Assembly: GCA_028876395.1 (NCBI GenBank)
Contig: JAGWRX010000116.1
Coordinates: forward strand, 1 to 32,997
DNA: 32,997 bases
Source of the DNA: Acidobacteriota bacterium
GTDB lineage: Bacteria > Acidobacteriota > Terriglobia > Terriglobales > Acidobacteriaceae
Reading direction: 5' to 3'
In this document: piece after piece, positions 1 to 32,997 of the stretch
Layout of the letters: each line of letters opens with the position of its first letter
Numbering within the stretch: position 1 is the stretch's first letter
Made by a program: the position numbers and the translations under genes
Notes under the pieces: model-generated
Told to the model about the DNA's origin: nothing
The model's database searches: none
Seen by the model: only the letters and a program-made list of their open reading frames with translations

Positions 1-1
1 G

Positions 2-21
2 CTAGGCAGTATCGACATATA
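2..21 (+). repeat. IS left terminal inverted repeat
   Basis: Positions 2-21 read CTAGGCAGTATCGACATATA. They match the reverse complement of 819-838 with one mismatch (A versus G at the seventh base). The transposase stop codon (minus-strand TAG at 4-2) lies in the outermost bases of this repeat. Confidence 0.9.
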
Positions 22-445
22 GCTGGAGCAGGAGCCAGGAACAGGCGAGGGCGACGATGGCCCGGAAGCAGGTTTTGGATTTCTCGTAACGTGTGGCCAG
101 TCGGCGGAACTGCTTCAGTCGGCTGAAGCAACGCTCGATGCGATTGCGCTGCTTGTACAGCTGTTCATTGTGCTGACGCTGCTGTTTACGGCACCGGCGG
201 GATGGGATGACCGGTTCGGCCTTCATCGCTTTGACATGCGTCAGGATGGTGTCGCTGTCATAGCCCTTGTCGGCGATGACAGCGTCGGCATGCCGCTGCC
301 CGAGCAGTTCCACGGCCTGCGTGCAGTCATTCACTTGTCCGGCGGTGATGAGGAACTGGATCGGCTCACCATCCTGGTTGGCCAGCAGGTGGATTTTGGT
401 CGTCAGACCTCCTCGGGAACGCCCCAGAGCCTTGTCGTCGCCCCT
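2..445 (-). CDS. IS5-family transposase, C-terminal frame (orfB)
   Basis: 147 residues read after a -1 shift out of orfA; the same frame is open upstream to about 655 but has no convincing start of its own. It carries the second catalytic Asp (IADKGYDSD) and the Glu motif NRIERCFSRLKQFRRLATRYE, which complete the DDE catalytic site together with orfA. The fusion would be about 259 aa, normal for IS427-type transposases. Its stop codon is embedded in the left terminal repeat. Confidence 0.85.
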   Translation of the reverse strand, partial: RGDDKALGRSRGGLTTKIHLLANQDGEPIQFLITAGQVNDCTQAVELLGQRHADAVIADKGYDSDTILTHVKAMKAEPVIPSRRCRKQQRQHNEQLYKQRNRIERCFSRLKQFRRLATRYEKSKTCFRAIVALACSWLLLQLYVDTA

Positions 446-780
446 TTTTTGCGGCCCGTGGCCGCCTGCTGGTGAGCCCGAACGATGGTCGAATCGATCA
501 TCAGGTACTGATTCTTTCGATCCTTCACCAACTCGGCGAAGATGCGATCCCACACTCCGGAGTGAGCCCAGCGTACGAAGCGTTTGTGCACGCTCTTGTA
601 CTTGCCGTAGCGCTCCGGAAGATCGTGCCAGCGGGCTCCGGAACGCAGAACCCACAGCACTCCGTTCACGAACACCCGGTTATCTGCCGCCGTGCGGCCC
701 ACGTGTTCTTTGCGGCCGGGCAGAAAATCCCGGATCCGCTCCCACTGCGCTTCACTCAACTCATATCGGCTTGGCGGCAT
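403..780 (-). CDS. IS5-family transposase, N-terminal frame (orfA)
   Basis: 125 aa from the ATG at 780; the open frame extends to a TTG at 807, but the ATG gives the usual family start MPPSRYELSEAQW. It holds the N-terminal DNA-binding region of IS5/IS427 transposases and the first catalytic Asp of the DDE triad in the MIDST motif near residue 95. The frame closes at 403 shortly after an A6G4 run. It is probably translated both alone and as the first part of an OrfAB fusion: about 112 residues are read before slippage. This acts in trans on the element's own ends. Confidence 0.85.
   Translation of the reverse strand: MPPSRYELSEAQWERIRDFLPGRKEHVGRTAADNRVFVNGVLWVLRSGARWHDLPERYGKYKSVHKRFVRWAHSGVWDRIFAELVKDRKNQYLMIDSTIVRAHQQAATGRKKGATTRLWGVPEEV
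445..450 (-). other. probable programmed -1 frameshift site (A6 run)
   Basis: On the minus strand the sequence reads CGC AAA AAA GGG in the orfA frame. Slipping back one base gives CAA AAA AGG, which continues in the orfB frame. The A6 run lies inside the overlap of the two frames (403-655), as in other IS5/IS427 elements made through ribosomal or transcriptional slippage. Confidence 0.7.
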
Positions 781-818
781 GGACCAAAGACACCAGGTTT
801 TCTCCAAGCCGCCAAGTG

Positions 819-838
819 TATATGTCGATACCGCCTAG
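819..838 (-). repeat. IS right terminal inverted repeat
   Basis: The reverse complement reads CTAGGCGGTATCGACATATA and pairs with the left repeat at 2-21. The final TAGGG lies just before the epimerase ATG and may supply its only ribosome-binding-like purines. Confidence 0.9.
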
Positions 839-842
839 GGCA

Positions 843-2030
843 ATGGGTTCATACTCAGCTCTGCCCTCGCGCCCGCTGCGCATTGTGCTGCCCGGCGGCA
901 GCGGTCAGGTGGGCCAGATGCTGGCGCGCCACCTGCTGGAGTGCGGCCACCACGTCACCGTCCTCACCCGCGGGCCCTACACGGCGCCCTGGCAGACCGT
1001 GCATTGGGACGGCGAGCACATCGGCCCATGGACCGAGCATCTTGAAGGCGCCGATGTCTGCATCAACCTCTCCGGCCGCAGCGTCAACTGCCGTTACACA
1101 GCGGCCAACCGCGAAGCCATCTACCACTCGCGCATCCACACCACGCGCCTGCTCAACCGCGTCATCTCCACCCTCGCCGAGCCGCCCCGCGTCTGGCTCA
1201 ATGCATCCACCGCCACCATCTATCGCCACGCGCTCGACCGGCCCATGGATGAACTCACAGGCGAGCTCGGCGGCAATGAGCCCGGCGCACCGGATGCATG
1301 GAATTTTTCCATCCGCGTCGCGAAGGATTGGGAGGCCGCGTTCTTTGAGGATCCAACCCCGCGCACGCGCAAGGTAGCCCTGCGCTCTGCCATCACCTTT
1401 AGTCCCACGCCGGGCAACGCCTTCGCTGTGCTGTCAAACCTCGTGCGCGTGGGCCTCGGCGGCACGCAGGGCAACGGCCGCCAGTTTGTCTCCTGGATTC
1501 ACGAGACCGACTTTGCCCGCGCCGTCGATTTCCTCATCGCCCGCGAAGACATTGCGGGACCCGTCAACCTCGCCGCGCCCAATCCCCTGCCCAATCGCGA
1601 GTTCATGGCCGCTCTGCGCGACGCCTGGGACATGCCCAACGGCCTGCCCGCCCCCGCGCCGCTCGTTGAACTCGCCGCCTTCCTGCTGCGCACCGAATCC
1701 GAGCTGGCGCTCAAGAGCCGCCGCGTCGTTCCCGGCCGCCTGTTCGATGCGGGCTTCGACTTCCAGTTTCCTCTTTGGCCCAAGCCGCCGAAGACCTGGT
1801 CCGCCAGTGGCGCCACAGAAACGACTGAGAAGTACAAAGCCGCGTGCCTCATCCTTGCGACTTCTTTCTGGCGCAAGAGTGGGAAAGCACGAGCCTCAAC
1901 CCGCCGAATCACGCAAGACGAATCACTGTCGCCCCGGTGTAATGTCGGTCACCGGCAGATCCCAGTGCGCCGCGAGAATCTCGAACCGCCGCTGTTCCTC
2001 TCTCTGGTAAGTCTTCTGGTCCGGCCATAG
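843..2030 (+). CDS. TIGR01777 (SDR39U1/YfcH-like) NAD(P)-dependent epimerase, C-terminally frameshifted
   Basis: From the ATG at 843 the protein shows a Rossmann nucleotide-binding loop (GGSGQVG, about residues 18-24) and the family blocks NLSGRSVNCRY, NASTATIYRH, RVAKDWE, FVSWIHETDFARA and RVVPGRLFDAGF. The true substrate of this SDR subfamily is unknown. The expected end of the family protein breaks off after FQFPLWP. In the -1 frame the sequence continues AAEDLVRQWRHRND and stops at 1826-1828, which fits the family. The frame as read instead runs on for about 80 unrelated residues to 2030 and overlaps the convergent gene by 108 bp. A 1-bp loss near 1779-1783 explains this. The start has only TAGGG as a possible ribosome-binding site because the IS lies immediately upstream. 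Confidence 0.8.
   Translation: MGSYSALPSRPLRIVLPGGSGQVGQMLARHLLECGHHVTVLTRGPYTAPWQTVHWDGEHIGPWTEHLEGADVCINLSGRSVNCRYTAANREAIYHSRIHTTRLLNRVISTLAEPPRVWLNASTATIYRHALDRPMDELTGELGGNEPGAPDAWNFSIRVAKDWEAAFFEDPTPRTRKVALRSAITFSPTPGNAFAVLSNLVRVGLGGTQGNGRQFVSWIHETDFARAVDFLIAREDIAGPVNLAAPNPLPNREFMAALRDAWDMPNGLPAPAPLVELAAFLLRTESELALKSRRVVPGRLFDAGFDFQFPLWPKPPKTWSASGATETTEKYKAACLILATSFWRKSGKARASTRRITQDESLSPRCNVGHRQIPVRRENLEPPLFLSLVSLLVRP
1779..1783 (+). other. probable 1-bp deletion (frameshift) in the epimerase gene
   Basis: Adding one base in the CCC/CAA stretch (for example G, giving W-P-E-A-A) joins the upstream frame to AAEDLVRQWRHRND followed by TGA at 1826-1828. The restored protein would be about 328 aa and would end like its family. 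Confidence 0.7.
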
Positions 2031-2384
2031 CTGCTTGATGAAAGCCTCTTCATCAGGATTGGCTGTCGTGGCCACCGTCGAGTTCTTGTAGCGAATCGTC
2101 ACGCGATAATCCCAGCGCCCGTCTTCCGTCGTGTGGTATGCCGGAGCCTCGATCTTCACTGAGAGCATCCGCCCCGTGCTCACTATCTTCTTCAGCAACG
2201 GGTAGTGGTTCTTGAGGAACAGATCAAGAAACTCCTGCTGATGGCCCCACTGCACCTTGTAGTAGTACTCGACGGTGTAAGGCTGGTCTGCCCCGCCCTG
2301 CGGCGGCGCACCCTGCGCCACAAGCGGCGCCGCAAGGCCCACTGCAAACGCCGCCACAACAACAACCAGAAGCATCCTGCGCAT
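1923..2384 (-). CDS. small exported hypothetical protein
   Basis: 153 aa with a clear Sec signal peptide (MRRMLLVVVVAAFAVGLAAPLVAQ, cleavage likely after the AQG region near residue 25). The mature part is about 125 aa, rich in charged and aromatic residues, and alternates strand- and helix-like blocks (YTVEYYYKVQW, then FLDLFLKNHYPLLKKI, then WDYRVTIRY). That is reminiscent of dimeric alpha-beta barrel (NIPSNAP-like) folds, but I cannot confirm a family. The start is fixed by a strong GAGGAGG four bases before the ATG. It is divergent from the SDR gene, and its 3' end is overlapped by the read-through end of the frameshifted epimerase. Confidence 0.75.
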   Translation of the reverse strand: MRRMLLVVVVAAFAVGLAAPLVAQGAPPQGGADQPYTVEYYYKVQWGHQQEFLDLFLKNHYPLLKKIVSTGRMLSVKIEAPAYHTTEDGRWDYRVTIRYKNSTVATTANPDEEAFIKQLWPDQKTYQREEQRRFEILAAHWDLPVTDITPGRQ

Positions 2385-2511
2385 AGTGCCTCCTCAATGT
2401 ACGAATGAGCGCCATTGTAGCGCGTTGCCGCTCTTCACACGACTCACTCGGATTCTCTGCAACTTCTCACGACGCACGTTCATCGAACCTTGCACAGGAG
2501 AAACTTCCCCT

Positions 2512-3255
2512 ATGTCACAGAAAATTGCATTCATCACCGGCGGAAATCGCGGACTCGGTTTCCAGACCGCTCTCGACCTCAAGGATGCCGGCGTGAAGGT
2601 CGTCATTGGTTCCCGCGATGCCGCTCAGGGCGAGCAGGCCGTCGCCAGACTTCGCGCCCAGGGCGTCGATGCCGACGTGCTTCAGTTCGATATCACCAAA
2701 CCCAGCGACTGGCAGGCCGCATACGAGTATTTCAACTCCCGGTACGGCCGCCTCGACATCCTCGTCAACAACGCCGGAATCGCTGCCGGCGGGTTCCCGG
2801 TCGAGGGGCCAAACCATTCCGCATCTGAAATTCCCCTCGACCTGCTCGGCAAGATCTTCGACACCAACTTCTTCGCCCAGGTGGCGCTCACCAGCGCGCT
2901 CCTGCCGCTGCTTAAGAAAAGTCCCGCTGGACGCATCGTCAACCTCTCCAGCATCCTCGCCTCGCTCACCCTGCACGCCGACCCCAAATCGCCCATCTAC
3001 AACGCAAAATCTTTCGCCTACGATGCATCAAAGACCGCGCTCAACGCCTTCACCATCCACCTGGCCCACGAGTTGCGCGATACCAACATCAAGGTCAACT
3101 CCGCACACCCCGGCTGGGTAAAAACCGACATGGGCGGCAAGGACGCTCCCATGGAACTCAGCGAGGGAGGCAAAACAAGCGCCGCGCTCGCCACGCTTCC
3201 CCACGACGGGCCCACCGGCGGGTACTTCCACATGGGCCAGCCACTGCCGTGGTAG
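2512..3255 (+). CDS. classical short-chain dehydrogenase/reductase
   Basis: 247 aa from the ATG at 2512, with AGGAG at 2496-2500 as ribosome-binding site; longer upstream starts lack family similarity. Classical SDR features are all present: cofactor loop TGGNRGLG (9-16), NNAG (86-89), a helix Asn near 119, catalytic Ser in NLSS (about 146), and Tyr170/Lys174 in YDASK. The 20-residue stretch between Ser and Tyr resembles the carbonyl-reductase-like subgroup. It probably reduces a carbonyl compound with NADPH (R35 after beta-2 favours NADP); the substrate cannot be told. It is transcribed away from the small exported protein. Confidence 0.88.
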   Translation: MSQKIAFITGGNRGLGFQTALDLKDAGVKVVIGSRDAAQGEQAVARLRAQGVDADVLQFDITKPSDWQAAYEYFNSRYGRLDILVNNAGIAAGGFPVEGPNHSASEIPLDLLGKIFDTNFFAQVALTSALLPLLKKSPAGRIVNLSSILASLTLHADPKSPIYNAKSFAYDASKTALNAFTIHLAHELRDTNIKVNSAHPGWVKTDMGGKDAPMELSEGGKTSAALATLPHDGPTGGYFHMGQPLPW

Positions 3256-3334
3256 GCAACGCACCTCGCCGAGCCGCATCTCACCCAGCAGGATGATGGC
3301 TCGTGGAGTTCCTCCTTTGCCTCACTGGAACCGC

Positions 3335-3373
3335 AGAGCGTTCACCGGCCTGTACACCGGCGCTGAACGCTCT
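3335..3373. repeat. imperfect inverted repeat upstream of the AsmA-like gene
   Basis: AGAGCGTTCA (from 3337) pairs with TGAACGCTCT (to 3373), with an inner CCGG...CCGG pair, giving a hairpin with a small bulge. The 11-mer ACCGCAGAGCG at 3330-3340 recurs at 3390-3400, next to a TACAAT (3402-3407) that could be a -10 box. There is no T-tract, so it looks more like an operator than a terminator. Confidence 0.5.
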
Positions 3374-3439
3374 ATCGAGGGGGAGAAACACCGCAGAGCG
3401 GTACAATGCGAACGCATCGACTTTGCTAAGGAGAGCTTC

Positions 3440-4996
3440 ATGCAAAAGCGCTGGGTCAAGGTCACACTCGCGGTAGCCGCGCTGCTCGTCGTCGCCGTCC
3501 TGCTTGTTCCGTTCTTCGTCAACGCCGATACCTTTCGACCCATGCTCCAGGACCAGCTCTCCACCGCGCTCGGCCGCAGAGTCACCCTCGGCCACATCAG
3601 CTTCTCCCTCTTCTCCGGCAGCCTCGTTGCGGAGAACATCTCCATCGCCGACGATCCCATATTCAGCGCCGCGCCATTCATACAAGCCAAATCGCTCCAC
3701 ATCGGCATTGAGACCGGCCCATTTCTCTTTCATCGCCAGGTGCGCGTAACCAATCTGGCTGTCGAATCTCCTTCCATTCAACTCATTCACGCACAGGACG
3801 GCAGATGGAACTTCTCCAGCCTGGGCGGCGCCGCCAGCACCGCACCTCACCAACCCAGCGCCATACCCAACCTCACCGTCGGCGAACTTAAGATCAGCAA
3901 CGGCAGCGCCACCGTCTCCTCCATTCCCGCTACCGGCAAGACCCTCTCCTACACAGCCGTCAACCTCGATATCAAGCAGTTCGCCTTCGACAAGTCGTTC
4001 CCCTTCCAGCTTGCGGCCAGCCTTCCCGGCTCGGGCTCGTTTCAGCTCAGCGGCAATGCAGGTCCCGTCGCGCAGAAAGATGCCTCCGACACGCCCTTCC
4101 AAGCCAGGCTTCAACTCAAGCACTTTGACCCCGTGGCCGTCGGCGTCGTTGATCCCGGCAAGGGCATCTCCATGGTTACTGACATCGACGCGCAGCTTGC
4201 CTCCGACGGCAGGACCCTCACCAGCAGCGGAAAGATCCAGGCCTCGAATCTCCAGTTGGCGCGCACCGGCTCACCCGCGCCGCGCCCGGTCAATATTGAC
4301 TACGCCATCTCCAACAATCTCGACGCGCGCACCGGCCAGGTCTCTGACATCTCCATCCACACCGGGTCTGTGGCCGCGCACGTGAACGGCGGCTATCGGC
4401 TCACGCCGCAGGCCGTCCTGCTCAACCTGCGCCTTGCCGCGCCCAACCTCCCCATTGATCAGTTGGAAGAACTGCTCCCCGCCTTCGGAGTCACACTCCC
4501 CAGCGGATCGTCCCTGCGCGGAGGCAGCCTCACCGCCAACCTCGGCATCACTGGCCCGGCCACCGCAACCACCATCGACGGGCCTGTCGAGATTGACAAC
4601 ACCGAGCTCGCCGGCTTTGACCTCGGCTCAAAGATTCAAGGCCTCACCTCCCCGGGTGCCACCCGCGGCGGCACAGCCATCCAGACGCTGCGCGCCGATG
4701 TCCACTCCTCCCCGCAGTCCACCCAGCTCGCCAACATTTTCGGCAACATGCCCCAGCTCGGAACCGCCACCGGCAGCGGCACCGTCTATCCCTCCGGCGC
4801 GCTCGACTTCAAGCTGCTCGCCAAGCTCAACACCACCTCGGGAGTCGGCTCAATAGCCAGTGGAGCTGCGAACAAAATCGGCGGCTTCTTCGGCAAAGTG
4901 CTCCAGGGCGCTGTAAACAACGGCGTTCCGCTCACCATCACCGGAACTGCGTCCAACCCGTCCATCCGCGCCAACGTCGGCGCCATGTTGAGGTAG
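3440..4996 (+). CDS. AsmA-family envelope protein
   Basis: 518 aa. The start at 3440 is chosen because TAAGGAG lies just upstream and the protein then opens with a typical signal anchor (WVKVTLAVAALLVVAVLLVPFFV). After it comes the AsmA N-terminal signature (FRPMLQDQLSTALGRRVTLGHISFSLFSGSL) and long beta-rich repeats, ending with an AsmA C-terminal-like block (LTITGTASNPSIRAN). Family members are inner-membrane anchored, periplasmic bridge-like proteins linked to outer-membrane lipid or protein homeostasis. This one is shorter than E. coli AsmA/YhdP. It is monocistronic by spacing (184 bp from the SDR, 103 bp before uvrB). Confidence 0.85.
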   Translation: MQKRWVKVTLAVAALLVVAVLLVPFFVNADTFRPMLQDQLSTALGRRVTLGHISFSLFSGSLVAENISIADDPIFSAAPFIQAKSLHIGIETGPFLFHRQVRVTNLAVESPSIQLIHAQDGRWNFSSLGGAASTAPHQPSAIPNLTVGELKISNGSATVSSIPATGKTLSYTAVNLDIKQFAFDKSFPFQLAASLPGSGSFQLSGNAGPVAQKDASDTPFQARLQLKHFDPVAVGVVDPGKGISMVTDIDAQLASDGRTLTSSGKIQASNLQLARTGSPAPRPVNIDYAISNNLDARTGQVSDISIHTGSVAAHVNGGYRLTPQAVLLNLRLAAPNLPIDQLEELLPAFGVTLPSGSSLRGGSLTANLGITGPATATTIDGPVEIDNTELAGFDLGSKIQGLTSPGATRGGTAIQTLRADVHSSPQSTQLANIFGNMPQLGTATGSGTVYPSGALDFKLLAKLNTTSGVGSIASGAANKIGGFFGKVLQGAVNNGVPLTITGTASNPSIRANVGAMLR

Positions 4997-5025
4997 CCGC
5001 TCGGCAAACTCTTAACAACCGAGGC

Positions 5026-5043
5026 CGGCGCAGATCTGCGCCG
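5026..5043. promoter_or_regulatory. perfect 18-bp palindrome upstream of uvrB
   Basis: CGGCGCAGATCTGCGCCG is its own reverse complement, centred on AGATCT. It lies 30 bp after the AsmA stop and 45 bp before the uvrB -10 box. It could be an operator for uvrB or a short terminator stem for the AsmA gene; no T-tract follows directly. It does not match known LexA box consensus sequences. Confidence 0.55.
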
Positions 5044-5087
5044 CGCATTGTGACCCCTATTTTCGCCTCATATTCGCCATTTCGGGC

Positions 5088-5093
5088 TATAAT
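5088..5093 (+). promoter_or_regulatory. -10 box of uvrB (possible leaderless promoter)
   Basis: A perfect TATAAT ends six bases before the uvrB ATG (5100), so transcription would start at or next to the start codon. No Shine-Dalgarno-like purine tract lies between them. A convincing -35 element is not visible at normal spacing. Confidence 0.55.
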
Positions 5094-5099
5094 GCCACC

Positions 5100-7091
5100 A
5101 TGGACTTCCAACTGGTGACCCACTACAAGCCGCGGGGGGATCAGCCCCGCGCCATCGAGGAGCTGGTCTCGGGCCTCGCCGCCGGAGAGAAGCACCAGGT
5201 GCTGCTCGGCGTCACCGGCTCGGGCAAAACCTTCACCATGGCCAAGGTCATCGAGCAGTCCAACCGCCCCGCGCTTATCCTCGCCCACAACAAGACACTC
5301 GCCGCGCAGCTCTACCACGAGTTCAAACAGTTCTTCCCCGATAACGCCGTCGAGTACTTTGTCAGCTACTACGACTACTACCAGCCCGAGGCCTACATTC
5401 CCGCCGGCGACCTGTATATCGAGAAGGAAGCCACCATCAACGAGGAGTTGGACAAGCTGCGCCTCTCCGCCACTCGCTCGCTCTTTGAGCGGCGCGACGC
5501 GATCATCGTCAGTTCCGTCAGTTGCATCTACGGCCTCGGCTCGCCTGAGGCTTACTACGGCATGCTGCTGCTGCTGGAGAAGGGCCAGCGCATCAGCCGC
5601 AAAGACATCACCCGCCGTCTCGTTGAAATTCTTTATGAGCGCAACGACAATGACTTCCGCCGCGGCACCTTCCGCGTGCGCGGCGACATCATTGAGGTCT
5701 TTCCCACCTACGATGAAACGGCCTACCGCATCGAGCTCTTCGGTGACGAAATCGAGTCGCTCTCGCAGATTGATCCGCTCTTCGGCACCGTGAAGCAGAA
5801 GTACGCGCGCCTGCCCATCTATCCCAAGAGCCACTACGTCGTCCAGCCTGAGCGCCGCGCCGAGGCCGTCGAGTCCATCCTCGCCGAGCTCTCAAGCTGG
5901 GTAGCCGAGCTTGAATCCCAGGGCCGCATGGTGGAGGCGCAGCGCGTCAACCAGCGCACGCGCTTCGATCTCGAAATGATCAAGTCCATGGGCTACTGCC
6001 ACGGCATCGAGAACTACTCGCGCCATTTTTCCGGCCGCCTGCCCGGCGAGCCTCCGCCCACTCTGCTTGACTACTTTCCGCGCGACTTCCTCCTCTTCGT
6101 GGACGAGAGCCACGCCACCATTCCCCAGGTCCACGGCATGTGGTTCGGCGACCGCAGCCGCAAACAGAATCTCGTCGACTACGGCTTCCGCCTTCCCTCG
6201 GCCATGGACAACCGGCCGCTGAAGTTCGAGGAGTTTGAGAACCGTGTGCAACAGGCGATTTACGTCTCCGCCACGCCCGGCCCATACGAGCTCACGCGCT
6301 CTTCCGGGGTGGTCGTCGAACAGGTCATTCGCCCCACCGGCCTGGTGGACCCCCAGGTTGAAGTGCGCCCAGTCAAGGGCCAGATCGACGACCTGCTGGC
6401 CGAGATTCGCGACCGCGCCCAACGCAACGAACGCGCCCTCGTCACCACCCTCACCAAGCGCATGGCCGAAGATCTCGCCGGCTACTACACTGAGGTCGGC
6501 GTGCGCTGCCGCTACATGCACTCTGAAATCGAGACCCTCGAGCGCGTCAAGCTGCTCGCCGGACTGCGCAAGGGCGAGTTCGACGTCCTCATCGGCATCA
6601 ATCTCCTGCGCGAGGGGCTGGACCTCCCCGAAGTATCGCTGGTGGCCATCCTCGACGCAGACAAGGAAGGCTTTCTGCGCTCCTCCGGCTCGCTGATCCA
6701 GACCATGGGCCGCGCTGCACGCCACGTGGAAGGCCGCGCCATTCTCTACGCCGATCGCATCACCGACTCCATGCGCCAGGCCATGGGCGAGACCGACCGC
6801 CGCCGCGCCATCCAGGAAGCCTACAACGAGGAGCACGGCATCACGCCGCAGTCCATCGTCAGCGCCGTGGACATGGGCCTGGCGCAGATACTCAAGGCCG
6901 AGTACGGCGACGTGGCCGAAGAAGAAACCGCAGGCCTGCCCGAATTCAAGTCCCAGACCGAAGTGGACCAATATATCGCCAGACTGGAGACGGAGATGCG
7001 CGAGGCCGCCCGCAAATTCGAGTTCGAAAAGGCCGCCCGCCTGCGCGACAGCATCAAGGAGCTGCGAGACAAGGAGTTTCTTTTCGGCTAG
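5100..7091 (+). CDS. uvrB: excinuclease ABC subunit UvrB
   Basis: 663 aa, normal length. UvrB is the damage-verifying helicase-like subunit of nucleotide excision repair, loaded by UvrA and then partnered by UvrC. Visible landmarks: N-terminal GDQPRAI, Walker A GVTGSGKT (37-44), the beta-hairpin region [12 protein letters not shown] (about 95-106), DESH Walker B (335-338), helicase motifs [31 protein letters not shown] and QTMGRAARH, and the C-terminal UVR domain (about 625-660, [20 protein letters not shown]) that binds UvrC/UvrA. All catalytic motifs are intact. The start at 5100 matches the family N-terminus although no ribosome-binding site is present. Confidence 0.98.
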
Positions 7092-7214
7092 GCCCGGAAT
7101 CCACGCCATCCGCGCCGGCAGGCAACCGCATGACACTTTGCATCATCGTAGATGTTCAGCTAGTCAATAGACGGTGCGGCAGGCCAGCCACACGCCGCGT
7201 AGGCTCAGGGGTAC

Positions 7215-7595
7215 ATGGCGACAATCCTTCTGGTGGACAACGACCCGCTTCAGGCGTTTGTTCGTAAATCCATTCTCGAGACGCGATTTCACGACGTGCA
7301 GCGGGCCGCCGACGCAGCCGAAGCGCTCTGTCTGGTCGAGCACCCGCAGTTTGCCGGTGGGCTGGGACTGGTCATCTCCGGCCTGCACATGCCGGGAATC
7401 AGCGGGCCGGAGTTCGTCGCTGAGCTGCATACGCGGTTGCCAAGGCTGCCGGTTCTCGTGCTGGGCGACGCCAGTGAATGCCCCGCCGATTACGCAGCCG
7501 AAGGCGTACGTTTTCTTCCCAGACCCATCGCCTCGGAGGAAATGCTGGCCATGGCCAGCCAGATGCTCGCCCAGAACACCCACTCCAATGCCTGA
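7215..7595 (+). CDS. stand-alone receiver domain lacking the phospho-acceptor Asp
   Basis: 126 aa, a single CheY-like receiver with no output domain; AGGGG precedes the ATG. The acidic pocket is kept (VDNDP, D8 and D10), as is the MPGISG loop (59-64). The phospho-acceptor position is Gly56 (VISGLHMPG instead of VISDLHMPG; codon GGC at 7380-7382). The usual Thr/Ser after beta-4 and the Lys of the KP motif are also altered (LVLGDAS, FLPRPI). It therefore should not be phosphorylated on that Asp and is best described as a pseudo-receiver, perhaps acting by protein binding. It sits alone between uvrB and the ccm cluster, with no kinase adjacent. Confidence 0.85.
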   Translation: MATILLVDNDPLQAFVRKSILETRFHDVQRAADAAEALCLVEHPQFAGGLGLVISGLHMPGISGPEFVAELHTRLPRLPVLVLGDASECPADYAAEGVRFLPRPIASEEMLAMASQMLAQNTHSNA

Positions 7596-7749
7596 CCCGC
7601 AAACGCCCTCCTTTTGCCCCGCCCCGTACTCTCCATCCATGGTGTGAGCCAAATCACAGGACGAAGGCCTATCATTGGTTGAGAATAACCTCGCTGGGGA
7701 GCCATTCTGAGGCTGCCAGCCTGCGTGCGAGAATCATGTTGGAGACCTG

Positions 7750-9813
7750 ATGGCAGCCTTTGGTAGTTTTGCACTCCTCATCGCGTTGGCGCTGGCCGCC
7801 TACAATCTGTTTGCCGGCACGATTGCCCTTCGGTTACTGGCCACCGGCCAGCCGGTCCGCATCTCGCCCGAACGCCTGGCCGACACGGCCCGCCGCGCGG
7901 GCATCGCCGGCTTCATCGCCGTCACCGGCGCAGCCTTCGCGCTCATCTGGTCAGTCTTTAACAATGATTTTTCAATCGCCTACATCATGGAGCACTCCAA
8001 CCGCGCCCTGCCCGCCGCCTACAAGTTCGCGGCCCTCTGGAGCGGTCAGGAAGGTTCCCTTGTGTTGTGGGCATGGCTGCTGGGGACTTATGGCTTTGTC
8101 CTGCGCTTGACGCACAAAACCGACGTCAAGCTCTACGCCTATGCGGGCACGATTCTGGCGGCCGTGCAGGTCTTCTTCCTCGCGGTCATCAACTTTGCCG
8201 CTCCACCCTTCTCGCTGCTCAAGGGCGCGATTCCCGACGATGGCAACGGCCTGAACCCCTTGCTCCAGTACCCGGAGATGGTCATCCATCCCCCCATGCT
8301 GTACCTGGGCTATGTGGGCTTTACCGTTCCCTTTGCCTTTGCCCTGGGTGCGCTCATGATGCGCTACCCCGGCGAGAAGTGGATCAAGATTACGCGCAGT
8401 TGGACCATGGTGACCTGGCTGTTTCTGACCATGGGCATCTTTCTCGGCATGCACTGGGCTTACGCCGTGCTCGGCTGGGGCGGCTACTGGGGCTGGGACC
8501 CCGTGGAAAACGCCAGCTTTATGCCTTGGCTCACCGGCACCGCGTTCCTCCACTCCGTCATGATGCAGGAGCGCAAAGGCATGATGAAGAGCTGGAATGT
8601 CTGGCTCATCTTCTCCACCTTCCTGCTCACGTTGCTTGGTACCACGTTGACTCGCGGCGGCCTGGTCAGCTCCGTGCATGCCTTCGCCCAGTCCTCCATC
8701 GCAAACTGGTTTTACGTCTTCATGGGCATCGTACTCGCGGTCTGCATCTTCACCTACATCCTCCAGCGCAGCCATCTCAAAAGCGAACAGCGCCTGGAGT
8801 CGCTGGTCAGCCGCGAATCCAGCTTCCTTTTCAACAATCTTGTCCTGCTCGCCGCCTGCTTCGTCATCCTCTGGGGCACGCTCTTCCCCATCCTCAGCGA
8901 GTATGTGCAGGGCACCAAGGTGACCGTCGGGCCGCCGTTCTATAACCGCGTGGCCGTGCCCATCGGACTCTTTCTGCTCTTCCTCACCGGGGTAGGCCCG
9001 CTCCTCCCGTGGCGCGCCACCTCCCTGCGAGCCATCCGCCGCAACTTTGTCGTCCCCTCGATTGCCCTCTGGTCCACCGTGATCGTCTGTCTCGCCGTCG
9101 GCGTGCGCCCCTGGAAGAACGGCGCCTTTGACGCCGGCAACTTCTACGCCCTGGTCGCCTTTGCAATTTCCGCGGGCGTGTTCACAGCCATCCTGTCGGA
9201 GTTCCTGCGCGGCGCTGGCGTCATCTCCCGGCAGACTCATCGCAACCTGTTCGCCGCCACCTACCTCCTCATTCGCCGCAACACCCGCCGCTACGGTGGT
9301 TACATCATCCACATCGGCGTCGTCATCGTCGTGGTAGGCCTGGCAGGTGCGGCCTTCAACCGCAGCGAGGAGCGCGAACTGGCCCTCCACGACAAGCTGC
9401 CCATCGGCCCCTACACCCTCGAGTGCGTCGGCTTCACGCAGGATTCCAACCTCAACTACAACTCCGAATACGCGCTCCTCGACGTCTACCGCGACGGCAA
9501 AAAGCAGTTCCAGATCACGCCGGAAAAGCGCGTCTACCTGGCCAGCCAGCAGCCCCAGACCATGGTCGCCATCCACTCCGTCCCCGGCTGGGATCTCTAT
9601 GTCGTCTACGAGGGCACGAATCCCGATACCGGCCAGCCCATCATCAAGGCCTTCCTCAATCCGCTCGTCAGCTGGATCTGGGCAGGCGTCGTCTTCATGG
9701 TCTTTGGAACCTTCGTTGCGCTGGTGCCCAGCCTCACTCCGGCGACCGCCGCTCTGCGCGTTCCCGCAACAAAGCCGGCGCCCTCTGAACCGGCGCTCGG
9801 AGGGGGACACTGA
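7750..9813 (+). CDS. ccmF: cytochrome c heme lyase subunit CcmF
   Basis: 687 aa polytopic membrane protein of the System I cytochrome c maturation pathway; with CcmH it forms the heme ligation complex that attaches heme to apocytochrome c in the periplasm. Seen: about 14-15 hydrophobic segments, the conserved VIHPPMLYLGY (His near 180), and the WWD-type heme-handling signature WGGYWGWDPVENASFMPWL at about 243-261. GGAGA lies just ahead of the ATG. The C-terminal part has a periplasmic domain (about 540-630) before the last membrane helix. The stop overlaps the ATG of the next gene by one base (TGATG), so translation is coupled. Confidence 0.95.
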   Translation: MAAFGSFALLIALALAAYNLFAGTIALRLLATGQPVRISPERLADTARRAGIAGFIAVTGAAFALIWSVFNNDFSIAYIMEHSNRALPAAYKFAALWSGQEGSLVLWAWLLGTYGFVLRLTHKTDVKLYAYAGTILAAVQVFFLAVINFAAPPFSLLKGAIPDDGNGLNPLLQYPEMVIHPPMLYLGYVGFTVPFAFALGALMMRYPGEKWIKITRSWTMVTWLFLTMGIFLGMHWAYAVLGWGGYWGWDPVENASFMPWLTGTAFLHSVMMQERKGMMKSWNVWLIFSTFLLTLLGTTLTRGGLVSSVHAFAQSSIANWFYVFMGIVLAVCIFTYILQRSHLKSEQRLESLVSRESSFLFNNLVLLAACFVILWGTLFPILSEYVQGTKVTVGPPFYNRVAVPIGLFLLFLTGVGPLLPWRATSLRAIRRNFVVPSIALWSTVIVCLAVGVRPWKNGAFDAGNFYALVAFAISAGVFTAILSEFLRGAGVISRQTHRNLFAATYLLIRRNTRRYGGYIIHIGVVIVVVGLAGAAFNRSEERELALHDKLPIGPYTLECVGFTQDSNLNYNSEYALLDVYRDGKKQFQITPEKRVYLASQQPQTMVAIHSVPGWDLYVVYEGTNPDTGQPIIKAFLNPLVSWIWAGVVFMVFGTFVALVPSLTPATAALRVPATKPAPSEPALGGGH

Positions 9814-10319
9814 TGCGCACTGCCTCGCGTTTCACCTTCTGGATTAAGGGCGCGCAGGCGCTGGCCCTGGCCGTTGCCATGTGCTTCTCCATGGGGGCTA
9901 GCAACGCCAGCTCCCGCTTTAACGACCTGAGCCACCGCCTCATGTGTACCTGCGGCTGCGCGCAGTTGCTCGGCGAGTGCAACCATGTTGGCTGCACCGA
10001 GTCCGGCCGTGAGCGCAACGAACTGAGCGCGGCCATCGCCTCAGGCGCGACCGACCAGCAGATTCTGGCCAGCTTTGCGGCCAAATACGGCGCCACAGCG
10101 CTGGCTGCGCCCACCACGCACGGCTTCGACCTGGTCGCCTGGGTTGCGCCCTTTGCCGTCTTTGCGGCGGCGCTGCTCGGCACCATCCTGCTCGTGCGCC
10201 GCTGGTCCATCGGCAAGACGCAGGCCGTTGCACAAGCGCCCGATCCCGCCATGGATGCGCTGCGCGAAAAAATCAGGCGCGAAACAGGCGCTGGCAACGA
10301 CGGAGGATTTTCAGCATGA
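9813..10319 (+). CDS. ccmH: cytochrome c maturation protein CcmH
   Basis: 168 aa. An N-terminal signal or anchor (about 10-32) is followed by a small cysteine-rich periplasmic domain and a membrane helix at about 108-130. CcmH keeps apocytochrome cysteines reduced and presents them to CcmF. Instead of the LRCxxC of proteobacterial CcmH, this one reads LMCTCGCAQLLGECNHVGC, with cysteines at about 45, 47, 49, 56 and 61. I take this as a lineage-typical variant rather than decay, because the rest of the domain (SSRFNDLSHRLMC, TDQQILASFAAKYG) fits. It overlaps ccmF by one base and the following gene by four (ATGA). Confidence 0.88.
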   Translation: MRTASRFTFWIKGAQALALAVAMCFSMGASNASSRFNDLSHRLMCTCGCAQLLGECNHVGCTESGRERNELSAAIASGATDQQILASFAAKYGATALAAPTTHGFDLVAWVAPFAVFAAALLGTILLVRRWSIGKTQAVAQAPDPAMDALREKIRRETGAGNDGGFSA

Positions 10320-10594
10320 CGGAAACACAGGGATTTGTCGCCGGTGTAATGCTGGCTCTGGCGCTCGGAATTTACACCTTCTGGCCGGAAAACGTCTTTG
10401 CCAGCCAGCGCCAGAAAACCCGCCTGGATTACCTTCTGGAGCGCAAGGAGCAGCTCTACGAGAACCTGCGCGACCTCAACTTCGAGTACCGCGCCGGCAA
10501 GTATCCTGACGAGGACTTCGCCGAGCAGCGCGCTCTGCTCGAGAACGAAACGGCGCAGCTGCTGGCCGAAATCGAGCACCTGCAACAGGCTTAA
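10316..10594 (+). CDS. minimal CcmI-like cytochrome c biogenesis protein
   Basis: 92 aa with one N-terminal membrane helix (about 6-24), then a charged coiled-coil-like region containing the CcmI/CycH pattern ENLRDLNFEYRAGKYPDEDF. Full CcmI proteins carry a C-terminal TPR apocytochrome chaperone domain, which is absent here. Its start overlaps the ccmH stop (ATGA), which supports a role in the same heme-ligation complex. Family assignment rests on the short motif and the context. Confidence 0.7.
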   Translation: MTETQGFVAGVMLALALGIYTFWPENVFASQRQKTRLDYLLERKEQLYENLRDLNFEYRAGKYPDEDFAEQRALLENETAQLLAEIEHLQQA

Positions 10595-10642
10595 GCGAGC
10601 GCACGCCGCTCGATGCACACGATAAGGATTCCCACCAAGACC

Positions 10643-11905
10643 ATGAGATCGATCAAATTTCTTTTGCACACCGCAGCAGCCGGCCTCTTTTTTGCCGCAG
10701 CTCTCGCACAAGCCGCTCAGATTACCGGCACGGTAACCAACAAAACCACAGGCAAGCCCGCCGCGGGCGACACCGTCGTACTGGTGGACGTCCAGGCCGG
10801 CATGGCTGAAGTCGCCCACGCCACCACCGACGCACAGGGCCGCTACTCACTGAGTGAGCCCGGCAGCGGACCCTACCTCGTGCGCGTCACCCATCAAGGG
10901 GCGGGCTACTTCATCGCCGCGCCCCAGGGCGGCGGAACCGGCGACATCCCGGTCTACGACGTGGCGGCCAAGGTAGAAGGCGTCTCCATCGAAGCCGATG
11001 TGATCGAACTCGAAGCCGACAACGGCCAGCTCCGCGTCACCGAGCGCTTCTTCGTCCACAACACCAGCTCGCCGCCCCGCACCGAGTGGAGCCCGCGCAC
11101 CTTCCAGATCACGCTGCCGCCCGAGGCAGTCGTAGCTGGCGTCGCCGCGCAGCGGCCCACCGGCCTGCCCACCAGCGTCAAGCTGGAGCCCGCCGGAGCC
11201 AAAGGCCAGTATGCCTTCAACTTCCCCATCCAGCCCGACGAAGGCGACAAGGATACCCTGTTCCAGATTGAATACACCGTTCCCTATTCAAGCAGTAGTT
11301 TCACTTTCCACCCGCAAGTTGCTCTCCCTGCACAGAATGTGGGCATCCTTCTCCCCAAGAGCATGACCTTCAAGGCGGGCTCAGGCTCCAACTTCCAGTC
11401 CGTGCCGGAGGACCCGAACGTCCAGACCTTCGTAGCCAAGAACGTGATGCCCGGCCAGGCCCTGGAGTTCACCGTCTCAGGCACCGGCTCCATCCCGCGC
11501 CAGGCCCAGGGCGGCGCGCAGCCCGGTGACGCTGGAGGCCAGCCCCAGCAGGGCACGCCCGGTGGCGGCATCGGCGAGCCCATCAACACCCCCGACCCGC
11601 TCAGCAAATATAAATGGTGGATTCTCGGCGCCTTGGCACTGCTTCTGGCTGCCGCTGCGGCCTTCCTGCTGCGCAAGCCCGCCGGCGCGCCCGTCGCTGG
11701 AGCCGCCTACGAGCCCGGCCCAATCGCCGCGCCGTTCCCTGCCTCATCAGCCGCAAAGAACACCGCCCTGCTCAACGCGATGAAGGAAGAGCTGTTTGCC
11801 CTCGAAAGCGAAAAGCTCTCCGGCAAAATCACGCCCGAGGAGTACGCCGAAGTCAAAGCCGCTCTTGAAACTGTGCTGAAACGGGCGCTCAAGAAGAACT
11901 CGTAG
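10643..11905 (+). CDS. exported carboxypeptidase-regulatory-like protein with C-terminal membrane anchor
   Basis: About 420 aa. The start at 10643 gives a clean signal peptide (MRSIKFLLHTAAAGLFFAAALAQA) with AAGGA 14 bases upstream; an in-frame ATG at 10613 is the alternative. Mature part: a carboxypeptidase regulatory-like beta-sandwich (ITGTVTNKTTGKPAAGDTVVLV, about 26-95), a second beta-rich region, a Gly/Pro/Gln-rich linker (about 285-315) and one membrane helix (WWILGALALLLAAAAAFLL). A short cytoplasmic SHOCT-like helical tail follows (LSGKITPEEYAEVKAALE). It follows the ccm genes by 48 bp and is probably in the same operon, perhaps for extracytoplasmic protein quality or assembly; that role is a guess. 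Confidence 0.75.
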   Translation: MRSIKFLLHTAAAGLFFAAALAQAAQITGTVTNKTTGKPAAGDTVVLVDVQAGMAEVAHATTDAQGRYSLSEPGSGPYLVRVTHQGAGYFIAAPQGGGTGDIPVYDVAAKVEGVSIEADVIELEADNGQLRVTERFFVHNTSSPPRTEWSPRTFQITLPPEAVVAGVAAQRPTGLPTSVKLEPAGAKGQYAFNFPIQPDEGDKDTLFQIEYTVPYSSSSFTFHPQVALPAQNVGILLPKSMTFKAGSGSNFQSVPEDPNVQTFVAKNVMPGQALEFTVSGTGSIPRQAQGGAQPGDAGGQPQQGTPGGGIGEPINTPDPLSKYKWWILGALALLLAAAAAFLLRKPAGAPVAGAAYEPGPIAAPFPASSAAKNTALLNAMKEELFALESEKLSGKITPEEYAEVKAALETVLKRALKKNS

Positions 11906-12074
11906 CTTCATGCGCCAGCGCCCGGCCTTCGGGTGCTGGCGTGGCCGGAGCAGCGCTCTGCATCCTAAAGGCATGCTCTGGCGTCCAATCGACTGGGCGG
12001 CTGCCAGTTTGCTGTGCCGCAGGATAAGAAGCCGCGCCGAACCAGTTGGAAGCTGGCTGCTAGAGGCTAAAAAA

Positions 12075-12944
12075 ATGAACGCCCTCAAGACCACGTTTCT
12101 GCTCACCGCTCTTACGCTGCTGCTGGTGCTGGCCGGCGAATACATGGGCGGAACCAACGGTGCGCTGATTGCCTTCGCCATTGCCGCCGCGACCAACTTC
12201 TTCAGCTACTTTTATTCCGACAAGATCGCGCTGGCAATGTACGGTGCGCAGCCGGTAACACGCGAGCAACTGCCCCGCGCCTATGAAGTGGTCGAGCGCC
12301 TCACGGCCAAGGCCGGCATCCCCATGCCGAAGATTTACGTGATTCCCACCGACTCGCCCAACGCCTTTGCCACCGGCCGCAATCCCAAACACGCCTCCGT
12401 CGCCGTCACCCACGGCATCCTCGGCCTGCTGACCGATGACGAACTGGAAGGCGTGCTGGCCCACGAACTGGGCCACGTGCGCAACCGCGACATCCTCACC
12501 AGTTCCATCGCCGCCACGCTCGCCGGAGCTATCACCATCCTTGCGCGCATGGCCTTCTGGTTCGGCGCCTTTGGCGGAATGGGCGGCGGTGACCGGCGCG
12601 ACCGTGAAGGCGGCGGCATCGGCGCATTGCTCATGCTGTTGCTTGCGCCTCTTGCAGCCATGCTGATTCAGCTCTGGGTCTCGCGCACCCGCGAGTACGA
12701 GGCCGACGCCAGCGGCGCCCACCTCACCGGCAACCCCTACGCCCTGGCCAGCGCGCTTGAGAAGATTTCAGCCACCAGCCGCCGTGTGCCGCTCGTTGCC
12801 TCGCCCACATCGGCGCACCTGTTCATCGTGCAGCCGCTGCTCTCCGGCCAGACATTCGCCAGCCTGTTCAGCACACACCCGCCCATCGAAAAACGCATCG
12901 AGCGCCTCATCGGCCGCCCGTCCATGTTAGGAAACAGGCAATAG
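12075..12944 (+). CDS. htpX: HtpX-type M48 membrane zinc metalloprotease
   Basis: 289 aa from the ATG at 12075, preceded by AGAGG; the open frame upstream is not HtpX-like. HtpX degrades misfolded inner-membrane proteins, with its active site facing the cytoplasm. Two N-terminal membrane helices (about 5-22 and 28-46) are followed by the catalytic HELGH (130-134), with a downstream Glu ligand in REYEAD (about 207-211). Two further hydrophobic stretches flank a Gly/Arg-rich loop. The C-terminal THPPIEKRIERL block is intact. The last codons (GNRQ-stop) are formed by an intergenic heptamer repeat array that runs into the gene. Confidence 0.93.
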   Translation: MNALKTTFLLTALTLLLVLAGEYMGGTNGALIAFAIAAATNFFSYFYSDKIALAMYGAQPVTREQLPRAYEVVERLTAKAGIPMPKIYVIPTDSPNAFATGRNPKHASVAVTHGILGLLTDDELEGVLAHELGHVRNRDILTSSIAATLAGAITILARMAFWFGAFGGMGGGDRRDREGGGIGALLMLLLAPLAAMLIQLWVSRTREYEADASGAHLTGNPYALASALEKISATSRRVPLVASPTSAHLFIVQPLLSGQTFASLFSTHPPIEKRIERLIGRPSMLGNRQ

Positions 12945-12964
12945 ACAATAGGGCACAGGGAAAA
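12930..12964 (+). repeat. heptanucleotide array, purine arm (htpX 3' end)
   Basis: Five degenerate 7-bp units in phase: GGAAACA, GGCAATA, GACAATA, GGGCACA, GGGAAAA (equivalently YAGGGAA in another register). The array starts inside the last codons of htpX; its stop TAG is at 12942-12944. It is in inverted orientation to the array at 13044-13078. Confidence 0.75.
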
Positions 12965-13043
12965 ATAAAAACAATAGCGGAAGGGCCCTTGCATGCGGCG
13001 GCCCCCACTGAAGCCTTCCCCCACTTAATTCCTGCCTCTCCTA

Positions 13044-13078
13044 CTCCGTACTCCCTGCTCCCTACTCCCTATTCCCTG
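13044..13078 (+). repeat. heptanucleotide array, pyrimidine arm (upstream of DUF4149 gene)
   Basis: Five 7-bp units: CTCCGTA, CTCCCTG, CTCCCTA, CTCCCTA, TTCCCTG. The reverse complement gives YAGGGAR units matching the purine arm at 12930-12964, so the two could pair across a spacer of about 79 bp. The array ends 12 bp before the next ATG and occupies the place of a ribosome-binding site. Confidence 0.8.
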
Positions 13079-13090
13079 TATCCTTCTGCC

Positions 13091-13582
13091 ATGAAGACGC
13101 TGCTCCGCACGCTGCTCTATCTCGCGCTCGTTGTCTGGCTGGGCGCGGAAATCTTCTTTCCCGTCGTCGCCGCCATCACCTTTGGCACGCTGCAGCCGGA
13201 CACGCACACGGCAGGCACCATCGTCGGTCAGTTGCTGCGCATTCTCCACGGCATGGGCATGGTCTCAGGCCTTGTGATTCTGGCCCTGCTGGCTCTTGCT
13301 CCGGCCTGGGGCATCTACAAGCCGCGCGCCGTGCTCGCGCCCATGATTCTCGTCGTGCTTATGCTGGCCTTCACTGTCTATTCGCAGTACGGCATCATTC
13401 CCGCCATGGAGCGCGACCGCGCCGCCGCGGGCGGAGTGATCGACGCAGTGAGCCCCGACAACCCCAGCCGCATCCACTTCAACAAACTCCACAACCGCAG
13501 CGAGCACGTCGAGGAAGCCATCCTGCTGCTCGGCCTCGCGACCATCGCGCTGGTGGCGCGGGCTGAAACTGCGCGCATCTAG
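13091..13582 (+). CDS. DUF4149-type four-helix membrane protein
   Basis: 163 aa from the ATG at 13091. Four predicted membrane helices (about 5-25, 47-70, 77-97 and 140-156). Features typical of DUF4149 are AEIFFPVVAA in the first helix and a conserved charged loop with FNKLHNRSEHVEEAILL before the last helix. The function of the family is unknown. No normal Shine-Dalgarno is seen, because the region before the ATG is a CT-rich heptamer repeat. It is downstream of htpX in the same direction (146 bp apart), so co-transcription is possible. Confidence 0.75.
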   Translation: MKTLLRTLLYLALVVWLGAEIFFPVVAAITFGTLQPDTHTAGTIVGQLLRILHGMGMVSGLVILALLALAPAWGIYKPRAVLAPMILVVLMLAFTVYSQYGIIPAMERDRAAAGGVIDAVSPDNPSRIHFNKLHNRSEHVEEAILLLGLATIALVARAETARI

Positions 13583-13643
13583 ACACCGCCCGGCTGCGTG
13601 CAGCAATTCATCTCTCGTTGAAAGCCTGTCCGTGCAACAAGAA

Positions 13644-13671
13644 CGGCCTCTCCTTCAGTCAGGAGAGGCCG
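13644..13671. terminator. hairpin terminator between convergent genes
   Basis: A perfect 11-bp stem, CGGCCTCTCCT / AGGAGAGGCCG, with a 6-base loop. On the minus strand it is followed by TTCTTGTT, so it best serves the phosphoesterase gene (ending at 13714). It may also stop transcripts from the DUF4149 gene (ending at 13582). Confidence 0.8.
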
Positions 13672-13713
13672 CTCTCGTTCCACGTCAAATGCTGGTTGCA
13701 AGCCGCTTCCCGC

Positions 13714-15648
13714 TTAGCGGCCGTATGCGTTGCCGTTGCCAAAATCGAACAAGTCAAACAAATCCCCGATCGCCGGCCCGTTCATCGGAACATAGGGATT
13801 TGCTTCGCTAGCCTGCGGGTTGGGCAGATTGTCGCGGCTCCGGCCCGTCAGTGGCTTCAGGTCCCAGTTCCGCTCAATGAACTTGAGTATCGAGACGTGG
13901 TCCGAGTAGGTGTGCGACAGGTGTCCTGGTAAAGTGTGCGCCGAAACCACGATCATGGGCACGCGCGTTCCGTCGCCGAAGAAGTCCACGGGCTGCACGT
14001 ACCCTGAGTCGTAGTAACCGCCGCCTTCATCGAACGTCACAATAATTGCGGTGCTCTCCCACAGCTTCGGATTCGCGTGCACTGCATCCACAATCTTCTT
14101 CACAAATCCTTCAAACAGATCCAGCTTCGACGACGCGGGATGGCCGTCCACAATACCGCTCGGCTTTGCAAACGACACTGCCGGGAGCGTTCCATTCTGA
14201 ATGTCGGCATACAGGTCCACCGTGTCCGCAATGTGTGCATTGCGCAGCGCCGGGTTGGTCATGATGGAAGTTGTGTATTGCAGAAAATTACAGATATTGC
14301 AGTACACGTTCGCGGGATTCTGATAGAAAGGGTCGTTCTTGTAGAGATTCCACTGGTCGCCGTAGTACTTGAAGGAAACATTCTTCTCCATCAGCCCATC
14401 GCCAATGGTACGCACGGTCGAGGGGGGAATCGTGTAGGTATCTGTGGTATCCACCGTTCCGTTACCCAGGTATCCGGGGTTGTAATTGTTCAGCAGATAG
14501 TAGTGCCCCGCCTCACAATTCGGATTCACCTTCGTCGGCAGGCTGGAAAGATAGGAGTCCACGGACGCAACGCCCGGCTGGGAGGCATCCGCGCACGCGC
14601 TGTAGCTGCCGCCACTATATCCGTCCTGCGTGTAATAGTTGTTGGTTCCCGCCTGCGGGTTCGGATTCTCGATTTCATTGGCCGGCGGTACTGCCGGATT
14701 TCCTTTGCCATCGCTGTACCACATGGCATCGCCCGTGCCCAGTTCGATGTGGTTCAGGCCCGTGCCGCCCAGCGCCGCCTGGTGATAGTTATCGCTCATT
14801 GCATAGTGATCCGCCAAATACGTCAGGTAGGGGGCATCGCCCTGCTGCACGTTATAAAAGCCCATCGCGGTCGAGCCTTCGTGCGTGCTCATGTCGTTGA
14901 AGCCCGCAGGCTGCGGCTTGCCGTTCGATCCGGCGCCGACCGTCGTCTCCACCCAGGGAAACAGGTCGGCCTTGCAACCGCTTGGATTCGAAGCATCGGC
15001 ATAGCTCGCATCGCAGTCCAGCTGCTGCTGCATCTGGTAGTAGCGATGAACGGGGCTGGCCGCATAGGCGTCGTAAGGAATGCCCGGAGTAATCTGAAAT
15101 GGGCCGGGGGGAAGCGAAGTCGCATTCGGAATCCGCGTGTCAATCGCGCCCTTCGACAACCCCGTGCCCCCAGTGGTCATGTAGGTGTAGTACTGGTCGT
15201 CGGGCAACCCGGTCTCAAAGGCCTTGGCTTCTGCAAGCGTGGAGAAGTAGGGCGTTGTCGGTCCTCCCACCAGCGGAGGCGGCAGAACGTTGTATGCTCC
15301 CGTGCTCTCCGGGCTGATTTCGAAGGTCGAGCTGTCCAGCGCCTGGTTCTGCGTAGCCATCCAGTAGTTCGGGCCCGGTGTTCCATCCCCCTTGATAATG
15401 CCCTTGGACAGCAGGTTGTCCACCTTCTGATTGCCTGCCGGCTTGTACGTGGCAAAGACGTGGTCGAATGTGCGGTTCTCACCGATGATCACAATCACAT
15501 GCTTGATCGGAGTGCGTGTTTGCAGATCCGCCGTTCTGTCGCTTTCCTGGGCGAATGCGGGTGTAGGAAGGCCCGCAAACACTTGCAGCGCAGCAAGAAC
15601 CGCCGCACCGCACCTGAAACCAATGGACTGAAAATTATTTCTACGCAT
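13714..15648 (-). CDS. secreted phosphoesterase (phospholipase C / AcpA-like family)
   Basis: 644 aa from the ATG at 15648, with GGAGAG seven bases upstream and a signal peptide (hydrophobic about 12-31, cleavage after AFA-QE). The frame stays open for 48 more codons upstream but without signal or ribosome-binding site. It belongs to the PF04185 phosphoesterase family of alkaline-phosphatase-like hydrolases: metal/nucleophile motif GENRTFDH (about 56-63), a mid-protein SDNYHQA block, TFDEGGGYYD (about residue 540) and a C-terminal SDHVSILKFIERNW. It probably cleaves phosphodiester or phosphomonoester bonds outside the cytoplasm (phospholipid head groups or organic phosphate). It ends at a clear terminator hairpin and is divergent from ychF. 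Confidence 0.9.
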   Translation of the reverse strand: MRRNNFQSIGFRCGAAVLAALQVFAGLPTPAFAQESDRTADLQTRTPIKHVIVIIGENRTFDHVFATYKPAGNQKVDNLLSKGIIKGDGTPGPNYWMATQNQALDSSTFEISPESTGAYNVLPPPLVGGPTTPYFSTLAEAKAFETGLPDDQYYTYMTTGGTGLSKGAIDTRIPNATSLPPGPFQITPGIPYDAYAASPVHRYYQMQQQLDCDASYADASNPSGCKADLFPWVETTVGAGSNGKPQPAGFNDMSTHEGSTAMGFYNVQQGDAPYLTYLADHYAMSDNYHQAALGGTGLNHIELGTGDAMWYSDGKGNPAVPPANEIENPNPQAGTNNYYTQDGYSGGSYSACADASQPGVASVDSYLSSLPTKVNPNCEAGHYYLLNNYNPGYLGNGTVDTTDTYTIPPSTVRTIGDGLMEKNVSFKYYGDQWNLYKNDPFYQNPANVYCNICNFLQYTTSIMTNPALRNAHIADTVDLYADIQNGTLPAVSFAKPSGIVDGHPASSKLDLFEGFVKKIVDAVHANPKLWESTAIIVTFDEGGGYYDSGYVQPVDFFGDGTRVPMIVVSAHTLPGHLSHTYSDHVSILKFIERNWDLKPLTGRSRDNLPNPQASEANPYVPMNGPAIGDLFDLFDFGNGNAYGR

Positions 15649-15987
15649 TTGTCTCTCCAAAAAGGGGATGAGAGCCTGTTCGCTCCGGGCTGCGCCCATG
15701 CAAACAGCTTGCGTAGAATAGCGGTGGCATCCTCGCGAGTAATTGAATGCTGCAAGAAAATGATGATGAAAAACTCGCGAACGGACGACCACTACTCAAA
15801 CTCCTTCCGCCGCGTCCGTTGCTCGCCTGCGCTGTGATTCCGCGCCGCGCTCCACCGCCAACCGATTGAGAGCACCTCGCGCGCATGCCCAACGCAGGCA
15901 GGCATGCCAATGCGCTCCACCGCTTCCTGTATCATCGAAGAGGTCCTTTCGCGCTGTTCATCCTGCAAGGGCCATAACGGAAAGTTC
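15649..15987. other. divergent intergenic region, phosphoesterase / ychF
   Basis: 339 bp with no convincing gene. It contains a perfect 12-bp direct repeat GCGCTCCACCGC (15847-15858 and 15912-15923), a GGCATGCC palindrome (15901-15908) and a weak extended -10-like TGTATCAT ending at 15935, which could serve ychF. Promoters for both flanking genes must lie here, but no strong -35/-10 pair is visible. Confidence 0.5.
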
Positions 15988-17073
15988 ATGAAAACTGGCA
16001 TTATTGGCCTGCCGCAGGTGGGCAAGACATCGCTGTTCAAGATTCTGACCAAGGCGAAACTCGAAGAGCGTGGCTACTCCAACCCGCGCGAGGCCCACAT
16101 CGGCGTGGCCCGCGTGCCGGATGAGCGCCTCGACAAGCTCTCCGCCCTCTACTCACCGAAGAAAACCACCTACGCCACCGTCGAATACGTCGACGTGGCC
16201 GCCATCGGGCAGGAGGCGCTGAAGGAAACCGCATTCCTCACCAGCCTGCGCAACGTTGATGCACTCATTCACGTGCTCCGCGCCTTCGAGGACGAGTCCA
16301 TCCCGCACGTCGGCCCCATCGACCCCCTGCGCGACATCAAGAATGTGGAGTTCGACCTGATGATCAGCGACCTGACGCAGGTGGAAAAGCGCCTGGAGCG
16401 CGTCGAAAAAGACCTGAAGAAAGGCCGCACCGGCGAACTGGAACGCGAGCAGGCCCTCCTCCTGCGGTCCAAGGAGGCGCTCGAAAACGAGCAGCCCTTG
16501 CGCGAGCTGGAGATGACGCCCGAAGAGAAAAAGCTCATTAAGGGCTTCATGTTTCTCTCGCAAAAACCTGTTTTATATGTAGTTAATATCGGCGAAAGTT
16601 CGGCGCTCGGCGATGACCTCGACTCTGCCGTAAGGCGCTTCAAACTCGACGAAGTGGCTCATCGCCCCAGCGCCGGTGCTACCGCCATCTGTGGCAAGGT
16701 TGAAGCCGAGCTGGCCGAAATGGACGAAACCGAAGCCGCCGAATTCCTGTCCAGCTACGGCCTCCACGAGAGCGGCCTGGTCCGCCTCATCCGCAAGAGC
16801 TACGAACTGCTGGGGCTCATCAGCTTCTTCACCGCAGGCGAGGACGAGTGCCGCGCCTGGACGGTGCCTGCCGGCTCCAAAGCGCCACAGGCTGCCGGCG
16901 CCATCCACTCCGACCTGGAGCACCACTTCATCCGAGCCGAAACCATCCGCTGGAACGCCTTGCTCGACGCAGGCAGCGAGGCAGCGGCGCGCGCGCAGGG
17001 TACCCTCCGCCTCGAAGGTAAAGAGTACATCGTGCAGGATGGCGACGTGATGCACATCAGACACAGCGGGTAA
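15988..17073 (+). CDS. ychF: YchF/OLA1-type P-loop NTPase
   Basis: 361 aa from the ATG at 15988. Translation-associated Obg-family ATPase that binds ribosomes. P-loop GLPQVGKTS (7-15), a degenerate G3 region (DVAAIG, about 69-74), a long helical insertion (about 125-180), the NxxE replacement of NKxD (NIGE, 200-203) that gives this family its ATP preference, and a C-terminal TGS domain (about 275-361, FFTAGEDECRAWTVPAGSKAPQAAG). The N-terminal sequence (GLPQVGKTSLFKILT instead of GLPNVGKSTLFNALT) fits a variant branch of the family seen in some phyla. The ZIP transporter starts six bases after its stop. Confidence 0.92.
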   Translation: MKTGIIGLPQVGKTSLFKILTKAKLEERGYSNPREAHIGVARVPDERLDKLSALYSPKKTTYATVEYVDVAAIGQEALKETAFLTSLRNVDALIHVLRAFEDESIPHVGPIDPLRDIKNVEFDLMISDLTQVEKRLERVEKDLKKGRTGELEREQALLLRSKEALENEQPLRELEMTPEEKKLIKGFMFLSQKPVLYVVNIGESSALGDDLDSAVRRFKLDEVAHRPSAGATAICGKVEAELAEMDETEAAEFLSSYGLHESGLVRLIRKSYELLGLISFFTAGEDECRAWTVPAGSKAPQAAGAIHSDLEHHFIRAETIRWNALLDAGSEAAARAQGTLRLEGKEYIVQDGDVMHIRHSG

Positions 17074-17079
17074 CACCGG

Positions 17080-17805
17080 ATGCTCAGGCTCTCCATCATT
17101 CTCGGGTTGCTGGCCGCGCTCGCCGATGTGGCGGGCGGACTCGTGCTGGTCCGAGCGCGGGGGGTCGAGCGCTACCTGCGCTACTTCGTGGCCCTGGGCG
17201 CGGGCTTTCTGCTGGCCACTGCCCTGCTGGAGATGACGCCTGAGAGTCTGCGCATGAGCCCGCGATTGGGTCCAATTCTCATCATGGCCGGCTATTGCGT
17301 GGTGCATCTGCTGGAGCACACCATCGTCGCCCACTTCCACTACGGCGAAGAGACGCATCTCGGCGAGTTCGTATCCAGGCGCACCGGTTATTCAGTGCTC
17401 GGCGGGCTCAGCGTGCATGCGCTTTTTGACGGCGTTGCCATCGGCTCCGGCTTTGTGGTCAGCAGCACGCTGGGCTGGCTGATTTTTCTCGCCATCTTTC
17501 TGCACAAGGCGCCTGAAGGTTTCACCATGGCCTCGGTCATGCTGGCCAGCGGACGCAGCCGTGAAGCTGCGTTCTACTCGGCCGTGGCGCTGGCCGCAGC
17601 CACCCTGGCCGGAGTGCTGGTCATCGAGCTGGCGCCCCACTGGATGCCTTACGGGCTGCCCATCTCTGCAGGCGTCGCGCTCTACGTGGGCGCAAGCGAC
17701 CTGGTGCCGGAGGTCAACCGCGAACCCGGCATACGCATGGCCTTGATCTTTTTTCTCGGCGTCGCCGGCTTTCTGCTGCTGCGCGAGCTGCTCCCGGCGC
17801 TCTAG
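17080..17805 (+). CDS. ZIP-family divalent metal transporter
   Basis: 241 aa, about eight membrane segments. The metal-binding helices are intact: H113 and D117 in HALFDGVAIGSG (helix 4) and H142 and E146 in HKAPEGF (helix 5). A His-containing loop (HLLEHTIVAHFHYGEETH, about 77-93) lies between helices 3 and 4, as expected for a variable metal-sensing loop. It likely imports zinc or another divalent metal, as in ZupT. It is probably co-transcribed with ychF (6-bp gap). Its TAG stop shares the CTAG palindrome (17802-17805) with the stop of the convergent GT9 gene. Confidence 0.88.
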   Translation: MLRLSIILGLLAALADVAGGLVLVRARGVERYLRYFVALGAGFLLATALLEMTPESLRMSPRLGPILIMAGYCVVHLLEHTIVAHFHYGEETHLGEFVSRRTGYSVLGGLSVHALFDGVAIGSGFVVSSTLGWLIFLAIFLHKAPEGFTMASVMLASGRSREAAFYSAVALAAATLAGVLVIELAPHWMPYGLPISAGVALYVGASDLVPEVNREPGIRMALIFFLGVAGFLLLRELLPAL

Positions 17806-19058
17806 GAGCGCGTACCCGCAATCTGCACCATATCGCGCTGTGAGCCGCCTTCTCCATTCAGCACCGCCCGCACCGAAGCCAGCACGCGCTCCGGCGTAAT
17901 CATGCGCATGCACACGGCGTCATTGCAGGCCGAGTTCTTCTGGTTTGCCGCCGTCACGCACGGCGAGCAGGAAAGATCAGCGGTAATGGACTCCGTGTTG
18001 CCCAGGCTGCCGTAAAGTCGCGGCGTCTCCGGACCAAACAGCACAATGGAGCGAATGGGCGTGATCGCCGAAAAGTGTGCCGGGCCGCTGTCGTTGGTCA
18101 CCAGCACCGAGGCAATGTTGTAGAGAGCGGTAATAGCCATCAGCTTGTGCATCCCGGCAAAGCTGCGAAAGCGCGGATGCCTGATCTTGTCCTGCATCGC
18201 GATCGCCTCTTCGCGCTCGCCCGGAGAGCCCGTAATCAACACCAGCGCGTCATCCCACTCCTCCACCACCATCTGCGCCAGCGCACTGAAGTTGTCGCGC
18301 GCCCAGCGGCGCTGCGGCAGCAGTTCAGAGCTGTTCGGGTTGATCAGCACGATGCGGTGATAGTCCGGCCGGTACTCCGGATAAACCCGCCGCACCAGCC
18401 CGCGTACGTGCTCTTTGGCCTCCTCCGTCACTGGCTGCATGGGCACGCGAATCTCTTCGTCCGTGACATGCGTTTTGGAGTAGGGCACCTCCGGCTGCGG
18501 CGCAAGCAGCGCGTTCACCATACAGACGAAGTTCTTTGCCATGTGAATATGGCCGTTATAGTTCACGCGATGCGTGAGCATTTCGCCGCGGTAAAGCCCC
18601 TCGCTGTGGAAGCGGTGAAAACCCACGCGCCGGCGCGCCCCTGAGAGCCCGGTCAACAGGCCCGAATAGCGCGAAAACAGTTCGAGATCGACAACCGTGT
18701 CGATCTTCGCCTTGCGCACCCAGCTCAGAAAGCGCAGCGAATCAAGCGCCAGCATCGTCAGGCTGTTTTCGCGAATGGTGATGATGTTGGCTTCCGGAAC
18801 GGTATCGAGCAAGCGAAGGCTGTCGGCATTGCGCTCAAAGATGAGAAAGAAAATCTCCGCGCCAAGCGCATCCTTGGCCTTCTGCAGCGCTGGATTCGCA
18901 ATCACCGTGCTGCCCATCTCAGACAGCTCGATGAAGAGAACGCGACTGGGCTTCTCCGGCCCTTTCGGCCTGCCCAGCAGGCGCACCACCTGGGTACACA
19001 AAAAGCACAGCGGTATGCCGATCCAGTAATCAACGGCCCGCATCGTCCGAAGCTTCAT
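17802..19058 (-). CDS. glycosyltransferase family 9 (heptosyltransferase-like)
   Basis: 418 aa from the ATG at 19058 (AAAGGG seven to eight bases upstream; longer starts to 19136 lack similarity). GT9 GT-B fold: N-terminal RVLFIELSEMGSTVIANPAL (39-58), a nucleotide-sugar binding block with LINPNSSELLPQRRW (238-252), ITGSPGEREEA and the family hallmark NDSGPAHF (322-329). The C-terminus has four cysteines (about 364, 367, 378, 383) in a CxxC-type arrangement that may bind metal. It opens with a hydrophobic helix (about 11-27), suggesting membrane association. Likely a sugar transferase for LPS core or another surface glycan; the exact sugar is unknown. Convergent with the ZIP gene. Confidence 0.87.
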   Translation of the reverse strand: MKLRTMRAVDYWIGIPLCFLCTQVVRLLGRPKGPEKPSRVLFIELSEMGSTVIANPALQKAKDALGAEIFFLIFERNADSLRLLDTVPEANIITIRENSLTMLALDSLRFLSWVRKAKIDTVVDLELFSRYSGLLTGLSGARRRVGFHRFHSEGLYRGEMLTHRVNYNGHIHMAKNFVCMVNALLAPQPEVPYSKTHVTDEEIRVPMQPVTEEAKEHVRGLVRRVYPEYRPDYHRIVLINPNSSELLPQRRWARDNFSALAQMVVEEWDDALVLITGSPGEREEAIAMQDKIRHPRFRSFAGMHKLMAITALYNIASVLVTNDSGPAHFSAITPIRSIVLFGPETPRLYGSLGNTESITADLSCSPCVTAANQKNSACNDAVCMRMITPERVLASVRAVLNGEGGSQRDMVQIAGTRS

Positions 19059-19251
19059 TTCCTCTGCCCTTTGCAGTCTAGAATTTTCCGCGTGGAGACT
19101 ACGGCATGAGTCTACCATCGAGCTTGGCCGGGGCAATCACCCGTATGTTGCAGCGTTGCCCACTACCCGCGGAAGACATGCTCCGCGGCTTCCACTAAGA
19201 TGGTGGGTTGAAGCCTGCCGCAAGGCCGCCGGGGACAGGAATCCAGAGGGA

Positions 19252-20742
19252 GTGCGAAAGCTGAACACGGTGGAGACTCTTTGCAAGCGCAATATCCTTC
19301 TCATTCTGGCGTTTTCAGTGGTCGGGTTCGTCGTCATGGGGTATCACCCCGGCCTGGAAGATGACGGCGTGTATCTTTCCGCCGTCAAGAGCGACGTAAA
19401 CCCCGCGCTCTACCCGCACGACTCCGCCTTTTTCCGCGAACAGTTGCAGGCCACGCTGTTTGACAACGGGGTCGCCCAGTTCGTCCGCTGGACGCACATC
19501 CCGGTGGCGGCTACGGAAATCCTGTGGCAGTTTGCGTCCATCGTGCTCATCGTTCTTGGCTGCTGGAGCATTGCGCGAACCCTCTTTGCCGAGGCCCGCG
19601 CGCAGTGGGCAGGCGTTGCCCTTGTCACAGCCATGTTCACGCTGCCCGTGTCAGGCGCCGCGCTCTATCTCGTGGACCAGCATCTGCATCCGCGCACCGT
19701 GGCCACGGCAATGATCCTCCTGGCGGTTTCGAAAATCATGGCCGGCAAACGCCTCCAGGCGCTCCCACTGCTGCTGCTTGCGTTTGCAATGCATCCCATC
19801 ATGGCCGCGCTGGGCATCTCCTTTTGCGGTATCCTCACGGTCGCCATGCTTGAGCCGGTCCACGTCTGGGCCCGCTCATGGCGAGACTCGCTGGCTGCCG
19901 CCGTGCCGCTCAGCTGGATCTTCGAGTCCCCCACCCCGGCCTGGCACAAAGCGCTGCAGACGCGCAGATATTTCTTCCTCTACAAATGGACCTGGTACGA
20001 GTGGCTCGGCGCGCTCGCTCCGCTGCTGCTTTTCTGGATCCTGTGGCGCGTCGCGCGGCAGCGCGGCGAAACCAATCTGGCGCGCTTTGCACTGGCCGTC
20101 TTTATTTATGGCGGAATTCAGCAGGCTGTCGCCATGGTCGTGCTGGGCTCGCCGGAGCTGATCCGCCTCACCCCGCTGCAACCCATGCGCTACCTCCACC
20201 TCGTCTATTTCTTCCTCGTGCTCGTTGCCGGATGCCTGTTGGGTAAATACCTGCTGAAAAGCAGCGTCCTGCGCTGGGCCGTGTTCCTCCTCGTCATCAA
20301 CGTGCCCATGTATGCCGTTCAGCAGGCGGAGTTCTGCGGCAGCCAGCATCTGGAGTTGCCTGGCATGAAACCCGCCAACCCATGGCTGCAGGCCTTTGCC
20401 TGGATTCGCCGCAACACACCAACCGATGCCTATTTCGCGCTCGACCCCAACTACCTCGCCACACCCGGCGAGGACTACCACAGCTTTCGCGCGCTCGCCG
20501 AGCGCAGCCAGATGGCCGACGCCATCAAGGACACGGCCGTCGTAACGCAGGTGCCCGATCTGGCGCCCGCGTGGGACCAGCAGATCACCGCCCAAGCCGG
20601 CTGGCCGGGCTTCAAGCTGGCCGATTTCGAGCGGCTGAAGGCGGAGTTTGGCGTCAACTGGGTGCTGGTCTCTTATCCGCAACCAGCCGGCCTGCCCTGC
20701 CCGTGGCACAACAGCAGGCTCGCCGTCTGTACCGTCCCCTGA
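19252..20742 (+). CDS. polytopic membrane protein, paralogue 1 (GT-C-like candidate)
   Basis: About 496 aa from a GTG at 19252 (ACAGGA ten bases upstream); a TTG at 19156 is the longest alternative, so the start is uncertain. Around ten membrane helices and a C-terminal soluble region. After the first helix comes an acidic motif HPGLEDDGVY (about 32-41), followed by LYP..FF, MHPIMA, RRYFFLYKWTWYEWLG and LQPMRYLHL. A conserved C-terminal block (FAWIRRNTP, SFRALAERSQMAD, KDTAVVTQVP) precedes a cysteine pair (PCPWHNSRLAVC). It is clearly paralogous to the protein at 21909-23414. An acidic pair in the first extracytoplasmic loop is a hallmark of GT-C glycosyltransferases, so a lipid-linked-sugar transferase role is plausible but unproven. 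Confidence 0.75.
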   Translation: MRKLNTVETLCKRNILLILAFSVVGFVVMGYHPGLEDDGVYLSAVKSDVNPALYPHDSAFFREQLQATLFDNGVAQFVRWTHIPVAATEILWQFASIVLIVLGCWSIARTLFAEARAQWAGVALVTAMFTLPVSGAALYLVDQHLHPRTVATAMILLAVSKIMAGKRLQALPLLLLAFAMHPIMAALGISFCGILTVAMLEPVHVWARSWRDSLAAAVPLSWIFESPTPAWHKALQTRRYFFLYKWTWYEWLGALAPLLLFWILWRVARQRGETNLARFALAVFIYGGIQQAVAMVVLGSPELIRLTPLQPMRYLHLVYFFLVLVAGCLLGKYLLKSSVLRWAVFLLVINVPMYAVQQAEFCGSQHLELPGMKPANPWLQAFAWIRRNTPTDAYFALDPNYLATPGEDYHSFRALAERSQMADAIKDTAVVTQVPDLAPAWDQQITAQAGWPGFKLADFERLKAEFGVNWVLVSYPQPAGLPCPWHNSRLAVCTVP

Positions 20743-21114
20743 ACGCCCGCCAGAGAGCTGCGCTGCCGTCTTCCGGACACGCTGCCGAGGCCGGATGACG
20801 GCGGAACCGGTTTGGCGCCGCCGCACATTTCATTGTCATTTGCCCCGCTGGACGATAAAATTACATAGATTGGTTCTCCCCGATGTACCCTTTCCGAGGC
20901 CGCCCAAACGCACCCGCATCCATTCGACGATTGCGCGCCGCGGCCCTGCCTGTAAATGCCATGCCGTCATCAGACCGAGGGAAGACTGCGTGCCGGAAGG
21001 ATTTGTAGTTGTGCGTCTTTGATTCTCTGACGACCGTGATTGCCCCTCTGAACACGCGTATCCCCAGCAGGCGTCACTATGCTGACATTGAATAGCAGTT
21101 TTGGAACGGATTGA
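20743..21114. other. 372-bp intergenic region before the GT2 gene
   Basis: No gene is supportable. An imperfect hairpin at 20765-20802 is described separately. The remainder is more AT-rich than its neighbours around 20825-20880 and 21000-21110. It presumably holds the promoter of the GT2 gene, but I see no good -35/-10 pair. The GT2 ATG is preceded by GGAACGGA. Confidence 0.5.
20765..20802 (+). terminator. hairpin after membrane protein paralogue 1
   Basis: GCCGTCTTCCGG pairs with CCGGATGACGGC (11 of 12) around a 14-base loop, 23 bp after the stop at 20742. No strong T-tract follows, so termination activity is uncertain. Confidence 0.45.
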
Positions 21115-21912
21115 ATGATCAACAATAAAAAGGTGGTCGCCGTCCTCCCCGCCTATAACGCCGAGAAGACGCTTGAGTGGACTGTCAACGAGATCCCCGG
21201 CGCGGTTGACCTGTGCATTCTGGTGGACGATCACAGCACCGATGAAACCGCTGCACTGGCCAAAAGACTCGGATTACAGGTACATGTGCATCCGCGCAAC
21301 CGCGGATACGGCGGCAATCAGAAGACCTGTTACGCCGCTGCGCTTGATGCGGGCGCTGATGTTGTGGTCATGCTGCACCCCGGCTACCAGTACACGCCTC
21401 GCCTCGTCGAACCCTTGGCCGGCATGATCGCCTATGACGAATATGACGTTGTCCTGGGGTCGCGCATCCTGGGCGGCGGCGCGCTCAAGGGTGGAATGCC
21501 GCGCTACAAATACATTGCCAATCGCGCTCTGACCTTGATTCAGAATCTGCTCCTGGGCGCAAAGTTGTCCGAGTACCACACGGGATTCCGTGCCTTCAGC
21601 CGCGATTTGCTCCTTTCCTTGCCCCTGCACGCCAACTCGGATGACTTTGTCTTCGACAACCAGATGCTGGCGCAGTGCATCCTGCGCGGGGCGCGCATCG
21701 GAGAAGTCTCCTGCCCCACCCGCTATTTTGAGGAGGCATCCTCCATTAATTTCCGGCGCAGTTCGATCTACGGGCTGGGCGTGCTGCAAACAACCCTCAG
21801 CGGCCTGGCAGCGCGGTCCGGTCTCTACCACAGTCCTGTTTTCAGGTTTCCCCCTTCCCAACTGAAGCAGAAGAGCAATGCAATGGAGCGCGCGTTGGAG
21901 GATATTTCGTGA
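21115..21912 (+). CDS. DPM1-like family 2 glycosyltransferase
   Basis: 265 aa. GT-A fold, similar to dolichyl/polyprenyl-phosphate sugar synthases: VVAVLPAYNAEKTL (7-20), ILVDDHSTDETA with the nucleotide-binding Asp pair (35-46), NRGYGGNQKTCY (62-73), and an acceptor block with GSRILGGGALKGGMP, SEYHTGFRAFSR and DDFVFDNQML. There is no C-terminal membrane helix. The metal-binding Asp expected after VVMLHP is Gly90 (HPGYQY; codon GGC at 21382-21384), where relatives as I recall them have HPDYQY. The stop overlaps the GTG start of the next gene (GTGA), so the two are translationally coupled. It probably activates a sugar on a lipid carrier or extends a glycan. Confidence 0.85.
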   Translation: MINNKKVVAVLPAYNAEKTLEWTVNEIPGAVDLCILVDDHSTDETAALAKRLGLQVHVHPRNRGYGGNQKTCYAAALDAGADVVVMLHPGYQYTPRLVEPLAGMIAYDEYDVVLGSRILGGGALKGGMPRYKYIANRALTLIQNLLLGAKLSEYHTGFRAFSRDLLLSLPLHANSDDFVFDNQMLAQCILRGARIGEVSCPTRYFEEASSINFRRSSIYGLGVLQTTLSGLAARSGLYHSPVFRFPPSQLKQKSNAMERALEDIS

Positions 21913-23414
21913 CACATGCCGCGGAAAAGCGGCTGCCGTACCTGCGACTCCTCTTGCTCACTGCAGCGGCGCTGGCAATTCATGGTTATCATCTGTGCGC
22001 GGAAGACGGCGAAATCTATGTGCCGGCCGCCAGAAAGCTTCTCCATCCCGGGCTCTACCCGTTCGGCACGGAGTTCTTCACATCACACGGCAAGCTGTCC
22101 ATGTTCAGCCCCATCCTCGCATGGACGGCAAAGCTGACCCATCTCTCCATGGACTGGACGCTGTTTGCCTGGTACCTGGTCAGCCTCTTTGCCACTCTTG
22201 CCTCCTGCTGGCTGCTCGTGAGGGCCTGCTTTGCCACGGAGCGCGCGCGATGGAGCGCCGTCGCCGTTGCAGCCGCTGTTCTCACCATGCCCGCAACCAA
22301 CACGGGGCTGCTGCTGATTGATCCGTATCTGACTGCGCGTTCCTTCTCGACGCCGCTCACCCTGTTTGCGCTGGCAAGCTGTCTTGAGCGCCGCTATATA
22401 CGCCTCATCGCGATCGTCTTGCTGACCGCGGCCATCCATCCGCAGATGGCGATCTACCTGATCTTCCTCGCCGCTCTCATGCGGCTCGCAGAGGTCAGAA
22501 AGCGATCCACCCACGAGAAGGCTCCGGCGCTGGCTGCCGCGGGCATGCTGCCTACGGGATTTCAAATCGAACGAGCCTCCGGGCCTTACCGTGAGGCACT
22601 CTACTCCAGGGATTATTTCTTTCTCTATAACTGGGAGTGGTACCACTGGCTCGGCATGCTCGCGCCGCTCGCCATTCTGGCGTGGTTCTGGAGAGGCAAT
22701 GTGCGCGGCACGCTGCCCGGTTTCCGCCGTCTCAGTTTCGCCATGATCCCCTTCGGCCTCGTCTCCATCGCTGCCGCCGCCGTGGTGTCCCTCCCGATGC
22801 TGGAGATGTTTGTCCGCTTGCAGCCCTTGCGGTCCTTCCACCTCATCACCTTCGTCTTCGTCCTGCTCTTTGCCGGCGTGGTGGGTGAATACATCGGCAA
22901 AGACCGCCCGTGGGCCATCGCCGTGCTGTGCTGTGTGCTTGCCGCTGGCATGTTCTTCGTCGCCCGGCAAACCTATCCGAACAGCCCGCAGATCGAGCTT
23001 CCCTCTAAAACGAGCACCAATCCCTGGGTGAATACCCTCCTCTGGGTGCGCCGGCATACCCCCGAGAATGCCGTCTTTGCCGTCGATTCCCGCTACTTCA
23101 AGGACCCTGAGGTGGATGTCCATGGGTTCCGCGCGATCGCAGAGCGCTCAGAACTCGCCGACTACTACAAGGATGGCGGCGTGGTCACGCTCTTTCCTGC
23201 CCTGGCGGGCGAGTGGAAGCAGATGAGCAACGCCACGTACGGCCTCAATCATTTTCAGGCAAAGGACTTCGACCGCCTCAGGAGCCAGTATCCCGCCGTC
23301 TCCTGGACCATCGTGCACGGCCCGGCGCCGGAAGGCATGGACTGCCCTTACCAGAACCAGGGTTTTGCCGTCTGCAGGCTGAACGCAACCCCACCGGACG
23401 CGGCCAGCAATTGA
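21909..23414 (+). CDS. polytopic membrane protein, paralogue 2 (GT-C-like candidate)
   Basis: 501 aa, starting with GTG inside the GT2 stop (GTGA overlap). Same architecture as the protein at 19252-20742: helix, acidic loop (HLCAEDGEIY, about 28-37), LYPFGTEFF, about ten helices, RDYFFLYNWEWYHWLG, RLQPLRSFHL, WVRRHTP, GFRAIAERSELADYYKDGGVV, and a C-terminal DCPYQNQGFAVC. The C-terminal soluble block is the best conserved part between the two copies. Coupling to a DPM1-like GT2 and the acidic first loop suggest a GT-C-type transferase acting outside the cytoplasm; substrate unknown. Confidence 0.78.
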   Translation: MTHAAEKRLPYLRLLLLTAAALAIHGYHLCAEDGEIYVPAARKLLHPGLYPFGTEFFTSHGKLSMFSPILAWTAKLTHLSMDWTLFAWYLVSLFATLASCWLLVRACFATERARWSAVAVAAAVLTMPATNTGLLLIDPYLTARSFSTPLTLFALASCLERRYIRLIAIVLLTAAIHPQMAIYLIFLAALMRLAEVRKRSTHEKAPALAAAGMLPTGFQIERASGPYREALYSRDYFFLYNWEWYHWLGMLAPLAILAWFWRGNVRGTLPGFRRLSFAMIPFGLVSIAAAAVVSLPMLEMFVRLQPLRSFHLITFVFVLLFAGVVGEYIGKDRPWAIAVLCCVLAAGMFFVARQTYPNSPQIELPSKTSTNPWVNTLLWVRRHTPENAVFAVDSRYFKDPEVDVHGFRAIAERSELADYYKDGGVVTLFPALAGEWKQMSNATYGLNHFQAKDFDRLRSQYPAVSWTIVHGPAPEGMDCPYQNQGFAVCRLNATPPDAASN

Positions 23415-23501
23415 GCACGCGCAAAAAACAATGCTGAGACTCCCTCCCGCACTTGGCGTTTCCGCGTCCATCGGCAAGAATGGCAATATGGGGCCATTGT
23501 C

Positions 23502-24908
23502 ATGCTGAATCTTACCCAGCGCCTTCTTCTTGGCTGCATTCTCATCACCGCCCTCGCCGCGGGCCTGGTGGCGGCAACCCATCGCGCCCTCGCAGCGGCC
23601 GGCCTGTCATCGGTAGCCGTCGCGTTTCTCGCATCCATCGTGCTCGTCGAGTTCGGAACCATCCTCCTCGTGCTGCATCCCATCCGCACGGTTGCCCGCG
23701 ACGCAAAAAAAATCGCGCAAGGCAACCTCGAGCACCGTGTCGCATGGAGCAGCCGGGACGATTTCGGCGTGATTGCCAGCGAGCTGAACCGCATCGCGGT
23801 ACGCCTCCGCGACCTCCGCGACACTGAGGCCGGGCGCAAGCAGATGGAGTTCCAGCTCTCCGACGCCGTCCTCCAATCCATCTTCGAGCCCATCATCGTC
23901 ACTGACAGCAAGGGCCACGTCCTCAAGGTCAACCAGGCAGCCGCTGAAATCCTCGGCGAAGCCGCCAGCGACCGCATGGCGCTCACCACCACGCCCGGCG
24001 GCGACAAGATCCTCAGCGCCATCCGCGACGCCGTCTCCATGCAGAAGCCCGTGGCGGCCGAAGGAGAAGCCGCCATGCTCCCCATGCGCATCGGCAAGCA
24101 GGCGCGCAGCTATCGCCTGCGCACCACGCCCATGCGCGACTCCGAGGGCCGCCTGCTCGGCACCGTCACCACGCTGGAAGACGTGACGACCCTGCAGGAC
24201 ACCGACCGCTTCAAGACCCAGTTCATCACCGTGGCCAGCCGCAAGCTGCGCGATCCGCTGCTCCAGCTGCGCCGCGGCCTCTATGCCCTGGCGCAGGGCT
24301 TCGGCGGCCCACTCCAGCCGCTGCAGGCTGACCTGGTAGCCGCCGCCAGCAGCGAGTCGGAAAAGCTCAATGACCTGATGGCCGATCTCATCGAGGTCGC
24401 GGAAATCGACACCGGCAAGCGCGAGCTTCACATCGAGCGTATGCGGCCTCTGCTCCTGCTCAACGAGGCGCGCGACCGCTTCTGCGACGAAGCCGCGCAA
24501 AAGCATATTCGCATGGAGGTCAGCGCCTTCGCCGACCTCTCGGTCGTCCGGGCCGATCGCCGCGCCGTCCGCTCGATCATGGACAACCTGCTCTCCAACG
24601 CACTCCGCTACACGCCGCCCGAGGGCGAAATCCTGCTGGCCGCCGAGGAAATCCAGGACTACGTGCAATTCACCGTGCGCGACTCCGGACGCGGCATTGA
24701 AGCCGAGCGCCTCAGCACCATCTTCGACCGCTTCAATGCATTCTCTGATGCGGGCACTGGCATGGGCCTGGCCCTGGTCCGCCGCCTGGTCGAGTCCCTC
24801 GGTGGCCAGATTGCCGTCGAAAGCCGTCTCGACCACGGAACCACGTTCCGCTTCACGCTTCCCGTAGCCGTGGTGGATGTGGTCCACCATCCCGTTGAGG
24901 TGGGCTGA
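23502..24908 (+). CDS. membrane sensor histidine kinase with H-box His replaced by Arg
   Basis: 468 aa. Two membrane helices (about 8-25 and 36-58), HAMP (about 58-108), PAS (about 117-230, FEPIIVTDSKGHVLKVNQAAAEILG), a dimerisation/phospho-acceptor helix region (about 235-305) and HATPase_c (about 350-455). The N box (DNLLSNALRYTPP), G1 (DSGRGI), F box (FDRF) and G2 (GTGMGLAL) are all intact. The H box reads ASRKLRDPL where ASHELRTPL is expected, so residue 247 is Arg (CGC at 24240-24242). It should bind ATP but cannot autophosphorylate on the usual His. It lies three bases upstream of a KdpD N-terminal/USP gene, so the pair resembles a split KdpD. No response regulator is adjacent. Confidence 0.9.
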   Translation: MLNLTQRLLLGCILITALAAGLVAATHRALAAAGLSSVAVAFLASIVLVEFGTILLVLHPIRTVARDAKKIAQGNLEHRVAWSSRDDFGVIASELNRIAVRLRDLRDTEAGRKQMEFQLSDAVLQSIFEPIIVTDSKGHVLKVNQAAAEILGEAASDRMALTTTPGGDKILSAIRDAVSMQKPVAAEGEAAMLPMRIGKQARSYRLRTTPMRDSEGRLLGTVTTLEDVTTLQDTDRFKTQFITVASRKLRDPLLQLRRGLYALAQGFGGPLQPLQADLVAAASSESEKLNDLMADLIEVAEIDTGKRELHIERMRPLLLLNEARDRFCDEAAQKHIRMEVSAFADLSVVRADRRAVRSIMDNLLSNALRYTPPEGEILLAAEEIQDYVQFTVRDSGRGIEAERLSTIFDRFNAFSDAGTGMGLALVRRLVESLGGQIAVESRLDHGTTFRFTLPVAVVDVVHHPVEVG

Positions 24909-24911
24909 TTC

Positions 24912-26036
24912 ATGGCAGAAATTAAACCCGAAAACGCGCCCGCGCAGGCCTGGCTGCGCATCTACGTCGGAGCCGCTCCAGGCGTGGGCAAGACCTATCA
25001 CATGCTCAACGACGCCCTGCTCAAGCGCAAGCAGGGAGTGGACGTGGTCATCGGCCTCGTCGAACCACACGGCCGCCAGGAAACCACGGAGCAGATTCGC
25101 GACCTCGAAGTTGTTCCCCTGCGCGTGATTCCCTATCGCGGCGTCGAACTCAAGGAAATGGACGTGGACGCCATCCTTGCCCGCCGGCCTGACACCGTGA
25201 TCGTCGATGAACTCGCCCACACCAACGTCCCCGGCAGCAAGAACCGCAAGCGCTACGAAGACGTGCTCGATCTGCTCGACGCCGGCATCAACGTCATGAC
25301 CGCGGTGAACATCCAGCACCTTGAGACCCTGAACGACACCGTCAACCGCTCCGCAAACACCGTTATTCGCGAAACCGTGCCCGACAACTTCCTGAAGCGC
25401 GCCGACGAAGTCGTCAACGTCGACGTCACCGTGGAGGAGCTTCGCCTCCGCCTGCGCGAGGGCAAGATCTACCACCCCGAAAAGGTCGAGCAGGCGCTCG
25501 CCAACTTCTTCCGCAAGGGCAACCTCAACCTGCTCCGCGAGCTCTCCCTGCGCACCACCGCCGAGCAGGTCGGCAAGCGCGCTGCCGAATACCGCCGCAC
25601 CCAGGGCCTAGAGCAGGCACCCATTCCTGAGAAGGTCATGGTCTGCCTCAGCACGCGCCCCGGCACAGAGCGCCTGCTGCGCGTCGGCGCGCGCGTTGCC
25701 GGCCGCCTCGCCACCAACTGGTACGCCGTCTACGTCACCCGCCCCGAGGAAAACAAGAAAGACAACGACCCCGAGGCGCCCCACCGCCTGGAGGAATACC
25801 AGCGCATGGCCCGCGACCTCGGCGCGCAGGTCGTCAACCTCACTGAGAAGAACGTCTCCGACGCGCTCATCCGCTTTGCCCAGCAGGAGAGCATCTCCCA
25901 CGTCATCTTCGGACAGTCCGTCCGCTCGCGCTGGGATATTCTCCTGCGCGGCTCGGTTCTCAACCGCTTTCTAGCCGAAGTGCGCGACGTCACCGTACAG
26001 GTCGTCCCCATGCAGAAGCCGCTGCGCCGCGGCTGA
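24912..26036 (+). CDS. KdpD N-terminal sensor domain plus universal stress domain, stand-alone
   Basis: 374 aa. KdpD sensor domain (about 12-225) with Walker A GAAPGVGKT (20-28), Walker B-like VDELAHTN (98-105) and the family block VNIQHLETLNDTV. It is followed by a universal-stress-protein-like alpha/beta domain (about 248-370, ending VIFGQSVRSRWDILLRGSVLNRFL). The membrane, GAF and kinase parts of full KdpD are missing; the kinase-like protein immediately upstream (3-bp gap, GAGGTG ribosome-binding site) probably supplies them. In full-length KdpD these domains sense K+/ATP and, through USP, second messengers or other kinases. No kdpFABC or kdpE lies in this window. Confidence 0.9.
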   Translation: MAEIKPENAPAQAWLRIYVGAAPGVGKTYHMLNDALLKRKQGVDVVIGLVEPHGRQETTEQIRDLEVVPLRVIPYRGVELKEMDVDAILARRPDTVIVDELAHTNVPGSKNRKRYEDVLDLLDAGINVMTAVNIQHLETLNDTVNRSANTVIRETVPDNFLKRADEVVNVDVTVEELRLRLREGKIYHPEKVEQALANFFRKGNLNLLRELSLRTTAEQVGKRAAEYRRTQGLEQAPIPEKVMVCLSTRPGTERLLRVGARVAGRLATNWYAVYVTRPEENKKDNDPEAPHRLEEYQRMARDLGAQVVNLTEKNVSDALIRFAQQESISHVIFGQSVRSRWDILLRGSVLNRFLAEVRDVTVQVVPMQKPLRRG

Positions 26037-26106
26037 GCCAGCGCGCCCTGCCGCGCGGTGGAGCGGCGACAGCTACTGTGGTAGTTTTGAGAGAGCGGCC
26101 ATGAAC

Positions 26107-26182
26107 GAGCTCGTAGCTCAGTAGGTAGAGCAACGCCCTTTTAAGGCGTGGGTCCTGGGTTCGAATCCCAGCGAGCTCACCA
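26107..26182 (+). tRNA. tRNA-Lys (anticodon TTT)
   Basis: 76 nt cloverleaf. Acceptor GAGCTCG/CGAGCTC, D arm around GCTC-A-GTAGGTA-GAGC, anticodon stem ACGCC/GGCGT with loop CTTTTAA, T arm CTGGG-TTCGAAT-CCCAG, discriminator A and a genomically encoded CCA (26180-26182). Confidence 0.97.
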
Positions 26183-26206
26183 TCCGTTTCAGTCGCATTC
26201 CCTCCG

Positions 26207-27253
26207 TCAACTCCTCGGCCAGAAATGCTCCTCCGAACACGCGCGCAGCCGCTGGGCTGCGTCTTCCGGCGTAATATCCCTCTGCGGCATTCCCAGCATT
26301 TCAAAGCCCACCATGAACTTCCGCACCGTAGCCGAGCGCAGCAGCGGCGGGTAGAAGTGCGCGTGGAAATGCCACTCCGGATGCGCCCCTCCATCCGTCG
26401 GCGTCTGGTGGAAGCCCATCGTGTAGGGAAAGCTCGTCTCGAAGAGATTGTCAAAGCGCGTCGTCAGCCTCTTCAGCGCGTCTGCCAGCCCATCCCGCTC
26501 GTCGCCGGTCAGCTCCGGCATCGCGCCCAGGTGCCGCCTGCTCACCAGCAGCACCTCAAACGGCCAAACCGCCCACCACGGCACCAGCGCCGTGAAATGC
26601 TCATTCTCAAAAATCACGCGCTCCTGCGCGGCGCGCTCCGTGGCAACGTAATCGCACAGCAGGCATTGTCCCGTCCGCCTCAGATGCTCCTTCTGCGCAA
26701 CCGTCTCGGCCGCCGGCTCGTCCGGCACAAACCCCGTGGACCAGATCTGCCCATGCGGGTGCGGATTGCTGGCGCCCATCATCGCTCCGCGATTCTCAAA
26801 GATCTGTACGTACTCGATCCAGTCCAGCCCGCCCAGTTCCACGTATTCGTTCGTCCACGCATCCACCACGCGGCGAATCTCCGCCTGCGTCATCCGCGCC
26901 AGCGTCAGGCTGTGGTCGGGATGAAAACACAACACCTTGCACAGTCCGCGCGCCGGCTCGGCCACCAGCAGCGGCGAGGCCGGCGTTTCGTGCGCGGCAG
27001 GCCCATCCGGCAGCAGCGCGGCGTAATCGTTTATAAATGTAAAGATCGACTCATACGCCGGATTCGACGCACCCCCTGCCCGCTTGTTCCCTGGGCACAG
27101 GTAGCATTCAGCATCGTAAGCCACGCCGTTGGGCACCGTCTTCTGCGCCACTTCGCCCTGCCACGGCCGCTGCGTGCGATGCGGAGACACCATCACCCAC
27201 GATTGCCGCAGCGGATTCCAGCGCCGATGCGGGTACTGCCATTTCTTGTCCAT
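26207..27253 (-). CDS. galT: galactose-1-phosphate uridylyltransferase
   Basis: 348 aa, normal length. Leloir pathway enzyme: UDP-glucose plus galactose-1-phosphate to glucose-1-phosphate plus UDP-galactose, in the cytoplasm. Seen: RWNPLRQSWVMVSPHR near the N-terminus, a Zn-type CxxC (C50, C53), the active-site HPHGQIW (165-171, nucleophile His167), and the C-terminal HIT-like block HPEWHFHAHFYPP. AAGGG lies immediately ahead of the ATG at 27253. No galK or galE is present in the window; supply of UDP-galactose to the surface glycan genes nearby is an attractive but unproven link. Confidence 0.95.
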   Translation of the reverse strand: MDKKWQYPHRRWNPLRQSWVMVSPHRTQRPWQGEVAQKTVPNGVAYDAECYLCPGNKRAGGASNPAYESIFTFINDYAALLPDGPAAHETPASPLLVAEPARGLCKVLCFHPDHSLTLARMTQAEIRRVVDAWTNEYVELGGLDWIEYVQIFENRGAMMGASNPHPHGQIWSTGFVPDEPAAETVAQKEHLRRTGQCLLCDYVATERAAQERVIFENEHFTALVPWWAVWPFEVLLVSRRHLGAMPELTGDERDGLADALKRLTTRFDNLFETSFPYTMGFHQTPTDGGAHPEWHFHAHFYPPLLRSATVRKFMVGFEMLGMPQRDITPEDAAQRLRACSEEHFWPRS

Positions 27254-27377
27254 CCCTTGCTCCAGAAAACATCCGAAGATCGCGGTTTGCGCCCCGCCGT
27301 AGACCGCGGGTCACGATAGTTCTACCATAGACGCTGCAACCGCCCCTGCCTTCCGGCTCCCAGAGGACTGCTACCGA

Positions 27378-27995
27378 ATGCTCTCGGCAAATGCGATCGT
27401 CAGCCTGCACGACACCTTGACCCGCGTCTGGCACGCAGTGCCGGAGGCCGGAGAGCCCCTGCCCTCCGCCACAGATTGGCTCGACCGCGTCGCCCGCCAG
27501 CACCGCGCCAACTTCGACCTGTGGCACATCGAAGACGAAGCCCGCGCCCCCGGCGCAACCGACGCGGCGCTCGCCAGCGTCAAGCGCCGCATCGACCGCA
27601 CCAACCAGTTGCGCAACGACCTTGCCGAGGAACTGGACCGCGCACTCCTCACCTGGCTCCAGCCCCAGCGCCTCCCCGACCCCAACGCGCCTCTCCACTC
27701 CGAGTCGCCCGGCCTGATGATTGACCGCCTCTCCATCCTCGCTCTCAAAATCTTCCACACCCGCGAGGAAGCCGAGCGCACCGGCGCCCCCAGCGGCCAC
27801 GCCGAGCGCAACCGCGACCGCCTCGTCATCCTTCAGGAACAGCGCGCCGACCTCGCCCGCTGCCTCGACGCGCTCTGGCGGGAGGTGCTTGCCGGAACGC
27901 GCCGCTTCAAGCTTTACCGCCAGTTCAAGATGTACAACGATCCCGAGTTGAACCCCGCCATCTACCGCAATCCGCCCGATGAACCGGCCCACTGA
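27378..27995 (+). CDS. DUF4254 protein
   Basis: 205 aa, soluble, no signal or membrane helix, strongly helical and rich in Arg/Glu/Asp. It carries the recognisable DUF4254 blocks: N-terminal LHDTLTRVWH, NFDLWHIEDEARAP (about 46-58), IDRTNQLRNDLAEELD (about 72-87), PGLMIDRLSILALKIFH (about 111-127) and C-terminal FKLYRQFKMYNDPELNPAIY. Function is unknown; I recall homologues near glycosyltransferase genes, but that is not something this sequence proves. It is divergent from galT, with 124 bp between them. Confidence 0.8.
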   Translation: MLSANAIVSLHDTLTRVWHAVPEAGEPLPSATDWLDRVARQHRANFDLWHIEDEARAPGATDAALASVKRRIDRTNQLRNDLAEELDRALLTWLQPQRLPDPNAPLHSESPGLMIDRLSILALKIFHTREEAERTGAPSGHAERNRDRLVILQEQRADLARCLDALWREVLAGTRRFKLYRQFKMYNDPELNPAIYRNPPDEPAH

Positions 27996-28017
27996 CCGCC
28001 ACTCCAACGGCTGCCCA

Positions 28018-28046
28018 TTGACGCGCGGCGGGGTTCTGCGTATAAA
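28018..28046 (+). promoter_or_regulatory. sigma70-type promoter of the TPR-yvcK operon
   Basis: TTGACG (28018-28023), a 17-bp spacer, then TATAAA (28041-28046). It lies about 94 bp before the TPR gene start, which gives an untranslated leader of roughly 85-90 nt. It is the best -35/-10 pair I found in the window. Confidence 0.75.
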
Positions 28047-28139
28047 AGTGGCTCATGCAGCGCAATTCTCAGGCGCATCGCTGAGGCCGGAAACTTCCCG
28101 GCTCAACCCAGCCCCTGAGGAGGCGCCCACGGCGAATCC

Positions 28140-28703
28140 ATGACGCAAGAGGTCCGATCCGCGGCTACAGGCCGCAAGAAAACTCCCCCCTTGGCGGCCA
28201 AGCCCGGCAGCCATTCCTCCACGGCTACGGGGCCGGTCTTTCAGCACTATCAGGCCGCCGTCCAACTGGTCCAGCAGGGCAAGTATGAAAAGGCGATAGC
28301 CGCCTTTGAAAAGCTGCTCCCCGCCGCGCCCATCGAGATTGTCGAGCGCTGCAGGATGTACATCCAGACCTGCCAGCGGCAGATGAACCGCGACGGCCTC
28401 GCCTTCATCACGCCCGAGGAACGCTACGACTATGCCGTCTCGCAGTTGAATGCCGGCTATTTTGAAGAAGCTGCCGAGCAGTTGCGCAGCATCCTGGCCG
28501 ACTATCCCGATGCCGACTACGCCCACTACGGGCTGGCCGTCCTCGATTCCATCACCGGCCGCGCGCAGAACTGCCTCGAAAACCTCGCCAGGGCAATCGA
28601 GCTGAATCCCAGAAACCGCCTCCAGGCCCGTTCCGACAACGACTTCCAGAGCATGGCGGATGACCCGAGATTTACGGAGCTGCTGTATCCTGAGGTTCCT
28701 TAA
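28140..28703 (+). CDS. TPR-repeat protein
   Basis: 187 aa, no signal peptide. A basic, low-complexity N-terminus (about 1-32) is followed by TPR-like helical pairs at about 36-70 (YQAAVQLVQQGKYEKAIAAFEKLL) and about 97-160 (YDYAVSQLNAGYFEEAAEQLRSIL, then HYGLAVLDSITGRAQNCLENLARAIELNP). The C-terminal ARSDNDFQSMADDPRF resembles the closing segment of many acidobacterial TPR proteins. It is likely a cytoplasmic protein-interaction module. It is first in a transcription unit with yvcK (8-bp gap) behind the promoter at 28018-28046. Confidence 0.8.
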   Translation: MTQEVRSAATGRKKTPPLAAKPGSHSSTATGPVFQHYQAAVQLVQQGKYEKAIAAFEKLLPAAPIEIVERCRMYIQTCQRQMNRDGLAFITPEERYDYAVSQLNAGYFEEAAEQLRSILADYPDADYAHYGLAVLDSITGRAQNCLENLARAIELNPRNRLQARSDNDFQSMADDPRFTELLYPEVP

Positions 28704-28711
28704 GGCGTGAT

Positions 28712-29800
28712 GTGCACTCTGTTCCTTCAAAGGCCGCTCCCTTGAACCCGGCTGAATTGCTCTCATCCGCTGACCAGGCTGTAAGCTCAGCCTCCGGGGC
28801 GCCGCTCCGCGTGGTTGCCATTGGCGGCGGCACCGGACTCTCCACGCTCCTGCGCGGCCTCCGCCGCCACGTCAGCGTCCCCGGCCTGCCCAGCGCAGCG
28901 CAGGCGCAGATTGCCGACCTCGCCGCCGTGGTCACCGTAACCGACGACGGCGGCTCTTCCGGCCGCCTCCGCAAGGACTTCAACATGCTTCCCCCCGGCG
29001 ACCTACGCAACTGCATGGTCGCCCTCAGCGAAGAGGAAGACCTGCTGGTGAAGCTCTTCGCCCACCGCTTCCGCTCCGGAGATGCCCTCGAGGGCCACAA
29101 CTTCGGCAACCTGTTCGTCGCCGCGCTCACTGAGCTTACCGGCGACTTCGCGCACGCCATCCAGCTCGCCTCCAAGATTCTCGCCACCCGCGGCCGCATC
29201 TACCCCGTCACCACCACCAATGCCATGCTGGTCGCGCGCATGGACGACGGCTCGCTCGTCCGTGGCGAAACCAGCATCACCGCCAGCCGCCAGCGCATCG
29301 CCGAGCTCATGCTTGATCCCCCCGGCGCCGCCGCCCTGCCGGAGACCCTCGATGCCATCGAACGCGCCGACCTCATCACCGTCGGACCCGGCTCGCTCTA
29401 CACTTCGCTCATCACCAACCTGCTGGTCAAAGGCATCCCTGACGCGCTCGCCAGCGCCCGCGGTGTCCGCGTCTTCATCTGCAACCTCATGACCCAGGCC
29501 AACGAAAGCCTCGGCCTCACCGCCTCAGAACACATCGAACGCATCTACGAGCACACCCGCGCGCCCATCTTCGATTACGCCATCGTCAACACCGCGCCCT
29601 TCTCACCTGAAACGCTCGCCCGCTACGCCACTGAAAATGCCTCGCCCATCGAGGCCGACATCGAACGCGTCGAGGCCCTCGGCGTCCACTGCATCACCGG
29701 CGACTTCGCCGTGGAAGACAACGTCGTACGCCACGAGGCTAACCGCGTCACCAGCGCCCTGCTCGCCCTCGGCCACTCGGCCGTGCGCACGCGCGGCTGA
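28712..29800 (+). CDS. yvcK: YvcK/CofD-like gluconeogenesis factor
   Basis: 362 aa from a GTG at 28712, with AAGG six bases upstream. YvcK family: GGGTGLSTLLRGL (38-50), VTDDGGSSGRLR (76-87), LPPGDLRNCMVAL, GHNFGNLFVAALTE, GPGSLYTSLITNLLV and a C-terminal HEANRVTSALL. The first 30 residues are a non-conserved extension. In Firmicutes YvcK binds UDP-GlcNAc-type sugars and is needed for growth on gluconeogenic carbon and for cell-wall synthesis; the role here is inferred from the family. The usual rapZ/whiA partners are absent from this window. Confidence 0.92.
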   Translation: MHSVPSKAAPLNPAELLSSADQAVSSASGAPLRVVAIGGGTGLSTLLRGLRRHVSVPGLPSAAQAQIADLAAVVTVTDDGGSSGRLRKDFNMLPPGDLRNCMVALSEEEDLLVKLFAHRFRSGDALEGHNFGNLFVAALTELTGDFAHAIQLASKILATRGRIYPVTTTNAMLVARMDDGSLVRGETSITASRQRIAELMLDPPGAAALPETLDAIERADLITVGPGSLYTSLITNLLVKGIPDALASARGVRVFICNLMTQANESLGLTASEHIERIYEHTRAPIFDYAIVNTAPFSPETLARYATENASPIEADIERVEALGVHCITGDFAVEDNVVRHEANRVTSALLALGHSAVRTRG

Positions 29801-29900
29801 ACCCTCTCCGCCACACCAGAATTCCCGCTTCCCGCCTCAGCCTCAGTCGTTGTAAAGAGAGTGCGTCGCAACCGCCATCGCGGACGCGCAAGGAGGATGA

Positions 29901-30140
29901 ATGCGTATTCATCGCAGTGTGTTTGCATTGCTCGCAGCTGTGTTGGTTCTGGCAGTCTTTGCCTGGGCGCAGCCGCCCAGGGCCGGGCTGTATGAGACGA
30001 CCTCGAATATGACGTGGCAGGTGTCAACCTTCCCCAACGGCATGGCGCCGCTGCAGGGGCCGAACACCCAGCCCTTCGAGTGGACCGTCGAAAGCACCTC
30101 CGTCTACAAAGGCGCCGACTGCGGCAACGTCAAGCCATAA
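29901..30140 (+). CDS. small exported hypothetical protein
   Basis: 79 aa behind a strong AGGAGG (29889-29894), which makes this short frame credible. A Sec signal peptide (about 1-23, ending FAWA) leaves about 55 mature residues with PPRAGLYETTSNMTWQ at the N-terminus and one cysteine. The AGLYE...TWQ opening recalls DUF3617-type secreted proteins, but the rest of that domain is missing, so it may be a truncated or minimal relative. It stands alone between yvcK and the convergent rlmN. Confidence 0.7.
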   Translation: MRIHRSVFALLAAVLVLAVFAWAQPPRAGLYETTSNMTWQVSTFPNGMAPLQGPNTQPFEWTVESTSVYKGADCGNVKP

Positions 30141-30175
30141 CGTCCAGGTAAATTCGGATAGATAAAAGCTCTCGC

Positions 30176-30207
30176 TAACCCACTCCTCGATTTTGAGACG
30201 TGGGTTA
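30176..30207. terminator. hairpin between the small exported gene and rlmN
   Basis: TAACCCAC pairs with GTGGGTTA (8 bp, 16-base loop). On the minus strand it is followed by GCGAGAGCTTTTATC, compatible with termination of rlmN. On the plus strand it could serve the small exported gene. Confidence 0.55.
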
Positions 30208-30209
30208 CC

Positions 30210-31430
30210 TCATCCCTCCACCGTTCTCTTCAACTGCCCGCAAGCCGCAAAAATATCCCGCCCGCGCGGCCGCCTCAGATACACCGGCACTCCCTCCGCC
30301 GCCAGCGCCCGCTTGAACGCCTCCACCGCCTCCGGCTTCGGCATCGCATACGGCACCCCCGGTCCGGGATTCCACGCAATCAGGTTCACCTTCACCGGCA
30401 GCCCCGTCCGCCGCACCAGCCGCGCCACCTCGGCGGCGTGTTCGGGCCTGTCCGTCACGCCGCCCAGCAGCACATACTCAAACGTAATCCGCTCCCTCGG
30501 CCGCAGCCGGATCTTCCGCACCGCATCCACCACCGCCTCAATCGGCCACTTGCGGTTGATCGGCATCACCTCGCTGCGAATGGCGTCATTCGGCGCGTTC
30601 AGGCTGATGGCCACTTTGGGACGCACCTCCGGCGGCTCCTCGGCAAAGCGCTCGATGCCCGGCACAATGCCCGACGTGGACACCGTCATCCGCTGCGGAC
30701 TCAGGCCCACTTCCTTCACCAGCAGCCGCACCGCCGCCATAAAGTTGTCGTAGTTCAGGAAAGGCTCGCCCATGCCCATGAACACCAGGTTCACGCGCTC
30801 CTTGCCCACCTCCACGCCGTGCCGGTCCAGCACCGCCACCACCTGCCCGGCAATCTCGCCCGCCGTCAGGTTCCGCTGCAGCCCCAGCTTCGCCGTCAGG
30901 CAGAACTGGCAATTCACCGCGCACCCCACCTGGCTTGAAACGCAAATGGTCGCCCGCTGCCAGCTCTTCCCTGCTTCCTCCGGCTCGCTGCCATCGCCCG
31001 CCTCGCCCTCGTCGCCCTCCGGCATCCAGACAGTCTCCACCGTCTCCACCCCTGCTACGATGGACCTGTCGCCGGGGGCCTCGGTTCGCGCCTCAGGCGT
31101 CCGGCACTCCACCAGGTACCGCTCCGTCCCATCGGTCGAAATGAACGCCTGCGCGATCCTGGGGCGGCCCACTTCCCAACCCTCCGCCGCCAGCCGCTGG
31201 CGCAGCGTCAAAGGCAGCGTGGTGATGACATCCAGCTCCGCAAGCCGTTGACGATAAATGGCTTCCGACATCTGGCGTCCCCGCCATGCCGGCTCTCCGG
31301 CAGCCACCATCAACGCCGACAGCGCCTCGCTGTCCAGCCCAAAGAGCGGCTTCCGGCTTCCCTCTGCCGCTGAATTGGCGTCTAATCGTATAAGTTGGCT
31401 GGTATGCGCAGTCACGGCTGGGCCCAGCAT
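30210..31430 (-). CDS. rlmN: 23S rRNA (adenine(2503)-C2)-methyltransferase RlmN, with acidic insertion
   Basis: 406 aa from the ATG at 31430 (GAGGAG twelve bases upstream); a GTG at 31469 is an alternative. Radical SAM methyltransferase modifying 23S A2503 and probably tRNA A37. Iron-sulfur cysteines are in CAVNCQFC (170, 174, 177), followed by NLTAGEIAGQV, VFMGMGEPFLNYDN, VSTSGIVPG and SLNAPND; the C-terminal catalytic Cys is in FAACGQL (397). Compared with typical RlmN, an extra Glu/Gly-rich stretch (about 110-157, including PEGDEGEAGDGSEPEEAG) separates the N-terminal domain from the radical SAM core. It is divergent from the M16 peptidase. Confidence 0.94.
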   Translation of the reverse strand: MLGPAVTAHTSQLIRLDANSAAEGSRKPLFGLDSEALSALMVAAGEPAWRGRQMSEAIYRQRLAELDVITTLPLTLRQRLAAEGWEVGRPRIAQAFISTDGTERYLVECRTPEARTEAPGDRSIVAGVETVETVWMPEGDEGEAGDGSEPEEAGKSWQRATICVSSQVGCAVNCQFCLTAKLGLQRNLTAGEIAGQVVAVLDRHGVEVGKERVNLVFMGMGEPFLNYDNFMAAVRLLVKEVGLSPQRMTVSTSGIVPGIERFAEEPPEVRPKVAISLNAPNDAIRSEVMPINRKWPIEAVVDAVRKIRLRPRERITFEYVLLGGVTDRPEHAAEVARLVRRTGLPVKVNLIAWNPGPGVPYAMPKPEAVEAFKRALAAEGVPVYLRRPRGRDIFAACGQLKRTVEG

Positions 31431-31539
31431 AGAGCATTTCTTCTCCTCGTGCAGCCGCCGACCGCCCACCAGCCTCAGCTCTTCACCTGTTACAAGACGT
31501 AAAATCCCGCCAGCTCATCTCGTTTGCTCCCGGCTGGCC

Positions 31540-31545
31540 TACAAT
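31540..31545 (+). promoter_or_regulatory. possible -10 box of the M16 peptidase gene
   Basis: TACAAT lies 13 bp before the first possible ATG (31559), implying a very short leader. No Shine-Dalgarno and no clear -35 are seen. Confidence 0.4.
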
Positions 31546-31558
31546 CGAACTCGACCCA

Positions 31559-32839
31559 ATGACGATGAGCACCATGCGAAATCTTCGCCGCACCGTATTG
31601 CCGAACGGCCTGATCGTTCTCACCGAGCGCATGGAGCATCTGCGTTCCGTGGCCATGGGCGTCTGGATCAAGTCCGGCAGCCGCTGCGAGCCCGCCGAAA
31701 CCAACGGTATCTCCCACTTTGTCGAACACATGGTGTTCAAGGGCACGCGCTCCCGCTCCGCCCAGCACATCGCGCGCGAGATGGATTCCATCGGCGGCAA
31801 CCTCGACGCCTTCACCGGCAAGGAGACCATCTGCTTCAACGTCAAGTCCCTCGCCGAGCACGTGCCCATCGCCATGGACGTGCTGGCCGACCTCGTGCTC
31901 AACCCAACCTTTTCCGCCTCCGACATTGAGCGCGAGCGCGGCGTCATTCTCGAAGAGATCAAAATCGACGAGGATAATCCCGACGTGCTCGTCCACGAGT
32001 TGTTCACGCAGAACCTCTGGAAGGACCATCCGCTCGGCAAGCCGATCCTCGGCACCTCGGCCACCGTCGGCCGGCTCGACCAGCAGAAGCTCTTCGACTA
32101 CCACGGTGGCCGTTTCCTCGGCGGCAACATGGTATTTTCCGCCGCCGGCAACCTGGACCACGACCAGTTTGTCGAGGCGGTCTCAAAAAGCTTCCACGCC
32201 TTGCGCGCAGGTCAGGCGGTCAGCGAGGAGCAGGCGCCCGAACCGAGCGCCCGCATCGTCCTGCGCAACAAGAAAGCACTGGAACAGGTGCAGATATGTC
32301 TCGGCGTGCCCGCTCCACCCATTACCGACGACAGCCGCTACGCCACGCTCATCCTGAACACGGCGCTCGGCGGCGGCATGAGCTCCCGGCTCTTCCAGAC
32401 CATCCGCGAGGAGCGCGGCATGGTCTACTCCATCTACTCTGACCTCAACCCCTACCGCGATACCGGAACCCTCTGCATCTACGCCGGAACCGCGGCCTGC
32501 AAGGCTCTCGAGGTCGTGGACCTCATCATGATGGAACTCACCCGGCTTAAGCAGACTCCTCTCACCCACGAAGAGCTCACCCGCGCCAAGGACCAGCTTA
32601 AGGGCAACATCCTCATGGGCCTCGAAAGCTCCAACTCGCGCATGGCAAACCTCGCGCGCCAGGAGATGTACTTCCAGCAGTTCTTTACCACCGAAGAGAT
32701 TATCGCCCGCATTGACGCGGTGGAGGCCGAACAGGTTCAGGCCATGGCCCAGCGCCTCTTCCACTCCGACCGAATCGCCGTCACCCTGCTCGGCCGCCTC
32801 GACGGCATCAAGCTCAACCGGGCAAGGCTCGTGTGTTAA
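31559..32839 (+). CDS. M16-family zinc peptidase
   Basis: 426 aa from 31559; in-frame ATGs at 31565 and 31574 are equally possible, and none has a ribosome-binding site. Single-unit M16B (processing-peptidase-like) enzyme. The inverted zinc motif HFVEH (H53, E56, H57) is followed by the third ligand in ERERGVILEEI (Glu132/133). The C-terminal half carries the paired inactive domain with LGGGMSSRLFQTIREERGMVYSIYS. No signal peptide is visible, so it is probably cytoplasmic. Bacterial homologues often sit near polynucleotide phosphorylase or dUTPase; nothing of that kind is visible here. A heptamer repeat array starts four bases after the stop. Confidence 0.9.
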   Translation: MTMSTMRNLRRTVLPNGLIVLTERMEHLRSVAMGVWIKSGSRCEPAETNGISHFVEHMVFKGTRSRSAQHIAREMDSIGGNLDAFTGKETICFNVKSLAEHVPIAMDVLADLVLNPTFSASDIERERGVILEEIKIDEDNPDVLVHELFTQNLWKDHPLGKPILGTSATVGRLDQQKLFDYHGGRFLGGNMVFSAAGNLDHDQFVEAVSKSFHALRAGQAVSEEQAPEPSARIVLRNKKALEQVQICLGVPAPPITDDSRYATLILNTALGGGMSSRLFQTIREERGMVYSIYSDLNPYRDTGTLCIYAGTAACKALEVVDLIMMELTRLKQTPLTHEELTRAKDQLKGNILMGLESSNSRMANLARQEMYFQQFFTTEEIIARIDAVEAEQVQAMAQRLFHSDRIAVTLLGRLDGIKLNRARLVC

Positions 32840-32842
32840 AGG

Positions 32843-32870
32843 CAGGGAACAGAGATCATGGAATAGGGAT
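32843..32870 (+). repeat. heptanucleotide array, purine arm (after M16 gene)
   Basis: Four degenerate 7-bp units, CAGGGAA, CAGAGAT, CATGGAA, TAGGGAT, starting four bases after the M16 stop. The array is inverted relative to the perfect array at 32958-32997 and has the same unit family as 12930-12964. Confidence 0.65.
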
Positions 32871-32957
32871 CGGTTATCCGTACGCAACTCAGCCCCTGCG
32901 TCCACGCGGAAAGCTCTGGGCCCTGGCTGATTGCGTAATGAGGTCCGACGAGGCTCT

Positions 32958-32997
32958 TTCCCTATTCCCTATTCCCTATTCCCTATTCCCTATTCCC
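32958..32997 (+). repeat. perfect heptanucleotide tandem repeat (TTCCCTA)n, running off the window
   Basis: Five perfect TTCCCTA units (32958-32992) plus TTCCC, continuing past the window end. The reverse complement unit is TAGGGAA, matching the purine arm at 32843-32870. The 87-bp spacer between the arms shows no gene. Confidence 0.95.

Follow-up and report, generated by a model that had tools for sequence, protein, structure and literature searches.

Why is a gene for a sensor kinase that has lost its phospho-acceptor His kept next to a gene for a short KdpD? This question is raised by two adjacent forward-strand genes in the window (the whole stretch of 32,997 nucleotides that was analyzed). 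The upstream gene (positions 23,502–24,908) encodes a pseudo-histidine kinase (pHK) of 468 aa with the layout TM-HAMP-PAS-DHp-CA, as judged from its ORF, Pfam matches, orthologues and dN/dS. Its HAMP domain (PF00672, residues 56–104; 23,667–23,813), PAS domain (PF08448, residues 127–231; 23,880–24,194) and HATPase_c (CA) domain (24,555–24,869) all exceed the Pfam cut-offs, and the N, G1, F and G2 boxes of the CA domain are present. The HisKA match is sub-threshold (21.1 bits vs a cut-off of 26.9). The H box is the degenerate ASRKLRDPL (residues 245–253; 24,234–24,260), in which the codon at 24,240–24,242 reads CGC and places Arg247 of FITVASRKLRDPL at the phospho-acceptor position; it is followed by Lys248 (24,243–24,245), a site occupied by Glu or Gln in His-bearing relatives (HEL, HQL). 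The models of WalK, PnpS and PhoR score highest for pHK, every one of them below its cut-off, and an AlphaFold model (mean pLDDT 73.8, pTM 0.44) served for fold-class assignment only. Three base pairs after the stop codon of pHK begins the second gene (24,912–26,036), whose product of 374 aa, hereafter KdpD/Usp, is assigned to the short KdpDs of the atypical serine kinase type on the basis of its ORF, Pfam and residue checks. It consists of a KdpD sensor domain (302 bits) and a Usp domain and has no histidine kinase domain. Thus, the description given in an earlier note on this DNA, i.e., a HAMP-PAS kinase that has Arg247 and all four ATP-binding boxes (N, G1, F, G2) and whose gene ends 3 bp before a KdpD/Usp gene, is confirmed by the ORFs, Pfam and the codon itself.

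As that note had proposed, residue 247 was aligned across orthologues. A total of 124 relatives were found, and 80 loci were kept for the first count; a kinase gene lies upstream of KdpD/Usp in 75 of them, and none of the 72 readable at this site has His. When all loci were combined, 120 loci gave 87 distinct pHKs (after removal of kinases shorter than 280 aa and of sequences whose final 260 aa duplicated another), again with no His at the phospho-acceptor site. These two counts rule out a sequencing error or strain decay as the cause of Arg247, and by alignment the His loss is fixed in pHK orthologues. The following residue is Lys in 85 and Arg in two of the 87 proteins, and the +4 position, which varies like the His position, is Asp in 68 and Thr or Asn in eight. 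Core ATP-site residues N362, N366, D394, G396, G398, F408 and G422 were found in all 87 orthologues, and D361, G418 and G420 in 85. The H box has the highest mean majority of the regions compared (0.94, with ≥95% in 7/9 columns among 83 distinct family-type proteins), followed by PAS (0.85, with a majority of ≥95% in 51/105 columns), CA (0.80), the DHp stretch that we take to be the docking site for regulators in active kinases (0.78), and DHp helix 2 (0.77). The dN/dS values of pHK ranged from 0.060 to 0.105 (0.064 for the window pHK against L032) in six comparisons, two of which are one sequence pair counted twice; by this measure, the gene is under purifying selection. The 468-aa pHK lacks approximately 130 aa between the TM helices, a region present in versions of approximately 600 aa and in His-bearing relatives.

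The earlier note regarded the two genes as a split KdpD-like pair that reconstitutes KdpD. We rejected pHK as the missing half of KdpD, since it has HAMP and PAS instead of DUF4118 and GAF (neither was detected by the Pfam search of pHK) and the true C-terminal half of KdpD with its His (KdpDC) is a separate gene in relatives, near kdpE and kdpABC (e.g., L143). pHK is kin to a different kinase: the nearest clade in the kinase tree comprises kdp-operon HAMP-PAS kinases of other Acidobacteriota (L190–L192), and the majority of its nearer His-bearing relatives sit in kdp operons. The kinases of L190–L192 share with pHK the architecture and the place beside KdpD/Usp; unlike pHK, they carry the sequence SHELRTPL, and their genes are followed directly by one or two receiver genes. 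His-less sequences form one clade of 34 (support 100/99) in this tree, which was built without L194 and L203, takes its root from the outgroup L207, and has long branches at L207, L195, L204 and L193. In L195, a kinase beside KdpD/Usp in another kdp operon has separately lost its His, and the equivalents of N362 and G422 are replaced as well. The tree gives one His loss for the clade of the window pHK and a second one elsewhere (L195). In the KdpD/Usp tree, in-operon pHK loci do not form one group, and L188 groups with partners of active kinases; given this difference from the kinase tree, pHK and KdpD/Usp do not have one simple common history. Two loci, L208 and L209, stand outside all counts.

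Loss of His is accompanied by a change in gene neighborhood. A receiver gene lies within 3 kb in 17/17 loci of His-bearing relatives vs 1/88 His-less loci; of the latter, 65 extend 3 kb in both directions, and some are the same species entered from two collections. No receiver gene was found within 3 kb of the pair in the window. The kdpE genes of L142 and L143 lie slightly outside this limit.

Tight linkage of the two genes, also claimed in the earlier note, was borne out: pHK is adjacent to KdpD/Usp in all of the at least 16 class-sample genomes with pHK, a lower bound like all pHK counts since genomes were scored on their best 3, 4 or 16 preliminary candidates each (for one relative search, loci were taken from the best 30 matches). 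The link between pHK and KdpD/Usp is a genetic one. Gene order is kdpABC-pHK-KdpD/Usp-KdpDC-kdpE in L142, L143 and L189 and kdpABC-pHK-KdpD/Usp in L188, and the adjacency is also kept where the pair sits away from the kdp locus. Among 74 genomes of the family, 66 have both KdpD/Usp and KdpA, five neither, three KdpD/Usp only, and none KdpA only; these numbers hold if every family member without a match appears in the corresponding lists, as the list order suggests. The genome of the window (G000, 87% complete) has no detected KdpA or KdpB, which first suggested that the pair is confined to genomes without kdp; this was overturned when KdpA was detected in 12 of 14 pair-bearing genomes of the family. 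Of 16 kdp loci from genomes with the pair, 15 have no KdpD/Usp at its usual position, and in family genomes without pHK it is found beside KdpDC in 9/9 kdp loci. These loci were hand-picked (the latter represent nine of 55 family genomes with KdpD/Usp and no pHK), and L221, a 3.3-kb contig end, was left out. One genome with the pair (G327) and one without pHK (G289) share the same genus code (g42). In G055, the kdp operon holds two KdpD/Usp-like genes in addition to the pair. Pair genomes whose kdp locus was covered whole have KdpDC with His and KdpE near kdpABC. In the window's family, the pair seems to substitute for the KdpD/Usp gene otherwise linked to kdp, although all of these counts are raw and ignore shared ancestry.

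What could such a pair control? According to PMC11018627 (Silberberg et al. 2024), KdpD of E. coli and D. geothermalis acts as an atypical serine kinase that phosphorylates Ser162 of KdpB and inhibits the K+ pump, and serine and histidine kinases are often separate chains in Acidobacteriota. The window KdpD/Usp shares with this short class, including D. geothermalis KdpD and NCBIfam NF038185 (KdpD_non_kinase), the layout, Walker A (GAAPGVGKT, 24,969–24,995), the Walker B Asp-Glu (25,206–25,211; D109/E110 in E. coli) and Arg190. Among 85 distinct pair KdpD/Usp proteins (frames of 250 aa or less were left out), GKT, DE and Arg190 are each kept in 85/85, and the position of W39, which in E. coli coordinates adenine together with R190, is always aromatic (66 Tyr, 17 Phe and two Trp). 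Differences from the class include the co-encoded pHK, the location away from kdp in the window's family, and a score of 420.8 bits, below the NF038185 cut-off of 550, which was passed by none of the 299 genomes of the class. With full-length E. coli KdpD it has in common the KdpD and Usp module; the E. coli protein is a single chain that also includes TM/GAF and a DHp with His, and the partner kinase in the window is of another kind. KdpB keeps TGES in 23/23 loci of relatives. Because TGES is a general motif of P-type ATPases, this conservation is weak evidence.

For the input of the serine kinase, the available part of PMC11018627 gives K+ via TM/GAF or c-di-AMP via Usp (D. geothermalis); it assigns control of the short KdpD of Acidobacteriota to its Usp domain and, beyond this, names no input for short KdpDs without the TM/GAF and c-di-AMP routes. 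The Usp motif of the window protein (RVGAR-X8-WYAVY, 25,680–25,733) is of the E. coli-type and not the c-di-AMP-binding S. aureus-type class, as these are defined in PMC4686210, and by pattern count the S. aureus-type motif is found in 0/85 pair proteins. Diadenylate cyclase was not found in any of the 14 pair-bearing family genomes. Second-messenger sensing, as considered in the earlier note, thus loses ground if c-di-AMP is meant, and judging from these indirect sequence tests c-di-AMP is an unlikely input of the pair in this family. Lack of the cyclase does not set pair genomes apart, as the enzyme was likewise not found in 46 of the 60 family members that have no pair (of the other 14, scored as having it, G260 is below the cut-off). 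Because of this count, and because two genomes with an in-operon pHK do have the cyclase, lack of c-di-AMP alone does not explain pHK.

The most economical reading of an H box without His in 87/87 proteins is signaling without phosphotransfer by pHK itself, as the earlier note had supposed. Since the His is lost and pHK is kept under selection beside KdpD/Usp, steering probably occurs by shape change, and the placement of KdpD/Usp among already described atypical serine kinases provides a likely output. The anatomy and history of the pair rest on sequence, and from these we infer regulation and target. The explanation that we favor, with confidence little better than even, is that pHK anchors and gates the KdpD/Usp serine kinase, the two proteins forming a regulator that controls KdpFABC post-translationally. 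Dimers of pHK would anchor KdpD/Usp at the membrane, and HAMP/PAS input, together with an ATP-dependent rearrangement of DHp-CA, would switch the serine kinase on or off. KdpFABC would then be controlled after translation and without c-di-AMP, transcription being left to the separate KdpDC-KdpE pair.

A reading to which we give perhaps one chance in five is that pHK acts, like DivL or RetS, on a two-component system, through a heterodimer with KdpDC or a phosphorylated regulator such as KdpE, with KdpD/Usp as sensor or effector arm. The closest solved sequence to pHK is indeed DivL (4q20, E = 9.6e-31), Foldseek ranks DivL 11 and RetS 37, after WalK and other kinases, and KdpDC and KdpE are present in pair genomes with a whole kdp locus. 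DivL of Caulobacter is likewise a HisKA-type pseudo-kinase without His, with PAS input and a repurposed DHp-CA; according to PMC4211667, it has neither kinase nor phosphatase activity, senses DivK~P and serves a phosphorelay (DivK~P, CckA). The pHK sequence is consistent with a pseudo-histidine kinase of this type that regulates by binding. DivL has Tyr at the phospho-acceptor site, however, and the pHK family Arg or Gln; moreover, pHK of the family loci adjoins the serine-kinase gene and not KdpDC or KdpE, the receiver gene typical of its His-bearing relatives is missing, and, as a weak argument, the putative docking stretch of DHp is not specially conserved. Far less probable, to the point of being nearly negligible, is that the kinase retains phosphatase activity or autophosphorylates at a different residue. 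HisKA phosphatase activity uses Glu, Asp or Gln at +1 and Thr or Asn at +4; the CA domain is intact and a few orthologues do have Thr or Asn at +4, but +1 is always Lys or Arg, +4 is mostly Asp, and 87 of 88 His-less loci have no nearby receiver.

The two remaining alternatives concern the target and the role of pHK. Recruitment of the pair to act on something besides KdpFABC, be it a different transporter or a stress client, through serine phosphorylation or ATP-dependent binding, would account for G000 and for G274 (99% complete), which have the pair and no KdpA or KdpB above the cut-off, and for neighbors in the window with no evident K+ link (GT2, weak DUF6798 matches, tRNA-Lys and GalT). 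We regard it as improbable, as KdpA occurs in most pair-bearing genomes of the family, versions of both genes are also found in kdp operons, and G038, which alone among the genus members in the class sample lacks the pair, likewise has no detected KdpA or KdpB. Somewhat more doubtful still is pHK as a mere membrane anchor or stability partner, its ATP site and PAS being no switch and KdpD/Usp being controlled via its own Usp. This would agree with the missing inter-TM region of the 468-aa form and with the assignment of control to Usp in PMC11018627, so that the input could come from a different Usp ligand or partner instead of pHK; a pure anchor does not obviously require an ATP-site core that stays invariant when the His and +4 positions do not, and L195 illustrates that decay of this site is possible.

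If pHK indeed gates the serine kinase, a histidine kinase would have given up His-Asp phosphotransfer, together with its His and its response regulator, and become the dedicated allosteric, ATP-dependent membrane controller of a KdpD serine kinase, giving a c-di-AMP-free, post-translational shut-off of the K+ pump, a scenario that we put forward tentatively and at less than even confidence. The pair is a concrete, genetically fixed candidate input for short KdpDs without the TM/GAF and c-di-AMP routes, and pseudo-histidine kinases would extend past phosphorelays into serine-kinase signaling. Natural intermediates exist, from kdp operons that hold an active kinase and a response regulator, through operons in which the kinase is a pseudo-kinase, to the stand-alone pair. 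This route may have been taken twice, given the His loss beside KdpD/Usp in L195. Carriers of the pair are soil Acidobacteria.

The pair in the window consists of a 468-aa pseudo-histidine kinase (pHK; 23502-24908) of TM-HAMP-PAS-DHp-CA architecture and a 374-aa short KdpD-plus-Usp protein (KdpD/Usp; 24912-26036), both assigned from open frames and domain matches. The two frames are adjacent with a spacing of 3 bp and codon CGC (24240-24242) encodes Arg247, making the H box ASRKLRDPL, as the earlier note had described. Among the 80 loci kept that carry a KdpD/Usp relative, 75 had the kinase upstream, and none of the 72 with a readable site carried His at position 247. The full orthologue set (120 loci) gave 87 distinct kinases, in which this position is Arg (60), Gln (14), Ser (3) or, in one or two each, Gly, Lys, Glu, Asp, Asn and Ala; the alignment proposed in the earlier note was thus non-His everywhere (His in 0/87). 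Position 248 is Lys in 85 and Arg in 2, N362, N366, D394, G396, G398, F408 and G422 are invariant (87/87), and G418 and G420 are kept in 85/87. Judged from these residue counts, the phospho-acceptor and the next residue are gone while the ATP site is retained. The degenerate H box is strongly conserved (mean majority 0.94), pHK dN/dS is 0.060-0.105 in six comparisons (two being one sequence pair entered twice), and at least 54 of the 59 genomes of the window's genus match pHK at E 1e-40 or better. Loss of His is fixed in pHK orthologues.

A split KdpD-like pair, as previously claimed, does not hold. HAMP and PAS domains are present in the window kinase, whose best model scores are to WalK/PnpS/PhoR, every one below cut-off. 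The true C-terminal half of KdpD (KdpDC; DUF4118, GAF and HisKA with His) is a gene of its own, for example at locus L143, and coexists with pHK within one operon at L142, L143 and L189 (kdpABC-pHK-KdpD/Usp-KdpDC-kdpE). On these grounds pHK was ruled out as half of KdpD.

In a class sample of 299 genomes, we found KdpD/Usp relatives in 193 (E 1e-60), KdpA in 196, diadenylate cyclase (DAC) in 129 and pHK in at least 16 (E 1e-75), and pHK adjoins KdpD/Usp in 16/16 pHK-bearing genomes. The window's family (74 genomes) has KdpD/Usp and KdpA together in 66, neither in 5, KdpD/Usp without KdpA in three (G241, G274 and the window's own genome, G000) and KdpA without KdpD/Usp in none. KdpD/Usp lies beside KdpDC in all nine loci examined from pHK-free family genomes, between KdpDC and kdpE in eight; no kdpE was seen at the KdpDC-KdpD/Usp locus of the other (L211). 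In genomes with the pair, KdpD/Usp was not found at the kdp locus in 15/16 loci. The exception, G055, also carries the pHK pair and has two KdpD/Usp-like genes in tandem after kdpC (L219, 11417-13601; 33% and 40% identical to the query). One genus (g42) includes both a genome with the pair (G327) and one with no pHK (G289). We read the pair as standing in, at another locus, for the kdp-linked KdpD/Usp gene. In a quick tree, with support by SH-aLRT only, the family's paired and kdp-linked KdpD/Usp proteins form separate clades. Since KdpD/Usp genes of loci with pHK inside a kdp operon do not form one group there, and that of L188 groups with partners of active kinases, the histories of pHK and KdpD/Usp differ in places. 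Neither KdpA nor KdpB was seen in G000 (3.85 Mb, 87% complete, 246 contigs); KdpB was found in its closest relative, G033, and in nine further genomes of the genus that have the pair and were tested for it. Neither KdpA nor KdpB was found in G241 (2.4 Mb, 99% complete), in which KdpDC, KdpD/Usp and kdpE lie together (L214, 1-3194).

PMC11018627 shows that KdpFABC is inhibited through phosphorylation of KdpB Ser162 by the KdpD domain, an atypical serine kinase; it also reports that c-di-AMP stimulates a short KdpD/Usp form and that the two kinases are often on separate chains in Acidobacteriota. In the KdpD/Usp proteins of the pairs, GKT, DE and Arg190 are retained in 85/85, and position 39 is aromatic. 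By the motif classes of PMC4686210, their Usp domain is of E. coli type in 68/85 (75/85 with a looser pattern); none of the 85 has the S. aureus c-di-AMP motif. DAC was not found in 14/14 family genomes with the pair and is likewise absent from 46/60 without it; the two genomes with an in-operon pHK (G088, G095) possess it. From the make-up of KdpD/Usp, its input is not a TM or GAF part of its own chain, and the Usp motif and DAC results indicate that it is hardly c-di-AMP in this family. With its TM, HAMP and PAS parts and conserved ATP site, pHK could supply the input to the partner serine kinase, making it the obvious candidate for the controller of KdpD/Usp. Another Usp ligand is a possible input instead of pHK, and PMC11018627 does assign control of the short KdpD chain in Acidobacteriota to the Usp domain. 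As to control by pHK, its best solved sequence match is DivL (4q20), which ranked 11 in a fold search (WalK model first, RetS 37) and, according to PMC4211667, has no kinase or phosphatase activity and acts by binding. The open-licence literature searched yielded no account of KdpD paired with a pseudo-histidine kinase.

A phylum search at E 1e-60 matched at least 26 of 396 genomes, including relatives with His. Three of these loci (L190-L192) have the order kdpABC-KdpD/Usp-kinase(SHELRTPL)-receiver gene(s), kdpA and kdpB are found near seven further His-bearing relatives (H box VSHQLKTPL or VSHQLRTPL), and L194, L196, L197, L199 and L201 have a receiver gene and no kdp gene in the stretch examined. 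In a maximum-likelihood tree of 50 kinases (H-box columns taken out; root L207), which carries a long-branch warning that includes L195, the 34 His-less rows form one clade (support 100/99) and L195 requires a second, separate His change. It follows from the L207 root and general knowledge of the kinase family that His is the ancestral state. Within 3 kb, a receiver domain is encoded in 17/17 His-bearing loci, 9 of them with it directly downstream and 8 with it 0.5-1.4 kb off, and in only 1/88 His-less loci; the counts are non-independent because two changes underlie them. The lone His-less locus with such a domain, L189, has the KdpE of a separate KdpDC-KdpE pair, which in L142 and L143 sits just past the 3-kb limit. 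Both His changes are accompanied by absence of an adjacent receiver gene.

The separately His-less kinase of L195 (8787-10619, genome G622; H box AAQALQEPL) is encoded in a kdp operon with no receiver gene found within 3 kb. Its N and G2 boxes are altered, the N362 and G422 equivalents being substituted, and as it too adjoins KdpD/Usp it counts as a second pseudo-kinase in this setting. Response regulators adjoining active kdp-operon kinases (L192, 10517-11281; L191, 7228-8696) have a C-terminal part of ~120-140 aa that matches nothing in Pfam at E 0.001 and may be a new output domain. Some pHK orthologues of ~600 aa (L087-L092, L099, L101) have a ~130-aa region between two TM helices that versions of 468-488 aa (e.g. 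L002) do not have; the tree is compatible with its loss on more than one occasion.

The nearest named loci to the window are from Acidobacteriota, and the match values of two genomes of its genus (g1), G005 and G009, are the same as those of L082 (Terracidiphilus gabretensis) and L051 (Occallatibacter savannae). A tRNA-Lys (TTT; 26107-26182) lies immediately 3' of the pair, and 5' of it are genes for two large proteins that match DUF6798 weakly (19156-20742 and 21909-23414). Similarly starting frames, compared by eye, are also present upstream of the pair in L051, L092 and L082, and the locus with upstream DUF6798-like frames may be conserved across the family.
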